Shown one piece after another: positions 1-64,000 of a stretch of DNA of 64,000 bases. The stretch is from NCBI RefSeq assembly GCF_013409045.1, contig NZ_JACCBT010000001.1, positions 5,580,001-5,644,000 of the forward strand. The letters are read 5' to 3'. The first letter of the stretch is position 1. Each line of letters opens with the position of its first letter. Source of the stretch: Actinomadura citrea. Its GTDB lineage: Bacteria; Actinomycetota; Actinomycetes; Streptosporangiales; Streptosporangiaceae. The position numbers and the translations under genes are program-made. A model generated the notes under the pieces. The model was not told the origin of the DNA and did no database searches. It saw nothing but the letters and a program-made list of their open reading frames with translations.

Positions 1-461
1 TCGACGTCGGCGCGGATGAGGCCGAAGGTCTGCGCGCGGCGCTGCCCAGCCTGCTGCGGCGGCGTGGCGCCATCGTCAACGTCTCGTCCAACGGGGCCCG
101 GATCCCGCACGCCGGGCCCATTGCGTACACGACGGCGAAGGCGGCGCTGACGGCGTTCGGCAAGGCCCTGGTCGAGGAGTTCGGGCCGCGGGGTGTGCGG
201 GTCAACACGGTGTCACCCGGCCCGGTCCGCACCGCCATGTGGGAGGACCCCAACGGCTACGGCGCCGAGCTCGCCGCGTCGATGGGCCTGGAGAGGGAGC
301 AGCTGGTGGCCGGGCTGCCCGCGGCCATGGGCATGACCACGGGCAGGCTCGTCGAACCAGCGGAGGTCGGGGCGCTCATCGCCTACCTCGCCTCGCCGCT
401 CGCGAGCAGCATCACCGGAGCCGACCACCTCATCGACGGCGGTGCGGTCAAGACCGCGTGA
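1..461 (+). CDS. SDR family oxidoreductase, C-terminal part (cut by window edge)
   Basis: The reading frame is open from base 3 and ends at 461, so the gene starts before the window. It encodes the C-terminal half of a classical short-chain dehydrogenase/reductase. The active-site Ser lies in IVNVSS, the catalytic pair is YTTAK (Tyr-x3-Lys) about 20 residues later, and the family signature RVNTVSPGPVRT follows. The N-terminal Rossmann TGxxxGxG motif is outside the window. The end, SSITGADHLIDGGA, is the usual C-terminal signature. A cytosolic NAD(P)-dependent oxidoreductase is expected; the substrate cannot be read from the sequence. Family assignment is firm. Confidence 0.9.
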   Translation, partial: DVGADEAEGLRAALPSLLRRRGAIVNVSSNGARIPHAGPIAYTTAKAALTAFGKALVEEFGPRGVRVNTVSPGPVRTAMWEDPNGYGAELAASMGLEREQLVAGLPAAMGMTTGRLVEPAEVGALIAYLASPLASSITGADHLIDGGAVKTA

Positions 462-896
462 GGATCCGTGCGCTTGCTGTACGGGGCTCCGGGACTCTAC
501 TGACGGGTAGCTGCGCTAAGGACTGACTAACACGGCCGGTGGCAACAGAGCCAACGTTTCGAGTGCGCCGTCGTCCCGGGTGGCTTGAGCTTCTGACCCG
601 GACCGCGGCGTCAGCCGGCGGGCACTTGAGATCGACGACAGGCCATGCGAGTCCGTTGTTCCTGTTGCGTCGCATTCATGTGGAGCCCCACATTGCGCAC
701 CGCACAACGGCGGCTCGCAACGTCTCCGTTCCCTCTCGAACGTGATCACGCTCCGAGCGGACCGGGAACTTGCTTTTCTCGCGACGTCAGTGCGGCGCGG
801 TGGAAGCTGAATGCGGCCGGTCCGGCGACGCGGTCGCGTGATCGCGAAGCGGGACGGGGCCCGGTCTGGGGCGGCCCGTCCCTCGTTCCTTCACGC
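462..896. other. Intergenic stretch without a supported gene
   Basis: About 435 bases between the SDR stop and the end of the lipoprotein gene. Open frames here lack a ribosome-binding site and family resemblance. I see nothing I can name. Confidence 0.5.
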
Positions 897-1229
897 TCAG
901 GGTTTGTGGCACTCCGCGCTGATCGGAGCCGTGGTCATCTCGACCTCAAGCATGTTGACCTGGTCCGACTCGCCCATCTTCTTCAGGCGCGGCCCCGCCG
1001 CCTTCACCGCGTCGCTGCCGGTATAGCGGGAGGCGACGTCGCCCAGATCCTTCAGGGAATCGAACACGCCCTTGTTCGAGAACGGATGCGGCCGCGTGTA
1101 TTCCGACCGGAAGTGCTTGTAGGCCGAGCACAGGTCGTCCACGTCGGTCGGTCCCGTGTCGGCGCACCCTGCCACCAGCGCCGTCGGCAGGAGAACGGCG
1201 GCCGCTGTGAGCACGCGCACGCTCCTCAC
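897..1229 (-). CDS. Small secreted lipoprotein, unknown function
   Basis: A 110-residue protein starting at GTG 1229, preceded by a strong GGGAGGG ribosome-binding site. The N-terminus has a short charged region (RSVR), a hydrophobic stretch and a lipobox ending ALVAGC, so it should be a lipid-anchored extracytoplasmic protein. The mature part (about 88 residues) is charged, with no recognised domain; it carries two Cys besides the lipobox Cys. The start overlaps the stop of the 31-codon ORF upstream (GTGA overlap), so the two are probably translationally coupled. Longer frames beginning at 1466 would bury the signal sequence inside the protein and are unlikely. Function unknown. Confidence 0.75.
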   Translation of the reverse strand: MRSVRVLTAAAVLLPTALVAGCADTGPTDVDDLCSAYKHFRSEYTRPHPFSNKGVFDSLKDLGDVASRYTGSDAVKAAGPRLKKMGESDQVNMLEVEMTTAPISAECHKP

Positions 1230-1321
1230 CGGTCGTCCCTCCCCGCGATAGTGACGTCGGCCAGGTCCATGTCCTGTCCCGACTTGATATGCGGCGGGAC
1301 GTGCCGCGCGTCGTCGTCCAT
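1226..1321 (-). CDS. 31-residue peptide ending in a V-x-I-A-G-R-D motif
   Basis: A short ORF from ATG 1321 (alternative in-frame ATG at 1333) to TGA 1226. A GGGGG stretch sits 5 bases before the 1321 start. Its stop overlaps the GTG start of the lipoprotein gene, the arrangement of translational coupling. The last residues, ADVTIAGRDDR, match the IAGRD/ISGRD motif found in the products starting at 4263, 6871 and 8521. The match and the coupling argue that it is translated. It could be only a leader peptide. No function is known. Confidence 0.5.
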   Translation of the reverse strand: MDDDARHVPPHIKSGQDMDLADVTIAGRDDR

Positions 1322-1333
1322 GTGTGCCCCCAT

Positions 1334-1660
1334 TTCCCCACCGGAGAAGCACGACTTTGGACAACGCGGACGGAAGCCGCAACGGCCCCTCCGGCGCCCC
1401 GACCCGCCTCTCCGGACCTTCGCAGGTCGCAGGCGGGATCGGGGTGCATCGGTCGAACGGAATCAACCGCCCTGTGCCTCATCTGAGCCACAGCCGGAAC
1501 CTGAGGAGGAATCGCGCGGGCACGGTCGAGGCCGACAACGCGCAGGTCCGCAGCCGGGCACCTGCTCGGACACGGTGTGCGCGCTCCTCGCCCGGGTGGG
1601 AACGCGGGTGCCGCCCGGTGATGATGGCGCTTCGCACACGCGCACAGAACGGGGGAGCTA
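1334..1660. other. Divergent intergenic region
   Basis: About 330 bases between the minus-strand peptide/lipoprotein pair and the plus-strand glycosyltransferase. It should hold both promoters. I could not place a convincing -35/-10 pair. Confidence 0.4.
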
Positions 1661-2986
1661 ATGAAGGACGCGAACACCGGACGGATCGAGGATGGCTGGA
1701 ACCTCGTATACGGCGGCTCCCCGGCGCCCGATTCCCAGGTATCCGGTTCTCCGGCGCCCGCTTCACCGCACCCGGCCCTCCCGAAGCCTGTTCGGACGCC
1801 GGACCGCCGTGTCCGCACCGTGCTGGTCGTCGCCGACGAATGGTTCCCGGCACGCGGTGGCCTCAGCGCCCTGAACCGCTACCTCTGCCGGGCCCTGGCC
1901 AGCGCGGGTGTCGACGTGTTCTGCCTGGTCCCTGGCCTGACCGACGACGAACGACGCGATATGGAGGACGCCGGGGTGCGTCCGATCATCGCGCTGCGGG
2001 CGCCTGGCATGACCGAGCGCGAGGCGCTGGTCCGCAGGCCGGTGCTGCCGGACGGCGTCGAGCCCGATCTGGTCGTGGGCCACGGCCGGGTGACCGGGCC
2101 AGTTGCGAAGGCGCTCGCCGAGGACCTCTTCGGAGGCACCCCGCGCCTCCATCTCGTCCATATGTCTCCTGAGGAGATCGAGTGGCACAAACTCGACGGT
2201 GACAGCGAGGCGGGCACCAGGGCCACGGAGCGGACGGCCATCGAACTCGGACTCGCCGCCGGCGCGGCCGCGGTGGTTCCGGTCGGACCGCGCCTGTACG
2301 AATGGATCGTGCGCGACCTGGACGACGGCATCACCCCGGTCGTCCCGCTCGACCCGGGCTTCGACCAGGTCGGCCCGGACGAACGTGCGGTGCCGAAAGG
2401 CGAACGGCGACCGCTGATCATGATCATGGGGCGGATGGACGACGCCCGGCTCAAGGGCGTCGAGCTCGCCGCCAGGGCGGTCGGGCACGCCCGCCGATAC
2501 GCTCCGGACGCCGACGACTGGGAGCTTCTCGTGCGCGGAACCCCTGCCGAGACCGAGGCCGAGACGCGCAAGAAGGTCGTCGGCTGGATCGGCCACCGTA
2601 CGGCGCGCGTGATGGTCCAGGCTTTCGATCCAGACATTGACGCGGTCCGGCGGGACCTGCGCCGGGCGAGCCTGCTGCTCATGCCGTCGCTCGTCGAAGG
2701 GTACGGGCTGGTCGGTCATGAGGCGATCACCATGGGGACCCCTGCTCTCGTCAGCGAGCACAGCGGCTTGGGCATGCTTCTGACGGAGCTGGCACCCCGC
2801 GAGAGCAGGAGCATCGTGGTGCCGGTCCGCGACACGCCCAAGGACGCCGCCGTGTGGGGTCACCGCATCGCCGCGGAGCTGCGCGACCGTCCGGCGGCGT
2901 TCGCGAGGGCCACCGCCCTCCGGCGGCACCTCGCCGCCCGCTGGACCTGGGCGGACGCCGTCGAGCGGATCCTCTCGGCGCTGTGA
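1661..2986 (+). CDS. GT4-type glycosyltransferase
   Basis: A 441-residue GT-B fold glycosyltransferase. The start ATG follows GGGGGAG at a good distance. Residues 1-50 are Pro/Ser/Gly-rich and look disordered. The N-terminal Rossmann domain begins near VLVVADEWFPARGGLSALNRYL, and the C-terminal domain carries the retaining-GT motif EGYGLVGHE (E-x7-E) in SLVEGYGLVGHEA, followed by GTPALVSEHSG. GT4 enzymes transfer a sugar from a nucleotide donor; the acceptor is unknown. It is a single gene on the plus strand, facing away from the lipoprotein pair. The low-complexity N-terminal extension is unusual for the family. Fold assignment is firm, substrate is not. Confidence 0.85.
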   Translation: MKDANTGRIEDGWNLVYGGSPAPDSQVSGSPAPASPHPALPKPVRTPDRRVRTVLVVADEWFPARGGLSALNRYLCRALASAGVDVFCLVPGLTDDERRDMEDAGVRPIIALRAPGMTEREALVRRPVLPDGVEPDLVVGHGRVTGPVAKALAEDLFGGTPRLHLVHMSPEEIEWHKLDGDSEAGTRATERTAIELGLAAGAAAVVPVGPRLYEWIVRDLDDGITPVVPLDPGFDQVGPDERAVPKGERRPLIMIMGRMDDARLKGVELAARAVGHARRYAPDADDWELLVRGTPAETEAETRKKVVGWIGHRTARVMVQAFDPDIDAVRRDLRRASLLLMPSLVEGYGLVGHEAITMGTPALVSEHSGLGMLLTELAPRESRSIVVPVRDTPKDAAVWGHRIAAELRDRPAAFARATALRRHLAARWTWADAVERILSAL

Positions 2987-3181
2987 CCGGTCAGCCGTCG
3001 GCCGTGAGCCGCGCCGGTGCTCGGCCGCCGCGGGATCCCGCATCTCCTCGAAGGGATTCCCCGCCTCGCCCCGGCGGGGAAACGCCCGATCCGGACAGGC
3101 GAAGGTGCGGCGGTCGTAGACCGGCTCGACCGGAGCCCGCACGACCTGGGGTGGCCGTGCAGGCTCCGGGACACCTCCCGA

Positions 3182-3457
3182 TCAGCGGCGGCTCTCTTCC
3201 CGCGTCTCCTTCGTCCACCACTCGTACGCCTTGACGCCCGCGTAGCCGAGCCCGATGAACGGGATGACGAAGATCATCCACGGGAACTCCCAGGTGCCGC
3301 TCGTCTGGGCGGCGACGAAGAAGCCGTATCCGGCGAACAGCACGCCGCCGGCGCCTATTCGCATGCGGTCCTTCACGGACATCCCCGGCATCAACGCGGC
3401 GCCGATCAGGACGAATCCGGAGAGGATCGAGAAGATCTCGTACTTGGACCAGGTCAT
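3182..3457 (-). CDS. Small membrane protein (91 aa)
   Basis: Three hydrophobic segments can be seen: residues 5-25 (YEIFSILSGFVLIGAAL), 34-50 and 58-76, with a charged C-terminal tail (WWTKETREESRR). A GGGCAGG-type ribosome-binding site precedes ATG 3457. No family recognised. It lies between the glycosyltransferase and the membrane protein with the RIAGRD motif, on the same strand as the small-protein cluster. Confidence 0.65.
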   Translation of the reverse strand: MTWSKYEIFSILSGFVLIGAALMPGMSVKDRMRIGAGGVLFAGYGFFVAAQTSGTWEFPWMIFVIPFIGLGYAGVKAYEWWTKETREESRR

Positions 3458-3549
3458 GGAAGCCTGCCCTTCTTCGGTGGATGCGGCGGGGGGCGTACGT
3501 CACATGGGGGTCATCGACACAGAGGTGAGGCGCTCCGCGGGAGAGCCGG

Positions 3550-4263
3550 TCAGTTCCCGCCGAAGCCCGGGAGAAGGTGATCGAACGGGCCGTTGTCGTG
3601 CGCGGCGTCCACGATGGACAGGTAGAGACCGCCCGCCCAGAGAAGGACTGCGTACTCGCCGGGGTTCAGCTGCCACCGGTTCCGTGACCGCTCCAGGTGC
3701 GCGGTGCCCTGCTGCTCGCCACGGAAGCGCATCATCGCGGTGGCGGTGCTGCCGCTGACCGAGACACTGCCGGCGTCCACCTTGTCGATCTCCTTGCGAT
3801 ACGACTCCGGAGCCCGCTCGAACGCCGCAGAGATCTTCTGCGTGCAGTTCTCCTGGCCCGGCTGAGCCAGTTCGCACCAAGCCTTCGCGTTCCCGGACCT
3901 TTCGGCCTTCTTCAGCGACTCAAGGGTCTTGCGCGCGCCCGACGCGCCCTCGGTGAACACCACGCGCGTGTCGATCCCTGAGCCGGCGGCGACGGTGCCG
4001 TACAGGCCGAAGCCGAGAACGAGCAGGAGCACAGCCCCGATGCCCGCGACGGCGAACATCGGCAAGGCGAACGAACGCGATCCGTTACGGATGACGAGGG
4101 AACTGTTGATCAGGCTCGTCCCGTTGATACCGACGCTGTTCCCCGCCACCGAGAACAGGTCGCGGCCCGCGATACGGCTGTTCCGCACGTGAGCGTTCCG
4201 GCCCGCGTTGAGCGATACTCCCGGGCGGGACTCCTCGAAGTCCGGCGGTCTGGTGTGTTCCAT
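3550..4263 (-). CDS. Single-pass membrane protein with N-terminal IAGRD motif
   Basis: A 237-residue protein. ATG 4263 is preceded by AAGGGGGAA; the frame extends further upstream but without a better start. Residues 15-62 form a Gly/Asn/Ser/Val-rich segment with the motif RIAGRDLFSV (30-39) followed by GNSVGINGTSL, of the beta-prone type seen in actinobacterial amyloid-like signalling tails. One membrane helix spans about residues 65-90. The C-terminal 145 residues, with two Cys (AWCELA, ENCTQ), should lie outside the cell and show no domain I recognise. The motif side would be cytoplasmic, which fits a receptor or effector whose soluble motif meets a partner. Confidence 0.75.
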   Translation of the reverse strand: MEHTRPPDFEESRPGVSLNAGRNAHVRNSRIAGRDLFSVAGNSVGINGTSLINSSLVIRNGSRSFALPMFAVAGIGAVLLLVLGFGLYGTVAAGSGIDTRVVFTEGASGARKTLESLKKAERSGNAKAWCELAQPGQENCTQKISAAFERAPESYRKEIDKVDAGSVSVSGSTATAMMRFRGEQQGTAHLERSRNRWQLNPGEYAVLLWAGGLYLSIVDAAHDNGPFDHLLPGFGGN

Positions 4264-4516
4264 GACGATTCCCCCTTGAACGGACGGCCCAACCCTGGGG
4301 AGCGGAGCGTGACGGGTCAACGCGGCTGCCGCGCGGTGGTGGGGCCGGTGGCGCCGCGCTCCCAGCGGCACCTGGTCGTGCCTGCCATGGCCTTGCAGGT
4401 CAGAGTGGTGAGAGCCGGTATCCGGCGGGCCTCGCCCACCGCCCCGGGGCGGCGATGGCAAGCGCGGAATCTACCGCCCGGTATGGCGCAGGCGATCCAT
4501 CCGCCGTTCGCCGCGG

Positions 4517-5197
4517 TCATCGCCGGTCGCTCTTCGATGCCAGCAGGCCCAGCGCGGCCGGATCGAGGACCGTGATGCGGCCCCGGCCCGTCTTGATGAT
4601 CCCGTCCCGACGCAGCGAGTGCAGCGCGCGTACCAGCGAGGCGCGCGACATCCCGAGGAGGTCGGCGATCTCGCGCTGGAGTCGCGGCAGGGAGGGTTCG
4701 GCCGCGTCGCTCCGCCGGTCCTGGTCGAGCAGCCGGGCGAGTCGCGTGAGCGGCGCCTCCTCACCGATGCCGCGTTGCAGGTCGGCGTCCCGGAGCCGTT
4801 GGACGGCCACGCGCAGCAGCACCCGGTTCAGCCCGTCGTACCGCCGTACGACCCGGTCGAATGCCTCGTGGGAGATCGCGAGGACGTTGCCCGCGTCCAC
4901 GGTGACGACCGTCGCCGAGTGGGGCCCGCCGTCCACCAGTGACATCTCGCCGACGATGTCGCCGGGCCCGCGATGCGCGAGCCAGACCTCGCCCTCACCG
5001 GTCCGGTGCACGACACGCGCGTGCACCGACCTGAGGATGAGGACGGCATCGCTACGGCGATCCTGGACGCAGAGTTCGGCGCCCGCCCGGCAGGCCCGTA
5101 TCCGTCCCGTCCCAGCCAGGGCATTGCGCCACTCGGCACGTAACTGGCTCCAGAAATCGTCCCCCTGCCCCCTCTCCGGCAGAGGCGCGCGCCGCAT
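4517..5197 (-). CDS. Crp/Fnr-family transcriptional regulator
   Basis: A 226-residue protein from ATG 5197. Residues 20-120 form a cyclic-nucleotide-binding beta-roll (RAGAELCVQDRRSD, GPGDIVGEMSLVDGGPHSATV, where the GEMSLVD-x9 stretch is the phosphate-binding cassette position). A dimerisation helix follows (120-145). The winged helix-turn-helix at 168-212 includes LQREIADLLGMSRASLVRALHSLRRDGII. The start is uncertain: a GGGAGGA lies 17 bases too far upstream of ATG 5197, and the frame is open to 5443. It probably senses a small ligand and acts on promoters nearby, but no target is shown by the sequence. Confidence 0.85.
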   Translation of the reverse strand: MRRAPLPERGQGDDFWSQLRAEWRNALAGTGRIRACRAGAELCVQDRRSDAVLILRSVHARVVHRTGEGEVWLAHRGPGDIVGEMSLVDGGPHSATVVTVDAGNVLAISHEAFDRVVRRYDGLNRVLLRVAVQRLRDADLQRGIGEEAPLTRLARLLDQDRRSDAAEPSLPRLQREIADLLGMSRASLVRALHSLRRDGIIKTGRGRITVLDPAALGLLASKSDRR

Positions 5198-5647
5198 CGG
5201 GCCGCCCGGAGCAGTCCTCCCAGGCCGCCGCGCAGGAAGGACGAGCGACGATTCGCCATTGCGTGCTTTCAAGCTCTCTTCGATACGCACTTCGTGTTCC
5301 GTGACTCGAAGCCGGACATGACATTGGTGACCTGTTTCGACCAGGTCGGTGATCCCACGGAGAGAAAGTGATAGCGATCTCTCCGGGAATCTTGTGGCCG
5401 ATTCCAGCCTTCCCTGCCCCGCCGTTCTGGATGCCCTGGACACTAATGAGAGCCGCCTTGTCTATGGGTCGCTCACTGCGCGTGTCCCCTGAAATGTCCC
5501 GCCCGGCAGGGCGAAGGCTTCCGCTGCATTACGACATCACGGAACGGGTGGGCATAGATCCGATGCTGGAAAGAGCTGGAATGCGCTGAAAATCCTCCGG
5601 CACCGGGCGAGAGCTGGTCCGGGTGTGCCTTCGGCCGGCGCCCGCGG
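5198..5647. other. Intergenic region upstream of the Crp-like gene
   Basis: About 450 bases between the Crp-like gene and the next minus-strand gene. It contains the probable Crp promoter and a possible alternative N-terminal extension of that protein (frame open to 5443). No separate gene supported. Confidence 0.4.
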
Positions 5648-5995
5648 TCAGAAGATGATGAAGATCATTCGGAAACGGCCGCCCCGGAAGAGGTAGCGGA
5701 CGTACAGGGCGGAGAGCCCCGTGCAGAGGAGTCCGATGAACCCTGCGCCGACGGCTCCGCCGGCGAAGACTCCGAAGCTTCCCAGCAGGAAGAGCGCGGT
5801 CACGCCCAGCCACCACCAGAAGTAGAACCCCATGTAGGTCGTCTTCGGGTGAGCCACCGCCCCCCGCTGCCGGTAGGCGCTCGGCTGCGGGCGAGGAGGA
5901 CCCGGCCGCGGGGGGACTTCCGAGGCCGGCCTTCTGTCGGAGGGGTTGCCCGGCTGGCCGTCGGCGCGCCGGTACGGGGCATTCTGGTCGGACAT
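5648..5995 (-). CDS. Small two-helix membrane protein with Pro-rich N-terminus
   Basis: A 115-residue protein from ATG 5995, preceded by AGGGAG. Residues 1-50 are hydrophilic and rich in Pro, Arg and Gln. Two membrane helices follow (about 55-75, YFWWWLGVTALFLLGSFGVF, and 78-97), then a basic-aromatic tail ending RMIFIIF. Unknown function. It is on the same strand as the other small membrane proteins of this cluster but lacks the GRD motif. Confidence 0.7.
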   Translation of the reverse strand: MSDQNAPYRRADGQPGNPSDRRPASEVPPRPGPPRPQPSAYRQRGAVAHPKTTYMGFYFWWWLGVTALFLLGSFGVFAGGAVGAGFIGLLCTGLSALYVRYLFRGGRFRMIFIIF

Positions 5996-6424
5996 GGTCG
6001 GCTCCCTGTCTGGTCGGTGCGGGGAAGCCACACCAGGGTCACCGAGGCTTTCTCCGAGCACGTACCAATCTGGACAACTCTGGAATGCACTCAAACTGCA
6101 CGCCGCCACCTCTTGTGGACTCGGCAGGTTTGTCTGATCTGCGACACGAGTGGCCGACGGGGAGGAAGTGGCCGGTAATTGCACAGACAAGAAGCCCATG
6201 AACTTATTGTGCGTGAACCTGGGCGCATGATCGGTTTCGCGTTCCGTGAACCGCCGTCTGTGACGGCGTACTTCTCACGCAAATAGCTTCAACTGCCGAC
6301 CGGCCCCGGCCAGCGGCGGGCCGACAACGCGCAGAAGGACTCTGCGACGCGGCTCCAGGATCATTGGCCAGGACGTTCCTCGGGGCGGTCCTGACGGCGG
6401 CCGATCGTTCATGATCCGGCGCCC
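5996..6424. other. Intergenic region
   Basis: About 430 bases between the 5995 start and the end of the three-gene GRD operon. It likely carries the promoter of the 5648-5995 gene and the transcription end of the operon. I see no gene. Confidence 0.4.
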
Positions 6425-6871
6425 TCAGTGCTGTAGCGCAAGCACGGCAAAGACGATCCCGATAGCGAGGATCACCGCGAGGAGGGCGAAACCACTGCCG
6501 CCGATGTCGATGGCGACCTTTCGGTGGGAGTCGCGTCCGGCCACCTGGAACGTCCCGCCGCGCGCCCCGTCTGCGTACAGGTGCACGCTGTTGCTCTGGG
6601 GCGGCGTGGTGGCGCGGGCCTGGTCGACCGCGGCGGACAGGGAGCGCGCGAAGGCCGCATCGCGTTCGACGGCCTGCCGGAGCAGGTCGCGCATCCACGC
6701 GCCGTCTCCCGGATTCGCCAGGAACGCCTCGAACGCCTCGAGCTGGCCGTTCAGCCGGAACCACCGCCGCACCAGGTCGTGGAGCTCGGTGGAGCTCGCC
6801 ACGGCCGCCGGGTTCACGATGGCCGTGGCGAGGACCTCGACCGCGTCGGACGCAAGTTTCTCCGCCACCAT
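6425..6871 (-). CDS. Tail-anchored protein with VAGRD motif, third gene of operon
   Basis: A 148-residue protein. ATG 6871 has AAGGAG six bases upstream; an ATG at 6877 overlaps that site and is less likely. Residues 1-88 are helical and soluble (STELHDLVRRWFRLNGQLEAFEAFL). Residues 92-116 are a Gly/Ser-rich segment ending TFQVAGRDSH, matching the motif of its neighbours. A single membrane helix (about 126-146) ends the protein. The N-terminal helical part resembles the small effector-associated adaptor domains of actinobacterial conflict systems, but I cannot name the family. It lies 16 bases after the stop of the NPCBM-type gene, so it is the last gene of the operon. Confidence 0.75.
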   Translation of the reverse strand: MVAEKLASDAVEVLATAIVNPAAVASSTELHDLVRRWFRLNGQLEAFEAFLANPGDGAWMRDLLRQAVERDAAFARSLSAAVDQARATTPPQSNSVHLYADGARGGTFQVAGRDSHRKVAIDIGGSGFALLAVILAIGIVFAVLALQH

Positions 6872-6887
6872 GCTCATCTCCTTCTGG

Positions 6888-7820
6888 CTAGTTCCCGGCG
6901 GAGGTCGGGCAGACGCTGGGCTGTCCGTTCGCGGGAAGGAGCTGCGCGTCCCCCCAGACCGCTCGGTAGTCGCCGCCGTACTCGGTGCCGTTCTTCGATG
7001 TGAGCAGGGTGGCCCGAAGGTAGAGGGTCGCGTAGGCCGAGATGTCCTGGTCGAACTCGGCCGGCTTGCCGGGGCTCACGGTCCGGCGGCCGATCACCCG
7101 CTGATCATCCCCGAGCAGGACGAACTCGACGCTTGCCTTTAGGTCCTCATCGTCAGGCATCCCGGCCAGCGCCATGAACCGCTGGTACCTCGTGGTGGGG
7201 GTGAGGGTGATGATCCGGGCCAGGCCGATCGCGGACACCGGCTGATAGATGCTGCGGGAGCACTGCCTCCCCGTGATTCGGGCGCCGGCCTCGACGGACA
7301 CCCCCGACGTGCCGCGGATCTGCTCCCTGGGCAGGTCGCGCAGAAAGACCGGAGTGACAGCGGTGGGGGGTGTGCTCCTCCGATCGGCTCCGGGTTCCGG
7401 ACTTGTCGGCCGGTAATACCGCCCGCCGGGCACATCCGTCGACACGTGCGCGACCAGCAGGCCGTTGACCGCCATGATGAGCGCCGCGCCCACGACGGCG
7501 CTCAACCCGCCCGCGTTCAGGGTGAAGCTGCGGTTGTGAGTCATGTACGCGTCCCGCGTGGCCGCCTGTGCGTTGACGGTCCCGCGGCCGGCCGGTTGCC
7601 ATGCGCCGCGCAGGACGATCACCGTGGTCAGCATCAGGACGGCGGCGAACCCGCCCCATACCCAGTCGCCGCCGAAGATCCGCCCCGCCGCACCGGCGGC
7701 CGCGCAGGCCACCAGGATCAGCAGCATCCTCAGCAGGGCACGCCGCGTCCGGCCGCCTCCGGGCCGGCCCATGGACGCCTCCACTTCCGCGCCCTCGCCC
7801 GCACGGGCCCTTGTCGTCAC
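6888..7820 (-). CDS. Three-helix membrane protein with C-terminal NPCBM-like domain, second gene of operon
   Basis: A 310-residue protein starting at GTG 7820, overlapping the stop of the upstream cyclase-like gene (GTGA). Hydrophobic segments lie at about 28-47, 54-71 and 104-125. Between the second and third is a beta-prone stretch (81-103, TVNAQAATRDAYM then HNRSFTLNAGG) that looks like a divergent copy of the GRD motif. The last 130 residues end with YLRATLL and AVWGDAQLL, typical of the NPCBM (novel putative carbohydrate-binding) beta-sandwich, here with Cys (GRQCSRS, SVCPTS) that may form a disulfide. The NPCBM part should be extracellular and could bind glycans. NPCBM assignment is by resemblance. 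Confidence 0.75.
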   Translation of the reverse strand: MTTRARAGEGAEVEASMGRPGGGRTRRALLRMLLILVACAAAGAAGRIFGGDWVWGGFAAVLMLTTVIVLRGAWQPAGRGTVNAQAATRDAYMTHNRSFTLNAGGLSAVVGAALIMAVNGLLVAHVSTDVPGGRYYRPTSPEPGADRRSTPPTAVTPVFLRDLPREQIRGTSGVSVEAGARITGRQCSRSIYQPVSAIGLARIITLTPTTRYQRFMALAGMPDDEDLKASVEFVLLGDDQRVIGRRTVSPGKPAEFDQDISAYATLYLRATLLTSKNGTEYGGDYRAVWGDAQLLPANGQPSVCPTSAGN

Positions 7821-8521
7821 AGGTACAGGTCTCTTCCCGAAATGGACGTACCGGAGATCTGCGCGTTCCCGCCGATGTTGAGATGGACCCCATTGGTCTG
7901 CCCCGGCTCACCGGTGGGGTTGTCGGCGGTCGCGGTGCCCTGTGCGGCCAGCCTTGCCGCGAGTTCGTCCTCGGCCGGCAGGTGAAGCCAGGCCTCCAGC
8001 GTCGATTCCTTCACCTTCACGATGGTGGGGTGGAAGCTGGAGGGGTCGAAGTCCTCATAGCCGTACCGGACGACGGCCTTGTGGACGTCTTCGGAGAGCA
8101 GATAGGCGACCGGGCCGCGTGCCTCGGCGAGCGACGCCTTCAGGGTGCCGGCCTCGTTCAGCCGGAACGTCTCGTCGATGCTGGCGCCGGCAAAGCCGTG
8201 GTCGTCCCTGAACGTCTGCCCGATGTGGACCGCGACGCGCAGGCGCGGACGCTCCGGACCGGCGGGGGCCGTCTCGGGCAGCCGCAGGAGCCGGGACACG
8301 ATGACCTTCGGAGGCACCGGGTCCGGCACCGACAGCGGCCAGAGCATGAGGACGCCGTCGCCGCGGTCCTCGCGAGCACATCGAGACCACTCAGGGCCGA
8401 GCGTCCGCTCCAGCCAGGCGTACATCTCCTTCCGCGCGTGGCGCTTTCCCATGTCGTTGCGAGACGCGCTGCCCGCCATATCGGCGACCACGATGACCGC
8501 TGTCTGCGAGTACTCGGTCAT
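7817..8521 (-). CDS. Nucleotide-cyclase-fold protein with C-terminal ISGRD motif, first gene of operon
   Basis: A 234-residue protein from ATG 8521 with AGGAGGT nine bases upstream. Residues 5-180 resemble a class III cyclase homology domain: VVADMAGSAS with Asp14 at the first metal position, EDRGDGVLMLWP with Asp55 at the second, RVAVHIGQ strand, and GASIDETFRLNEA in place of the usual N-x3-R region. Residues 211-234 carry NIGGNAQISGTSISGRDLYL, a tail of the amyloid/RHIM-like kind described on actinobacterial STAND proteins. Whether it makes a cyclic nucleotide or only binds one is unknown. It heads an operon with the two membrane proteins downstream that carry related motifs, which suggests sensing followed by motif-templated recruitment. 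Confidence 0.8.
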   Translation of the reverse strand: MTEYSQTAVIVVADMAGSASRNDMGKRHARKEMYAWLERTLGPEWSRCAREDRGDGVLMLWPLSVPDPVPPKVIVSRLLRLPETAPAGPERPRLRVAVHIGQTFRDDHGFAGASIDETFRLNEAGTLKASLAEARGPVAYLLSEDVHKAVVRYGYEDFDPSSFHPTIVKVKESTLEAWLHLPAEDELAARLAAQGTATADNPTGEPGQTNGVHLNIGGNAQISGTSISGRDLYL

Positions 8522-8940
8522 GACCGGGCGACCTCCTGTTCGTGTTGCGCTGTCCCCGTGTCGGCCCCGCCGTCGCGGGGCTCTCTCTGAAAGACGTCCG
8601 AAACGCCTTCATCTTGGTCGTCTCCGGCCGGGGGCGGCCGAGGCGCGGCGGGAAGGATGTCCCCTGACTCGGACCATGCCTCGTCAATTTCCACCGGTCT
8701 TCGAGAAGACGCAGGCCAGTCAATTGATCACTGATCTTGGAACGGTCGGCCCGGAGAGGGGGCGACCAGTCCGGAGGGTCGGATTACCCGCGGGTATGGC
8801 GCACCTGCGCCATTGAGCACCCGCCTTCCTCCGGCCTACTCCCTGGCGTGGACCTGGTCGCCGAGGCGTTCCGCCGGGCGCGCAAACTGCACGCCCTCCC
8901 GGGTCGGGTCGAGCTCGGAGGCCGCTGGACTGCCCTGACG
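8522..8940. other. Intergenic region between STAND gene and GRD operon
   Basis: About 420 bases. It should contain the promoter of the three-gene operon reading left. No gene supported. Confidence 0.4.
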
Positions 8941-11235
8941 TCAATGAGCCTCCGCCCCCTTCAGGTCCGTGACCGGATAGTTCATCGCCTCGAACATCGC
9001 GAGGGACTCCGCGCGGCATGTGCGGGCGCGTCCCGGGTTCCCGGCCTTCCGTTGGGCCGCGGCGAGATCCCGGAGGACGTGCGCGGTCCAGAAGCGGTCG
9101 CCGAGCAGCCGGTCGAGCTCCAGCGACTGTTCGAACCGCACGATCGCCTGCTCCAGACGGCCGAGCCGCTGCTCGATCCGCCCCAGCGAACGCAGCGCCT
9201 CGGCCTCGCCCTCCGTGTAGCCGATCCGCCGGTAGAGGCCGAGCGCCCGGCGGCCCAGCGGCAGCGCCTCGTCGTAGGAACGGAGCCGTTCCCGCTGCTT
9301 GGTGACGTGGATCATCCCGTCCGCACGGGCGAGTGGATCGCCGACCGCGGTGGAGGCGCTGAGTGCCCGTTCCGCGTGCGCGAGCGCCTCGGCGTTGCTC
9401 CCGAGGGAGTCGTACAGGCGGGTGAGCGACAGGTGAGTCTGGAACACGCCCCTCGCGTCGCCGATGCTCTCGCACTCTGCCAGTGCCATCCGCAGCAGCG
9501 GCAGCGCATCCCCCTGCCGCCCCAGCCTGTTCAGGCCGTCGCCGAGCAGCCGCATCGACGTCGCCTGGACGGCGCGGTCCCCGGCGCGCCGCGCGGCGTC
9601 CAGCCCGATCCGGTGCAGCGCCACCCGCTCGGTGCGCCGCCCGCTGCGGCGCAGGAAGACGGTCGCGGCCCAGGCGAGCCGCCAGACGTGCTGGTCGAAG
9701 CCCGCGGCGGCGGCGTGCTTCATCGCCGCCTGCAGCACGGGCATCTCGGCGGCGAACCACGCCATCGCCTCTGGCCGGTCCCGGAGCAGGGGACCCGGCC
9801 GCCCGGGTCCCGCGGGCGGCAGGTCGGCCTCGCGGCATGGCTCGATCGCCCGGGCCGCCCGAATCGCCGTGCCCAGGTAGTAGTCGAGGACGCGCCCGAT
9901 CGCGCTCCTGCCCTCCTCCGGGGCGCCGCGCCGCGCCAGGTCGCGGGCGAACTCCCGCAGCAGGTCGTGTGCGGAGAACCGGCCGATGACCTGCTCGGTG
10001 AGCAGGTTGGCGCGGGTCAGGGCGTCGAGCTCGGCGGTGGGCGGCGCGTCGGCGTCCAGCAGCGCGCGGCAGGCGTACGCGTCGATGTCGGGGTAGGCGC
10101 CACCGATCAGCCGGAACAGCCGTGCCGCCCGCTCGGGGAGGAGCGTGTAGGAGGCGCGGAACACCGAGCGCGGGTCGAGGTCGGCGGAGCCCTCTCCCAA
10201 CGCGCCGAGCCGGTCGGGCGCCTCGCGCAACCGGGAGGCGAGTGCGGAGAGCCGCCAGTCCGGGCGGTCCGCCGCCCGTGCCGCGACCATGCTGAGCGCG
10301 AGCGGCAGCCCGGCGCACAGGCCGATGAGCTCGTCCGCGGCGCTCTCCTCTGCGGCGACCCGCTCCGCGCCGAGCCAGCTCCGCAGCAGGTCGCGCGCCT
10401 CCCGGCGCGGCAGCACCGGCAGGGTGACGCGATGCGCGCCCTCCCGGACGACCAGGCCGTCGAGCCGGTCCCGGCTGGTGACGATCACCAGGCAGTGGCC
10501 TGCGCCGGGCAGCAGCGGCCGGACCTGGTCGGACGACCTCGCGTCGTCCAGCACGACCAACATCTTCCGGTCGGCCAGCAGGGTGCGGTAGAGCGCGCTC
10601 TTGCCGTCCAAGTCGTCCGGAATCGCCTCCGGGGCAGCGCCCAGAGCGTGCAGGAACCGATGCAGCGCCTCGCCCGGGTCGAGCGGTCCATCCTGCTCGA
10701 AACCGTGCAGGTCGACGTGGAGTTGGCCGTCCGGGTAGCGCTCCTTCAGTTGGTGCGCCCACCACAATGCCAACGTGGTCTTCCCGACCCCGGGCGCTCC
10801 ATCGATGGCGACGATGACCGTCGCCACGCCGCCGGGCTTGTCCAGGAGGTGCGCAAGCCGGTCGAGTTCGGCGCCGCGCCCGGCGAACCGTTCCGTCACG
10901 CACGGGAGCTGGCGCGGTGCGGGAGGCACGGCACCGCGCGCTCCGCGCTGCGGCGCCGCCTCGATGTCGTCGCGCAGCGTGCTCAGCCGGCGCTGCCGCT
11001 CGGCATCCGCGCCCAGCGCGGTGAGCAGCTGGTCGAAGACGGCGGTGGACGGCAGCGTCGTGCCGTTCAGGTAGGCGTAGAGGCTGCTCCGGGAGACATT
11101 GATCCGCCGGGCCAGGTCCGCGCGGTCCACCGCCCGCCCCTGCCGGTGCTCCCAGTCGATGAGGAGGAGGGCCAACTGCTTGACCAGATCGCGTCGCATC
11201 GCCACAGGATCATCGGCGTGTCCGTGGGAGAACAT
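8941..11235 (-). CDS. XRE-NB-ARC-TPR STAND protein
   Basis: A 764-residue protein from ATG 11235 (GGAGGG just upstream). Residues 15-65 are an XRE-type helix-turn-helix (LARRINVSRSSLYAYLNGTTLPS). Residues about 125-400 are an NB-ARC/STAND ATPase: P-loop IDGAPGVGKTTLAL, Walker B KMLVVLDDA, sensor VIVTSRDRL, and GLPLAL. The C-terminal 350 residues are helical tetratricopeptide repeats (GDALPLLRMALAECESIG, EALPLGRRALGLYRRIGY). Proteins of this build act as ligand-switched regulators or as sensors in conflict systems. It lies 420 bases upstream of the GRD-motif operon on the same strand, so it may be the sensor for it; that link is inference. No GRD motif found in it. Confidence 0.88.
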   Translation of the reverse strand: MFSHGHADDPVAMRRDLVKQLALLLIDWEHRQGRAVDRADLARRINVSRSSLYAYLNGTTLPSTAVFDQLLTALGADAERQRRLSTLRDDIEAAPQRGARGAVPPAPRQLPCVTERFAGRGAELDRLAHLLDKPGGVATVIVAIDGAPGVGKTTLALWWAHQLKERYPDGQLHVDLHGFEQDGPLDPGEALHRFLHALGAAPEAIPDDLDGKSALYRTLLADRKMLVVLDDARSSDQVRPLLPGAGHCLVIVTSRDRLDGLVVREGAHRVTLPVLPRREARDLLRSWLGAERVAAEESAADELIGLCAGLPLALSMVAARAADRPDWRLSALASRLREAPDRLGALGEGSADLDPRSVFRASYTLLPERAARLFRLIGGAYPDIDAYACRALLDADAPPTAELDALTRANLLTEQVIGRFSAHDLLREFARDLARRGAPEEGRSAIGRVLDYYLGTAIRAARAIEPCREADLPPAGPGRPGPLLRDRPEAMAWFAAEMPVLQAAMKHAAAAGFDQHVWRLAWAATVFLRRSGRRTERVALHRIGLDAARRAGDRAVQATSMRLLGDGLNRLGRQGDALPLLRMALAECESIGDARGVFQTHLSLTRLYDSLGSNAEALAHAERALSASTAVGDPLARADGMIHVTKQRERLRSYDEALPLGRRALGLYRRIGYTEGEAEALRSLGRIEQRLGRLEQAIVRFEQSLELDRLLGDRFWTAHVLRDLAAAQRKAGNPGRARTCRAESLAMFEAMNYPVTDLKGAEAH

Positions 11236-11576
11236 GTCCCTCCGTACGCTCGTCACCTCACAGCGGGACTCAGCGTATTTACGGCCGGCATCGGGGACCA
11301 CCGTGCCATCACGGGGTCCGCTGGCCGGATCAGGCCCACTCTTTGGCACGCCGAAGAGCAGGTCAGGGACAGCGGCGGCCTGCTGCGCCTTGGGCGGGGT
11401 CCAGTCGATGGGCGGAACCGGGTGCGCGCCGGACAACGCTGCCGGCGAGGCGTTCAACTCCACCCGAGGGGCGAGCCCGGCCTCTTCCCGCCGGCTTGTC
11501 TGAGATGCGAAGCTCGATGCGGCGTCCTCGCCCCTCGCCGGCGGACACTCGGCTCTGCGCGAATGGAGATCGGCCA

Positions 11577-12182
11577 GTGAAGCTGGATGTGCAACTGGAC
11601 GGCCGGCCGGACGAGGCGGCGCAGCGTGCCCGCGCACTGATCGCCGCCGGGGTGGACGGCCTGTTCACGTTCGAGGGCCCGCACGACGTGTTCCTGCCCC
11701 TGATCGTCGCGGCCGGCTCGTCGGACGTACCGCCGACCGACCTGATGACCAACGTCGCGATCGCGATCCCCCGCAGCCCGATGAACCTGGCCAACATGGC
11801 CTACGACCTGCAACTGCTCAGCAAGGGGCGGTTCCGGCTCGGACTGGGCTCGCAGATCAGGCCGCACATCGAGAACCGGTACGGCTCGACCTGGAGCAGG
11901 CCGGCAGCCCGGATGCGCGAGACGGTCCTCGCGGTGAAGGCGATCCTGAACTCCTGGCAGGACGGCACCCCGCTGGATTTCCGCGGCGAGTTCACCAAGC
12001 ACACCCTGATGCCCGCGACGTTCGTCCCCGGACCGAACCCGTACGGCGTGCCGCCGGTCCTGCTCGGCGCGCTGGGCCCGGTGATGACCCGGACCGCGGC
12101 CGAGGTCGCCGACGGACTGCTGGTGATGCCGTTCCACAGCCATCGACATTGCTATCAGGCGACCAGCCGCGTCACGGACTGA
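11577..12182 (+). pseudogene. Truncated F420-dependent LLM-class oxidoreductase
   Basis: A 201-residue product from GTG 11577 with GGAGAT upstream. It matches the N-terminal two thirds of the luciferase-like F420-dependent oxidoreductases: LDVQLDG start, VDGLFTFEGPHDVFLPL, NVAIAIPRSPMNLA, GRFRLGLGSQIRPHIE and AEVADGLLVMPF. Members are about 330 residues; here the frame ends soon after VMPFHSHRH with unrelated residues. The missing C-terminal third contains part of the barrel, so the enzyme is probably inactive. The neighbouring minus-strand gene is also of an F420-linked family, so this may once have been a functional pair. Confidence 0.75.
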
Positions 12183-12204
12183 CGGCCCGGCCCGGCTTCC
12201 GCGG

Positions 12205-12753
12205 CTACAACTCTCCGGGGACGGCGTAGCGGTAGAAGAAGGGGCCGATCTGCCCGGCCAGCGCGCGGGTGAGGCCGGAACTGTCCTCCAGCAGTCGCGC
12301 ACCCGGGTCGAGGTCGCCGACGTAGACCGGGTCAAAGCCGGCGTCGCGGATGAGCCGGGCGGTGACGTCCTTGGCGGCGGGCTCGGCGGCGAAGAGGTTG
12401 CTCGGTGTCACCCGCTGCGCGGTGATCTGGTCATAGGCGGCGGCGAAGACGGTGGAGAAGGATTTCGCGGTGGGACCGCCGATGATGGATTTCACCTGGT
12501 GGGCAAGGGAGGGGAAGGCGCTGTCGCGTTCGGTGTAGAGGTTGGTCGCGTCGATGGTCACCTGCCCGTTGAGACCGGTCACCCTGCGCAGTGCCTCGGC
12601 GATGGTGTCTCCGGGCACCGCCACCACCACGACGTCGGCGTCCGAGGCGTCGCCGCCGTCGCGGCCGAGGGTGCGGACCTGGTGGCCGGCCTTCTCCCAG
12701 AGGCGCGCCAGGCCGCCGCCGACCCGCCCGCGTCCGATCACTGTGATGTTCAT
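12205..12753 (-). CDS. NADPH-dependent F420 reductase-like oxidoreductase
   Basis: A 182-residue protein from ATG 12753, preceded by AAGGAG six bases away. The N-terminus MNITVIGRGRVGGGLARLW is the Rossmann nucleotide-binding motif of the F420:NADP oxidoreductase/NAD(P)-binding family. ADVVVVAVPGDTIAEAL and VTIDATN are the following conserved strands, and the C-terminus (DPVYVGDLDPGARLLEDSSG) fits the family. It would pass hydride between NADP and F420 or a related cofactor in the cytosol. It converges on the truncated F420 oxidoreductase with 22 bases between stops. Confidence 0.82.
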   Translation of the reverse strand: MNITVIGRGRVGGGLARLWEKAGHQVRTLGRDGGDASDADVVVVAVPGDTIAEALRRVTGLNGQVTIDATNLYTERDSAFPSLAHQVKSIIGGPTAKSFSTVFAAAYDQITAQRVTPSNLFAAEPAAKDVTARLIRDAGFDPVYVGDLDPGARLLEDSSGLTRALAGQIGPFFYRYAVPGEL

Positions 12754-13143
12754 GCCGACTCCTTGAGGGCGGTGATCCCGCCACGAATAGTTGAGTGATC
12801 CAAAAGTCGGGAAGGCTGCCACATCGATGACTCGTACGCCTTCTCGCCAGCGGTCCTCACAGCGGCTCGGCCGGGCGGTCCCCGGCGGCACGGGCCGTGA
12901 CCGCCGATCACAGGAGCAGGGCTGGAGGGGGCAACTCTTGTTCTGGCCGGCAACTTCAGCACCCGGGTATGAGCGGCACCGAAGTTGCCGCTGTGGTCCA
13001 AGGGTATCTCGGACATGTCGGGCTGGGTCTTCTCCCCAGCTCGGGGGAGGCGCGGGTTCACCCGCCGCCAAGCGGCGATCACCCTGGTCAGCGTGCTCCT
13101 CTGCTTCAACACAGGAGCCACCGGACAGGGGCTGGGGGTGTTC
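12754..13143. other. Intergenic region
   Basis: About 390 bases between two minus-strand genes. Should contain the promoter for the 12205-12753 gene. No gene or repeat recognised. Confidence 0.4.
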
Positions 13144-16068
13144 CTACGCCGGCTTCTGCAATGGAAGATCGCGCAACTGGCGGCGTGAGGTGATGCTGAG
13201 TTTGCGGAAGATGCTGCGTAGATGTGCGTCGACCGTTCGAGGGCTCAGGAACAGCTTGGCGGCGACCTCTTTGGACGTGGCGCCGGTGGCGACCAACTGC
13301 ACGATCTGTAGTTCTTGGGGAGTGAGCGAGCCGAGCGTGTCCGTCGCTCCTGCCCTGGGGCGTTCGCCGAGGGCGCGCAGCTCGCGGGCTGTTCGCTCGG
13401 CGAACGCGGCGGCCCCCATGGTGGACAGCATCTCGTGTGCCGCGTGCAGGTGCTCGCGGGCTTCGCGTCGCCGCCCCTCACGGCGGAGCCACTCGCCGTA
13501 CAGCAGTCGGGCGCGTGCCAGGTGCCCCAAGGCCTCGCACTGGGAAAGCCGGTTGATCGCACTCCGGTAGAGGGATTCTGCCTGGCGGCCGGTAGCCAGA
13601 AGGGCTCGTGAACGAAGCTCGACCCCCGCACCCCAGTCGGTGTCGGTCACGCCGGTCCGCTCGCGCAGCCGCGCCAGCGCCCGGGCGGCGAGATCCCGCC
13701 GCCCGGCGCGGGCCGCGGCCTCGATGAACTCTGCCGGGATCCATGCTTGGAACCCGAGCTCGTCGAGTTCCCAGGCATGCCGGCATGCCCGCAGCGCGGC
13801 GTCGTAGCGGCCGAGCCCGTTGAACAGGACGGCTTGGGCGTACTCCACGGCGGTCAGCAGCCTGCCCTCAAAACGCCCTGTCGCGTCCCGCACCCCCGCT
13901 TCGGCGAGAGCGGAGGTGCGTTCGCCGTCTCCCCGCCAGGCGGCGAGGGTGATGTCCACGTAAACAAGGGCCGGCGTGCCGATGTCCGCGGCGACGCAGT
14001 ACGCCTCGTCGATAAGCGCCGCGGCGGCGGAGAACTGCCCCGCGTGGATATGTGCGAGGGCCCTGTAGCTCAACCCCACGGGGAGGAACGCCAGCGCCCC
14101 GTCCCGGCGGGCGATGTCGACCTGGCGGTCGGCGAGTACCCGCCACGCCTCGTCGTCCCACAGGTCCATCGCCGCGCTGCACGCGAGCCACATCCAGCCA
14201 CACCCGGGTTCTCGTCCCCTGTAGGCGCCGATGGCGTCCCGCAGGAGCGGCGCAGCGACCGGAAGTCCCCGCGTGACCTCGGTGGTCAGCCCGTCGAGGA
14301 GCAGGTCGAGCGGTCGTGCCGGCAAGGGGGCGGGCAGGACCGTGCGGGCAGCCTCGGCGGTATCGGCCAGACGCGGCGCGGGACCGAACCGGCCGGCGAA
14401 CAGCACTGCCGCGAGCGCCTCCAGGAAGATCTCGCGCGCCGACCGGGCGTCGACCGGCGCGGTGAGCGCCGCCGCGCGCAGGAGCATAGCGACCGCGTCA
14501 TCGTCCCGCTTCGCGCTGAAGGCGATCCGCGCGCGCAGCGTCTCGGCAGCGGCTCTCTGAGCCTGGTCCAAGGTCGCGGTCTTCACTGAGACCAGCAGGC
14601 GCAACGCCTCCTCGGGTTCACCGGCGTCGAGCTTGGCCTGCGCGGCCGCCAACGCTCTGCGGTTCCGGGGAGACGTCTCGGCGGTAAGGAAGGCCGCGTT
14701 CTGCAGGAAGGCGGCGACCGAGGCCAGGCCGCCGCGCTTCGCGGCCCGGTCGGCGCAGCGTTCGAGTTCGTCGGCGACCTCCGCGTCGGGGCCGGCGGTG
14801 GCCTGTCCCCGGTGCCAGGCACGGCGGTCGGGATCGGCGGACGGGTCGGTGGCTTCGGCGAGCGCTTCATGCGCACTGCGCCTGTCCTGTGGTGAGGCGG
14901 CGCGGTAGATCGCCGAACGCACGAGCGGATGCCGGAACCGCAACGCGACCCCGATGTCCACCAGCCCGGCCGCCTGCGCAGGCGCCGCCGCCTCGATCCC
15001 GACACCGAGCAACCCGGCGGCCCGGCACAGCAACGCCAGATCGCCGACAGGCTCGACCGCCGCCACCAGCAACAACAGAAAGGTCTGCCTGGGTAGGTCC
15101 TTCAGCCGTCGCTGAAAGCTCCTTTCGATCGGGGGCAGCACATAGTGCCCATCGGAGCCTGCGAACCCACCTGACAGTTCGGCGGATCCGGTGCTGTGCG
15201 ACAACTCCAGCAGCGCCAGGGGATTGCCCCGCGCCTCGGCGATGACGCGCTCGTGCACTCCCTCGTCAACGGCGGCGTGGAGTTGAGAAGCCAGAAGTGC
15301 GCGAGCGTCGGCCTGGCCCAAGCCGCCAATGAGCACCTCAGGCAGTCGTGCCAGCTCTTGACGGTCATCAGGCTCACGGCAGGCGAAGATCAATGCGACC
15401 GGCTCCGAGCCGATCCTGTGGGCCACGAATCCCAGTACCTGCGCCGAGGCGTGATCCAGCCAATGCGCATCGTCGACCACGCAGATCAGCGGACGCCGAC
15501 CGGCGACCTCCGACAGGAGGGTGAGCACCGCCAGACCGACCAGGAACCGATTCGGCGCCTCGCCCTCACGCAAGCCGAAGATCGTGCTCAGGGCGTCCTG
15601 CTGTGGACGCGGCAGGCGTCCCAGCCGGTCCATCAACGGTGCGCACAGCTGGTGCAACGCCCCGAAGGCCAGTTCCATCTCGAACTCGACCCCCGCACAC
15701 CGCAACACCTCGAAACCCGGCGTCGCGGACGCGGCCTCCAGCAACGCGGACTTGCCGATCCCCGGCTCGCCCCGGACCACCAACGCGCCGCCGCATCCCC
15801 CACGGGCAGCCTCCACCAGCGTGGCCAGCCGTTCGTACTCCTTCTGCCGGCCGACGAGCGCTGCGGAATCAGGACGGGAAAGCAAATTGATCACCAGTCG
15901 GGGCAGCTCCGAGGGCTGAATATCAGCGTACTCCGTGACCTGCGAAAACCGGTGTCCAGGACTCCCCGGCACCTGGCGGTGGGGTCGCCCCCCGCCGGGG
16001 TCGGCGGTTCCCGGGTGATGGCGGGCACAGCCGAGCGTGCGCAGGGCCGATCGCCTAGGGACGAACAT
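13144..16068 (-). CDS. LuxR-family LAL-type transcriptional regulator
   Basis: A protein of up to 974 residues (ATG 16068). No ribosome-binding site stands out there; GTG 15894 is another possible start, just before the conserved LVGRQKEYERL. The N-terminal AAA ATPase has Walker A GEPGIGKSALLEA and Walker B LICVVDDAHWLD. A long helical TPR-like middle follows. The C-terminal LuxR helix-turn-helix is SLTPQELQIVQLVATGATSKEVAAKLFLSPRTVDAHLRSIF (shown in parts of the family by TPQE and SPRTVDAHL). LAL regulators are large ATP-dependent activators often tied to secondary or carbon metabolism. It is divergent from the SDR at 16146, a likely target. Confidence 0.88.
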   Translation of the reverse strand: MFVPRRSALRTLGCARHHPGTADPGGGRPHRQVPGSPGHRFSQVTEYADIQPSELPRLVINLLSRPDSAALVGRQKEYERLATLVEAARGGCGGALVVRGEPGIGKSALLEAASATPGFEVLRCAGVEFEMELAFGALHQLCAPLMDRLGRLPRPQQDALSTIFGLREGEAPNRFLVGLAVLTLLSEVAGRRPLICVVDDAHWLDHASAQVLGFVAHRIGSEPVALIFACREPDDRQELARLPEVLIGGLGQADARALLASQLHAAVDEGVHERVIAEARGNPLALLELSHSTGSAELSGGFAGSDGHYVLPPIERSFQRRLKDLPRQTFLLLLVAAVEPVGDLALLCRAAGLLGVGIEAAAPAQAAGLVDIGVALRFRHPLVRSAIYRAASPQDRRSAHEALAEATDPSADPDRRAWHRGQATAGPDAEVADELERCADRAAKRGGLASVAAFLQNAAFLTAETSPRNRRALAAAQAKLDAGEPEEALRLLVSVKTATLDQAQRAAAETLRARIAFSAKRDDDAVAMLLRAAALTAPVDARSAREIFLEALAAVLFAGRFGPAPRLADTAEAARTVLPAPLPARPLDLLLDGLTTEVTRGLPVAAPLLRDAIGAYRGREPGCGWMWLACSAAMDLWDDEAWRVLADRQVDIARRDGALAFLPVGLSYRALAHIHAGQFSAAAALIDEAYCVAADIGTPALVYVDITLAAWRGDGERTSALAEAGVRDATGRFEGRLLTAVEYAQAVLFNGLGRYDAALRACRHAWELDELGFQAWIPAEFIEAAARAGRRDLAARALARLRERTGVTDTDWGAGVELRSRALLATGRQAESLYRSAINRLSQCEALGHLARARLLYGEWLRREGRRREAREHLHAAHEMLSTMGAAAFAERTARELRALGERPRAGATDTLGSLTPQELQIVQLVATGATSKEVAAKLFLSPRTVDAHLRSIFRKLSITSRRQLRDLPLQKPA

Positions 16069-16145
16069 CGGCGATCGTTACCGATGCCAACGTGTCGAAG
16101 CCGTTGGCAGCATCGACACATAGCCGAAACGACCAGGGGGCACTC

Positions 16146-16922
16146 ATGAGTCAGATCATCACAGGAACGCCGTTGGAGGGCCGGGTCGCCGTGGTGACAG
16201 GCGCCTCCAGCGGCATCGGTGAGGCCACCGCCGAGCGTCTGGCGCAACTGGGCGCCAAGGTCGCCCTGTTGGCCCGCCGCAAGGACCGTCTTGAGGCCGC
16301 CGCCGAGCGCATCGCCGGCGGGGGCGGCGCCGCGCTCGCGCTGCCGACTGACGTCACGGACCGCGCCGCCGTCCTGGCCGCCGCCGACCGCGTCACCGCT
16401 GACCTCGGCCCCGTGGACCTGGTCTTCGCCAACGCAGGCGTACAGCTCATCTCCCAGATCGGCGATTTGAAGGTGGAGGACTGGAGCGCCCAGATCGACC
16501 TCAACATCAAGGGCGTGATGAACACCATCGAGGCGTTCGTGCGCTCACTGGAGCTGGTCGCCGCTGAGGGCCGGCCCGCCGACCTGATCACAACGTCGTC
16601 GATCGCGGCCACCCGGGTGCTGGAGAAATTCTCCGTCTACTCCGGCACGAAGGCCTATCTCAGCCACTTGACCCGTCTCCTGCGTACCGAGTTGGGGCGC
16701 AAGATGGTGCGCGTCTCCACCGTGGAACCGGGCATGGTCGACACCGAGCTGCCCGATCACGTCACCGACCCTGACGCCACCCGGCTCATGGCCGACCTGC
16801 TGCGGCAGATCGACTGCCTGCAGTCCGAAGACGTCGCCGAGACGGTCGCCTTCATCGCCTCCGTGCCGCGCCACGTCAACCTCACAGAGATCACCATCCT
16901 TCCCACCGCACAAGCCGTCTGA
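16146..16922 (+). CDS. SDR family oxidoreductase
   Basis: A 258-residue classical short-chain dehydrogenase from ATG 16146, with AGGGGG upstream. TGASSGIGEATAERL is the cofactor motif (Rossmann, near residue 18), FANAG replaces NNAG, the active-site Ser is in TTSSIA and the catalytic pair is YSGTK. The end VNLTEITILPTAQAV is typical of the YdfG-like group that prefers NADP(H) and small hydroxy or keto substrates. It is transcribed away from the LAL regulator. Confidence 0.88.
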   Translation: MSQIITGTPLEGRVAVVTGASSGIGEATAERLAQLGAKVALLARRKDRLEAAAERIAGGGGAALALPTDVTDRAAVLAAADRVTADLGPVDLVFANAGVQLISQIGDLKVEDWSAQIDLNIKGVMNTIEAFVRSLELVAAEGRPADLITTSSIAATRVLEKFSVYSGTKAYLSHLTRLLRTELGRKMVRVSTVEPGMVDTELPDHVTDPDATRLMADLLRQIDCLQSEDVAETVAFIASVPRHVNLTEITILPTAQAV

Positions 16923-17120
16923 CCGCCGGGCGCCCCATGCCACCGACGTGAGCGCCTCGGGGGCGCTGTCGCGGTGCCGCCGGCAGAAACGCCGGCGGCG
17001 TCGCGACGGAACTAGGCCGGCATCGCCTCATGGCACCCACCTCGGTGATGGCAGCCTCAGTCGGCCAGGCGAGTGCGCCCGGCGAGTACGCCCGCCCAAC
17101 AGCCACAGACAGACCGCTCG

Positions 17121-18764
17121 TCAGGACGAGTTCTCGCTGGAATCGGCGTCGTCGTCCGGCATCCTGTCCGAGGTGCGCCGCTCGCCCTCAGCAGCGGCGA
17201 CCGCATGCGCGGACTCCTCTTGCAGCCGGACCTCTTCGACGTCGAGCAGCTCTTGAATCCGCCGGAGCACGATGTCGTCGATGCGTCGTTCGTCGCGCAG
17301 CCGTACCAAGGCAGTGCGCTTGACGCTCAGCAGCGCATGCTGCAGTTCCACCTTCCTGAGCCTGGCCCGCTCGGCCAGCGCATTGTTGCTCGTGTCATCG
17401 GCCTGCGCGCGCAGTTCGGCCGAGATCGCGGCGACCTCCGGCTCAGGAACGTCCAGCCGAGCGGCTTGCCGCGGCAGCGCCTCAAGCGCCGCCTCGGCGA
17501 TGCGACGCAGCGCCATCTCCTCCTCGGCCGGTTCCGCAGTGTCGGCGGGTAGCCTCGCCCAGCGCAGAACTGCCGGAAGCGGCTGGCCCAGCGCCACAAA
17601 CGTCACCACGATGACGACGACGGTGATGAAGACGATCGCGTCTCGGTAGGCCAGCGGGAGGCCGTTCGCCATCGTCGTCGGCACCGCGAGTGCGGCCGCA
17701 AGCGACACCGCCCCGCGCATGCCCGCCCAGGCCAGCGGGAGCCGGTGCCGGGCGCTGATGCGCCGCAGACGCTGCTGCGGGCGGCGATCCAGCAGTCGGA
17801 CGAGATGGGGAATGGTGTAGAACCACGCCATGCGGGTGCCGATGACGATCGCGCTGACGGCCCCGGCGATCCCGACGGCGCGCGGAAGCGAGATCGATGA
17901 CAGTCCCCGCACCGCCCCGGGCAGCTGCATCCCGATCATGACGAACAATGCGCCGTTCAGCACGAAGCTGGTGACCTCCCAGAACGAGACGGCCTGGAGG
18001 CGGGCGGCCGACCCGATCACGCGGGGCCCGAACTGACTGAGGATGAGACCGCACGTGACCACGGCGAGCACCCCGGACACGTGCGCCAACTCGGCGGGAA
18101 GGAAGGCCGCGAACGGGGTGAGGACGCTGAGCGCGCTCTGCAGCACCGGCTCGCGCATCCGGCGGCGCAGCGCGACCACGACAGCGGCCACAGCGATCCC
18201 GATTGCGACGCCGCCGGCGTAGGAGCCGACGAACCGCAGGGTGGTGCCGGGCAAGGAGAACGGGTGCTGCTCCACGGCCACGTCCACGGCCACCGCGAAC
18301 AGCACCAGCGCGGTTCCGTCGTTGATCAGGCTCTCCGCCCGCAGCATAGTCAGCCACCTGCGCGGCAGTCCCTTGGCAACGGCTGCCACCGCGACGGCGT
18401 CGGTAGGAGCCAACACCGCGCCCAGTACGAACCCGACCGGCCAGCTGAATCCCATCGCGTGCGCGACCGCGGCCACCGCCGCAGCAGTGACGAGCACAAG
18501 GCCCGTAGCCTGCAACGTAATCGACCGCAGGTTGCTCCGGATCTCCCGCAGCGACGTGGTCAGCGCCTCCCAGTACAGCAAGGCGGGCAGGAACAGCAGC
18601 AGCACCAGCTCCGACGGGAAGGACACCGAGTCAAAGGCCGGAGTCAGACCGATCAAGCACCCGCCGGCCAGCAACAGCAGAGGCTCACTGATCTGCAGGT
18701 GGCGCGCCGCCCATGTCAGGAGCAGGACTGCGGCCACGATGACCACAACAGTCGCCAGGACCAT
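17121..18764 (-). CDS. CPA1-family Na+/H+ antiporter
   Basis: A 547-residue protein from ATG 18764 (AGAGAGG upstream). About 12 membrane helices occupy residues 1-400. Hallmarks of the CPA1 exchangers are APTDAVAVAAVAKG, the ESLINDGTALVLF helix with the ND ion-binding pair, and GMRGAVSLAAALAVP. The C-terminal 130 residues are charged and helical, a cytoplasmic regulatory tail. It exchanges Na+ for H+ for pH and salt balance. Length matches the bacterial family. It converges on the SDR gene. Confidence 0.9.
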   Translation of the reverse strand: MVLATVVVIVAAVLLLTWAARHLQISEPLLLLAGGCLIGLTPAFDSVSFPSELVLLLFLPALLYWEALTTSLREIRSNLRSITLQATGLVLVTAAAVAAVAHAMGFSWPVGFVLGAVLAPTDAVAVAAVAKGLPRRWLTMLRAESLINDGTALVLFAVAVDVAVEQHPFSLPGTTLRFVGSYAGGVAIGIAVAAVVVALRRRMREPVLQSALSVLTPFAAFLPAELAHVSGVLAVVTCGLILSQFGPRVIGSAARLQAVSFWEVTSFVLNGALFVMIGMQLPGAVRGLSSISLPRAVGIAGAVSAIVIGTRMAWFYTIPHLVRLLDRRPQQRLRRISARHRLPLAWAGMRGAVSLAAALAVPTTMANGLPLAYRDAIVFITVVVIVVTFVALGQPLPAVLRWARLPADTAEPAEEEMALRRIAEAALEALPRQAARLDVPEPEVAAISAELRAQADDTSNNALAERARLRKVELQHALLSVKRTALVRLRDERRIDDIVLRRIQELLDVEEVRLQEESAHAVAAAEGERRTSDRMPDDDADSSENSS

Positions 18765-19029
18765 CACGACACCTCTCTCCCGCTTGCCCACGGAGATCGG
18801 ACTTCCCCGACCCCTCCCGGGCCGACCTTGTCACGGTCACCGAAGTCGGCAGGCATCAGCGGAAGCAAAGAAATGTTCGAGAAAGGCCACCTCACTACTA
18901 GGGCGCGTTCGGTCGATCTTGGTGTTCCGCTGAGGACGATCTGGCGGGTGTGGGCCGATGGAGTGTCGTGGCGTGACGGCATGAGTTGACCCATACGGCG
19001 GGGCGCGGATCGAGCCGCCTTTGCCCGCG
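18765..19029. other. Intergenic region next to IS relic
   Basis: Contains the antiporter promoter on the minus strand. On the plus strand a piece reading RVWADGVSWRDG may be the outer edge of the IS5-like relic that follows. Confidence 0.35.
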
Positions 19030-19400
19030 CAGCCCGCTCGGGGTGGCCGGTGGGCCGAACCCACGTGCAGGACCACGACGACTTGGCCGGCCGCATCGAC
19101 TGGACCGTCAGCGTCGATTTCGCCATCGTGCGCGCGTCAGCATGCTGCCGAAGCCCCAAAAAGGGGAACCGGATGGGACGAACCGGGCACCGGCGGCCGG
19201 GCAGGCACTCGGGCGGTCACCGGGGCGGCCACCGGGGCGGCCTGACACCAAGATCCAATCGGGGTCACCATCCCCGAACGCGCCGACTAGCGGACTGGAC
19301 GCGCCCGCCGCGGCTCGCGCGGCGGGCGCCCGCTGGTCTTCGACCCAGCCGTCTACAAGCGCCGCAACGTGGTCGAATGCGCACACTGCTATATCGGCTG
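19030..19400 (+). mobile_element. Degenerate IS5-family transposase relic
   Basis: Pieces in different frames read like the second half of an IS5/IS1647-type DDE transposase: RIDWTVSVDFAIVRAS (the family's V-D-S-T-I-V-R-A block), a spacer near the KKG segment, GVTIPERAD and [13 protein letters not shown] (the block before the catalytic Glu). Frames change at least twice and both ends are gone. No terminal repeats were found. It is a dead fragment. Confidence 0.6.
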
Positions 19401-19538
19401 ACCCCGTCGGCGCCTCCTCGACCGGGAGAGGCGCGGTGCCGCCTCGGTGGCACCTCGGTGGCGGCGCTGCGCGCGTCGGCGGCGAGGTCGCCAGCTGACC
19501 CCGGCCGGCCTGGTCGAGCTGGTCGGCGCACTGTCGGA

Positions 19539-20455
19539 TCAAAGTGCGCCGATCCATGCGGACGCGGGTCGCCGGCCGGGAGGCCAGGGTCCTCCCCGCG
19601 CCGGCTGCGGTTGTCGCGCCCTACGTCGGGTTGCTGGACCTGTCACCGAACAGGGCCCGGCGCTCCCGCTCGCGGTCGGCCTCGGGAACGAGCTAAGCAC
19701 GATCTTGCCTCGGGTGTGACGCCGAGCCGGCTCGACATAGGCCTCGCCGACCCGTTCCAGCGGATACACCGTGTTGATCGGCACGGCCAGCCGGCCGCGG
19801 GCGACCAGGTCGGCCAGCTCGGCGACCAGCACAGGGGAGAACGCGTCCTCCTGGGCCCGGCCGTGCACGCCGTAGCGGCGGACCGCCAGGGGGTCGGCGA
19901 CGGTGTTGATCCGGTGTGCCGGGACACCGAGCGCGATGGCGATGTCGACGTTGCCCCCGCCGAAGGTGTCGATGTAGGCGTCCACGCCCTCGGGTGCCAC
20001 CTTCCTGATCTCCTCGGCCAGCCCAGGGCCGTGCGAGACAGGGACGATCCCCAGGGAGCGGAGGAAGTCGAAGTTGTGCCCCCCGGCGGTACCGACGACG
20101 GTGGCGCCGCGCAGCCGCACGAGCTGCGCGGCCAGGACGCCGACGCCGCCTGCCTCGGCCGACACCACCACGGTCTCTCCCGGCCGGGGCTGAACGGCAT
20201 CGACCGCCGCCCAGGCCGTCACCCCGACCGCCGGCAGCGTCGCCGCCTCCTCCCAGGAGACACCCACCGGTCGAGTGCTACGGCATCGGCGTCCAGGGCC
20301 ACGTAGTCGGCCTGCGCCGCGCGGGGAGCGAACCCGATGACCTCATCGCCCGCGGCGAAACCGGTCACGCCCTCACCTGTGCTGACCACCCATCCGGCGA
20401 AGTCGTTGCCCTGTCCCTCGGGGAAGGTCGCGGGCCAGATATCGGCGAAGCTACC
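19539..20455 (-). pseudogene. Quinone-oxidoreductase-like (zinc-less MDR) gene, 5' truncated and frameshifted
   Basis: Two frames together encode most of an NADP-dependent medium-chain oxidoreductase. The first (about 20455 to 20275) reads ATFPEGQGNDFAGWVV and GDEVIGFAPRAAQADYVALDAD. The second (20267 downward) reads GVSWEEAATLPAVGVTAW, PGETVVVSAEAGGVGVLAAQL and VVGTAGGHNFDFLRSLG, ending RHTRGKIVLSS. The frame changes near 20270. The first 40-50 residues of the enzyme are missing; at that point the sequence runs into the MFS fragment. The C-terminus runs about 45 residues past the usual end. Probably non-functional. Confidence 0.75.
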
Positions 20456-20489
20456 GCGGCCCGAGCGCGTGGCCGCCCGGGAGCGGCGC

Positions 20490-21197
20490 ATGGTGACCGG
20501 TCGCCCGCGGCCATCCGGCGTGCCCGGGTTGCGGGCACGGCTGTTCACGGTCTTCAACACGGCGATGATCGTGGTCGGTTTCGCGCTCATGGGCTCGTCG
20601 TTCTTCTTCTCCCAGTTCTTCGTCTACGTCCAGGGCAGCTCGATCCTGCGAGCCGGGGTGCAGACCCTGCCCGCCACGCTCGCGATGGTCGTCATCAGCC
20701 CGTTCGCGGGCCGGTTCGCCGCCCGGTACGGCTTCCGGATCATGGTCACCATCGGCCTGACGCTGGCCGGGCTGGGACTGCTGGCCCTGGGCTTCGTGCA
20801 CGCCGACACCGGCTACGCGAACGTCTGGTGGCGGCTGGCCGTCATCGGTATCGGATTCGCCCTGACCATGTCCCCGCTGACCGGCGCCGCCATCCAGTCG
20901 GTCAGCCCACAGGAGGGCGGCCTGGCGTCGGGCGTCAGCAGCACCACCCGGCAGATCGGCGCGGTCCTCGGCGTGGCGCTGCTCGGAGCCGTCGTCCGCA
21001 CCCGGGAGTCCGGAGGCGCCACCTTCGAGGAGGGCCTCAACAGCGCCTTCGTCGTGGCCGGCGCCGTCACCTTGGCCACAGCCGTGTTCACGGGCCTATG
21101 GCTGATCAGGAGCAACGAACCGTCACGGCCGGCGAGCCCGGCCCCGCGCGGTCACGAGAACACGGCGAGTCATCGACGCGGCCAAGGGGCTCGGTAG
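20490..21197 (+). pseudogene. MFS drug transporter (DHA2-like), C-terminal fragment
   Basis: Homology-like sequence starts near LFTVFNTAMIVVGFALMGSS (20541) and continues through six membrane helices to GLWLIRSN. It includes the region before helix 14 (VSPQEGGLASGVSSTTRQIGAVLGVALLGA) typical of EmrB/QacA-type 14-helix exporters. Roughly the first 260 residues (helices 1-8) are missing. The frame is open back to 20337, but that part is antisense to the oxidoreductase remnant. A fragment of this size should not transport. It shares a deletion or recombination junction (about 20455-20541) with the truncated oxidoreductase. Confidence 0.75.
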
Positions 21198-21337
21198 CAA
21201 TACATGCCGGACCTGCTGGCGGCATGGTTTTGCTTCCGTCGCCGCATGGGCTCGGCCAGCTGCGAAGACGACCGAAGGCCGGGGTTTGTGACGGCTGCGG
21301 CCCTAAGCGGGCAGCCTCCGGGAATCTTCGCCGGAGC

Positions 21338-21368
21338 TGTCACAGCCCGGACGGGTGCCCTGTCTTAG
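21338..21368 (+). promoter_or_regulatory. ECF41-type promoter, site 1
   Basis: TGTCACA at 21338-21344, exactly 16 bases, then TGTCTTAG at 21361. The ECF41 promoter is reported as TGTCACA-N16-CGTC. This site lies 50 bases before the SDR at 21417 and shares an extended TGTCTTAGCTGGC -10 region with the sites at 26214 and 27239. Confidence 0.75.
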
Positions 21369-21416
21369 CTGGCGACCGGGCGGTGACCGACGGCCCGGCG
21401 GACAGGAAGGGGACTC

Positions 21417-22175
21417 ATGAAGATCGTGGTCATCGGCGGCACCGGCCTGATCGGTTCGAAGGCCGTGGAGATGCTCCGGCAGCACGGGCACGAGGCGGTG
21501 CCGGCCGCGCCGAACACGGGCGTGAACACGCTCACGGGCGAGGGGCTGGCCGAGGCGCTGGAGGGCGCGTCCGTGGTGATCGACGTGTCCAACTCGCCGT
21601 CCTTCGAGGACGCGGCGGTGCTGAACTTCTTCACGACCTCGACCGGCAACCTGCTGGAGGCGGAGAAGAAGGCGGGCGTGGGCCACCACGTCGCGCTGAC
21701 GATCGTGAACACCGACCGGCGGCCCGACATCGGTTACTTCCGGGCGAAGGTCGCGCAGGAGAAGCTGATCTCGGAGTCGCCGATCCCGTTCTCGCTGATC
21801 CACGCGACGCAGTTCTTCGAGTTCGGCCGCAGGATCGCCGACGAGGCCGCCGCCGCCGGCAACACGGTCCCGATGCCGCCGGTGCTGTTCCAGCCCATCG
21901 CGGGCAAGGAGGTGTCCCGGACGGTCGCCCAGACCGCGGCGGGCGCGCCGCTGAACGGCCGCCTCCAGATCGCAGGCCCCGAGGTGTCCCGGATGGACGA
22001 GTTCTTCCGCAAGGCGCTGGCCGCGTGGGGCGACCCGCGCGAAGTGGTCACCGACCCGCACGCGCACTACTTCGGCGCCGAGATGCACGAGCGCGACCTC
22101 GTCCCGGACGAGGGCGCCGCGACCCTCGGCGAGATCACGTACGCCGACTGGCTGGCCGCGAACCCCGTCAAGTGA
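21417..22175 (+). CDS. NmrA-like atypical SDR (NAD(P)-binding) protein
   Basis: A 252-residue protein from ATG 21417 with AGGAAGGGG upstream. It starts MKIVVIGGTGLIGSKAVEML, the atypical SDR nucleotide-binding motif, and has SVVIDVSNSPSFED and YFRAKVAQEKLI (Tyr-x3-Lys) in place. It belongs to the NmrA/YwnB-like group, which acts as quinone or sugar-nucleotide reductases or redox sensors. SDRs and epimerases are among the classic neighbours and targets of ECF41 sigma factors, and an ECF41-type site precedes it. First gene of a tight run extending to 24497. Confidence 0.88.
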   Translation: MKIVVIGGTGLIGSKAVEMLRQHGHEAVPAAPNTGVNTLTGEGLAEALEGASVVIDVSNSPSFEDAAVLNFFTTSTGNLLEAEKKAGVGHHVALTIVNTDRRPDIGYFRAKVAQEKLISESPIPFSLIHATQFFEFGRRIADEAAAAGNTVPMPPVLFQPIAGKEVSRTVAQTAAGAPLNGRLQIAGPEVSRMDEFFRKALAAWGDPREVVTDPHAHYFGAEMHERDLVPDEGAATLGEITYADWLAANPVK

Positions 22176-22211
22176 CCGCCGTCCGCACCGACGAGCCGAG
22201 GAGGCGCCGCC

Positions 22212-22649
22212 ATGTCCGGCCCTGACTCCACCGCCGCCGAGCCGAAGCCCAGATCGACCGCGTGGCGGACCGCGCTCACCACCGTCCAGGAGGTCGAGCC
22301 GCCCTTCATCCCGGCCGGCGCGCACGCCATGACCGTGGTCATCGAGTACCCGCCCGGCGACCCCGGCGCGCCGCCGCACCGGCACCCCGGCCCGGCGTTC
22401 GGTTACGTGCTGGAGGGCGAGATGCTGATGGAGCTCGAAGGGCAGGCGCCCCGGCCCGTCCCGGCGGGCGAGGCGTTCTGGGAGCCCGGCGGCGACGTCA
22501 TCCACTACCAGGACGGCAACAACCGCGACGACATGCCGGTCCGGTTCGTCGTCACCATGCTCTGCGAGCCCGGCAAGCCGATGCTGACGCTCGTGGACGA
22601 CATCGAGCTCGCCGAACGCGCGCACCTGCGGGTCCCCCGGGATTCCTGA
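22212..22649 (+). CDS. Cupin domain protein
   Basis: A 145-residue single-domain cupin from ATG 22212 with GAGGAGG upstream. Motif 1 is seen in PPHRHPGPAFGYVLEGEMLMELEG (metal His pair and Glu) and motif 2 in PAGEAFWEPGGDVIHYQDGN (His). The fold binds a metal and may oxidise or isomerise a small molecule, or scavenge one. It is 36 bases downstream of the SDR and co-oriented, so it is likely in the same ECF41-driven transcript. Confidence 0.88.
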   Translation: MSGPDSTAAEPKPRSTAWRTALTTVQEVEPPFIPAGAHAMTVVIEYPPGDPGAPPHRHPGPAFGYVLEGEMLMELEGQAPRPVPAGEAFWEPGGDVIHYQDGNNRDDMPVRFVVTMLCEPGKPMLTLVDDIELAERAHLRVPRDS

Positions 22650-22736
22650 CCATCGGCGAGATGCCCCGACCACCGCGCCAACGACGGTTCGGCCGTCGGA
22701 GAACCGCCGCATCCGATCTGTACGGGGAGGCTCCTC

Positions 22737-23137
22737 ATGACCGCATCGGCGATGGTCGCCGAGTTCGATGACGTCGCCGGGTGGACCGCCGACGCCGTCG
22801 AGCGGCTCGGGGACCGGTACGCGATCCCAGCCGCCTGCCGCGGCAGTGCGAACCCGGCGGCGTGGGCCTGGCCGGCGGAGGCATGCGAGCTGAGGCCCGG
22901 ATCGGTCCTGCTGGACGTGGGCGCTGGCGTCGGCGGCCCGGTGGCGTGGGCGGCGGAGCGGTTCGGGGTCCGGCCGATCCTGCTGGAGCCGATGCCGGCC
23001 GCGCCCACGCCCTGGCGGCCCGCCAGAGCGAGAGCTTCACCCGCCTGTTCGCCTCCGGGCAGATCTCGGTGCAGCTGGTCCACGCGACCAGGCGTCCGGC
23101 CGGGCGGCCATCCGAACGATCCGTGTGTGGAGGACTG
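22737..23137 (+). pseudogene. SAM-dependent methyltransferase with internal deletion
   Basis: ATG 22737 follows GGGGAGG. The N-terminal 85 residues look intact: FDDVAGWTADAVERLG, then motif I LLDVGAGVGGPVAWAAERFG. After LLEPMPA the frame changes. A second frame then reads ALAARQSESFTRLFASGQISVQLVHATR, which is the usual C-terminal end of this methyltransferase group. About 130 residues of the catalytic core, including motifs II-III, are therefore missing between the two parts. The junction is near 23010. The product cannot be an active enzyme. The stop overlaps the next start (TGATG). Confidence 0.7.
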
Positions 23138-23365
23138 ATGAGCACCCCGACCGGCGACGAGTTCAAGGCGGAGGTCGAGGCCGAGTTGAAGCTGGCCGAG
23201 GCGAGTGACCCGGCGCGGGCCGCCGCTCAGCCGGTCTCCGGGTGGCTGTTCGACCCGGCCGAAGCCGAGGCCGAGGAGGTCGAGCTCCGCAACCTGCTCG
23301 GCGCGGCAGAGGCACTGGAGTCCGGTCCCCGGTCCGCGGGGCGGAACCCCGGCGAAGGCGCCTGA
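23138..23365 (+). CDS. Small acidic protein (75 aa), unknown
   Basis: ATG 23138 overlaps the stop of the previous frame and follows GGAGGA by four bases. The product is Glu/Ala-rich and helical (EFKAEVEAELKLAEASDPARAAA, AEEVELRNLLGAAEALES), with no Cys and no membrane segment. It sits directly before the ferritin-like gene. No family recognised; the position suggests an accessory to that protein. Confidence 0.6.
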   Translation: MSTPTGDEFKAEVEAELKLAEASDPARAAAQPVSGWLFDPAEAEAEEVELRNLLGAAEALESGPRSAGRNPGEGA

Positions 23366-23402
23366 CCCCCGCCCACCTCACGACATCCGAAGCGAGACAC
23401 CC

Positions 23403-24497
23403 ATGAATCACCCGGCCGGGCGGCAGCATGCCCCCGTTCCCGTCCCCTCGACCGGAATCGCCACGATCGACGATCTCCGCGAGCACCTGCAGTGGGCGAT
23501 CGAGCTGGCGCACGCGACCCTGCCGCCGTACCTGTGCGCGCTCTACTCGATCGACCCGGAACGCAACCCCGAGGCTGCGGACGCGGTGGCGGGCGTCTTC
23601 ATCGAGGAGATGCTGCACCTGGTGCTGGCGGCGAACCTGCTCAACGCCGTCGGCGGGAGCCCGCGGCTGGACGCGCCGGAGCTGCTGCCGCCGCACCCCC
23701 GGCGACTGCCGCACGGTGACCCCGCGCTGGAGCTGTCGCTGCTCCCGTTCGGCGACGCGGCGATCGAGATGTTCCTCCGCCTGGAGCAGCCGGCACCGCC
23801 TGGTGCCCCCGCCGAAGGCGACCGCTACGAGACGATCGGGCAGTTCTACGGCGCGATCGAGGCCGGGCTGCGCGGCCTGTGCGACCGGCTCGGCGAGGCG
23901 GAGGTCTTCTCGGGCGATCCGTCCCGCCAGATCCACGCCGGGAACTTCCAGCACACCGCCGGACGGATGATCGCGGTCACCGATCCGGCCTCGGCGCTGG
24001 CCGCGCTGGAGGAGATCGTCGAGGAGGGCGAAGGCACCTCCCGCGGCGCGGTCTGGGACGGCGACCCCGACGTCCACCACCCCGACCGGGACGAGGTCGC
24101 CCACTACTACCGCTTCCAGGAGCTCAAAGCCGGCCGCCGCTACCGCCAGGGCGACACCCCGCGTTCCGGGCCCACTGGCGAGCCGGTCGGCGTGGACTTC
24201 ACCGGCGTCCTGCCGATGCGGCCCAACCCCAAGATCGCCGACCATGCTAAGGGCAGCGCGATCCGCGCGGCCCAGGAGGAGTTCAACCGGACGTACTGCA
24301 CTCTCCTGCACCTGCTGGAACGCGCCTTCAACGGCAGCCCGCGGCTGCTCGGAGTCGCCGTCACCACCATGTACAAGCTCAAGGCGCAGGCCCGGGCGCT
24401 GATGCGCACGCCCGACGGCGACGGCACCACGGCCGGCCCCACGTTCGAGTACGTCTCGCCGGATGAGCGCGGTGGGACCGCCGGCGACGAGCCGTAG
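23403..24497 (+). CDS. Ferritin-like (VioB/iminophenyl-pyruvate-dimer-synthase-type) protein
   Basis: A 364-residue protein from ATG 23403. The first 80 residues are a ferritin-like four-helix unit: HLQWAIELAHATLPPYLCALYSI, then VAGVFIEEMLHLVLAANLLNAVGGSP with the Glu and Glu-x2-His metal ligands. The middle contains DRYETIGQFYGAIEAGL and ALEEIVEEGEGTS, HYYRFQEL, all shared with the ferritin-like domain family that includes VioB and RebD-type enzymes. Those couple oxidised amino acids in bisindole biosynthesis, but most members are uncharacterised. It is the last gene of the run begun at 21417. Confidence 0.85.
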   Translation: MNHPAGRQHAPVPVPSTGIATIDDLREHLQWAIELAHATLPPYLCALYSIDPERNPEAADAVAGVFIEEMLHLVLAANLLNAVGGSPRLDAPELLPPHPRRLPHGDPALELSLLPFGDAAIEMFLRLEQPAPPGAPAEGDRYETIGQFYGAIEAGLRGLCDRLGEAEVFSGDPSRQIHAGNFQHTAGRMIAVTDPASALAALEEIVEEGEGTSRGAVWDGDPDVHHPDRDEVAHYYRFQELKAGRRYRQGDTPRSGPTGEPVGVDFTGVLPMRPNPKIADHAKGSAIRAAQEEFNRTYCTLLHLLERAFNGSPRLLGVAVTTMYKLKAQARALMRTPDGDGTTAGPTFEYVSPDERGGTAGDEP

Positions 24498-24747
24498 CGC
24501 ACCAACGTGCTCCCTCACGGCCCGTACCCCGCGCACGGCGGGATCCCGTTCCTGCGCGGACGGGCGGCGCTGGAGACCCGCAGGAGGGTGGTGACGCTGT
24601 TGCGACGGCGCCCACCGGAAGACCGACTTAGGTGAGGAAGCGCCCGAAGCAGGGTGAGACCACCTGAGCGAACGCCGGACGCGGTGTCGTCGCGCGGACG
24701 GGCGCACCCTCGCAGGCGCTCCACCATCTCGAACCGGTAGCGGTTAC

Positions 24748-24778
24748 TGTCACAGAAGAGCGGCTTGCCTTGTCTGAG
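24748..24778 (+). promoter_or_regulatory. ECF41-type promoter, site 2 (sigma factor's own)
   Basis: TGTCACA at 24748-24754, 16 bases, then TGTCTGAG at 24771. It stands about 60 bases before the sigma-factor ATG 24832, as expected for autoregulation of an ECF41 sigma factor. Confidence 0.75.
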
Positions 24779-24831
24779 CTGTCCGAGGGCAGGTGAGAGC
24801 GGACCGGCCCGCGATCCGAACGGGGGCGATC

Positions 24832-25740
24832 ATGGTGGCGGACGGCGGACCGGGCGAGGACCCGGCGGCGGGCGATCTCGACCACGCCGCGGCGGTCTTC
24901 GCCGAGGTGCGGCGACGGCTGTTCGGGATCGCCTACCGGATGCTGGGCAGCGTCACCGAGGCCGAGGATCTGGTGCAGGACGTCTGGCTGCGGTGGCAGA
25001 CCTACGACCACGCCGCCGTGGCCGACCCCGCCGCGTTCCTGGCGACGACCACCACGCGGCTGGCGATCAACGTCCTGCAGTCCGCGCGGGTCCGCCGGGA
25101 AAGCTACATCGGTCCCTGGCTGCCCGAACCCGTCGATACCGGCGCCGATCCGTACCTGGGCGCTGAACGCGGCGAAGCGCTCAGCTTCGCGGTCCTGATG
25201 CTCCTGGAACGGCTGTCGCCCACCGAACGCGCCGCCTATGTCCTGCGAGAGGCGTTCGAGTATCCCTATCCGCAGATCGCCGGGATCCTCCAGGCCGGGG
25301 AGGCGGCGGTCCGGCAGCTGGTCAGCAGGGCCCGCAAGCACCTGCGGTCCGAGCGGCGGGCACCGGTGACCGGCGCCGAGCAGCGCAGGCTGCTGACCGC
25401 CTTCGTCGCCGCTGCCCGCGCCGGCGACATGGCCGCTCTGGAGGAACTCCTCGCCGCGGACGCGGTCAGCTACTCCGACGGCGGCGGCGCCGTCCGGGCG
25501 TCCCGTTTCCCCGTGGTGGGCGCGGTCCGTGTCGCCAAGTACGTCCGGGCGTTCGCGAACCAGTTCTGGGACGGGGTCGACGTGCAGTGGGCCAACGTGA
25601 ACGGCCAGTGGGCCGCCCTGCTCCAGCGCGACGACCGGACCTTCACCGTCCTCACCGTCGACGGCACCGACCAGGGCATCGGCCAGGTGCTATGGATGAT
25701 GAACCCCGCCAAGATCACCGCCGCGAGGGTCGTCACCTGA
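24832..25740 (+). CDS. ECF41-type RNA polymerase sigma factor (SigJ-like)
   Basis: A 302-residue protein; ATG 24832 has GGGGG five bases upstream, and the GTG at 24793 has no good site. Residues 10-85 are sigma region 2 (AYRMLGSVTEAEDLVQDVWLRW). The ECF41 linker signature WLPEP is present. Region 4 lies at about 130-185 (LSPTERAAYVLREAFEYPYPQIAGIL). The last 110 residues are a SnoaL-like domain with DGGG (YSDGGGAVRA) and NPAKI, the built-in regulatory tail of ECF41 factors. These factors have no anti-sigma factor and control oxidoreductase-type neighbours. Four matching promoter sites lie within 6 kb. Confidence 0.92.
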   Translation: MVADGGPGEDPAAGDLDHAAAVFAEVRRRLFGIAYRMLGSVTEAEDLVQDVWLRWQTYDHAAVADPAAFLATTTTRLAINVLQSARVRRESYIGPWLPEPVDTGADPYLGAERGEALSFAVLMLLERLSPTERAAYVLREAFEYPYPQIAGILQAGEAAVRQLVSRARKHLRSERRAPVTGAEQRRLLTAFVAAARAGDMAALEELLAADAVSYSDGGGAVRASRFPVVGAVRVAKYVRAFANQFWDGVDVQWANVNGQWAALLQRDDRTFTVLTVDGTDQGIGQVLWMMNPAKITAARVVT

Positions 25741-25854
25741 CCTCCCGCGCGACCCGCCACCCCGTTGGGTGGCCGCACCAGGGCCGAGCCGGGGCCGGCC
25801 GCCCACAACCTGCCCTGCCGGTCATGGGCGACTGGTACTTCGTGCTGCCGTCCC

Positions 25855-26097
25855 TCAGGCGGGTTTGCCCATGTCGATCCACCGCTGGAGTTTCTCCAGG
25901 TCCGCCTCGGGCCATGCGCCGTCGCATGGCATTCGCCCGCTCAGCAGGGAACCGATGATGGCGTCGGCGTGCTCGGAGACGTCGGCATGATCGAACAGGT
26001 CGAAACGGGTCAGCATCGCGGCGCGGTCCTTCGTGCGGAACAGAGGCTTGATGTCCTGCTCGAAGCTGAGTTCGTCGCCCTCAGTGGAGGATGGCAC
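25855..26097 (-). CDS. Small soluble protein (80 aa), unknown
   Basis: Start GTG 26097 has AAAGGAG eight bases upstream; an ATG at 26115 lies before that site. The product, with LSFEQDIKPLFRTKDRAAML and a C-terminal DLEKLQRWIDMGKPA, resembles the helical ends of cytochrome-c-like domains (the DIKPLF and W-x2-G endings). It lacks a CxxCH haem motif; only one Cys remains (MPCDGAWP). It sits between the ECF41 sigma gene and the second SDR, divergent from the latter. Function unknown. Confidence 0.65.
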   Translation of the reverse strand: MPSSTEGDELSFEQDIKPLFRTKDRAAMLTRFDLFDHADVSEHADAIIGSLLSGRMPCDGAWPEADLEKLQRWIDMGKPA

Positions 26098-26213
26098 GTC
26101 TTGCTCTCCTTTCATGGAAATGGCGGGATCGGTCCCCTGGATAGACCGGACAGCCCGCTTATCCGTGACAGGCTCCGCGCGGACGAGGGTGAGCACGCGC
26201 ATTTCGATGGGGC

Positions 26214-26244
26214 CGTCACAGTCCGGGCGGGTCGCCTGTCTTAG
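26214..26244 (+). promoter_or_regulatory. ECF41-type promoter, site 3
   Basis: CGTCACA at 26214-26220, 16 bases, then TGTCTTAG at 26237, followed by CTGGCGACCGGG, nearly the same as site 1. It precedes the SDR at 26321 by about 75 bases. Confidence 0.75.
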
Positions 26245-26320
26245 CTGGCGACCGGGTGACACCCGGGGCGCGGCGGATCCGTGCTCCGGCGGCCGCCGCG
26301 TACCTACTGGAAGGCTGAAA

Positions 26321-27058
26321 GTGCACGACATGTTCAACGGCAAGGTCGTCCTCGTCACCGGAGCGTCCTCGGGCATCGGCGAGGCCACGGCACTGGCCTT
26401 CTCGGCGGAGGGCGCCCGCGTCGCCGCCGGAGCCCGGCGCGCCGGTCGGCTGGAGTCTCTCGCGCGCACGGCGCCGGGCGAGGTCCTGACCCTCGATCTG
26501 GACGTGACCGACCAGGAGTCGGTGCGAGCGGCGGTCTCCGCGACCGTCGAGCGCTTCGGCGCCCTGGACGTCCTGGTGAACAACGCCGGCGTGATGCTCA
26601 ACGGCCCGATCGCGGGTGCGGACACCGCCGAATGGACGCGCATGGTCGAGACCAACCTGCTCGGGTCGATGTACATGGTCCACGCGGCATTGCCGCACCT
26701 GCTGAAGGCCAAGGGCACCATCGTGCAGATCTCCTCGACCTCGGGCCGGGTCGCGTCGGCCTACAGCGGCGTCTACGGCGCCACGAAGTTCGGCATCACC
26801 GCCTTCTCCGAGGCGCTGCGGCAGGAGGTCACGGCCCAGGGCGTTCGCGTGGTGGTCGTCGAGCCCGGCTTCGTCGCGACCGAGCTGATCAGCCACAACA
26901 CAGATCCCACGATGCGGGCCCTCGCACGGGACATGGCCGCCGCCATGCGCACCCTGCAGCCCGAGGACATCGCCAACGCCGTCGTGTACGCGGTCACCCA
27001 GCCCGAGCACGTCGCTGTCAACGAGATCCTCGTCCGCCCGACCGACCAGACCAGGTAG
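26321..27058 (+). CDS. SDR family oxidoreductase
   Basis: A 245-residue classical SDR. GTG 26321 has GGAAGG six bases upstream; ATG 26330 is the alternative. It shows TGASSGIGEATALAF, NNAGVM, the Ser in ISSTSG and YGATK as the catalytic pair. The C-terminus VAVNEILVRPTDQTR matches the YdfG/clavaldehyde-dehydrogenase-like group. An ECF41-type site lies upstream, which makes it a likely target of the neighbouring sigma factor. Confidence 0.9.
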   Translation: MHDMFNGKVVLVTGASSGIGEATALAFSAEGARVAAGARRAGRLESLARTAPGEVLTLDLDVTDQESVRAAVSATVERFGALDVLVNNAGVMLNGPIAGADTAEWTRMVETNLLGSMYMVHAALPHLLKAKGTIVQISSTSGRVASAYSGVYGATKFGITAFSEALRQEVTAQGVRVVVVEPGFVATELISHNTDPTMRALARDMAAAMRTLQPEDIANAVVYAVTQPEHVAVNEILVRPTDQTR

Positions 27059-27238
27059 GAGAGCGATCTCAAACGGCCGGGTCCCGGGGGCGGTGCTCCT
27101 GTACCTGACGGTCAAGGCCACGGCCCGGTTCTGGGACGCCTACACCACCCGCCGGAGGCAGTGGTCGCCTCCATCCTCGACGCCGCCGGTCTTACAGGTA
27201 GGCCCGTCTGAATCGTGCCGCCGCCGCGGCGCCGAAGG

Positions 27239-27269
27239 GGTCACAACTCGGCGAGCTGTCCGGTCTTAG
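27239..27269 (+). promoter_or_regulatory. ECF41-type promoter, site 4
   Basis: GGTCACA at 27239-27245, 16 bases, then GGTCTTAG at 27262, followed by CTGGC as in sites 1 and 3. It precedes the leader ORF and the degenerate sigma-like gene. Confidence 0.65.
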
Positions 27270-27297
27270 CTGGCAACGGTGAAGAGGTGAGGACGAC

Positions 27298-27351
27298 ATG
27301 CCCACGATCCGGACGGCCGGCGGCCGCGGCGTTGATGACGGTCGCCCATGA
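27298..27351 (+). CDS. 17-codon leader peptide overlapping the sigma-like gene
   Basis: ATG 27298 has GAGGTGAGG just upstream, a better ribosome-binding site than the next gene's. The peptide has 17 residues and its TGA overlaps the ATG at 27348 (ATGA). This is the arrangement of translational coupling. It is not in the usual size range of annotated genes; evidence is the site and the overlap only. Confidence 0.4.
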   Translation: MPTIRTAGGRGVDDGRP

Positions 27352-28073
27352 CCGGCCCGGACGCCAGCGCCCTCGCCTCGCTCGCGGAGATGCTCGATGA
27401 ACGGCGGCACCTGGTGGACATCGCCACCTGGATGTTCGGCTCCGCCGCCGCGGCCGAGGAGATCGTCCAGGAGACCTACCGTCGCTGGTACGTCCTCGAC
27501 GACCGCGAACGCGCCGCCATCGCGTTGCCCCGGGCCTGGCTGACCCGGGTGGCGGGGGGCATCTGCCTGGAACTGATCGCCTCCACCGCCGCGGCCGTCC
27601 CCAGCGATCCGGCCCTCCCGAGTCCGGTTCGCCGTCCGGCCCCGTCGAGCACGCCCGGCCTCGCCGACGGCCGGGCGCGGCCCGGACGGGACCTCCCCAG
27701 CCGCGCGATGCTGCGAAGGCATGATCGGATCGCGCGGCGGTTCGCGGCGGCCTGCGGCGCGGCGGACACGGCCGCGCTGATGGCCGTCCTCGCCGCCGAA
27801 GCGATCGTGGTCAGCGACGGCGGCGGCAAGCTGCGCGCCGCCGTCCATCCGACCCACGGCGCGGACGCCGTGGCCCGGTTCATCACGGCCCTGCTGTCGG
27901 GCCGCCCCCGTACCGCCGTGACCGTCGGCTCGGTCAACGGCCGCACCGGCCTCGTCCTGCGCCGCGAAGGACGGACGGTGGCGGTGGTCAGCGTGAGCAC
28001 GGCGGGCGACGAGGTCACCGCCGTCTGGATCGTGCTGAACCCCGCCAAACTGGGCGGCTGGCATCGACCCTGA
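27348..28073 (+). CDS. ECF41-like sigma factor lacking region 4
   Basis: A 241-residue protein. Residues 10-70 resemble sigma region 2 (SLAEMLDERRHLVDIATWMFGSAAAAEEIVQETYRRWYVL). The C-terminal 110 residues are the SnoaL-like tail with VSDGGGKLRA (DGGGK) and LNPAKLGGW. Between them, where region 4 should recognise the -35 element, there is only a Pro/Arg-rich linker of about 60 residues; LPSRAMLRRHDRIARRF directly precedes the tail. Without region 4 it should not start transcription alone. It may act as a decoy or partner for the complete ECF41 factor. Its own upstream site is ECF41-type. Confidence 0.75.
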   Translation: MTGPDASALASLAEMLDERRHLVDIATWMFGSAAAAEEIVQETYRRWYVLDDRERAAIALPRAWLTRVAGGICLELIASTAAAVPSDPALPSPVRRPAPSSTPGLADGRARPGRDLPSRAMLRRHDRIARRFAAACGAADTAALMAVLAAEAIVVSDGGGKLRAAVHPTHGADAVARFITALLSGRPRTAVTVGSVNGRTGLVLRREGRTVAVVSVSTAGDEVTAVWIVLNPAKLGGWHRP

Positions 28074-28374
28074 CCTGCGGGGCTCGGCCAGGCTTGAGGG
28101 GGCTCGCGGGGCAGATCGAGGGCACGGATCACACTGCCGCCGACCCGCGCCGACCACCGTGATGACGAAGGGGCCCCGGAAAGCGCCGTTAGCTGGGCCA
28201 GCATCGACGCCATCTGGTCCTACAAGACCAGCGAACTCGTGACCGCAACGCGCGCAGATCACCACCCACGGCGGCATCTCCGTCGAACTCGACATGGTCC
28301 ACCCCTGGCGGCCGCACCCGTGATGCGCATGGACGGCCTAGGAGGCGGCTCTGTGCCAGTTGGAGCGGCGGCAG
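28074..28374. other. Intergenic region
   Basis: About 300 bases. A fragment reading SIDAIWSYKTSELVTATR on the plus strand looks coding-like but is short and has no start. Nothing else seen. Confidence 0.35.
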
Positions 28375-28629
28375 CTAGACGAGGCCCAGTGCGGCGGGCA
28401 GGTCCAGAGCCGTTGGTTGCCAGCCGGGGTCGGTCTCCTGCTGGGCAATGTCGAGGAGCAGCGTGGATAGCGCCTGCCTGTTTGAGGCCGAAGTGGTGTT
28501 GAGGTGCGCGGCTATTGGTTCCAGGAGGGCTGTCGCGACGTCGGGGTCGATGTCATCGTCCTCGGCGAGGTCGATCGAGACGATCAAGTCCATGAGGGTC
28601 TTGGCGAGTATTCGTTCGAGCTCGGTCAT
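28375..28629 (-). CDS. Small helical protein (84 aa), unknown
   Basis: Starts ATG 28629. The product is acidic and helical (LERILAKTLMDLIVSIDLAEDDDIDPDVATALLEPIAAHL), with no Cys or membrane segment. This type of small helical protein often accompanies other accessory genes in actinomycetes, but I do not recognise a family. Confidence 0.55.
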   Translation of the reverse strand: MTELERILAKTLMDLIVSIDLAEDDDIDPDVATALLEPIAAHLNTTSASNRQALSTLLLDIAQQETDPGWQPTALDLPAALGLV

Positions 28630-28732
28630 GGGCCTGCCTCATAGCTGGGGGGTGTTGCAGGGGGTGATTCGTTCATGGTGCCAGTCCGGGCAGCGCTGCT
28701 GGTCACGGTGTCGATGGCCACTCGTAGCGGTG

Positions 28733-29164
28733 TTACTGCCCAACCGAGCAGCGATTCGCGATCGCGATCGCGGCGATCGTACTCATGCCCCGCTCGGCCA
28801 AGAGGGCTTGAACGGCCTCCATCCCTTCGTTCCCCAGCACGGGACGGCACTCCTCGACCAGCGTGGTCCAACGCGCCGCTTGCCCGGCCGACAGCCCGTC
28901 GTTGATGCGGTCGAGGAAGGTGGGGAACGCTTCGCCGTCTTGCGGATGCAGCACGTGGAAGCCGTCGCGGTAGATGGACAGGCGCCCGATGTGGTCGCCG
29001 AGCACGTGCACGGCGACATCTTTGACGCTCCATCCGGGGCAGATCGTCGGCTTGGCCCACTCGTCGGCGTCGAGTCGGCGCAGCAGGTCGATGAACGCGA
29101 CCTGTTGCTCGGCGGGCACGGGCCGGACGTTGATGGGCGTTCCCAACCAGGAGGTGTCGGTCAT
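28733..29164 (-). pseudogene. DinB/maleylpyruvate-isomerase-type protein, C-terminally truncated
   Basis: A 143-residue product. The N-terminal part matches the MDMPI_N/DinB-like four-helix bundle of mycothiol-dependent enzymes: FIDLLRRLDADEWAKPTICPGWSVKDVAVHVLGDHIGRLSI, with the metal His in CPGWSVKDVAVH. Full-length members run to 200-270 residues. Here the sequence departs after the second helix pair and stops. It begins ten bases after the end of the decayed integrase. Activity is doubtful. Confidence 0.6.
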
Positions 29165-29173
29165 CGTGTCCTC

Positions 29174-30150
29174 TCAGTGTTCTGCGCTGCTGATGCGCCG
29201 GGCGACGGTGGCGGCGTAGCTGGTCCAGTCCCCGGCGCAGGCGCTTTGCCAGGTGACGGCGACAGCGATGTGGATGCCGAGCCATCCGGGCGAGCACCGC
29301 GGCGGGCAGTTCGGTGGCGAGCTGGAACAGGGCGGCGGAGCGAGCTCGGCCAGCGTGGATGCCGAACTCGCGGAGTCGTTCGGCCATGCGAAAGGCGCTG
29401 ATGGGCTGGCCGGGTTGCCCGCCGGGGAACAGCCAGAGGGAAGTTCCCGGGTCGCCGATGGCGGCGTGCCCGTGCCGGGCCGCGGCGACCTGCCTGGCCA
29501 GAATGTCGAGGGGGTCGGGAAGCACAACGGGCTCGAGGCCGAGACGCAGCCGTACCTCGCGATCGCTGGTGTGGACGTGCCGCCGCGGTTCGGGTGGCCG
29601 CCCCTATGTGTGGCGGGATGTAGCAGACACTGGTGATGGACTGTCGGTGGCATTCCCAGCAGGTGTACGTGCGATGGCCCCACATGCCTCGCCGGCGGGC
29701 ATCGATCGCTGCCGGACACTGGCAGGGCGACCAGCCGACGAGGACGTGACCAGGGCCGAGCCAGTGCCCATACGGGCAGCCGCTCGGTGGTCGGTCGATC
29801 TCGCCCCTTTCCACAAGCTCAGGCTAGTCGAACACGTTTTCGGTTCCGGTGCAGGTGTGAACAGGGGCGAGTATCAGCTCACGGCGCCAGGATGCGCCGG
29901 GCGAGCACGGCGTGTCGGCTCGCGGTGGTGGAGGAGACTTTGAGGACCATGGCCAGGTGCAGTGGGTCCGGCGCCGTGGTCAACGCTTCGTGCAGCAGCC
30001 GGTCGCGTTCCAGATCGACCCCGCGCTGGCATTGATCGCAAGGGAGCGATGGGTGACGGTCAGCGGATCGAGTCCGCCGGTGATGTCGGTTGCGGTGATC
30101 TCCCGCAGATGGCGCCTCAATCGTGATCTATGGGCCGGGCGGGTCACGCC
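29174..30150 (-). pseudogene. Decayed tyrosine-recombinase (integrase-like) gene remains
   Basis: Pieces in several minus-strand frames, in order, read like actinobacterial integrase-type proteins. About 30125-30040: RHLREITATDITGGLDPLT. About 30025-29885: LERDRLLHEALTTAPDPLHLAMVL and SSTTASRHAVLARRIL. About 29530-29250: DPLDILARQVAAARHGHAAIG, SLWLFPGGQPGQPISAF, RSAALFQLATELPAAVLARM, then GDWTSYAATVARR. Between them (29816-29605) is a zinc-ribbon-like stretch with WSPCQCPAA and YTCWECHR. Several frameshifts make a functional product impossible. The C-terminal block is the best match. Confidence 0.6.
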
Positions 30151-30590
30151 GACCAGGTTCTGCTGTCCTGGCTGTACCGGATCAGGTGCTGGGCGAATTG
30201 GCGGCGTTCGGCGGGGTCCCAGGCGGCGGTGATGTGGGTGAAGGCCTCTGACTGGTCGGTGGCGTAGCGGCGGCGCTCGGCTTCGCCGGTGTCGGTGAGT
30301 TCGAGGACGGTGCGTCGGCCGTCAGCCTGGGAGGCGGCCCGGCGGAGCAGGCCATCGGCGATCAGCGCGGCGATGCTGCGGCTGGCGACGGGCTGGCTGA
30401 CGCCCATCTCGCTGGCGATGCCGCCGACCGTCATCTCGCCGGGGGCGTCGGCGACGATGTTCAGGATCATGTTGCGGGTGAGGTCCCCCCGGCCGGCGGA
30501 GGTGCGGCGTCGCAGGCGCGACAGGGCGGGCCCCACCTGGAGGAGGAGGGCACTGTCGTCGGGTTCCGAAGGCGGCGGCGAGCTGGACAT
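30144..30590 (-). CDS. MarR-family transcriptional regulator
   Basis: A 148-residue winged-helix protein from ATG 30590. The helix-turn-helix is MTVGGIASEMGVSQPVASRSIAALIADGLL, followed by the wing RRAASQADGRRTVLELTDTG. It is divergent from the amidohydrolase, with about 110 bases between the two starts. MarR proteins usually repress such a neighbour and release on binding an aromatic ligand. Direct repeats in the intergenic region are possible operators. Confidence 0.9.
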   Translation of the reverse strand: MSSSPPPSEPDDSALLLQVGPALSRLRRRTSAGRGDLTRNMILNIVADAPGEMTVGGIASEMGVSQPVASRSIAALIADGLLRRAASQADGRRTVLELTDTGEAERRRYATDQSEAFTHITAAWDPAERRQFAQHLIRYSQDSRTWSA

Positions 30591-30616
30591 GTCCTCATTC
30601 TAAAGGATGGTCTTAC

Positions 30617-30670
30617 CAACTACATGTCCATGCCTTGGTGCAACTACATATCTTTTGCTATACGTTAGAG
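30617..30670 (+). promoter_or_regulatory. MarR/amidohydrolase intergenic control region
   Basis: CAACTACAT occurs at 30617-30625 and again at 30641-30649, 24 bases apart. Between and after them TTGGTG (30635) and TATACG, 18 bases apart, form a plausible plus-strand -35/-10 pair. The second repeat lies inside the spacer, fitting repression of the amidohydrolase by the divergent MarR protein. Confidence 0.45.
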
Positions 30671-30701
30671 GGAGTGCTGACCTGCAGAAACGAGGATGAC
30701 C

Positions 30702-31934
30702 ATGAGTGTGACTGCCATCACCGGTGCCAGGGTTTTCGACGGGGAGAAGTCTCTGGGCGTGACGACGGTGCTGATCGACGACGGGCGGATCGTCGGTGTC
30801 GGCGGGGAGGCCCCCACAGGAGCGGAGATCGTCGACGGCAGTGGTGCGACGCTGCTGCCGGGATTGATCGACGCGCATGTCCACACCAGCCCGCCGTCCC
30901 TGGCGATGGCGCTGCGGTTCGGGGTGACGACCGAGCTGGAGATGCAGGGCACCAATACCCGTGACAGGCGTGCCCGCGCCGGTGAGGATGACACGCTCGC
31001 CGATGTCCGTTCCGCCGGCTTCGGGCTCACCCCGCCTGGCGGGCATCCCAGTGAGCTGTTCCCGCCGGATTTCAAGCGCCCGGGTGCAGGCGGCCCCGAG
31101 GGCGGCAAGCCCGCCGGTGAGCCGCCGTATCAGCCGGACGCCACCAGCCCGGAGGCGGCCGTCGCGTCGGTCCGGCAGCTGGTGGCCCGCGGTTCGGACT
31201 ACGTCAAGTTCATGATCGACGACGGCAGCGTCGAGGGGCACCCTGGCCTGCCGATGCTCGATCAGGCCACGTTGAACGCGGGCGTGGCCGAGGCCAAGAA
31301 GTACGGGCTGCTCACCATCGCGCACGCCCTGACCATCGACGCCACCAGGATGGCGATGGAAGCGGGCATCGACGGCCTGGCGCACGTGTTCGTGGAGCCC
31401 TGCACCGAGGAGATCCTCGCCATGATCAAGGACGCGGATGCGTTCGTCGTGCCCTGCGCGGTCCTCAACGCCTCTCTGATGGGCCACACGGGCAGCGATC
31501 TGGCCGACGATCCTAGGGTGGCCTCCCGCCTGGATGAGGGCTGGGACAAGACGCTGCGTTCCAGCTTCAACTGCTACCCCCAGGGCGACATCCAGGACGT
31601 CCTGGACACCATCAAGATCTTCCACGACGCCGGCATCGACCTGTTGGCGGGCACCGACGTGTCCGTACCCGTACCGTTCCTGGGCGGCCTCGCACACGGC
31701 GCCAGCCTGCACCACGAACTGCAGTTCCTGGTGCGGGCCGGGCTCACCCCCGCCCACGCGCTGCGCGCGGCGACCGCCACCACCGCCCGCCGGTTCGCCC
31801 TGGCCGACCGCGGCCGGATCGCCGACGGCCTGCGCGCCGACCTGCTCCTGGTCGACGGCGACCCCACCACGACCATCGCCGACACCCTCAGCACCCGCGC
31901 GATCTGGCGCCGAGGCAACCGCGTCGCCGCCTGA
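30702..31934 (+). CDS. Amidohydrolase-family metal-dependent hydrolase
   Basis: A 410-residue protein. ATG 30702 has ACGAGG six bases upstream; an in-frame ATG at 30696 overlaps that site. Metal-binding LLPGLIDAHVHTS gives the His-x-His of the TIM-barrel amidohydrolases; TIAHALTID supplies another His, and LLAGTDVSVP the catalytic Asp. DYVKFMIDDG has the Lys position. The C-terminal composite beta domain ends RADLLLVDGDPTTTIADTL. The closest type is the imidazolonepropionase/prolidase-like group. It would hydrolyse a cyclic amide or dipeptide; substrate unknown. Probably controlled by the divergent MarR. Confidence 0.9.
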   Translation: MSVTAITGARVFDGEKSLGVTTVLIDDGRIVGVGGEAPTGAEIVDGSGATLLPGLIDAHVHTSPPSLAMALRFGVTTELEMQGTNTRDRRARAGEDDTLADVRSAGFGLTPPGGHPSELFPPDFKRPGAGGPEGGKPAGEPPYQPDATSPEAAVASVRQLVARGSDYVKFMIDDGSVEGHPGLPMLDQATLNAGVAEAKKYGLLTIAHALTIDATRMAMEAGIDGLAHVFVEPCTEEILAMIKDADAFVVPCAVLNASLMGHTGSDLADDPRVASRLDEGWDKTLRSSFNCYPQGDIQDVLDTIKIFHDAGIDLLAGTDVSVPVPFLGGLAHGASLHHELQFLVRAGLTPAHALRAATATTARRFALADRGRIADGLRADLLLVDGDPTTTIADTLSTRAIWRRGNRVAA

Positions 31935-31949
31935 CGCCCGGGACACTGC

Positions 31950-32271
31950 CGACCAGCCGCTCCAGCACCGACACCCCCGGGAGCAGCACCCGATGCCGCC
32001 GCAACCACCCCGCCGCCTGCTCGAACAGCGCCGTCGGCCCCTCCGAGTGCGTCCACGTCCGCCCATGCAGGAACGTCAGGAACCGCTTCGCCAGAACGCG
32101 CTCCTGCCACGACTCACGATCCTCGAACACCCGGTAGCCGTAGGCATCGCGGATCATCCACGCGTGGTCGTAGGCCGTCTGCGGGCGCACGACGTACCGC
32201 TTCACCTGGGAGGGATCGCCGATCTCCAGCTGCCCCGCCAGATAGTCGACCACCGGCCACGGCACCGCCAA
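31950..32271 (-). mobile_element. Tn3-family transposase N-terminal fragment (DUF4158)
   Basis: The minus frame reads WPVVDYLAGQLEIGDPSQVKRY, TAYDHAWMIRDAYGYRVFED, RFLTFLHGRTWTHSEGPTALFEQAAGWLRRHRVLLPGVSVLERLV. This is the DUF4158 N-terminal region of Tn3 transposases (normally about 1000 residues). Both sides are missing; the 3' side runs into the amidohydrolase end. A dead relic. Confidence 0.75.
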
Positions 32272-32476
32272 GTGGATCCTCCAGGAACAAGCCCTTGTAC
32301 CGGACCGTCCCGATCTGAAGAGCGGAGCTTATCTGGAGTCGCCCGAACGCCCGACGCTTTCACCTGCGGTTGTGCCTTGCAGACGAGGTCCGGAAGGCAG
32401 ATGTCGGTGGCACGAAGGCGCCATCTTCGTGGTCAGGAACTGTCACTCAAGCGTTGTCCGCGGGGGCGGCGTGGCC

Positions 32477-33004
32477 TCAGACGTAGTCGCGCCAGAACGG
32501 CACGGTGGCTTGAGGCGCCCAGTCTTCGGGGCGCTCGGGCCGAGGTTCTTCGAATTCCTGGCTGATGTAGTCGAGCAGGTCGGCGCCGTAGTAGATGATG
32601 TCGCTGCCCCAGATCGACAAGACCGGGTGGCCGAAGGTGCCGTGGCCTGCGGGCAAGAATCTGTGCCCATAGACGGGGATCATCTTCGGCACCTCGGCCA
32701 GTTGCGATCGTGCCAGGTCGACGGCCGCTTCGCTGGAATCCGGCCGTTCGCCCCAGGCGGGTTGCCAGTGCCCGTGCTGGACGTCCTGGAGCAGGAAGTC
32801 GATCGGCCAGTTGAGGTGTCGGCGGAGTTCGTCGGGGTCGCTGTTGCGCCAGTCCGGCCATGGTCTTTCCCACGCGTAGCTGGTGCCCGGCTTCTCTTCC
32901 CTGGGTTCGTGGACGGGCAGTCCGGCGGCGAGGAAGGCGCGGTGGTCGTTGGCGAACTCAAATCCGTACTCGTGCTCGATGCGAGTGAACTCTGCTTCGG
33001 TCAA
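32477..33004 (-). CDS. SMI1/KNR4 (SUKH) family protein, 5' end altered by IS
   Basis: From LTEAEFTRIEHEYGFEFANDHRAFLAAGLPV the protein matches the SUKH fold (start strand-helix and W-rich loop TSYAWERPWPDWRNSDPDEL). HLNWPIDFLLQDVQHG and FGHPVLSIWGSDIIYYGADLLDYI complete the domain to the stop at 32477. SUKH proteins are commonly immunity proteins against polymorphic toxins. No normal start is visible: upstream the frame enters an IS5 fragment, though a TTG at 33004 with GGAGG nearby could serve. It is 175 residues, close to family size. Confidence 0.7.
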   Translation of the reverse strand: MTEAEFTRIEHEYGFEFANDHRAFLAAGLPVHEPREEKPGTSYAWERPWPDWRNSDPDELRRHLNWPIDFLLQDVQHGHWQPAWGERPDSSEAAVDLARSQLAEVPKMIPVYGHRFLPAGHGTFGHPVLSIWGSDIIYYGADLLDYISQEFEEPRPERPEDWAPQATVPFWRDYV

Positions 33005-33009
33005 GCCTC

Positions 33010-33327
33010 CCTGGACCAGCCAGCTGCCCGGCGGCGTGCAATTCCTCCAGCAACAGGCGGTGCAGCCGCTCCCACACGGCCGGCCTGGTGCCACTCGGCC
33101 AACCGCCGCCAGCACGTCATCCCCGACCCGAACCCCAGCTCCTGCGGCAGGAACTCCCACCGGATCCCTGTGTGCAGCACGAACAAGATCCCGCACAACA
33201 CCTTGCGGTCGTCCAACCGCCTGCGGCCAGTGTGGCGTTTGCGGCACTCGATCTTCGGCAGCAGCGGCTCGACCCGCTCCCACAGACTGTCGGGCACGAT
33301 CCACGGGGGTAGCTCACCCTTAAGCAC
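33010..33327 (-). mobile_element. IS5-family transposase N-terminal fragment
   Basis: Reads WIVPDSLWERVEPLLPKIE, RRRLDDRKVLCGILFVLHTGIRWEFLPQELGFGSGMTCWRRL, the DUF4096 N-terminus of IS5-group transposases. The frame shifts near 33085 and continues AVWERLHRLLLEELHAAGQL, then stops matching at the SUKH gene. The catalytic half is missing, so it is not active. Confidence 0.75.
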
Positions 33328-33742
33328 CCGCCCACATCACACCCCAAAATCACTACCTGTCGCGCCACATGCACATTTTGTTATGAGCTCTTAGGCTTCA
33401 TCGTCCGGGTCGTCCAGACGGTCTTTCCGCAGGAGTCGGCCGACCGGCTGGAGTGGTGGCTCGACCGTCGCCGCCACCAGCGGCTGGCCGCCCGCACAAG
33501 CGCGGTCGGCGCGCCCGCAGCGCAGGGATGCCGCAGCGACTGCTGCCGGAAAGCGCAGGTCCAGGAGGCGGACCGCACGACCCCCGATTCTTAAACCGGT
33601 GGAAGGCGGTGTTCTTCTCGATCAACGCCGAGGCCCGCCGGGCCACGCCCCCACGCGACGGTGATGCCGGCCCCGCACCACCATCGGGCCCAGGACGGGC
33701 GCGGCCCAGCGCCGCGCACCCGGTCCACTCCCGCGCCAGCGC
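33328..33742. other. Decayed region
   Basis: Contains a plus-strand fragment FIVRVVQTVFPQESADRLEWWLDRRR (about 33395-33475) that looks like old coding sequence I cannot name, and unassignable remnants up to the nuclease fragment. Confidence 0.35.
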
Positions 33743-33994
33743 ATGGACTTCCTATTGCTCCTGCCGCACCGCGCCCGCGTCGTGATCGAGTGCGACGGCA
33801 AGCAGCACTACGCCGACTTCGACGGCCGCACCGACCCCCGCCGGTACGCCGCGATGATGGCTGAAGACCGCGACCTTCGTCTGAAGGGGTACGAGGTGTA
33901 CCGATTCGGTGGCGCCGACCTCACCGACGATCAGGCCACCGAACAGCTACTCAGCGCGTTCTTCGACCGTCTACATGAACGTCACCGCCAATAG
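33743..33994 (+). pseudogene. C-terminal fragment of a restriction-endonuclease-like protein
   Basis: The frame already reads coding-like a little upstream (LPRQRMDFLLLLPHRARVVIECDGKQHYADFDGR). It continues RRYAAMMAEDRDLRLKGYEVYRFGGADL. The (I)EcDGKqH and the later R-x3-GYEVYRF elements are of the Vsr/DUF559-like nuclease type with E-x-D-G-K active-site residues. The larger N-terminal part of such proteins is absent, so this is the tail of a broken gene. Confidence 0.55.
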
Positions 33995-34629
33995 CTCGCA
34001 GCGCCCTCATTGTCTGGATCCCGGCTCGTCATCACCACCGGCAAGAAGAAAGGCCAGCACCCCTCGGCCGCCACCGTGATGCGCATGCTCCGCGAACACG
34101 ACCAACGGGCAGCGACGATGGCCGATCCCTGACCGTCACCATTAGTCACCACAACTACGCACAGCTACTTTTCACTTGGCCGCACCGACCCGAGCGGAGG
34201 GCCAGCGAGCGAGCTGCTCGACGTCGGCAGGGTCGATCTCGCTGACGAGCTCGGGTCCCACATCCACCATCACCACGGCGCACTCTGCTCCGGTCAGATC
34301 CCGTGTTTCCACGGTAGGGCGCGCACCGGGGCGGGGGCCTGCGATTCCCAGCATGGCCTGGGCTCAGACGCAGACGGCCAGCCGCGCGGATGTCCGGCCG
34401 CAGACGATGAGCTCCGGCCTGCGGCCGGACTCCTCCTTTTCCTTCCGACCCGAGGCCGGACGGTACGCGGGCCGCAGAACCCGTCAAGGGCGCCTACGGC
34501 GTCGCTACGCGGTGGCCTACGGCCACCCTTGACAGAACCATGCCTGATGATCGCGTCCATCGCCCATCGGTGTTCAACCGGCTTGTGTCCGCTTGCGGCG
34601 GGCGCCGACTGGCGGGACCTCCTGCGCGG
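33995..34629. other. Region with no firm gene
   Basis: A plus-strand piece LVITTGKKKGQHPSAATVMRML (34020-34130, ending at TGA) and a minus-strand ORF at 34172-34354 (60 residues, GPELVSEIDPADVEQLARWPS) look coding-like but have weak or no start signals. Neither is supported enough to call. Confidence 0.3.
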
Positions 34630-35118
34630 TCAGGGCGCCGGGAGTCTGCGGACGGCCACGCCGATGAACCGGTCGGCGGGGACGAATCCGTAGTCGCGGG
34701 AATCCCAGCTGGTGGGCGCGTTGTCGCCCAGCACGACGAGGGCACCCGGCGGCACGGTCGTCTCCCGCGTCTCCCGCAGGCACGGCACCCGGTCCACCGG
34801 GACGGGATCACCGGCCACCGCGATCGCCCGCTTGACGAGCAGGAGCCCGTCCGGGTGGACCCGCATGACCGGGGTCTCCTCGTCCGGGGCGGGGGCATCG
34901 GGGGGCGGCGCGTCCAGCGTCGGCGGCTGGATCCGCACCACCACGATCTGGCCCGCGCGCACCCGCCGGGTCCGGCGGACGAGGAGCCGGTCGCCGGAGT
35001 GGAGCGTCGGCTCCATGCTGGGTCCGTCGACCGTGGTGATCAGGTACCGCAGGCGCACCCAGCCGGTGAGGGCGCCGGACACCAGGAGCACGCCTGCCGC
35101 GGCGGCGAGCCACATCAT
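34630..35118 (-). CDS. S26-family signal peptidase I
   Basis: A 162-residue protein from ATG 35118, overlapping the stop of the ABC fragment (coupling). One N-terminal membrane helix (LAAAAGVLLVSGALTGWVRL) is followed by the catalytic Ser in VDGPSMEPTL, the Lys in LLVKRAIAVAGD and the box GDNAPTSWDSRDYGFV. It would cleave signal or leader peptides outside the membrane. The context with a Cys-rich peptide and MauE/ABC remains suggests a dedicated processing peptidase, not the housekeeping one. Confidence 0.88.
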   Translation of the reverse strand: MMWLAAAAGVLLVSGALTGWVRLRYLITTVDGPSMEPTLHSGDRLLVRRTRRVRAGQIVVVRIQPPTLDAPPPDAPAPDEETPVMRVHPDGLLLVKRAIAVAGDPVPVDRVPCLRETRETTVPPGALVVLGDNAPTSWDSRDYGFVPADRFIGVAVRRLPAP

Positions 35119-35459
35119 CCGATGTCCTCGGAAGGCCGCGGAGCCTCCTGGTATCCGGCCGCCTGCAGCCGGAACAGGCGGGCGTAGTGGCCGCCCGCCG
35201 CCAGCAGCGTCTCGTGCGTGCCGAGCTCGGCCACGCGCCCGCCGTCGAGGATCGCGATGAGCCCGGCGTCCCGTACGGCGCTGAGCCGATGCGAGATCAG
35301 CAGGCTGGTCCCGCCGGACCGGTGGAGGCGCATCTGGGCGTGGACCTCGTGCTCGGCCTCGGGGTCGAGACCGGAGCTGGGCTCGTCCAGGATCATCAGG
35401 TCCCGGCCGTCGCGGACGAAGGCACGGGCCAGAGCGAGGCGCTGCACGCCCCCGCGCAC
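35115..35459 (-). pseudogene. ABC transporter ATP-binding subunit, C-terminal fragment
   Basis: The frame begins within the signature region (GGVQRLALARAF) and continues with Walker B LMILDEPSSGLD, the D-loop, H-loop LLISHRLSAVRDA and a C-terminal HETLLAAGGHYARLFRLQAAGYQ. This last part is typical of ABC exporters with fused membrane domain. The membrane domain and Walker A are gone; the frame is joined to the start of the MauE-like gene near 35458. Confidence 0.8.
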
Positions 35460-35578
35460 GCGGGCACCAGCGCGGGGACGGACCTGGCGAAGCCGTCAAA
35501 GCCGCGGAGTTTGGACACGGCCGACACGGCGAAGACCAGCCCGATCAGGCAGGCGCAGCCGATCCGCACGAGTTCCAT
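35396..35578 (-). pseudogene. MauE-like membrane protein, N-terminal fragment
   Basis: ATG 35578 has GAGGAG five bases upstream. The first 38 residues, MELVRIGCACLIGLVFAVSAVSKLRG (in part) and FDGFARSVPAL, match the first helix and loop of MauE/DoxX-type redox-linked membrane proteins. The frame then crosses into the ABC gene antiphase and ends. Three helices are missing. Confidence 0.7.
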
Positions 35579-35638
35579 CCGCACTCCTCAGGGGGACCCG
35601 CACGGGCGGCATCAAGCCGCCGCCCGTGCAGGGGAGGC

Positions 35639-35803
35639 TCACGGCGATCCGCAAGCACCGATGACGTAGTGGCGGCACTGGCCGTCGCAGCAGGTCTTGC
35701 GGTAGTACAGGCCGCCGGAGCAGTAGTAGTAGTTCTTGCAGGCGGCGGACGCGGTGGCCTTGGGGGCCACGCGCGCCAGCAGGCGGTCGACGAGACGGGT
35801 CAT
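35639..35803 (-). CDS. Cysteine-rich small peptide (54 aa)
   Basis: ATG 35803 follows GAGGAG by six bases. The first 20 residues (MTRLVDRLLARVAPKATASA) form a leader-like amphipathic part. The rest has six Cys (positions 22, 28, 38, 39, 43, 51) and many Tyr (NYYYC, LYYRKTCCDGQC). It looks like a disulfide-rich secreted peptide or redox-active small subunit. Downstream on the same strand are MauE, ABC exporter and signal peptidase genes or remains. MauE-type proteins help form disulfides in small subunits such as the methylamine dehydrogenase light chain. Confidence 0.7.
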   Translation of the reverse strand: MTRLVDRLLARVAPKATASAACKNYYYCSGGLYYRKTCCDGQCRHYVIGACGSP

Positions 35804-36272
35804 GCGTGTCTCCTCTCCCCCGGCCGTCGGAGGCCGTGGGCAGCGATCATGATTCGGACCAACCGGATTACAGCACACTGAGGCCGCGATTGCCCCAAAA
35901 TGATCATTTCTTTCGCTGGCGTGTTCGGCCCGGCCAGGCCAAGTCTGCGGCCCACCGCTTTCCTCCCATGCGACCCACACGCCGGTCACGCCGTCGCGCG
36001 TCCGTGGGTTTCCGCACACCATGCCTGTGGCGCGGGGGTGATGGAGATCCTCCACGATGTCGCCGTCCGTTGGCTCGTACTTGACGTAGCTGGCCGCCCC
36101 GCATCTACCCGGGCACGATGACCGGCTCGCCCCACATCGCGTATGGTCCGCCGACCATGTCGGCGTACCCCAACGGAAAGCGCCGACTCGCACCGGGCCG
36201 CAAGATTCTCAAGGCAGCCAACATGGCTTTCGCCGCCGACCTCGACCGGCCCCGGATGGCACACCCAGGATG
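35804..36272. other. Region left of the first tRNA fragment
   Basis: Contains the promoter of the Cys-rich peptide gene. A plus-strand ORF at 36118-36273 (51 residues) and a minus-strand stretch reading YVKYEPTDGDIVEDL could be remains; neither has a good start. Confidence 0.3.
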
Positions 36273-36363
36273 ACACGAGATCGCGCCGTGGATAAGGCTC
36301 TGACCTGCGGAAAGTTGGGGTGGGCGATACTGGGTTCGAACCAGTGGCCTCTTCGGTGTGAAC
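36273..36363. repeat. Partial tRNA-Val 3' copy B (putative attachment site)
   Basis: This 91-base segment aligns without gaps to 60296-60386, the 3' part of the intact tRNA-Val gene plus flank, with six mismatches by eye. It holds the T-arm, acceptor strand and most of the anticodon arm, and stops within the anticodon region. This is what site-specific integration at a tRNA 3' end leaves behind. Confidence 0.8.
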
Positions 36364-36839
36364 ACGATCAGTCGACCCCAGGAGAAGCCGCCTCTCGACA
36401 TCGCCGCAGTTCAGGCAGCTTCCTTCGCTACTCCACGGCGCGTCTCAGGGCAGATCAAGTCTGTTCGGATCTCCCGCGAATAATACCCTGCCCTCATCAT
36501 GGCGCGTGACTCACGGTAGCCGGGAGGCCGTCCGACTCGTAACACAGCCGACCGACCGCGCAAGGCGGCTGGACGACCTCTGCGGGCGCCCCGCCGCTCC
36601 CGGTGCCGGACCTGGCGCGTCGTGGCCAGCCCGGCGGCGCCCTCCTCTGCTCGGTGCCGAACTGTGGTCGCCCGGCTCGGGCTGCCGCGGCGGGCAGCCG
36701 CGGCCCCGTCAGCGGCGCCGCTAGATCGAACCCACCGCTGGAATTCTCATGAGGGGCGCCGCCTAGGGCGAACACGAGGCACTCGACTACTTGGCGCGCC
36801 ACCCCTATATCGCTGTCCAGACCCTCAGTGCCAGTCGCG
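36364..36839. other. Region with no firm gene
   Basis: About 475 bases to the right of tRNA fragment B. Open frames are GC-rich shadows without starts. Nothing I can support. Confidence 0.35.
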
Positions 36840-37226
36840 GTGTAGGCGTCACCCGCTGACCTGCCTCCTGCCGTCGCTGGTCTGCGCTGTTCCGTCCGAA
36901 GACCCAGCGGTGGGCGAAGAACACGATCGTGAGGAACCCGTTGGGCGCCTCTACCCCCACCCTCCATGGATGATCCCCGCCACCTTCGGTTCGGAGGGGT
37001 GGACGACCAGGCCGGTCTCCTCTTTCAGTTCCCGGGCTGCGGTGGCGGTCACGACTTCGCCCTTGTCGGCCTTGCCGATGGGGAGGTTCCAGTGCCGTGG
37101 AGCGAATCTGGCGTCGGGGCCGCGCTGGAGCAGCAGTACCTGTCCTTTGGCCTGGTCGTGAACGATGACGGCGGCGACGAGCAGGTTGTGGGAGTCCGGT
37201 GCCGGAGGCAGGGCGGATTCGGTCAC
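36840..37226 (-). pseudogene. NUDIX hydrolase, frameshifted
   Basis: GTG 37226 has GAGAGG upstream. The Nudix box is complete: GKADKGEVVTATAARELKEETG. Near 36958 the frame changes; the continuation APNGFLTIVFFAHRWVFGR lies in another frame. A single-base change would restore the gene. NUDIX enzymes hydrolyse nucleoside diphosphate derivatives. It starts just after an XRE/TPR-type remnant, a usual pairing in actinomycetes. Confidence 0.7.
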
Positions 37227-37239
37227 GAAGACGATCCTC

Positions 37240-37800
37240 TCAAACGGGCGCGTGCTGGATCCGCTGCTCCAGCACGCCGGTGCCCGGCACGCCACGACGC
37301 CGGTAGAGCGTGAAGGTATGCCGGATCGAGGCGAACGCCGACCGGGTGCGCGCCGAGTCCATTCCCTCGGCGAGGTCGAGCGCGCGGCTCCATGCCGCGA
37401 CCGCTTCGTCGGCGCGCTTGGGCCGCGAGGCAATCGCCCAGGTCCATGTGGGTGAGCAGGTGGACGCGCGGGAAGGCCGCGGGATCCCAGGAGGTGAAGG
37501 CCGCCCGGTACCGGACCTCGGTACCGGCATGGTCGCCGATCTCGGTCAGCGTCCTGGCGGTGTGGGAGTCGACCGTTCCGGCGGCGGGGCCCATGAGCAG
37601 GGAGTAGGTGGGTTGAGGTACGTCGTCGCGGGTGAGGGCATCTTCGGCGGCGAGCGGGGCGCGGGCGGGCTCGGGGCTTGTCGCCGAGGGCGGCGTGGGC
37701 GCGAGCGTGGGTGATGTGCAGGAGGGTCTTGGTGGCGCCGTCGGCGTGGCCGGCAGCGCGTGCCAGGGCGGCCTGAACGAGTAAGGCGGGCCGGATGATC
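37240..37800 (-). pseudogene. TPR end of an XRE-type regulator, frameshifted
   Basis: Minus-strand pieces in different frames read AALARAAGHADGATKTLLHITHARAHAALGD, YRAAFTSWDPAAFPRVHLLTHMDLGDCLA and then RADEAVAAWSRALDLAEGM, RTRSAFASIRHTF. These match the C-terminal helical repeats of XRE-type regulators of Streptomyces and relatives. Frames shift at about 37430 and 37650. The DNA-binding N-terminus is absent. Confidence 0.55.
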
Positions 37801-37903
37801 TGCGCGGCGGGTCGGCGTCTTGCGCCGAGGCGATTCTGCCCGGCACTCGGCCGAGCAGGGCCACCAGGCGGGCGCGCCTCCAGCTCATCTGACGCCCGAC
37901 TGT

Positions 37904-37925
37904 TAATGCGAACGATTTCGCGTTA
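37904..37925 (+). promoter_or_regulatory. TetR operator candidate (inverted repeat)
   Basis: TAATGCGAA (37904-37912), spacer CGAT, TTCGCGTTA (37917-37925): a 9-base inverted repeat with one mismatch, 34 bases before the TetR start. Position and form suit autoregulation. Confidence 0.6.
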
Positions 37926-37958
37926 CCCTGTGTCACAACGCACAGGAAGGAGTGCCGC

Positions 37959-38591
37959 ATGGAGGCGAAGCCGCGCGCGACGGGGGCCGTGCGCCCCGGC
38001 GGCCGGACGGCGCGCACCCGTGCGGCGGTGCTGGCCGCGACCCAGGGCGAACTGGAGGCCTGCGGATACGCAGGACTCACCCTGGAGAAGGTCGCCGAGC
38101 ATTCGGGCGTGCATCTGGCCACGCTGTACCGGCGATGGCGGACGGTCGAGGGACTCGTCGTCGACCTGCTGGGCGAAATGGGCAAGACCGAGATCCCGAT
38201 ACCCGACACCGGCTCGTTCAAGCACGACCTGCGGGCGCTCGCGCTGGCCATCGCCGCCCTCTACCAGCAGCCCAGGGCCCGGGCGCTCGTCGAGGGCGTC
38301 GTGGCCGCCGCCGTCCGGTCCCCCGAGGCGTCCACCGCCTGGGCGACGGTGATCGCCGAGCGCAACCGCCTCGCGTCCCGGATCGTCGAACGGGCCATCG
38401 GACGCGGCGAACTGCCACCGGGCACCGACGGCATCGCGATCATCAGCGCCGTCGGCGCCCCCATCTACTACCGCCTGCTCGTCGCCCGCGGGCCGGTGGA
38501 CGACGAGATCGCCGAGACCGCCGCCGCAGCCGCGCACACCGCCGCCCTCGGCGGCGCCTTCACCCCCGGTGACTCCCCCAGCCCTCCATAA
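37959..38591 (+). CDS. TetR/AcrR-family transcriptional regulator
   Basis: A 210-residue protein from ATG 37959 with AAGGAG upstream. The N-terminal helix-turn-helix is TRAAVLAATQGELEACGYAGLTLEKVAEHSGVHLATLYRRW. The C-terminal ligand domain (residues 80-200, ALALAIAALYQQPRARALVEGVVAAAV) is of the TetR_C_11 type. An inverted repeat just upstream is its likely operator. Its natural downstream target seems to have been replaced by a kinase-like fragment. Confidence 0.9.
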   Translation: MEAKPRATGAVRPGGRTARTRAAVLAATQGELEACGYAGLTLEKVAEHSGVHLATLYRRWRTVEGLVVDLLGEMGKTEIPIPDTGSFKHDLRALALAIAALYQQPRARALVEGVVAAAVRSPEASTAWATVIAERNRLASRIVERAIGRGELPPGTDGIAIISAVGAPIYYRLLVARGPVDDEIAETAAAAAHTAALGGAFTPGDSPSPP

Positions 38592-38633
38592 GGCAGCGGC
38601 GTACACCCGCCGCACCAGCGAAAGGACCCGCAC

Positions 38634-38945
38634 ATGCGCCAGGACATCGAGTTCACCTCAGCCAGGACGACCGAGGTATGCAAGAGCTTCGACGCCGACC
38701 GGCGCGCCCGGTTCCACGGCGAGGCGCCGGCCGAGAGGCAGCGCCGATTCGCCGTCCAGGCCTCGCACGAGATGCGCACACCGCTTGCCGCGCTACGACT
38801 GGAGTTGGAAGAAGCCCTGACCAACAGGGACGTCGCCGACCCTTTCGCGGCGTTGAAGGAAGCGTTGCAGAGCGTCGAGCGCTTGGAGAACACGGTCATC
38901 GCCCTGCTCTGGTCGCTCCAAAGAGACGCTTCGGAGCACCCTTAG
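38634..38945 (+). pseudogene. Chimeric ORF containing a histidine-kinase HisKA fragment
   Basis: A 103-residue product. Residues 38-103 match a histidine kinase dimerisation domain: FAVQASHEMRTPLAALRLELEEAL with the phospho-accepting His. The catalytic ATP-binding domain and all sensor parts are absent. The first 30 residues (MRQDIEFTSARTTEV) resemble the beginning of alpha/beta-hydrolase-type proteins. The ORF thus looks like two broken genes joined after the TetR gene. Confidence 0.55.
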
Positions 38946-39135
38946 GCTGCAGCGGCGGGCGAGGCCGCGGAGGCGACGGTGGCCTGCCGGGTGAGGGCGA
39001 GGTAGTCGAAGATCGGGCCCCAGTGGCCGGGGTCGGTCGATGGCTGCGCCACCCTTGACCGAACCCGTCCGCCGCTAGGTACAGGTCTCGACGGGTCGGG
39101 GGAAGGAAGGTGGGGGAAGAACAGCGGCTACGCCG

Positions 39136-39393
39136 CTACCCCAACCAGAGGATGTCGAGGATGCGCAGCGTCTCTGTCTTCTCGTCCACCAGGAGCGTGA
39201 GCATGCCTTCGCCGCCGGCACCGAAGAAGGCGTGCCGGACCGCTGTCTGATCTGCCCGTTCCGGTACCGCGTCCCACGGAGCTTCGAGGAGTTGAAGGAG
39301 GCGTTCGAGGAGCGGCCCGTTGCGGACCTCCTCGGGGAGTCCGTTCAACTCGTACAGCGCACGGCCGTGGAAGCCGTCGAAGCGGTACGTCAC
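39136..39393 (-). CDS. RelE-like toxin candidate paired with DUF6247 protein
   Basis: An 85-residue protein starting at ATG 39393, overlapping the stop of the DUF6247 gene by four bases. The ending MLTLLVDEKTETLRILDILWLG (strands, seen in part) is like the last strands of RelE/ParE-type small proteins, with a short helical start LPEEVRNGPLLERLLQLL. The tight overlap and size suggest a toxin-antitoxin unit, but no catalytic residue can be named. Confidence 0.6.
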   Translation of the reverse strand: MTYRFDGFHGRALYELNGLPEEVRNGPLLERLLQLLEAPWDAVPERADQTAVRHAFFGAGGEGMLTLLVDEKTETLRILDILWLG

Positions 39394-39689
39394 ACCTGGC
39401 CTTCCCAGCCCGGCGGGGTGTAGCGGACGAAGGTGTCTTCCCGGCCTTGCAGGGCGTCCTGCACAGCCTCTTCGTAGCCGGGACGGGCGTAGGCGATGGC
39501 TCGCAGGCGCCAGCGGCGCAGCAACGTCTGTACCTGCTTGAAGCGCGCCAGGTCGTGCGCGGCGTCGAGCGCCTCGTCATACTCGGCCCGGAACTTGTCG
39601 CGATGCGACGGCGGGAGCGCATCGAAGATCGCAGCCGGGTCCTCTCCGGGATCCCGCGATGCGGTCGGTTCCTCGGGCTGAGCGGTCAT
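39390..39689 (-). CDS. DUF6247-family protein (antitoxin-like)
   Basis: A 99-residue protein from ATG 39689. It has the DUF6247 pattern: DPAAIFDALPPSHRDKFRAEYDEALDAAHDLARFKQVQTLLRRWRLRAIAYARPGYEEA. Genes of this family occur directly before small RelE-like genes throughout actinomycetes, which suggests an antitoxin role. It is the first gene of the pair. Confidence 0.75.
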   Translation of the reverse strand: MTAQPEEPTASRDPGEDPAAIFDALPPSHRDKFRAEYDEALDAAHDLARFKQVQTLLRRWRLRAIAYARPGYEEAVQDALQGREDTFVRYTPPGWEGQV

Positions 39690-40057
39690 GATGCCAATCT
39701 ACCCGTGTGCCGCACACGGGGACGGGACTCCCCGCAGGAGCACGAGCAAGATCCGGAGTAGGCACGGAGGATCTTGTGTGAGGTGGCGCGCTGTCGAGGA
39801 GTGTGCCCAGGTGGCAGGGCGCGTGGTCGTCGGAGAACCTCGGACTTCTGATCCGACGGTCTCGGGTTCGGGGCCGGCCCGGCACGCCGCGGAATCTAAA
39901 CACGTCGAAGCAACCCGCCTAAGCCATCTGTCCAATGTGCCGACCCGCCATTCCGGGGATCCTAAATGCGCTCACCGGTATGCCATTTTCCCGGACGGGT
40001 GATCGAGCACCTGTGCACACCCGTCCGCGGGCAGAACTGATCCTGAGGAGAGAACAC
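39690..40057. other. Intergenic region with a tRNA-like stretch
   Basis: Includes 39803-39885 on the plus strand, which has an anticodon-arm-like TCGGA/TCCGA stem with a CTTCTGA loop, but no proper T-arm. Otherwise promoters only. Confidence 0.35.
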
Positions 40058-40594
40058 ATGCGCAAGGTCGTGCTCTACCATCTGATGTCCCTGGACGGCG
40101 TCGCCTACGAGGACGGCGACTGGCTCGCCGACGACGGCCCCCAGCTGGTCACCTACCTCGGCAGAGTCATCGAGTCCCAGGACGACGTGGTGATGGGCCG
40201 CCGCACCTATGACTACTGGGCCGGTTACTGGCCGAAGTCGGACTTCGAACCCTTCGCAGGTTTCATCAACGGCACCCGCAAGCACGTCGTCACGTCCACG
40301 GCGCTCACTCAGGAGTGGGCGAACAGCACTGCGGTCGCCGCCTCGGCTACCGACCACGTGACGGCCCTGAAGCGCCAGCCCGGCCGCGACATCGGCATCC
40401 ACGGAAGCATCTTTCTGGCGCGCACGCTGCTGCAGGCCGGGCTCATCGACGAGCTCCGGCTGGTCGTCGCACCCGCAGTGGTCGGCCACGGAACCCGAGT
40501 GTTCGAAGGCGAAACTCTCCAGCAATGGAGACTGCGCGACCTGGAACGAGACACAAACGGGACCCTGTTCCTCGACTACAGCCGTACCGCCTGA
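40058..40594 (+). CDS. Dihydrofolate-reductase-like (RibD C-terminal) protein
   Basis: A 178-residue protein from ATG 40058 with GAGGAG upstream. MRKVVLYHLMSLDGVAYEDGDW is the first strand and substrate loop, DDVVMGRRTYDYWAGYWP the NADPH-binding helix region, and DIGIHGSIFLARTLLQAGLIDELRLVVAPAVVGHGTRVF the typical C-terminal signature of the RibD_C/YyaP family. These are NADPH-linked reductases of unknown substrate. Stand-alone gene. Confidence 0.9.
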   Translation: MRKVVLYHLMSLDGVAYEDGDWLADDGPQLVTYLGRVIESQDDVVMGRRTYDYWAGYWPKSDFEPFAGFINGTRKHVVTSTALTQEWANSTAVAASATDHVTALKRQPGRDIGIHGSIFLARTLLQAGLIDELRLVVAPAVVGHGTRVFEGETLQQWRLRDLERDTNGTLFLDYSRTA

Positions 40595-40665
40595 GACCCG
40601 TTCCTCGGCCCGAACATACGGTCGGAAGGCTCACCTCCGCTCTGACTAACGCCCGCTCGTTGATT

Positions 40666-41787
40666 TCAACGGAGGTTTCCTTCCGTCCGGCTCGTGCGTC
40701 TCCGGGTTTTGGGGGGTGCTGACGGGTGCAGGGCGACGATGTAGGACTGGGCGCCGGAGACGCGGACACCTTGGACGTGGACCGGGGTGAGGCCGTGCCG
40801 GATGGCGTCGGTCAGGGTCTCGGTGGTGGGCAGAAGGAGCAGGGCCCTGCCGTCCGGGGCCAGGACGCGGCGAAGCTCTGTCCACCAGCGGAACGGAGAG
40901 TCGGCGAGCAGCCCGCGGGGGTGGACCTGGGCGCCCCAGGGCGGGTTGCACAGGACGCGGTCGACACTGGCGTCGGGGATGGGGAGACGGCCGGCGTCGC
41001 CACGGTCTACGCGGACGGGCACGGCGGCGGCGTTCGCCCGTGCCGTCGCGACGGCGTCGGGAGACAGGTCGAAGCCGTACAGGCGGGCGCCGGGACGGGC
41101 GAGCGCGGCCTCGATCAGCAGGGTTCCGGCGCCGCAGCACGGGTCAAGGACGGTGTGGTCCGGGCGGATTCCGGCCAGTACGGCCATGGCCGCGGCCAGC
41201 GGCGGGTGCAGGGTGCCCCGGATCGACCGTTGCTTGTAGGCGCGGCGGTGCAACGGCCGGTCGCCGACCCGCAACATGAGCGTGGCGTGCGCGCCGTCCA
41301 GGGTCAGCCGCCACCCCCAGTACCCCGGCGGAGGCGCGGCGCCTGTACGCCGCGAGTGGTAGGGGACGCCGAGCCGCTCGGCCAGAGCCGTGCCCACGAC
41401 ATCCTCGGCGTCGTACCGGGTGAAGGTGCGCCGCCCGAGGAAGGAGGCGGAGACTTCGATGCCCGGCATATCGGTCGCCCCCCGCGTCAGTGCGCGGCGC
41501 AGGCGCAGCAGCAGGTCGGTGTCGGCCAGGGCGGCGAGCCCGGTGAGGGCTGTCAGGTCCTGCTTCGTCGTACCGAAGTCGGGCCGTCGCGCGGCCTGCA
41601 GGAACAGGTCGTCGGCCGTGCGCAGCTCCGGGATCGGCTCCGGCCTCGACGAGCGGAGACGGAAGTGGACCTCGCGATGACCGAGGCGGGTGACGGAGCC
41701 GAGCCCCGACTCCAGAACCTCGGCGGCGACCTCGGGCTCCAGGCCGCGTATGCAGCGGGCGACCAGGCGGGTGCGCGAAATGCGCAT
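40666..41787 (-). CDS. THUMP-type RNA methyltransferase
   Basis: A 373-residue protein from ATG 41787. The N-terminal 150 residues, with VARCIRGLEPEVAAEVLESGLGSVTRL and SASFLGRRTFTRYDAEDVVG, are THUMP-like. The C-terminal Rossmann methyltransferase has motif I VLDPCCGAGTLLIEAAL, LYGFDLSPDAVATARANA, and the N6/N2 signature NPPWG. These enzymes (TrmN/Trm14/RlmL-type) methylate guanine N2 in tRNA or rRNA with SAM. Basic C-terminal tail. It appears intact. Confidence 0.87.
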   Translation of the reverse strand: MRISRTRLVARCIRGLEPEVAAEVLESGLGSVTRLGHREVHFRLRSSRPEPIPELRTADDLFLQAARRPDFGTTKQDLTALTGLAALADTDLLLRLRRALTRGATDMPGIEVSASFLGRRTFTRYDAEDVVGTALAERLGVPYHSRRTGAAPPPGYWGWRLTLDGAHATLMLRVGDRPLHRRAYKQRSIRGTLHPPLAAAMAVLAGIRPDHTVLDPCCGAGTLLIEAALARPGARLYGFDLSPDAVATARANAAAVPVRVDRGDAGRLPIPDASVDRVLCNPPWGAQVHPRGLLADSPFRWWTELRRVLAPDGRALLLLPTTETLTDAIRHGLTPVHVQGVRVSGAQSYIVALHPSAPPKTRRRTSRTEGNLR

Positions 41788-41880
41788 AGTGATCGTTCTT
41801 CTCCCACGTCAGCACCCGGGACGGCGCTCCGCCGTCCCGCCTCGCCGGCAACGGGTGATCCGCGCTTCGCCGGCGGCGTG

Positions 41881-42364
41881 CTAACGCAGGTGGAAGAAGA
41901 ACGTCATGGGCGACAGTGTAGGCCTCTCCCACGTCCGCCTGGAGGTCGAAGGCGTTCCGGAGCTCCTGGAGAAGGTCGGGGTGATCGGTACCGAAGGCGG
42001 CCGCCGCAGCCCAGAGGGCGTCGAGCGATGCCTGCAGCGGGTCTGCGTCGAGGGCTCCGAACAGTGCGGGTACGGCGGCGGCCTTCTCGGAGAAGTTGTG
42101 GATCTCCCCACCGGGAAGTGTGACCGTCGAGCTCGGCACCCGCTCGTCGACCCACAGTCTCGCCCAGACCCGTTCCATGTCATCGAAGGGCGGCGGCAGG
42201 CGCTGTCCCCGGTCCAGTGCGTCCAGGGTGGGGGCGGTCCAAACGATGCTCGCCAGACCGGTCACGGCGTAGGCCCGTCGCGCCACCCATTGGGCGATCT
42301 CGCGCTGGACCTCCTGGTCGGCCTCGGCTACCGCCTTGCTCACGTCGCGGTCGAGCTGGGCCAT
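41881..42364 (-). CDS. Hypothetical protein with uncertain C-terminus
   Basis: The frame begins near ATG 42364 (or 42385) with QLDRDVSKAVAEADQEVQREIAQWVARRAYAVTGLAS and continues helical to ADVGEAYTVAHDVLL near 41885. It then stays open into the methyltransferase gene antisense of the right frame, while a second frame stops at 41881. The true end was probably lost by a frameshift. No family recognised. Coordinates of the 3' end are approximate. Confidence 0.45.
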
Positions 42365-42429
42365 GGCCCGCGCGTTACCCGACACGCGCCGGAGCCGCTC
42401 GCCGGGCAGGCGTCCGCCCCATGATCGCC

Positions 42430-43438
42430 TCTCGTCACGCAGCCTGACACTGAACCGGCTGTCCGCGCTGCAGCTGGACGACGCGGACCCGCTCGCGCCG
42501 GTGACGCCCTACCTCGGTCGGCTCGTCCAGGGCCCGGCCGAGCCGCCGCCGCTGGACGACGTCCTGGCGGCGGTGCGGAGGCGGAGCCGAGACGTCGACC
42601 AGGTGCTGATGATCCTCTGCGGGAGCGCGCTCGCGCTGGGCCAGGACGCCGACGCCTACGAGCTGGCGACCGCACTCGTCAGCCGGTCACCGTTCCCGGG
42701 GCGGTGCCGGACGGCTGCCGACGGCGCTGTTCTTCGTGGCCGAGGCCGAGGTGTTCACCGGACGGCACCTGGACGCGCTCGCCACTGGCACCGAGGCCCT
42801 GGGCCTCGCACGCGACACTGGGCAGCGGCAGTGGGTCAGCCAGTTCGGCAGTATCCTCACCTACCTCGACGCGGCCAGAGGCGACGAAGCGGAGTGCCTC
42901 CGCAACGCGGAGGTGGGACTGGGGGCCGCCACCGCCGGGGGCCGTATCCCCCGGCGCGCCATGGGCGCACTGGTCGCTCGGGCTGCTGGACCTCGGCCTC
43001 GGGCGCGCCGAGGCGGCACTCGCCCGCTTCGAGCGCCTGACCCGCGAACCGATGCGCCATCACATCTGCGCCACCCGTTCCACCCCCGACCTGGTCGAAT
43101 CGGCGGTACGGGCGGGATCGCCGGAACGCGCCGCCGAACCCCTGGCGCGTTTCGAGCGGTGGGCCGGGTCCGTCCGGCAGCCCTGGGCCGACGCGCTCGT
43201 GCTGCGCTGCCACAGGTTGCTGGCCGCGGACGACCAGGCCGAGGCCCACTACACCGCCGCCTTGCGACTGCACGACCAGGACGGCCGCGCGCTGGAGTAC
43301 GCCAGGACCGCGGTGCTCTACGGTGAATGGCTGCGCAGGGCCCGGCGCAAGGCCGAGGCGCGCAGGTGGCTGCAGGACGCGCTGGAGGTCTTCGAACGGC
43401 TCGGCATGCGGCCGTGGTCCGAGCGCGCCCGCGGTTAG
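42430..43438 (+). pseudogene. LuxR-LAL regulator remains in three frames
   Basis: The middle, helical region of a LAL-type regulator can be followed through three plus-strand frames: LTLNRLSALQLDDADPLAP to YELATALVSRSPF (to about 42690), AEAEVFTGRHLDALATGTEALGLARDTGQ (to about 42960), then GLLDLGLGRAEAALARFERLTREP to YGEWLRRARRKAEARRWLQDALEVFERLGM. Both the N-terminal ATPase and the C-terminal DNA-binding domain are missing. Confidence 0.65.
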
Positions 43439-44008
43439 CTGACCGCGACCGGCGCGCCTGGCCGGGCCTCGAAGCCCGCGGGGGGCGCGGCGGCCGCCCT
43501 CGGGATACACGGTGGCGGTGACGGCCTTGCGGGTCTTGGCGAGGTAGCGGACGGCTCGTTCGAGCATGATAACCGGCGCGTCGGCACCCAGCAGGACGTC
43601 CCGGCATGCGCCGATGACCGCCAAGCCTGAGCCGGTGAATGCCGTGCCGTACCAGCGGGCCTTCCCGGGAATCCAGGTGACCTGCTACCTGCACCCGGCC
43701 AGAAGCAGGGCGCGGGCCCCTGCACACCGGCCTGTCGGGCATGCCGCGAGGCAGATTCCGGCCCACCCCGGCTCGTGGTTCCTGAACGGTCATGCGGCGA
43801 GCACTCAGCCCGACTTCGACCGCGCAGAGTGACTGGTAGCACGGTCTTCTTGTGGCCTCGTTCGCGGTGGGAGAAGGGTGATCTCCCAAATTCCTCCCGC
43901 CGGGCCACCAGTGGCCGCCCCCGGAGTCCAAGAGGCCGCCCCGCGGGAGCGAGGTCGCGCCTGCCGACTCGAATCCCGTGACCTCTTCGGAGCTGCGACA
44001 ACGCCAAA
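43439..44008. other. Decayed region
   Basis: On the minus strand (about 43690-43500) a stretch reads RWYGTAFTGSGLAVIGACRDVLLGADAPVIMLERAVRYLAKTR (in part), which looks like former coding sequence. I cannot name it, and it has no start or proper end. Confidence 0.35.
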
Positions 44009-44037
44009 GAGGCCTGCTCTTCATCCGAGCAAGCCTC
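44009..44037. terminator. Hairpin, terminator-like
   Basis: GAGGC-C-TGCTC, loop TTCATCC, GAGCA-A-GCCTC: a strong stem with one mismatch, just left of tRNA fragment C. No run of T follows. It could be an intrinsic terminator or part of an attachment region. Confidence 0.4.
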
Positions 44038-44051
44038 TGACCTGGCAAAAC

Positions 44052-44094
44052 GTGGGCGATACTGGGTTCGAACCAGTGGCCTCTTCGGTGTGAA
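44052..44094. repeat. Partial tRNA-Val 3' copy C (putative attachment site)
   Basis: 43 bases identical by eye to the 3' end of tRNA-Val at 60344-60386 and to copy B. Flanks on either side differ from A and B except for a short CTCTGACCTG to the left. It lies between two gene blocks and marks the boundary of two integrated regions. Confidence 0.8.
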
Positions 44095-44103
44095 GCAAAG
44101 CAG

Positions 44104-44412
44104 GAAAGTCGATCTAGGTCGATCCGAGTCGAACGGGGAGCCTCTCACCTGCACAAACGCCCTGACTACGTTGCGTTGAGTCGATCGGTGCCTGACTGCG
44201 GTGGCTCCCGAAACTGGCTCCCACAGCTCTCCGACTGCGGGAGATGAACACGCGTGCCTTTCGCCAGCCGATGAGGTACTTCCGAGCACGCTGATCGCTG
44301 AGCCATGCGATCGTTACGATTCCCAAGGACCACGTGGCACTGCTGCGGCCGCAGCACCAGCCCGAGGGGGCGCCCCGCACGACGCTTCAGCCCAGCGAGT
44401 CAGCTCAATTAC
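44104..44412. other. Right flank of attachment copy C
   Basis: About 310 bases without a gene. Holds the repeat GGTGGCTCCCGAAACTGG at 44200, also found near the tRNA gene. Confidence 0.4.
44200..44222. repeat. Arm-like repeat, left copy
   Basis: GGTGGCTCCCGAAACTGGCT and the next three bases match 60249-60270 except for one extra A. Same orientation. Both lie within 150 bases of a tRNA-Val 3' copy, at the two ends of the 44-60 kb region. May be recombinase arm-binding sites. Confidence 0.5.
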
Positions 44413-44736
44413 CTATATGCGCATCGATACAAGGTAATCGACAGGCAAGCCGAGGTCTTCAGCTAGCACCTTTAGTGGATCATGCGTCCCCGAAGGCACG
44501 AAAAAATATACGCCAGGGCGAGGGTAATCATAGTGGTGCTCCAATGCGTACCACACCCCTGAATCATCGCCACGAGCACTTGCATGCGCGACTGGCCCTG
44601 GAGCCTCCCACTCTACATTTTCTTCGAAGTCAACCTCCCAACGAGCCGAGAAGTCGCGCCAAGGAATGGGAACTAGAGCAACCATTTTCCAGTCGCACCG
44701 CGGAAGCTCTCGGTTAGGAATTGAAGTGAGACCCAT
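44413..44736 (-). CDS. Putative immunity protein for the Rhs toxin
   Basis: A 107-residue protein from ATG 44736, starting 18 bases after the Rhs stop. It is acidic and rich in Trp/Tyr (ARWEVDFEENVEWEAPG, VWYALEHHYDYPRPGVYFFVPSG), typical of small immunity proteins. The GC content drops here and in the last 350 bases of the Rhs gene relative to the rest, as usual for exchangeable toxin/immunity cassettes. No family recognised; the role follows from position. Confidence 0.65.
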   Translation of the reverse strand: MGLTSIPNRELPRCDWKMVALVPIPWRDFSARWEVDFEENVEWEAPGPVAHASARGDDSGVWYALEHHYDYPRPGVYFFVPSGTHDPLKVLAEDLGLPVDYLVSMRI

Positions 44737-44754
44737 TTGATCATTCCCGAAACT

Positions 44755-47700
44755 TCATTCCCCAAGGGCGAACCTTGAGATGATGACATCGATCTGGGCG
44801 AATTCACCGTCGATCGATTCGACAACCCCCTCGTTGCCGACATGCCACTGAACGTACGCTAGGCCAGGCTTCAGTCTGCCTGCGCGCGTCCAGGCCCACT
44901 CCGAGGGAACCGCTTCAGTGTAGAACTCGACTCCCACTGCCCCTTCGGGTAGTGGGCCAGGGTATGCCTGAACCGCTGGCCGCGATCCACCACGTGCGGT
45001 CCTGCCCCAAACTTGACCGGTGTCGGCGATCTGCTGAATTCCCTCGACTGTCTGGGACCTGGATTTCACCCTGTGGTAGGGGCCAGAGATCTTGCAGGGG
45101 TCGGTGTTGTGAACCAGGACCGCTGTCGCGCCTGCGAGCGCGTAGAACGTATGGTCGGCGCCGACGGTGAGGTTGTGGACCCGCTGGTGCTGGGTCCAGG
45201 TTCTGAGCGCGGTGAGTTGGACATAAGTGCCTACGCTGGTGCGGAGCCACATACCGGGCTTGAGCTCGCCTGCGTTGATCCATTTGTCGGCTGCGGGCAC
45301 CCAGAAGGGGTGGCCCAAGGTGGCGACCAGGACGCCGGTCTCGTGGCCGCGCTTGCCGTCGGTGTCGACGGTGAGCTCGACCAGGTGTTTGGTCCCGTTG
45401 CCGGTGATCGTGGCGAGGACCGGTCGCGCTGACGTCTTGCCGGTAGTCGGGTCAGTGGCCAGTACCTTGTCTCCGAGCCTGATCTTTTCAATCGGCTTGG
45501 CGGATCCGTTGGCCATGAGGACAGCGGTCCCCGCTACGAAGCTGTTGCGCGGGCAGCCCGCTCCTCCTCCGACAGGAGCGTCGTCTGCTGCTTTTCCAGC
45601 CTTCTTTGCGGCGGCCGGTCTTGTCTTCGCCGCGCTGCCGGCACGGCCTGGGGCGCCGCCCTTCGCCCTGCCGGCGATCTTTTGGACGATCTTCGGGGCG
45701 ACTCTTCTCAGGACGGGCGCCGCAGCTTTGGCCGCGAGGAGGCCGCTCACGGCGAGGCCGGCGTCTATCGCTGCGCCGGTGAGGCCGGCTTTGAACCCGC
45801 CTAGCAGGGTTTGTTGGTCGGATGGCGTGTTCTGGTGGTATGAGACCACTCCGTAGACCCATCCGCCGATGGCGGCGCAGCCGACTACTGCGCTGCCGCC
45901 GCTGATGGCGGTGCACAGGCCGCCTGCTGCGATACCGGCGATGGTGGCCTGATGTTTCTTCAGGAAGCCGCCGACCTTGCCGACCTTGCAGCTCCAGCCG
46001 CAGGGTTTCTTGACCGGTACTGGGTTAGGGCTCGCGGTGCCGTTGCAGCCGACCCAGCAGCCGCCGCCGCTGGGGGCGCGTGGGGGCGCGAGGTAGACCC
46101 CGCCGCCTCCTCCTCTTCTGAAGGAGTTGCGGTGCTGGTTGGCGTTGTCCCAGCGTTCGCGTGGTCCGTCGTTGCCGTAGGCGCTGCCGGGTACTGTGAA
46201 GCCGCCGTCACGGTACTGGCCAGTGGGGTCGGCGTGGTCGACCGGGTTGTTACCGGCGTAGGAGTAGCCGTTGGCGGTGAGAGGGTCGCCGCCGCCCGTG
46301 ACGGGGTCGGCGCTAAGGAAGCGGCCGGTGACCGGGTCGTACTCCCGTGCACCCAGGTGGGTGAGTCCCGTGGTGGTGTCCTTGGTACCGCCGACGTAGC
46401 CCTTGTCCATCAGTGTGGGCCACAGACCGATCGGGCTGCTGCGCTCGTTACCGAACGGGGCGAACCGGCGGACGCTCCAGTTGTCCTGGTCGACAGCGTT
46501 GACGGTGGTGTCGGCGCTGCCCTGGTAGTCGGGAACGAGGAACTGGACGGTGGAGCTGGAGGTGCCCGTCCGGTAGGCGACGTTCTGACCGGCGTGGCTG
46601 TAATAGCGGACCGCGGTGACGGTTCCGCTCGGGGACACCTTCATTTCCTGGCTGGGCAGGTAGAGGGTCTTGCCGTTGGTGTCCTTGCGGATCAGGCGGT
46701 TGCCGGCAGCGTCATAGATGTAGCTGGCCAGTTCCTTGCCCGCGTCATCGGTGACCTTGGACAGGTTGCCTTCGACGTCCCAGACCAGTTTCTGGCCGGG
46801 GCGGGTGACAGTGTTGCCGACCTTGTCGTAGGTGTACAGGTCGGTGGTCTCGGTGGTCCCGTCGGTTTCGCTGAGCGACTTCAGCGCGTGGGGGCTGTTG
46901 GCGCCGTCGTCGCCGAGAGGTGCGGGGTATGTGTAGGTGCGGGTCTTGTCGGCGGTGGGTCCGCCGGTGAAGGCGTGCTGGACTTCCTTGGTGCGGTTGC
47001 CGACCTTGTCGCCGTAGTTGCCGGTGGCGTCGTACTGGTAACTGGTCCAGTAGGGGGCCGGGCCGCCGATGGTGGTGGAGGTCGGCGCGGCGTTGCAGTC
47101 GGAGTTCGTGGTCGACCAAGCCTCGGAGAGGCGCTGGGCGTAGTCGTAGGTGTAGCACTGGCGGTCGGGCGCCTTGCCGGCGGCGTTGGTCAGGATCGAC
47201 CTGATCGAGCCGGCATCGGTGTAGTCGTACTTCGTTTCCAGGTCGAAGGTGGCGGTCGAAGACTGGCGCTTGACGGTGGAGCGAGTCAGGCGGTTGGTGG
47301 CCGGGTCCCGGTCGAACGTCTGCCAGAGGAACTTGTCCGACACCGCTGCCATGGCCAGCTGGGTGATGTCGCCATGACCGTCGTAGACCGTGTCGGCGAC
47401 ATAGGTGGCCAGGCCGTGTGTCCATTCGGGCAGGCCGTCGTCGTTGTACTCGGTGGTGACGTCTTCGGCGGGCAGTCCTGTGCTGCCTCCGACCGGAGGA
47501 TAGGAGGTTGTGAGCGGGGAGCCGTTGAAGTTGTAGGACTGCGCGGTGGTGTAGGTCCCGGCGAGCGCGCCTTCGGACGCCGGAATCGTGACGGTCGTCC
47601 CCTTGGCGTTGTAAAGCCCGTCATAGCCGGTGATGGCGGTGACGTACTTGTCGTTGCCGATGTGGCGGGTGGAGGTGGCGGGCAGGCCCTTGGCGTATGG

Positions 47701-50700
47701 GACGGTGTCGTAGGTCATGGAGGTCAGCGGCGTCGTGCCGTTCTTGACCTCCAGTGGACGGCCAAGGTTGTCGTAGCTGTAGCCGAGCGTGGTGCCGCGA
47801 GCGTCCTTGGCGGTGCTGACCTGGTCGAAGAAGTCGTAGGTGACGATCGAGGTGCCCTTGTCAGGACTGCTGCCGGTGACCGGGCGGCCCTGGACGTCGT
47901 AGGTGGTCTTCCACAGATTGCCTGCGGCGTCGCGGGCCTCGGCCGGACGTCCCGCCCCGTCGTAGGCGACGGTGGACGCCAGGTAGGGGCCGGTCAGGTT
48001 GGTGGTCTTGTACTGGCGCGTCTCCACCGTCCGGCCCAGAGCGTCGGTGAGTGTGGCCGAGGGCATCGCCCCTGAGGGTGGGATGACCGTGCTGCGCTCA
48101 CCGTCGTACTGGTTGGCGGTCGTCCACTTCTTGGTAGAGAAGCTGTAGAGCGTGGTGGTGAGGATTCGTTCGGCGCCGTCGTAGGTGCTGAGCGTCTGGC
48201 TGGGGACCTGGTTGTCGTCGGCGGTGGTCAGGACGCCTGACGGGTTGCCGGTCAGTATGTAGGCGGCGTTGGTCTTGTAGACCAGGCCGCGGCTGTCGTA
48301 CTTGGTGTCGGTGATGGTTCGTCCGCCGCCGGCCGCTTCGTTCTGCGACTGGCGGGGGCGCAGCATGCCGTCGAGCAGGTCGACGGACGTCTCGTAGGTG
48401 ACGGGGCTGGTCTTGGTGAGCGTCTTGGTGGTGACCGAGACCGGGTTGCCGTCGGTGGGGAATGCGTAGGCGTAGGTGGTAGAGGGCCTGTCGGGGTTGC
48501 TGTTACGGGTGTTGTTGGGCAGCCAAGCACGGACGAGGCGTCCCAGCCCGTCGTACTCGCCCTCGCCGACGCGCCCGTTGGGGTCGGTGATCTTGGTGGG
48601 CATGCCGCGGGCGGGGTTGTACTCGATGGTTGTGGTGAATCCCGCAGGCGCCGCGCCTCCTACGCTGACGGGCGGTGTGGTGAGGGTGCTGGATTTCAGC
48701 CAGCCCTCGGCGGAGTCGGTGTAGGTCGATTTGGTGGTGCGGTCGTCGCCTGTGGTGGCGGGGTCTCCGACCTGAGTCGCCTGTAGGACGCGGCCGTATC
48801 CGTCGTAAGTGGTGGTGCCGGAGGGCGTCATGGTGGAGCGACCGCCCGAGACGCCGGTGACCTTCTCCATGCTGGTGGCGTTGCCGACCGTCGGGTAAGC
48901 GCCGTAACCCTTGCCGTCATAAATGATCTTCGCGTCGGAGATCATGTCGGCGGGGACCAGGTTGGGTTCGTGGCTGGCGTCGTTGTCGCAGTCGACGGCC
49001 ACGGAGAGGGTGCGGATCGGCAGGGATTGGATCGCGCCGGCGGGTGTGGTGCCGCTGGGGAAGACGGTGCGTGAACACGTGTCGTCGGCGGAGGTGGTGA
49101 TGTCGCCTTCGTTGTCGACGGCGACAGTGCGGCCGAGACCGTCGTAGTCGTAGGTGGTCTGGGTGTTGAAGTCGGTGCCGTCGGCCTTGCGGGAACGGCC
49201 CCGGGTCCACTGCGGCTGGACGCGTCCACCGTCAACGGTGATGTCGTCGTCGGAGTTGGTGTCGTGGAAAGTGCGGCTGAGGGTCTTGGTCCATTTGGGC
49301 CGCGACACGTTCGCCTCGGTCTCGGCGGCGTCGGTGAAGGCACCGTTGAAGGTGCGGGTCTCCAGGACGGCGCCGGCGAGTGGGTCGAGGTCGCTGATTC
49401 CGCCGAGCAGGTTCTTGGAGTCGGTGACCGTCACGCTTTGGCGGGCGTTGCCCTTGCCCTGGTAGTTGCCGTCCATTCCGCGGGCGTAGGTGGTCTCGGT
49501 GCGGGACTGCTGTTCACCGTTCTGGCCGTCACCGGTGACGGTGCGGACCTTGGTGTAGCCGCGCCACTGTGACCAGGTGCGCCATTTGTCCTTGGTCATG
49601 CCGTCGTCCTCGGCGTACCGCCATGCGGCGTCGCCGAGGTAGGCGTAGCTGGTGATCTGGGACCTGGACTGCCCGGTGTTGTCGGCCTCGATGATGTAGT
49701 CGACGACGTATTTGTGGTACCAGTCGTTGATCAGCTTGCCGTCGGGCTGTTCCCACTTCACGGGGAAGCACCGTTTGGAGTTGTGCTTGGGATCGGGCAT
49801 ATCGCCGGCCGAATAGACGCAGTCTCCTGCCGGCGTGGGGTCGGCGTATGGATCGGAGTAGCCGACGCTGGTGGTCGCGCCGGTGCCGTTGTCGATGCCG
49901 ACCAGGCGCGGCCGGTCGTATCCGGGGAGGGCGTCGACGCCGGTGCCGGAGCGGCCGGTGACCACACGGTTGGTCATGAGCTGGCCGAACAGGGTGATGC
50001 GCGGGGCCTTGGTCTCGCCGCCGTCGTGGCCGGTCTGGTCGATGGTGTGCAGCCAGAGCGCGCCGTTCTGGTACGTCTGTCCGAGATCCCAGATGTCGAC
50101 GGTGGCGTAGCCGGGGTCTTCGGTACTGGCCACCTGGTTGTCGCGGAGCTTGGTGGTGATCTTAGTCAGGCGCTTGCGGTTGAAGAAGGTCGGCGATGTC
50201 TTGGCGTAGCCGCAGGTGTCCCCGTCGTCGCAGATGCGGTCGTCGGGCAGGTCCGTCCGGTCGGCCAGGGTGAAGCGGACGCGGCCGGTGGCCGGGGGGC
50301 CGTAGGTGGAGCCCTTGCGCTGGCCGTAGTCGATGCGGCTCAGATAACCGCCGGAGTCATATTTGGTGCCACCGCTCGTCTGCTGGTAGCGGGTGTAGTT
50401 ATTGGTCTCTTTGCCGTAGAAGTAGGTGATGGTGTTGTTGTGCGGGTCGACGACGTGGTCGAGATTCCATCGCCAGGCCTTCTGGCACCATGCGTCCTTG
50501 AAATCGCTGTCGTAGCACGGTTCGCCGGAGCTGTCACCGAAGACCGGCACGGTCCACGCCGAGTTGGTCTCCTTCTCTCCGTTCGTCCAATTGTCAGGAC
50601 GATTGATCCCGAAGAAGTACTCCACACCGTCCAGATCGGTCAGCTTCCAGTACTCGCCATCGTGGTCGCCATTGGTGGCACCCGTCAGCCGCTCGATGGT

Positions 50701-51879
50701 GGAGCCGTCATCGTTTCGAGGCCGCCAGGTCTGGGCGGCGCTGTCGTACAGCAGTTCGGTGGACCGGCCGTTCAGGGAAAGGACGGCGTTCTGGCGTCCC
50801 CAGCACAGGTCGCCGGAGGCGTGGCCGGCATCGATGCACGGTTTGTACTTGCGTTCGATGTATCCCGGCCAGTAGTCGAAACCGTCACCGATCCAGGACG
50901 CCTGGGAGTTGTCGGCGGCGGTCTTGCCGTCCACGGCCCCCGAGCTGTAGCCGATGGTGACCTCGGGCATCAGCTCGCCGGGAACCGGCGGCAGTCGCAT
51001 CGGATAGTTCCAGGAGAACTCCCCGGTATTGCTGCCCGCGCTCCAGTTGGACGCCGGGGACAGGCTGGTGGCGCTCCAGTCGCCGGACGGTCCGGAAGCG
51101 CCCGCCTCCGCAGCGAGCACCGTCGTGGTCCCCGCGGTGGGCGCGGCCTCCTGCGTGGGCTCGGCGGACACGGCCACGTCGGCCGACAGTGTCGCCGTCT
51201 TGGTGTCGTTGACGGTGGGCAGCACCGTGCGCTGCTGGCACCGCGCCTGCTCTGGGCTCGTGAGCGCGCAGGCTGGCAGCTTCACCAAACGCAGCCGGGA
51301 GGCCCAGTCACCTCCATGGGCGTTCTTGAACTGGGCGTAGCTCAATCCCAGTTTGACGTTCCCGGCCTGCGGGGCCGACACCGCCATGACCGTTTCGGTG
51401 CGCGTGGCCTTAGCGGTCTTGTGGTCTGCCATCCGCACCCGCACTCGCGGCGGAACAGTGGAGGCGGTTGCCCGCTCCCCCTTGCGGGACGTGGGTGCTG
51501 CTGCCCACACCGGCAACTTGCCTGCTCGCACCCAGGCTCCGGACGTTTGACCGTCCTTGCCTTTGTGGCCGGCGCGAAGGTCTGCCAGGTCCGCCGTGCC
51601 CTCGCCGGGCACGGGCCATACTGGTGCGGGCGCCTTGGCCGAAATCGGTGTTCCCGCCGTGCCGGGGGGTTTGCCCTTCCGGGCTTTGAGCGCCTTGCCC
51701 TTGATGCGGGGCGTCTTCTGGGTGCCGGGGCGGCGTGCGGCGCCGTCGTCTGACAATTTGGGCCGCACTGCGGCCGCCGCCTCACCGGCCACCCCGGCCA
51801 GCAGCGCCAGTGCCAGGGCGACCGCTACCGCGGCGATCAGCCCATGCGCCCGGCTCAGCGCACGCAACACACCCTTCAC
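44755..51879 (-). CDS. Secreted Rhs-repeat protein with Hint domain and C-terminal toxin
   Basis: A 2374-residue protein. Residues 1-37 are a signal peptide (LIAAVAVALALALLAGVAGEAAA). The long middle carries many YD/RHS repeats (YDGLGRTVAVDNEGD, YDNLGRPLEVKNGTTPL) and the core-ending signature THLGAREYDPVTGRFLSADPV with YSYAGNNPVDHADPTG. A hydrophobic stretch follows at 1950-2060. A Hint/intein-like domain occupies about 2112-2259: NSFVAGTAVLMANG, GDKVLATDP, LGHPFWV, LTVGADHTFYAL, VLVHNT. The last 115 residues are a toxin of unknown type (GIQQIADTGQVWGR, PAVQAYPGPLPEGAVGVEFYTEA). The RHS shell would enclose the toxin, with Hint releasing it. Confidence 0.9.
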   Translation of the reverse strand: MKGVLRALSRAHGLIAAVAVALALALLAGVAGEAAAAVRPKLSDDGAARRPGTQKTPRIKGKALKARKGKPPGTAGTPISAKAPAPVWPVPGEGTADLADLRAGHKGKDGQTSGAWVRAGKLPVWAAAPTSRKGERATASTVPPRVRVRMADHKTAKATRTETVMAVSAPQAGNVKLGLSYAQFKNAHGGDWASRLRLVKLPACALTSPEQARCQQRTVLPTVNDTKTATLSADVAVSAEPTQEAAPTAGTTTVLAAEAGASGPSGDWSATSLSPASNWSAGSNTGEFSWNYPMRLPPVPGELMPEVTIGYSSGAVDGKTAADNSQASWIGDGFDYWPGYIERKYKPCIDAGHASGDLCWGRQNAVLSLNGRSTELLYDSAAQTWRPRNDDGSTIERLTGATNGDHDGEYWKLTDLDGVEYFFGINRPDNWTNGEKETNSAWTVPVFGDSSGEPCYDSDFKDAWCQKAWRWNLDHVVDPHNNTITYFYGKETNNYTRYQQTSGGTKYDSGGYLSRIDYGQRKGSTYGPPATGRVRFTLADRTDLPDDRICDDGDTCGYAKTSPTFFNRKRLTKITTKLRDNQVASTEDPGYATVDIWDLGQTYQNGALWLHTIDQTGHDGGETKAPRITLFGQLMTNRVVTGRSGTGVDALPGYDRPRLVGIDNGTGATTSVGYSDPYADPTPAGDCVYSAGDMPDPKHNSKRCFPVKWEQPDGKLINDWYHKYVVDYIIEADNTGQSRSQITSYAYLGDAAWRYAEDDGMTKDKWRTWSQWRGYTKVRTVTGDGQNGEQQSRTETTYARGMDGNYQGKGNARQSVTVTDSKNLLGGISDLDPLAGAVLETRTFNGAFTDAAETEANVSRPKWTKTLSRTFHDTNSDDDITVDGGRVQPQWTRGRSRKADGTDFNTQTTYDYDGLGRTVAVDNEGDITTSADDTCSRTVFPSGTTPAGAIQSLPIRTLSVAVDCDNDASHEPNLVPADMISDAKIIYDGKGYGAYPTVGNATSMEKVTGVSGGRSTMTPSGTTTYDGYGRVLQATQVGDPATTGDDRTTKSTYTDSAEGWLKSSTLTTPPVSVGGAAPAGFTTTIEYNPARGMPTKITDPNGRVGEGEYDGLGRLVRAWLPNNTRNSNPDRPSTTYAYAFPTDGNPVSVTTKTLTKTSPVTYETSVDLLDGMLRPRQSQNEAAGGGRTITDTKYDSRGLVYKTNAAYILTGNPSGVLTTADDNQVPSQTLSTYDGAERILTTTLYSFSTKKWTTANQYDGERSTVIPPSGAMPSATLTDALGRTVETRQYKTTNLTGPYLASTVAYDGAGRPAEARDAAGNLWKTTYDVQGRPVTGSSPDKGTSIVTYDFFDQVSTAKDARGTTLGYSYDNLGRPLEVKNGTTPLTSMTYDTVPYAKGLPATSTRHIGNDKYVTAITGYDGLYNAKGTTVTIPASEGALAGTYTTAQSYNFNGSPLTTSYPPVGGSTGLPAEDVTTEYNDDGLPEWTHGLATYVADTVYDGHGDITQLAMAAVSDKFLWQTFDRDPATNRLTRSTVKRQSSTATFDLETKYDYTDAGSIRSILTNAAGKAPDRQCYTYDYAQRLSEAWSTTNSDCNAAPTSTTIGGPAPYWTSYQYDATGNYGDKVGNRTKEVQHAFTGGPTADKTRTYTYPAPLGDDGANSPHALKSLSETDGTTETTDLYTYDKVGNTVTRPGQKLVWDVEGNLSKVTDDAGKELASYIYDAAGNRLIRKDTNGKTLYLPSQEMKVSPSGTVTAVRYYSHAGQNVAYRTGTSSSTVQFLVPDYQGSADTTVNAVDQDNWSVRRFAPFGNERSSPIGLWPTLMDKGYVGGTKDTTTGLTHLGAREYDPVTGRFLSADPVTGGGDPLTANGYSYAGNNPVDHADPTGQYRDGGFTVPGSAYGNDGPRERWDNANQHRNSFRRGGGGGVYLAPPRAPSGGGCWVGCNGTASPNPVPVKKPCGWSCKVGKVGGFLKKHQATIAGIAAGGLCTAISGGSAVVGCAAIGGWVYGVVSYHQNTPSDQQTLLGGFKAGLTGAAIDAGLAVSGLLAAKAAAPVLRRVAPKIVQKIAGRAKGGAPGRAGSAAKTRPAAAKKAGKAADDAPVGGGAGCPRNSFVAGTAVLMANGSAKPIEKIRLGDKVLATDPTTGKTSARPVLATITGNGTKHLVELTVDTDGKRGHETGVLVATLGHPFWVPAADKWINAGELKPGMWLRTSVGTYVQLTALRTWTQHQRVHNLTVGADHTFYALAGATAVLVHNTDPCKISGPYHRVKSRSQTVEGIQQIADTGQVWGRTARGGSRPAVQAYPGPLPEGAVGVEFYTEAVPSEWAWTRAGRLKPGLAYVQWHVGNEGVVESIDGEFAQIDVIISRFALGE

Positions 51880-51959
51880 TGACGCCTCATTTCTCTGGAA
51901 GGCACCACGGTTGCCACGGCGCGGTCACCGGCCGGGCGGTCACACTGGGGCTCGGTCGG

Positions 51960-53024
51960 TTACCGGACGTCCACGTAGTCGGTGGCCTGTGCTGGGAGGT
52001 CGGTCTTGCCCGTGTCAGGTGAGGCGTAGGGGCTGAGGTAGTAGGCCATCCAGGTGGCATCGGCCGGGGTCTTGCACCGCATCTGGAACCAGCCGGCCGA
52101 GTCGGTCGCGTCGCCGCCGTTGGTGCAGGACGGCGTCCGCAGGGTCGTCTGTCCCTTGAGGCGGTACTTCGCGCCCACCCACTTGCCTTTGACCGGCTGC
52201 CAGCCGGCCGAGGAGGACCACCGCATCAACCGGCCCTTGAGCGTCAGGTACTGGCCTTTGCGCGCCGGCTCCGGGGAGGCGTTGAAGCCTGCGAAACCGG
52301 TCTTGTAATAGACCCGGAACGGGTAGCCCGACTCGACCTTGGTGTAGGTGGCGTCACCGGCGAAACTCGTGCGCAGCCACCCGGCCGTCCACGCGGTCGC
52401 CCTGATCTTCACCCGGCCTTTGGCGTCGGTCGTACTGGAACCGACTTGCTTCCAGCCGGTCTTCGGATAGCCGGAGGTGCCCTTGGGCGCCCACCACAAC
52501 GTCACCTTTCGCGCGGAGAGCGCCTCGCCACGGACTGCCTTCAACGTCCGCCGGACTTCAAAGGCCTTTCCGCGAATCGGATAAACCGGGTTGGTCTCCC
52601 GATCTCCCAGCACATTGTCGATGTACAACCGACTGATCCAGCCGATCACCCGTGCCGATGTCCCGGTCACCTGCCCATAGCCGGCCACCCGCGCGACGAT
52701 GTTGCCCGACCCAGGGAAGAAGGTCGCGCGGAACCGGCCGCCGGACTGCACCGTCGCCGTTTCCTGAAGTTCTCCATCCGGGCCGTCGAAATGCACCACC
52801 AGGGCTGCCGGCGCCGCCACCCAGCCCGCACCCCGGTTCTGCTGCACCTGCCCGGTCACCGTGACATCGGCGTCCCAGTTCTGCGTCGCCACCGGATCGA
52901 CCACGATGCGCTGCGGAATCTCCGTCTCTGCGGCCTGCACGGGAAGGGCGGCCAGCCCTACCACGAGCATCCCGCCGGACATCGCTACCGGCACTGCGTT
53001 CCTCATACTCGAGCTCAATCCCAT
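51960..53024 (-). CDS. Secreted beta-rich protein, unknown
   Basis: A 354-residue protein from ATG 53024 with AGGGAA upstream. It starts with a signal peptide (AMSGGMLVVGLAALPVQAAE). The mature part consists of Ig/Big-like beta units: DVTVTGQVQQNRGAGWVAAPAALVVHFDG, KVTLWWAPKGTSGYPKTGWKQVGSSTTDAKGRV and GQYLTLKGRLMRWSSSAGWQPVKGKW (shown in part). Similar repeats occur in actinobacterial secreted 'calcium-binding/Ig' proteins. It lies between the LamG/ricin gene and the Rhs gene, 80 bases before the latter, all on one strand. Confidence 0.75.
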   Translation of the reverse strand: MGLSSSMRNAVPVAMSGGMLVVGLAALPVQAAETEIPQRIVVDPVATQNWDADVTVTGQVQQNRGAGWVAAPAALVVHFDGPDGELQETATVQSGGRFRATFFPGSGNIVARVAGYGQVTGTSARVIGWISRLYIDNVLGDRETNPVYPIRGKAFEVRRTLKAVRGEALSARKVTLWWAPKGTSGYPKTGWKQVGSSTTDAKGRVKIRATAWTAGWLRTSFAGDATYTKVESGYPFRVYYKTGFAGFNASPEPARKGQYLTLKGRLMRWSSSAGWQPVKGKWVGAKYRLKGQTTLRTPSCTNGGDATDSAGWFQMRCKTPADATWMAYYLSPYASPDTGKTDLPAQATDYVDVR

Positions 53025-53113
53025 CGATTCCCTGCACGGTCGCCTGAGTGGCGAATTGTTGAACGCGCTTGCTGCCCGGCCGCCTGCTGGAGGCGCCTCG
53101 TCGATAGGCCTGA

Positions 53114-56100
53114 CTACTGGTATTGCAACTTCCAGATCTGGTGTGGTGGAACCGGTTCCCCCGGCGCGGCCTGGAGCACCCGTGCGTCTTCGGGGGCCCC
53201 CTCGTCATGGGCGTCGGCGACCATGGCGCTGTGCTTGGCGATCAGCCGGTACCCAAGGTTGCCGTCGTCGGCGACCCCGACCACCTTCCAGAGTTGGTGC
53301 TCAGCACCCGGTTCACAGGTGGCCTGCCGGGCGGCGGCACCGGGCTGCGTTTGCGCATCGGCCACCTCGAGACATCGGACCGCCGACGGGTCGCCGTTGA
53401 GAGTGTTGACGTTGGCGAGCATGTAGTAGCCGTCACCGTAATCAGAGAACCTCCATTTCTGCCAAGGGCCGCCATTGCACTCCCAGGGCATCACGGAGAT
53501 CTTGTCCTCTTTGGAACCGCCTGCGACGTCCATGCATTTTTGGGTGCTCGCGGCCAGCAGCCGGTGCGTTATCCCATCGAGGTGATGGCGCTTCAGAGTG
53601 GTGATGTTCCACATTTGCTCGTCGGTGACCGGGTCAGCGCACGACCACTGCAGCACGTTCGCGCCCGGGGTCGGCGAAGCCGAGTCAACAGCGAGGCACT
53701 TGTCGCTCCGCCGCGACTTGATCAGGTATCCGCCGGCCTTCTTCTCCGGCTTCCACTGCTGGCCGGTACTGCCGTTGCATTCGTACTGCCAGACGTTGCG
53801 CCCGTCGGCGGTTCCGGAGCCATCGGTTCCGTCCACGTCCAGGCACTTGCCGCTGTTGGCACTGATGAGCTTGTAGTAACCATCGCCCGCGTCGATGAAC
53901 TGCCAGTCCTGGGCGGGGTGGGCGTTGCAGTTCCACTGCTGCACGTTCGTGCCGTTCTCTGTTCCGGCTCCCGCGACGTCCAGGCAGTGTCCGGAGTTGA
54001 CGCTCACCAGGCGCAACGTATTTCCCGAAAATTCGTGGTCCTGGACGGACTCGGTGTAGATCACGTTCAGAACCGACTCATCGGGGTGGGCCAGCGGCCA
54101 CAGCTGGGAATCGTCGATCCAGCCGTTCCAGAATGCGCTCTTCGCAGCGCCGTTCGGAGTCGCGCCAGCCAGCAAGGGCCCTGAGCCGTCCGCCGGCGTC
54201 CAGGTCGTGGCGGCCGTCTTCACCTCCGGCGCCATGACCCGAGTGGTGGAGCAGTTCCATGGCTCGTCAGGGACGCAGACCTCGCGGCTCCCCTCAGCTT
54301 GGGTGCGCAGCCAGAGTTCCTGCTTGAGCGGGTCGTAACCGCCCATCAGAGAAACCCAGTGGGCGGTCCATGGCTGCCCATCGCCGGCTTGCGCCATATC
54401 CCGCGTGGCAGCCGTCAGAACGGTGCCATCCGCTTTGCGATGCCTGAACGTCCATTTCCCGCCCAGCCAGCCGAGCTCGAAGACGGTCCCGTCAGAGGCG
54501 GCCTGGCTCATCGCCACCTGCTCCCCCTGAACGGAGGCGAGCTTCAACCACGTCGAGAACATGAACCGCTGACTGGTGTCCACCAACGTGACCGGATTGC
54601 CGCCGGGGTCCGTCCAGGGCTTCACTTCCCCGAACTGCGTCGAACCGTTGAGGCGCACCGCGCGGTCGGTCGGCGAACCCGCGCCGAGGTTGCCCGCCTC
54701 ACCGAAAGCCGCGCCTCCGCTGAACACGAGGTCGGCGTTCGGATTCGCAGCACCGCTGGGTCCCACCGCGCCGGCCACGTTGCCGGTGGGCTCGTCCATC
54801 GACCAGGCGGCATCGCGCGGGGGCTGCTCCACACCGAACTCGTACTTCTTGGCCGCGCTCGGGTTGCCCGCCCGGTCGTAGGCGGTCACCTCCACCCACT
54901 GGGGCCCGAAGCGCATCGGCGTCCAGGCGACCGTGGAAGACGCTCCTGGCGCGACAGTCTTCGTCCCTTCGACCCCGTCGGCGAACCGGTAGTGGAACTT
55001 CACCACGTCAGCCGAACCGGCGGGCGCGAAAGTGAAGGTGCCTGGCACGTACTTGCGTGCGGCCGAGTCATATCCCGACGTCGCTCCGGCTGGATACTCC
55101 GGGGACGACACCGCCGGCGTGTTCGGCCTCCGGGCGTCCACCGTGTACTCGCACCACTCCGACCACGGCCCGTACAGGTTCGTGTCGTCCATCCCTCGAA
55201 CACGCCACATCCAGCTCGTTCCACCATCAGCGGTGGCCGGAGAATCGTCACCCTTGACGACCGTCAACGAGGCATGGAGGTAGCCGTCGGAGCCGGCATG
55301 CTGAAACTGGTCTCCCGGGGGCACGTAGCGCTTCCAGCTCTCTTCGGGCTTGCCCAGAGGCGCCAACTCGTACTCCGCGGCCAGGAGCTGACCATCGAAG
55401 CCACCTGAGTTGTCGCCGTCGTAGTCGGTGATCAACGCGTTGGCCGTCCGGTCCTTGGACACCCCCATCCAAGGGCGGCCACTCCCCCGCACGCACCCGT
55501 ACTTGGTCGTCCCACCGTTCCTCATGTGGACGTCTTTGGTGGGCATGGGGTACCGGGAGAACTTCACGACCATGCGCGGGTCGACATCCATGACCTTCCA
55601 GGTGTGGGTGTCGTCGTAGTCCGCGTCCGGGAACAACCCCATGGTGAAGAAGTCCCACTTGTGGTCGGTGGCCCACTGCACCACTCTCGTCAGGTTGCCC
55701 CCGGCGAAATGAACGTCGTTGGAGCTTCCGGAGTCACCGCATTCAGGGCGACCGACATTCACTGGTGCACTGGCCAAGAAGTTGTTGCTCCAACCGGAGC
55801 CGTCAGGGATGTATGCATCCGGCCGCGTATTCCACGTGGTAGTCGAGTAGATGTGTTCGACGTTGAACAGGCGCACGTCCCGCGTGACACACGACCACGC
55901 ATGCAAGGTGTCGAAGGTGATGTCGACGGAGTTGATTTTCACCTGGACGCTCCCAGACCATGTGTGGATGGGGGTCGTGTCCATCCGAATGTAGGAGCGC
56001 TTGTCGGTGTAGTCCTCGACTTCCCGCCCGGTGGGCAGCCGGTCGGGCTTCCAGTACTTGGAGTCGGGCCACGTCCGATCGACGTAAGCCCAGCCGGCGC

Positions 56101-57088
56101 CCTTGGTTCCCTGGGCATCGTCGGTCTCTCGCCCGCCGTTCCACGTCTGCCAGGACGGGTCGAGGACGATCGGAAACTTGGCGTCGGGTGCGGTGAGCAG
56201 TTCCCGGTGCGGTACCAGCGCCAGCGACCCCGAAGTGACCTCGATTCCCAGCGGCTGCGAGGACGCCTCAGGCGAGGGCCCGGCGGCAACGGCCTCAGGA
56301 GACGTCCGCGTGACGGCGCCGCTCTCTGTTCCCTCCCACATCAACGGCTCTGGCGCGGTGAAAACCTCGTTGCCGGCTTCGTCCACGGCCGCGAGCCGAC
56401 CGCCGGAAAGCTCCTTCAACTGCACTCCGGAGGCCCTCACCCCGAACTCGATCTTCTCCAACTCGGGATCGCGCGCCGCCTCCGGCGTCTTCACGACCAC
56501 GTAGTGGGACCAGCCGGTGGGCGTCGACCGGACCACCAGGTCCACCCCCGCGCCGCCGCCGTCCACATAGGTGGCGCTCTCACCCTCCAGGACCGGAGCC
56601 GGAAGACTGGCTCCCGGCCAGGTGAGCGTCAGACTCTTCCCATCCTTGGTCATCGTCGCCAGTTCGTCGTCGCCCCCGGCACCGAACGTGACCCCGTTGA
56701 CCGACATCCGCGACGCATAGCCGCCCTCGGCGGTCCGCTCCAGGGTCAGATCCGCGTCGTGGAAGACCCCATCTCGTTTCACACGAACCGGGACCGGCGA
56801 CGTCTCGAACGAGAACTGGCCGTCAGGCAGCGCGGAAAGCTTTCTGGTTTCCGACGTCTGACCAGCGATTTCTACAGGATCGCCGGTCTCCTTGGCTTTT
56901 GCCAGCGCGGCGTCGATAGGAGTCGGCGTCGGGCCGGCCTCGTCCGCCCGCACCGGGGCGGGTGGCACGGATACCAGCGAGGCCACCAGGACGGACGCCA
57001 TCAATCCGGAGAGAACCCTGGAGCGCCGACACAGTCTGTCAACAACCCATGACGGAAACGGCGAACCATTACCAACACGGACGCGCAA
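53114..57088 (-). CDS. Secreted DNRLRE/LamG/ricin-lectin protein
   Basis: A 1324-residue protein with N-terminal signal (GLMASVLVASLVSVPPAPVRA). Residues about 330-520 resemble the DNRLRE surface domain (RSYIRMDTTPIHTWSGSVQVK, ATTWNTRPDAY-like). Residues about 790-1015 are LamG-like (TDRAVRLNGSTQFGEV, RFMFSTWLKLASVQGEQVAM, GWIDDSQLW). The last 300 residues hold two ricin-type beta-trefoils with repeated CLDVAG and Q-x-W (QDWQF, QQWKP, QKWRF). Such proteins bind sugars and in actinomycetes commonly precede Rhs toxins, so it may place or deliver the toxin. Start chosen by frame; GTG or ATG alternatives exist. Confidence 0.85.
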   Translation of the reverse strand: MRVRVGNGSPFPSWVVDRLCRRSRVLSGLMASVLVASLVSVPPAPVRADEAGPTPTPIDAALAKAKETGDPVEIAGQTSETRKLSALPDGQFSFETSPVPVRVKRDGVFHDADLTLERTAEGGYASRMSVNGVTFGAGGDDELATMTKDGKSLTLTWPGASLPAPVLEGESATYVDGGGAGVDLVVRSTPTGWSHYVVVKTPEAARDPELEKIEFGVRASGVQLKELSGGRLAAVDEAGNEVFTAPEPLMWEGTESGAVTRTSPEAVAAGPSPEASSQPLGIEVTSGSLALVPHRELLTAPDAKFPIVLDPSWQTWNGGRETDDAQGTKGAGWAYVDRTWPDSKYWKPDRLPTGREVEDYTDKRSYIRMDTTPIHTWSGSVQVKINSVDITFDTLHAWSCVTRDVRLFNVEHIYSTTTWNTRPDAYIPDGSGWSNNFLASAPVNVGRPECGDSGSSNDVHFAGGNLTRVVQWATDHKWDFFTMGLFPDADYDDTHTWKVMDVDPRMVVKFSRYPMPTKDVHMRNGGTTKYGCVRGSGRPWMGVSKDRTANALITDYDGDNSGGFDGQLLAAEYELAPLGKPEESWKRYVPPGDQFQHAGSDGYLHASLTVVKGDDSPATADGGTSWMWRVRGMDDTNLYGPWSEWCEYTVDARRPNTPAVSSPEYPAGATSGYDSAARKYVPGTFTFAPAGSADVVKFHYRFADGVEGTKTVAPGASSTVAWTPMRFGPQWVEVTAYDRAGNPSAAKKYEFGVEQPPRDAAWSMDEPTGNVAGAVGPSGAANPNADLVFSGGAAFGEAGNLGAGSPTDRAVRLNGSTQFGEVKPWTDPGGNPVTLVDTSQRFMFSTWLKLASVQGEQVAMSQAASDGTVFELGWLGGKWTFRHRKADGTVLTAATRDMAQAGDGQPWTAHWVSLMGGYDPLKQELWLRTQAEGSREVCVPDEPWNCSTTRVMAPEVKTAATTWTPADGSGPLLAGATPNGAAKSAFWNGWIDDSQLWPLAHPDESVLNVIYTESVQDHEFSGNTLRLVSVNSGHCLDVAGAGTENGTNVQQWNCNAHPAQDWQFIDAGDGYYKLISANSGKCLDVDGTDGSGTADGRNVWQYECNGSTGQQWKPEKKAGGYLIKSRRSDKCLAVDSASPTPGANVLQWSCADPVTDEQMWNITTLKRHHLDGITHRLLAASTQKCMDVAGGSKEDKISVMPWECNGGPWQKWRFSDYGDGYYMLANVNTLNGDPSAVRCLEVADAQTQPGAAARQATCEPGAEHQLWKVVGVADDGNLGYRLIAKHSAMVADAHDEGAPEDARVLQAAPGEPVPPHQIWKLQYQ

Positions 57089-57177
57089 AACGACCTCGCA
57101 AGATAAAGTCCGCCTAAAGTCGCGCTAAACATAAACCGACGTTCTCCGAACCGGAAGAGTGATCATCTTCGGCTTTT

Positions 57178-57193
57178 TGTGATCTAGATCACT
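57178..57193. promoter_or_regulatory. Crp-like binding palindrome
   Basis: TGTGATCTAGATCACT: GTGATCTAGATCAC is a perfect 14-base palindrome and fits the Crp consensus TGTGA-N6-TCACA in all but the last base. It stands 91 bases before the 57088 start, so it could control the secreted lectin/Rhs operon. Confidence 0.55.
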
Positions 57194-57831
57194 GTCGACT
57201 TCTGCCAACCACGGTGAGGGCATCCGCGTCCTTCGGTCGGCGCCGCCATGGAAAGATCCCTTGCGTAACGGGTCGCACGGAAATCGCTACGCCTAGTTCC
57301 CTTGTATCCGCAGACTTCGGGATCTGTGGCCGGGAAGGGGCTTTCGAACGAGCCAGCGAGCTGCTAATCACACTGCAAGCAAGGAGCTCTTCCACCTCGG
57401 CCACAAGGGCACGAGCGATGGCGAGGGGCAGAGGCGGCCGGTGACGCGACGAGGCTCCAGGGAAGAGCGATGCCGACTGAAGCAACCGCCTTGCCGGGCA
57501 ACTCTGGTGCGCTCCACTGTGCTGCGCTGGATCCGCCGCTCGCTACCCGCGCCCCGAGGCCGAGTTGGTCGTCGACCCCGCAGTCGTGTCGGATCGCACC
57601 GCCGCGCATTACCGCCCGGCTCCTCCCGTACCTACCGGACAGACTCAGGGACTGCGGGTCGGCTTGCAAACCCTGTGCCTGATCGGGAACCGGCTGGGCC
57701 AGCTGCCAAGCGCCCAACTCGCCGATCTATGAGGAGTCCGCCGCGACGGCGCGGAAGCGGTGGGGACGGCCTGCGGGCGTAGGAGCTGAGATGTGGCTGA
57801 GTGCGCCCGTCGTCGGCGCGTCCAACTTTTG

Positions 57832-57847
57832 AAGGCGCCAGCGCCTT
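57832..57847. promoter_or_regulatory. Inverted repeat before the sigma-factor operon
   Basis: AAGGCGC-CA-GCGCCTT, a perfect 7-base inverted repeat, 40 bases before ATG 57888. Operator or short hairpin in the 5' leader. Confidence 0.45.
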
Positions 57848-57887
57848 TAAGGGACGACGTGTACCACCACAAGAAGGAGGCGGCTGG

Positions 57888-58079
57888 ATGTCGCTGATGG
57901 TGGAAGCTTCGCGCGCTGCGGCTGCAACGCTGGCCTGCGTGGCGGCGGGCATGGACTTGACCCGGGTGCTCCTGCAGCGGCGCGCGCACCGGCCGATCGA
58001 ACCTCGTCTCAGCACCGCCCAAGACGACCGGAACGGTACCGGCCCGGGCGTCGCCAGTGAGGCGGAGCTTGAGTCATGA
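57888..58079 (+). CDS. 63-residue protein before the ECF sigma factor
   Basis: ATG 57888 has AAGAAGGAGG seven bases upstream, one of the best ribosome-binding sites here. The product starts MSLMVEASRAAAATLACVAAG, weakly hydrophobic, then a hydrophilic tail. Its stop overlaps the sigma-factor ATG (ATGA). It may set translation of the sigma factor or be a small regulator of it. Confidence 0.6.
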   Translation: MSLMVEASRAAAATLACVAAGMDLTRVLLQRRAHRPIEPRLSTAQDDRNGTGPGVASEAELES

Positions 58080-58657
58080 CCGGTAACCCACGCGGTTCCA
58101 TCGGCGGAGTCTTGGTCCACGAAGGCACTGAAGGACACACAGGCGAGCTGGCGGCCTTCTTTATGGAGCACCGTTGGCTGCTGCGCCGCTTCCTGGTGGC
58201 GCAGGGCTGCCCGGACGGCGACAGCGACGACATTGTCCAGGACGCGTTCTTGATCGCCTGGACCCGGTGGCAGACCATCGCCTACTACGACAATCCCAAG
58301 GCCTATCTTTACAAGGTGGCCATCCGCCTCTGGCACCGAGCCGCAGCGCACCGCGGTCAGACCGGCAGCCACGACGAGCAGCAAGACGTCTTAGAGACGA
58401 CGCCCAGCCAAATCGACGTGGGCGGGTACGTCGAACTCTCCGACACTCTCACCAGGTGGTTCGGACAGCTGCCCGCTCAGCAACGCAAGGTCGCCGGGTT
58501 GCGCCTGATCGCCGATCTGTCGGAGGTCACGACCGCTGACATCCTCGGCATCAGCCTCGGAACGGTGAAATCCCAGCTGAATGCGGCCAGAAAGAAACTT
58601 GCCGAACTACGCGACAAGGACGAGCGCGACGAGCACAGAGATGGAGGCGAGCGGTGA
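58076..58657 (+). CDS. ECF-type RNA polymerase sigma factor
   Basis: A 193-residue protein from ATG 58076. Region 2: FFMEHRWLLRRFLVAQGCPDGDSDDIVQDAFLIAWTRWQTI. Region 4: LPAQQRKVAGLRLIADLSEVTTADILGISLGTVKSQLNAARKKLAEL. No anti-sigma gene is adjacent. It is placed between the 63-residue gene and an HD-GYP gene, with overlapping stops and starts, so the three form one operon. Confidence 0.87.
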   Translation: MTGNPRGSIGGVLVHEGTEGHTGELAAFFMEHRWLLRRFLVAQGCPDGDSDDIVQDAFLIAWTRWQTIAYYDNPKAYLYKVAIRLWHRAAAHRGQTGSHDEQQDVLETTPSQIDVGGYVELSDTLTRWFGQLPAQQRKVAGLRLIADLSEVTTADILGISLGTVKSQLNAARKKLAELRDKDERDEHRDGGER

Positions 58658-59820
58658 TGAGCATCGACGACCTGATCCGCCAGGCAGCCAACGCCAACAG
58701 GAACAACGACCAGACGGCGCTGCGCTCCTTCCTCGCCGCCGCCGACCAGGCCCACCAAGATCCCCGAAAAGCCCGGCGCATCCGCGCCCTGGCCGAACTG
58801 GTCGACATCGACATCGCCGCCTACGACCAAGGGCTGACCGCCCTCGACCACGGCGACACCCACGCCGCAGAGACGCTCCTGCTACACGCCGCCAAGGCCG
58901 GGATCAACGACCCCGCCGACATCCTGGCCGAACTTCTGGCCCAAGACGTCGACGCCGACCCCCCTCTGGAACTCGCACGGCGAGCCGCGGAGATCCGCGC
59001 CCACCGCGCGATCCTCAAAGCAGCGTGCCTCCGACAAACCGACCCGGCTCCGGGCCGGACCGCACCGGGCCGCAGGCAGGCCTCCGCAGCGACCGAAAGC
59101 GGCGTGACGAAGGATGCACTGGCCGAGGTGCTGATGGCGGCCATGGACGTCAAGGACTCCCACACCCGCAGGCACAGCCAGCGAGTCTCACGTCTCACCA
59201 GCTTGCTCGGCGCGGAACTGGGCATGCCAGTCGCACATATCGAGGCGGCCCGTCTGGCCGGACTGCTACACGACATCGGCAAACTCGCCGTCCCCAACGC
59301 CGTGCTATTCAAGGCTGGCGCACTGACCGAGGCGGAATACCGCATCATCCAGTTGCACGTCCGGCACGGCGCCGCGATCGTGCAGGAACTCCCGGAGTTC
59401 TTCACCCAGACCATCCCTGGAACCCGCACCGGCATCGACGCCGATCCGCTCATGCGCGACACGGTCGCCGGGATCCTGCACCACCACGAACGATTCGACG
59501 GCAGCGGCTATCCCCACGGCCTGGCCGGCACCGACATCCCCCAGGTGGCTCGGACGGTGGCCGTGGTCGACTGCTTTGACGCCATCGTCACCACCCGCAG
59601 AACCGGCCTGGCACGGCCCATCCCACAAGCAATCCACGTGCTACGCCAGTGCGCGGGTGTCTCACTCGACCCCGAGATGGTCCACGCCTTCCTGACCGTC
59701 CTGAGCACCCACCGCGACGAGATCGAGCACCTCAGCAGACAAGACCGCCAATCCGGCCCCGCAAAACCCAACCCGGCGGCGTCCTCACGCGAGGAACTCG
59801 ACGCATGCGACCGATCTTGA
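58654..59820 (+). CDS. HD-GYP domain phosphohydrolase
   Basis: A 388-residue protein; GTG 58654 overlaps the sigma stop, ATG 58657 is the alternative. Residues 1-130 are helical repeat-like (DPRKARRIRALAELVDIDIAAY). Residues 155-345 are an HD-GYP domain: HTRRHSQRVSRL, GLLHDIGKLAVPNAVL with the HD pair, LHVRHGAAIVQEL, ILHHHERFDGSGYPHGLAGTDIP with the GYP motif, and VAVVDCFDAI. HD-GYP enzymes degrade cyclic di-GMP. Its coupling to an ECF sigma factor suggests a signalling output. Sensor domain unknown. Confidence 0.88.
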   Translation: MMSIDDLIRQAANANRNNDQTALRSFLAAADQAHQDPRKARRIRALAELVDIDIAAYDQGLTALDHGDTHAAETLLLHAAKAGINDPADILAELLAQDVDADPPLELARRAAEIRAHRAILKAACLRQTDPAPGRTAPGRRQASAATESGVTKDALAEVLMAAMDVKDSHTRRHSQRVSRLTSLLGAELGMPVAHIEAARLAGLLHDIGKLAVPNAVLFKAGALTEAEYRIIQLHVRHGAAIVQELPEFFTQTIPGTRTGIDADPLMRDTVAGILHHHERFDGSGYPHGLAGTDIPQVARTVAVVDCFDAIVTTRRTGLARPIPQAIHVLRQCAGVSLDPEMVHAFLTVLSTHRDEIEHLSRQDRQSGPAKPNPAASSREELDACDRS

Positions 59821-60295
59821 ACAGGCGAACCCCGACCACCATCGTACCGGAGCCCGTTTATGAGCCGTCTGCCGTCCGGCCGAGCGAGGGCGGGCCGCAC
59901 CGTCGGTACAGGGCCGGCGCTCCGCGAGTTCACGCTCGGCATCAGTTCGCTCGGCACGAGCAACCCGACTGCGGCTCCTCCCACGAGTTCAGGTCCGTCG
60001 CCTTCCTTGTACAGCGATCGCGGGAAGGACTCCACATCAGCTCAGCTTGGCCAGTCGAGCCCCTCGGACAGTCGCTGCGATCAGCGTTATGGCCGTGGGC
60101 GCTACTCGATCAAGCCAGACCCCGAGCGAGCCAACGAGGTTCTCAATGAAGCCAGGCGGCTTTCGTCGGCAGCCTCGACCGGGCCCGGACGACGCGCTCA
60201 AGATGATCGGCCGCCCAGGTGAGCGCTTCGGGAATCTGCGAAGCGTACGGTGGCTCCCGAACTGGCTCCCGAGACTACGAAGCGCTCATTGGAAC
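59821..60295. other. Region between HD-GYP gene and tRNA-Val
   Basis: About 475 bases, no supported gene. Includes the arm-like repeat at 60249. An integrase gene would be expected in this position for an element integrated at the tRNA, but none is seen. Confidence 0.45.
60249..60270. repeat. Arm-like repeat, right copy
   Basis: GGTGGCTCCCGAACTGGCTC plus two bases, matching 44200-44222 but for one base less. Lies 75 bases left of the tRNA gene. Confidence 0.5.
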
Positions 60296-60343
60296 ACACG
60301 AGATCGCGCCGTTGACGGCGCTCTGACCTGCGGAAACTTGGGG

Positions 60344-60415
60344 TGGGCGATACTGGGTTCGAACCAGTGGCCTCTTCGGTGTGAACGAAGCGCTCTCCCA
60401 CTGAGCTAATCGCCC
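60344..60415 (-). tRNA. tRNA-Val (anticodon CAC)
   Basis: Starting at 60415 it reads GGGCGATTAGCTCAGTGGGA, then the anticodon stem CTTCG/CGAAG with loop TTCACAC (anticodon CAC) and the T-arm with GGTTCGAACC. The acceptor strands GGGCGAT/ATCGCCC pair fully. CCA is not encoded. The 3' half is repeated at 36273-36363 and 44052-44094, so it is the integration target. It is intact and should be functional. Confidence 0.93.
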
Positions 60416-60569
60416 CTGCGGAACGTGCGTTCCGACGTCGGAAACTCTAGCGCATGTCGGGGGGTGGTCGCGCGCCGGTTTTGCGCCTGGGGAGGGGGTG
60501 GGCGCCTTGCCTGGCGGCGGGGCTGAGGGACGGATGGGAGTCGGGTGGTTACGCTTGGCGACTGCAGTG

Positions 60570-60995
60570 TCAGGTCCAGAAGGTGGGGTCTTCGATGTTC
60601 CAGGGCAGCGTCAGGCCGTAGACGGTCAGGTAGGCGGTCAGGGCGGCGGCGAGGGCCAGGGCCGTCAGGACGCCGAGGATGGTGTTGCGGCGGCGGGCGC
60701 GGGGGTCGAGGGCTTTCTCCTTGGCGCGGTCGGCGGCGGTTCTGGCGCGGTGGAGGGCGCGCTGCGCCCAGGCGAACTCGGTGGCGAGGATGGCCAGGCC
60801 GATGACGATGCCGAGGAGGCCGGGGCCGGGGGTCACCATCATGACCAGGCCGCCGGTGAGGACGGCGGCGCCGGTGAGGAAGACGGCGGCGCGCCAGGCG
60901 GTGTTGAGGAGGGGGTTGCGCCGGATCCGGGCGCGGAAGCGGTGGGAGAGGCGCGGCTCCGGCGGTGGAGCATCCTTTTCATGATTTATTGCCAC
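60570..60995 (-). CDS. PGPGW (TIGR02611-type) membrane protein
   Basis: A 141-residue protein from GTG 60995 (AAGG upstream). The signature VTPGPGLLGIVIGLAILATEFAWAQR (in part) is the PGPG region of the TIGR02611 family. Two helices flank it (AVFLTGAAVLTGGLVMM, then IGLAILATEF) and a third is near the end (LTALALAAALTAYL). Function unknown, widely conserved in actinomycetes. Confidence 0.85.
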   Translation of the reverse strand: MAINHEKDAPPPEPRLSHRFRARIRRNPLLNTAWRAAVFLTGAAVLTGGLVMMVTPGPGLLGIVIGLAILATEFAWAQRALHRARTAADRAKEKALDPRARRRNTILGVLTALALAAALTAYLTVYGLTLPWNIEDPTFWT

Positions 60996-61284
60996 GGTTT
61001 TACCTTAAGGCAGCGGATGGGCCTGCGGGGGGACGGGGGAGCGTGCGGATCGGCCTGCGGGGCAGGGGGGTCGAAGCGAAGGAAACTTGCGAATGATCCG
61101 CTTTTGCCCAGGTCAGACGCGGGTTTTGCTATGGTGAGATGGATCACAAACGCCGGGGACGCCGGAATGTTCGGCCGAGTTCAGGCAGTTAGGCGTCATA
61201 GATCGCGGGGATGTCGGTGAGAGGGAGTACCGCCCCACCGGAGCGCCCCGTGAGCCAGCGGGACCGACGTAAGAGGGAATGGCC

Positions 61285-61698
61285 ATGAACAGCAGTACCA
61301 CCGTCTCAGCAGAGCTGGGCCTTCGTCTCGTCGTCCCCGACCGCACGACCGTCCCTCTGCTGGCCGGGCTGGAGTACGCGGCCGACGACCCGTACGCGAT
61401 CCGGATGGCCTTCTACGTGGGCGACGACGAGCCGGTCGAGTGGATCTTCGCCCGGGAGCTGCTCACCGTCGGCATCGTGCGCAAGGTCGGGGACGGGGAC
61501 GTCGAGGTCTGGCCCGGCGAGGACGACGGCACGCTCAATATCGCGCTGTCCTCCCCGTTCGGGGACGCGCTGTTCGAGGTGCCGCTCTCTCCACTCGCCG
61601 ACTTCCTCCACCGGACGTACCAGGCGGTGCCCGCCGGCGAGGAGAGCGAGTTCATCGACATCGACGCCGAGCTGGAGAACCTGCTCTGGCCGTCCTAG
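61285..61698 (+). CDS. SsgA-family sporulation and cell division regulator (SsgB-like)
   Basis: A 137-residue protein. ATG 61285 is eight bases after AAGAGGG; ATG 61279 would be too close. Family patterns seen: [51 protein letters not shown] and [32 protein letters not shown]. SsgA-like proteins place cell-division proteins such as FtsZ during sporulation of filamentous actinomycetes. The closeness in length and the VGDDEPVEW motif favour SsgB. This gene indicates a sporulating organism. Confidence 0.9.
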
Positions 61699-63098
61699 CC
61701 GGACAGGCGCGCGATGTGGCGCATCTTGTTCATCGCGTCCAGGGCGGCGACCTTGTAGGACTCGGCGAGGGTGGGGTAGTTGAAGACGGCGTTGACCAGG
61801 TAGTCGATGGTGCCGCCGCAGCCCATGACCGTCTGGCCGATGTGGACGAGCTCGGTGGCGCCGGTGCCGAAGACGTGGACGCCGAGGAGCCGCCGGTCAT
61901 CCGGTGAGACGAGAAGTTTCAGCATGCCGTAGGAGTCCCCGATGATCTGGCCGCGGGCGAGTTCGCGGTAGCGGGACACGCCCACCTCGAAGGGGACCTT
62001 GGCCTCGGTCAGGGCGTCCTCGGTGCGGCCGACGAAACTGATCTCGGGGATGGTGTAGATGCCGATGGGCTGGGTCTCGTGGATCTGGGAGACCGGCTCG
62101 TCGCAGGCGTGGTGGGCGGCGAGGCGGCCCTGCTCCATCGAGGTGGCCGCGAGGGAGGGGAACCCGATCACGTCCCCGACGGCGTAGATGTGCGGGACCT
62201 CGGTGCGGTAGTGCTCGTCGACCTTGATCCGGCCGCGGAGGTCGGCGGTGAGGCCCGCGGCCTCCAGGCACAGGTCGCCGGTCATGCCGTGGCGCCCGGC
62301 GGAGTACATGACGGTGTCGGCGGGGATCCGCTTGCCGCTCTCCAGGACGGTGATCGCGCCGTGCGCCATCCTCTCGACGGACGCGACGCTCTCGCGGAAC
62401 CGGAAGGTGACGGCCAGGTCGCGCAGGTGGTACTTGAGCGCCTCGACGATCTCCAGGTCGCAGAAGTCCAGCATGCGCTCGCGCCGCTCGACGACGGTGA
62501 CCTTGGTGCCGAGCGCGGCGAACATGGAGGCGTACTCGATGCCGATCACGCCGGCGCCGACGACGACCATGGTCTCGGGGATGCGGTCCATGTTGATGAT
62601 GCCGTCGGAGTCGATGATCGTGCGGTCGTCGAAGTCGACGGTCTCGGGCCGCGCCGGCCGGGTGCCCGTCGCGATCACGATGCGGTCGGCGGTGAGCTTC
62701 TGCTCGCGGTCGCCGGTCCCGCTGACGGCGATCGTGTCGGGCTCCAGGAAGCGGCCGGTGCCGGGCAGCACGGTGACGCGGTTGCGGGCGAGCTGGCTGC
62801 GGACGACGTCGGTCTCGCGGCCGATGACGTGCTGGGTGCGCATCCCGAGGTCGGCGACGGTGATCTCGTCCTTGACCCGGTAGCTCTGCCCGTACAGCTC
62901 GCGCTGGTTGAGCCCGGTCAGGTAGAGGACGGCCTCGCGGAGCGTCTTGGACGGGATCGTCCCGGTGTTGATGCAGACGCCGCCCATCATGTCGCGGCGG
63001 TCCACGATGCCGACCCTGCGGCCGAGCTTGGCGGCGGCGATGGCCGCGCGCTGCCCGCCGGGCCCCGAGCCGAGGACGAGGAGATCGAAGTCGCTCAC
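61695..63098 (-). CDS. sthA: Soluble NAD(P)+ transhydrogenase (Si-specific)
   Basis: A 467-residue flavoprotein; GTG 63098 follows GAGGG. The FAD motif is [21 protein letters not shown], then [22 protein letters not shown], in which the second redox Cys of lipoamide dehydrogenases is Thr, as in SthA. The NAD(P) domain shows [20 protein letters not shown], then [22 protein letters not shown]. It moves reducing equivalents between NADPH and NADH in the cytosol. Its stop overlaps the SsgA-like stop by four bases, convergently. Confidence 0.92.
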
Positions 63099-63147
63099 GC
63101 CCTCAGTCTGACTGCCGAGCACCGTGCTGATAAGGCTTTCGCCAGAT

Positions 63148-63747
63148 CTATCCCGATCCCAGGAGGCCGCCGGCCAGGGTGTCCAGGCCGGCCTTGATGC
63201 GGTCGAGGGGCATGCCGCGGGTCCGGCGCTGGTGGAGGAACAGGTTCGCGGCGAGGGGGGCCAGGAGGGCGTCGGCCAGGTAGTCGGCGTCGGCGTCCGG
63301 GCGGATCTCGCGGAGCAGGATCGACAGATGCCGGTGGTAGAGCCCGTACGAGCCGTCGCGGAAGCGGGCCTCGGGCGGGTCGGACTCGGCCATCAGGAGC
63401 AGATCCGCCTGGGCCTCGGTGCGGTCGGCCAGGGCGTGCAGGAAGGCGCGGACGCGCTCGGCGGGGGCGGCGCCCGGCCCGAGGGGCGGAGGGCCCTGGA
63501 TGAACGCGGTCTGGAAGTCGCGCTCGCGGTCGTCGATGACGGCGTAGACGAGGCGGGCCCGGTCCCCGAACCGGCGGTACACGGTGCCGACACCGACCCC
63601 GGCGGCCCGCGCGACCTCGTCCATGGAGACGGCCTCGGGGCCGCGGGTCGCGATCACCTCCGCGGCCGCGCGCAGGATGCGGCGGCGGTTGTGGGCCGCG
63701 TCCGCCCGCTCGGCGGGCGGCCGCCCGATCACGGGCAACTCCCGCAT
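63148..63747 (-). CDS. TetR-family transcriptional regulator
   Basis: A 199-residue protein; ATG 63747 follows GAGAGGGGG. The helix-turn-helix is [48 protein letters not shown]. The C-terminal part (residues 90-195) has no named subtype. It is divergent from the SDR at 63852, with repeats between the two, so it probably represses that gene and itself. Confidence 0.9.
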
Positions 63748-63788
63748 CCGACCCCCTCTCGGCACGGACCAGCGTAACGGGTTTGTAT

Positions 63789-63838
63789 CCGGAAAGCTCT
63801 CCGGTTAAGCTCGCTAAGTGGAACTTTCTCCGATTAAG
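63789..63838. promoter_or_regulatory. TetR/SDR intergenic operator candidates
   Basis: CCGGA-AAGCTC-TCCGG (63789-63804) is an inverted repeat. TCTCCGGTTAAG (63798) and TCTCCGATTAAG (63827) are direct repeats 29 bases apart. Both sets lie between the divergent TetR and SDR starts. Confidence 0.5.
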
Positions 63839-63851
63839 GCCGGGAGCTGAG

Positions 63852-64000
63852 ATGACGGTGGATCTGGCAGGACGGGTGGCGCTGGTGACGGGCGGCGGGC
63901 GCGGCATCGGGGCCGCGATCGCGCGGCGGCTGGCGCGGCACGGCGCCGACGTGGCGGTGACCTACGTCCGTGCCCCGGAACGGGCCGCCGGCGTCGTCCG
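63852..64000 (+). CDS. SDR family oxidoreductase, N-terminal part (cut by window edge)
   Basis: ATG 63852 has GGGAG upstream. The first 49 residues, [20 protein letters not shown] and onward to [11 protein letters not shown], give the TGGGRGIG cofactor motif of a classical short-chain dehydrogenase. The catalytic residues lie beyond the window. Likely controlled by the divergent TetR. Confidence 0.88.

What the first reader, a model, noticed from the sequence alone, without database searches (positions are those of the whole stretch)
34630..35803. Cys-rich peptide, MauE, ABC exporter and signal peptidase cluster, damaged by a deletion
A 54-residue six-Cys peptide with a leader-like start, a disulfide-linked membrane protein, an exporter and a dedicated signal peptidase would form a peptide maturation and export system. 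Here one deletion joins MauE residue ~40 to the ABC signature motif near 35458. An intact version in relatives could be an undescribed disulfide-peptide system.
Basis: partly seen in the sequence, partly recalled or inferred. Interest (0 to 1): 0.65.

Follow-up and report, generated by a model that had tools for sequence, protein, structure and literature searches.

The report
Broken copy of disulfide-peptide export cluster
The window holds a wrecked copy of a gene set that makes, folds and exports small cysteine-rich peptides; intact versions sit elsewhere on the same chromosome and in many other actinomycetes, so the wreck is ordinary but points to a widespread, almost unstudied family of secreted peptides.

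Summary
On the minus strand lie a 54-aa six-Cys precursor (35639-35803), the first ~41 codons of MauE, the last ~110 residues of an ABC exporter and an intact S26 peptidase (34630-35118), joined at 35446-35456. Two corrections: a fifth gene, a TlpA-like thioredoxin, was lost at the joint; and it is not one deletion in place. The 3' part (34624-35445) differs by 1 base in 822 from an intact cluster at 0.24 Mb on the same chromosome, while the 5' part is only 81% identical to it and 87-88% identical to other species.

Intact relatives are plentiful: peptide-MauE-TlpA-ABC-S26, usually in that order, in Actinomadura, 27 genera of its GTDB family, Streptomyces, Embleya and Nonomuraea. Near 40 peptide hits, ABC occurred 37 times, TlpA 36, S26 33, MauE 31; 19 control stretches held only three generic ABC matches. 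112 of 113 precursors have an even number of Cys. A conserved leader ends in A-x-A before a variable core.

Most likely: ABC export of the precursor, S26 removal of the leader, oxidative folding by TlpA/MauE. The target is unknown. decRiPPter (2020) flagged mauE-linked candidate RiPP families in Streptomyces; I found no characterisation.

The parts
35639..35803 (-). Precursor peptide gene, 54 aa, 6 Cys; intact, with ribosome-binding site
   Evidence: relatives
35744..35803 (-). Leader-coding part (20 aa, ends ASA); 95-97% DNA identity to all five close copies
35642..35743 (-). Core-coding part with the six Cys; 68-90% DNA identity to the close copies
35804..35933 (-). Upstream region still homologous to intact clusters; holds a conserved block GTGTGCTGTAATCCGGTTGGTCCGA (35854-35878), promoter function inferred only
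35457..35578 (-). MauE, first ~41 codons only; runs out of frame after the joint
35446..35456 (.). Joint: 11 bp without a match in the intact paralogue; 2433 bp (rest of MauE, all of TlpA, ABC residues 1 to ~493) missing
35115..35445 (-). ABC exporter, last ~110 residues; Walker A and the membrane domain are gone, so non-functional
34630..35118 (-). S26 signal peptidase, 162 aa, intact, protein identical to that of the intact cluster at 0.24 Mb
34624..35445 (-). Tract with 1 mismatch in 822 bp to G000:C1:237804-238625 (the intact cluster of the same chromosome): recent copying or gene conversion

Best explanation
The window feature is a decayed, mosaic copy of a five-gene system: precursor peptide, MauE, TlpA-like thioredoxin, ABC exporter, S26 peptidase. 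In intact copies the precursor carries a conserved, only weakly hydrophobic leader (M-x-R-L-x-D-R-L-L-x-R-x-x-P-K-x-x-A-x-A) and a variable core with an even number of cysteines. The most likely pathway is: the exporter recognises the leader and moves the precursor across the membrane; the membrane-anchored S26 peptidase cuts after A-x-A; the thioredoxin, re-oxidised by MauE, forms three or four disulfides; the product is released as a small, disulfide-stapled peptide, probably used against competitors. Gene content, order, leader/core pattern, Cys parity and the cleavage motif are shown; the order of steps, the disulfides and the use are inferred. In the window the exporter, thioredoxin and MauE are dead, but the precursor and peptidase frames are intact, so the precursor could still be matured in trans by the intact cluster at 0.24 Mb, whose own precursor leader differs at 2 of 20 residues.
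For: Intact clusters: own chromosome at 237.8-241.4 kb, all five genes; a second paralogous cluster at 5.311-5.315 Mb. Distribution: 22 of 149 relatives with the window peptide as query; 89 of 250 genomes and 27 of 68 genera of the family with the profile. Neighbourhood test: near 40 peptide hits ABC 37, TlpA 36, S26 33, MauE 31; 19 control stretches from the same genomes: 3 generic ABC matches and nothing else; with a strict ABC cut-off 36 vs 0, all five genes in 25 of 40. Reverse test starting from the ABC protein, not the peptide: 20 loci, MauE 20, TlpA 20, S26 16, peptide 15. Named cases: Streptomyces clavuligerus plasmid pF1D18A (two precursors, MauE, thioredoxin-like, ABC, S26), S. nigrescens, Embleya, Nonomuraea gerenzanensis. 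Even Cys in 112 of 113 precursors, 69 of 70 non-redundant cores, none in the first 16 residues. A-x-A just before the first Cys in 89 of 113, small-x-A in 108. Up to seven precursors around one machinery (locus L135). Intact MauE 87.3 bits vs cut-off 27; thioredoxin 25.2 vs 23.5; exporter has ABC_tran and a weak ABC_membrane match, no C39 peptidase match.
Against: No product, disulfide or activity has been shown. Some clusters lack a local MauE or ABC gene, so these are either supplied in trans or dispensable. The core divergence includes synonymous sites (pS 0.34 vs 0.07 in the leader), which fits exchange of cores by recombination and gives no proof of positive selection. No immunity gene was identified. 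Whether the window precursor is transcribed is unknown.
Confidence: 0.75

Rival explanations
1. The peptide is a small subunit or cofactor-bearing protein of a redox enzyme, matured like the methylamine dehydrogenase light chain, with MauE and the thioredoxin (MauD-like) forming its disulfides.
For: MauE is shared with mau clusters (Pfam MauE 87.3 bits), and decRiPPter recalls the proposed role of MauE in disulfide formation of the MADH beta-subunit.
Against: None of 33 precursors matches the Pfam methylamine dehydrogenase light chain family at E 0.1. No conserved residues outside the Cys in the core: cores vary in length, spacing and sequence. Several different precursors share one machinery. 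No recurrent enzyme subunit gene was noticed in the clusters, though this was not searched systematically.
Confidence: 0.08
2. The secreted peptide is a signal or developmental peptide of the producer rather than an antagonist.
For: Paralogous clusters in one genome; a conserved upstream block in all copies of the close group. Nothing here separates signal from weapon.
Against: Strong core variability between close relatives, core exchange and tandem precursor arrays of up to seven fit diversifying antagonists better than a signal that must match a receptor.
Confidence: 0.2
3. The core is a carbohydrate-binding (chitin- or wall-binding) module, for example antifungal, related to CBM_14/peritrophin.
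For: CBM_14 matches 4 of 33 precursors at E<=0.1, best 20.5 bits, E 5e-4. The AlphaFold2 model gives the core as three beta-strands with block pLDDT 83-87.
Against: All scores are below Pfam's gathering score of 22.1; only one subgroup matches; Foldseek finds no PDB match better than E 0.22, and the profile finds no PDB sequence.
Confidence: 0.1
4. History of the window copy: a simple deletion inside a formerly intact cluster, or alternatively an assembly artefact joining two copies.
For: The order of the remaining pieces is that of intact clusters and the joint is clean; the genome is a single contig, but the reads cannot be seen.
Against: 1 mismatch in 822 bp to the right part but 95% in the MauE start and 68% in the core to the same paralogue: one deletion cannot give this. 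The tract ends just past the S26 stop and at the joint, which suggests copying or conversion from 0.24 Mb. The flanks are full of 40-125 bp fragments of other loci, so rearrangement is common here.
Confidence: 0.25

Closest known systems
decRiPPter candidate families with mauE and mauD homologues in Streptomyces (Kloosterman et al. 2020, PMC7794033)
   Same: MauE, in one family also MauD, next to a Cys-rich candidate precursor, with transporter and peptidase; proposed to act on the precursor; actinomycetes
   Different: Predicted only, precursors with at least 8 Cys, 3 families in Streptomyces; the leader consensus, A-x-A/S26 step and the spread described here are not in the text I could read. 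Its Table S2 could not be read, so identity of the families is not tested
Methylamine dehydrogenase maturation (MauE, MauD)
   Same: MauE plus a thioredoxin-like protein next to a Cys-rich exported polypeptide
   Different: No match to the light chain; ABC exporter and S26 peptidase instead of Tat export (the Tat part is from general knowledge); small variable peptides
Actifensins, defensin-like bacteriocins of Actinomyces (PMC6989792)
   Same: Leader plus a 6-Cys, three-disulfide core, ABC genes nearby, strong core diversity, several structural genes in some operons
   Different: 32-aa leader with a GA motif; gene set with a subtilisin-like protease and no MauE/TlpA/S26 reported in the text read
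Sublancin-type systems (ABC exporter with thiol oxidoreductases BdbA/BdbB), from general knowledge
   Same: Logic: leader-guided ABC export plus dedicated disulfide enzymes
   Different: Sublancin exporter carries a C39 peptidase and the leader ends in a double glycine; here an S26 enzyme and A-x-A

Membership tests
RiPP-like leader/core precursor system | Precursor with conserved leader and variable core | tested here: met
   Leader DNA 92-97%, core 60-94% in the close group; D6 and A20 invariant in 43 diverse precursors
RiPP-like leader/core precursor system | Co-encoded maturation enzymes | tested here: met
RiPP-like leader/core precursor system | Leader removed and core chemically modified | not testable with these tools
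   A-x-A motif and even Cys are indirect only
Double-glycine bacteriocins with C39-peptidase ABC exporters | C39 domain on the exporter | tested here: not met
   602-aa exporter matches only ABC_tran and ABC_membrane among transport domains, no C39
Double-glycine bacteriocins with C39-peptidase ABC exporters | Leader ending in GG/GA/GS | tested here: not met
   Leaders end in A-x-A or small-x-A in 108 of 113
Ordinary Sec-secreted Cys-rich peptides | Leader with a hydrophobic core | tested here: not met
   Best 10-residue Kyte-Doolittle mean in the leader: median 0.95; above 1.8 in 7 of 113
Methylamine dehydrogenase system | Light chain (MauA) homologue | tested here: not met
decRiPPter mauE candidate families | MauE homologue beside a Cys-rich precursor in an actinomycete | tested here: met
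decRiPPter mauE candidate families | Precursor with at least 8 Cys | tested here: inconclusive
   24 of 113 have 8 or more; the window and most others have 6
decRiPPter mauE candidate families | Precursor sequence homology | not tested
CBM_14 / peritrophin | Score above the Pfam gathering score | tested here: not met
   Best 20.5 vs 22.1 bits
S26 signal peptidase (P0004) | Family score above cut-off and Ser/Lys motifs | tested here: met
   76.4 bits vs 22.9; TIGR02227 75.9 vs 47; Ser34 and Lys96 by motif

The most novel reading that the evidence does not exclude
A large actinomycete family of disulfide-stapled secreted peptides, made by one machinery (leader-guided ABC export, A-x-A cut by a dedicated S26 peptidase, folding by TlpA/MauE), in which cores are exchanged by recombination between conserved leader and MauE sequences, and in which broken clusters such as this one can persist as extra precursor genes served in trans.
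Probability: 0.35. Interest if true: 0.75.

Novelty: new variant of a known kind. Interest (0 to 1): 0.58.

Why it matters
If right, it defines a widespread source of small disulfide-rich peptides in genera already mined for antibiotics, with no Pfam or NCBIfam model that matches the precursor above cut-off. It also gives a concrete role to MauE outside methylamine metabolism, and a precursor rule (leader motif, A-x-A, even Cys) that makes the family easy to find and test, for instance in Streptomyces clavuligerus.

Tried and rejected
Pfam and NCBIfam on the peptide: only CBM_14 and DUF7327 below cut-off. PDB sequence profile: nothing. AlphaFold2 of the precursor: mean pLDDT 71.8, pTM 0.42, core three strands; Foldseek against PDB: nothing below E 0.2, so no fold claim. 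Phylum-wide draw with the first peptide profile: only the own genome among 396; this profile was too close to the Actinomadura type, since starting from the ABC protein found other families. The full alignment A1 could not be used for the named genome scan; a 9-sequence subset was used. pN/pS on the core: no sign of positive selection, both rates raised. Literature: eight searches; decRiPPter was the only paper found that links MauE to peptide precursors.

Full report
What is in the window. On the minus strand between 35803 and 34630 lie, in order, a 54-residue precursor with six cysteines, the start of a MauE gene, the end of an ABC exporter gene and a complete S26 peptidase gene. The precursor has a ribosome-binding site and an intact frame. 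MauE keeps about 41 of 168 codons and then leaves its frame. The exporter keeps about 110 of 602 residues, starting just after the LSGGQ signature, without Walker A or the membrane domain, and so cannot work. The peptidase is complete, with the expected Ser/Lys and GDN-DSR motifs.

The intact system elsewhere on the chromosome. The window lies at 5.58-5.64 Mb of an 8.99 Mb single-contig genome. The named relatives found (A. mexicana, A. fibrosa, A. rubrisoli and others) place it in Actinomadura. The same chromosome carries a complete cluster at 237.8-241.4 kb, precursor-MauE-thioredoxin-ABC-S26, and a more distant paralogous cluster at 5.311-5.315 Mb. Comparison shows that the window lacks 2433 bp: the rest of MauE, all of the thioredoxin gene and ABC residues 1 to about 493; 11 bp without a match lie at the joint.

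Not a simple deletion. Window 34624-35445 differs from the cluster at 0.24 Mb by one base in 822. On the other side of the joint the same comparison gives 95% in the MauE start, 68% in the core and 72% upstream; A. mexicana gives 94, 90 and 85%. Between species the body of the cluster differs by mostly 2-15% per 150-bp block. So the window copy is a mosaic: an older, divergent 5' part joined to a 3' part copied recently from, or converted by, the locus at 0.24 Mb. Which way the copying went cannot be decided here. The surroundings fit: the flanks contain 40-125 bp fragments of other chromosomal sites, and an exact 32-bp copy of the 3' half of tRNA-Val lies at 36331-36362, with another at 44063-44094 and the intact tRNA at 60342-60415, as expected for an integration hotspot.

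The system in relatives. With the window peptide as query, 22 of 149 relatives have a homologue. With a profile, 89 of 250 genomes and 27 of 68 genera of the family do. The neighbourhood was tested in two independent ways. Starting from 40 further peptide hits, homologues were found for ABC in 37, TlpA in 36, S26 in 33 and MauE in 31; in 19 stretches mostly 100-200 kb away in the same genomes only three generic ABC matches appeared. With a strict ABC cut-off the counts are 36 and 0, and all five genes are present in 25 of 40. Starting instead from the ABC protein (19 of 297 genomes of the class), 20 loci gave MauE 20, TlpA 20, S26 16 and peptide 15, including loci in two other families. Named examples are Streptomyces clavuligerus plasmid pF1D18A, where the annotation names MauE/DoxX, ABC and S26 and leaves two 'hypothetical proteins' that are the precursors, S. 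nigrescens, Embleya and Nonomuraea gerenzanensis. The commonest order is precursor-MauE-TlpA-ABC-S26 (28 of 80 loci with an ABC gene); others are permuted, and some lack a local MauE or ABC gene. In three of four genomes with ABC-less clusters (G030, G024, G036) another cluster of the same genome has the exporter, which makes service in trans plausible.

The precursor. 113 distinct precursors share a leader of about 20-28 residues with an x-D-R-L-L motif, only weakly hydrophobic, ending in A-x-A (89) or small-x-A (108) shortly before the first Cys. The core is 27-50 residues from the first Cys, rich in Tyr/Trp/Phe, with 4, 6, 8 or 10 Cys; only one has an odd number. Among 70 non-redundant cores 69 are even; with independent even odds this has probability 6e-20, although related sequences make that figure too small. 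Up to seven precursors surround one machinery. In the closest group the core is raised in synonymous as well as non-synonymous differences (pS 0.34 against 0.07 in the leader and 0.09 in MauE): cores look exchanged by recombination, not merely mutated. An AlphaFold2 model gives a leader helix and a three-stranded core, with moderate confidence and no PDB match.

How it most likely works. Shown: gene content, gene order, leader/core pattern, Cys parity, cleavage-like motif, absence of a C39 domain in the exporter. From family knowledge: S26 enzymes cut after A-x-A outside the membrane, thioredoxin-like TlpA proteins handle disulfides outside the membrane, MauE-type proteins are linked to disulfide formation of an exported subunit. 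Inferred: export of the precursor by leader recognition, cutting by S26, oxidation by TlpA with MauE re-oxidising it, release of a stapled peptide. A role against competitors is the best guess for the use, since cores diversify and multiply; no activity evidence exists.

Known or new. Neither Pfam nor NCBIfam has a model that matches the precursor above cut-off. decRiPPter reported three candidate families with mauE and one with mauD in Streptomyces, with precursors of at least eight Cys, as predictions. The system here is most likely the same broad kind, seen more widely and in more detail. I therefore call it a new variant of a known kind, with the reservation that the known kind itself is only predicted. 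The wrecked copy in the window is in itself ordinary.

Noticed in passing
window 36331-36362, 44063-44094, 60342-60415: Intact tRNA-Val (CAC) and two exact 32-bp copies of its 3' half: probable attachment-site duplications of stacked integrated elements; the peptide-cluster remnant lies just outside the distal copy.
   Followed up: partly
window 36938-37062, 36273-36363, 36084-36170, 34475-34539, 34025-34121: Short fragments (64-125 bp) 82-93% identical to other places of the chromosome: debris of rearrangement around the remnant.
   Followed up: partly
window 33001-33327, minus strand: ORF resembling the start of a transposase (DDRKVLCGILFVLHTGIRWEFLP...), by eye, truncated.
   Followed up: no
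L135 (G569:C28:345500-355500): Seven precursor genes around one TlpA-ABC-S26-MauE set.
   Followed up: partly
L042/L095 (Actinomadura syzygii): Second precursor with five Cys, the only odd count among 113, lacking the usual fifth Cys: probably a decaying copy.
   Followed up: no
L191-L193 (three genomes of another family): MauE-TlpA-ABC clusters with a differing leader (...AVKSVFAPVSAVRDCPPDC...) and no S26 gene close by, perhaps a sister system with another peptidase.
   Followed up: no
window 35854-35878, and the same place in L032-L035 and L092: Conserved block GTGTGCTGTAATCCGGTTGGTCCGA about 50-75 bp upstream of the precursor, perhaps a promoter or operator.
   Followed up: no
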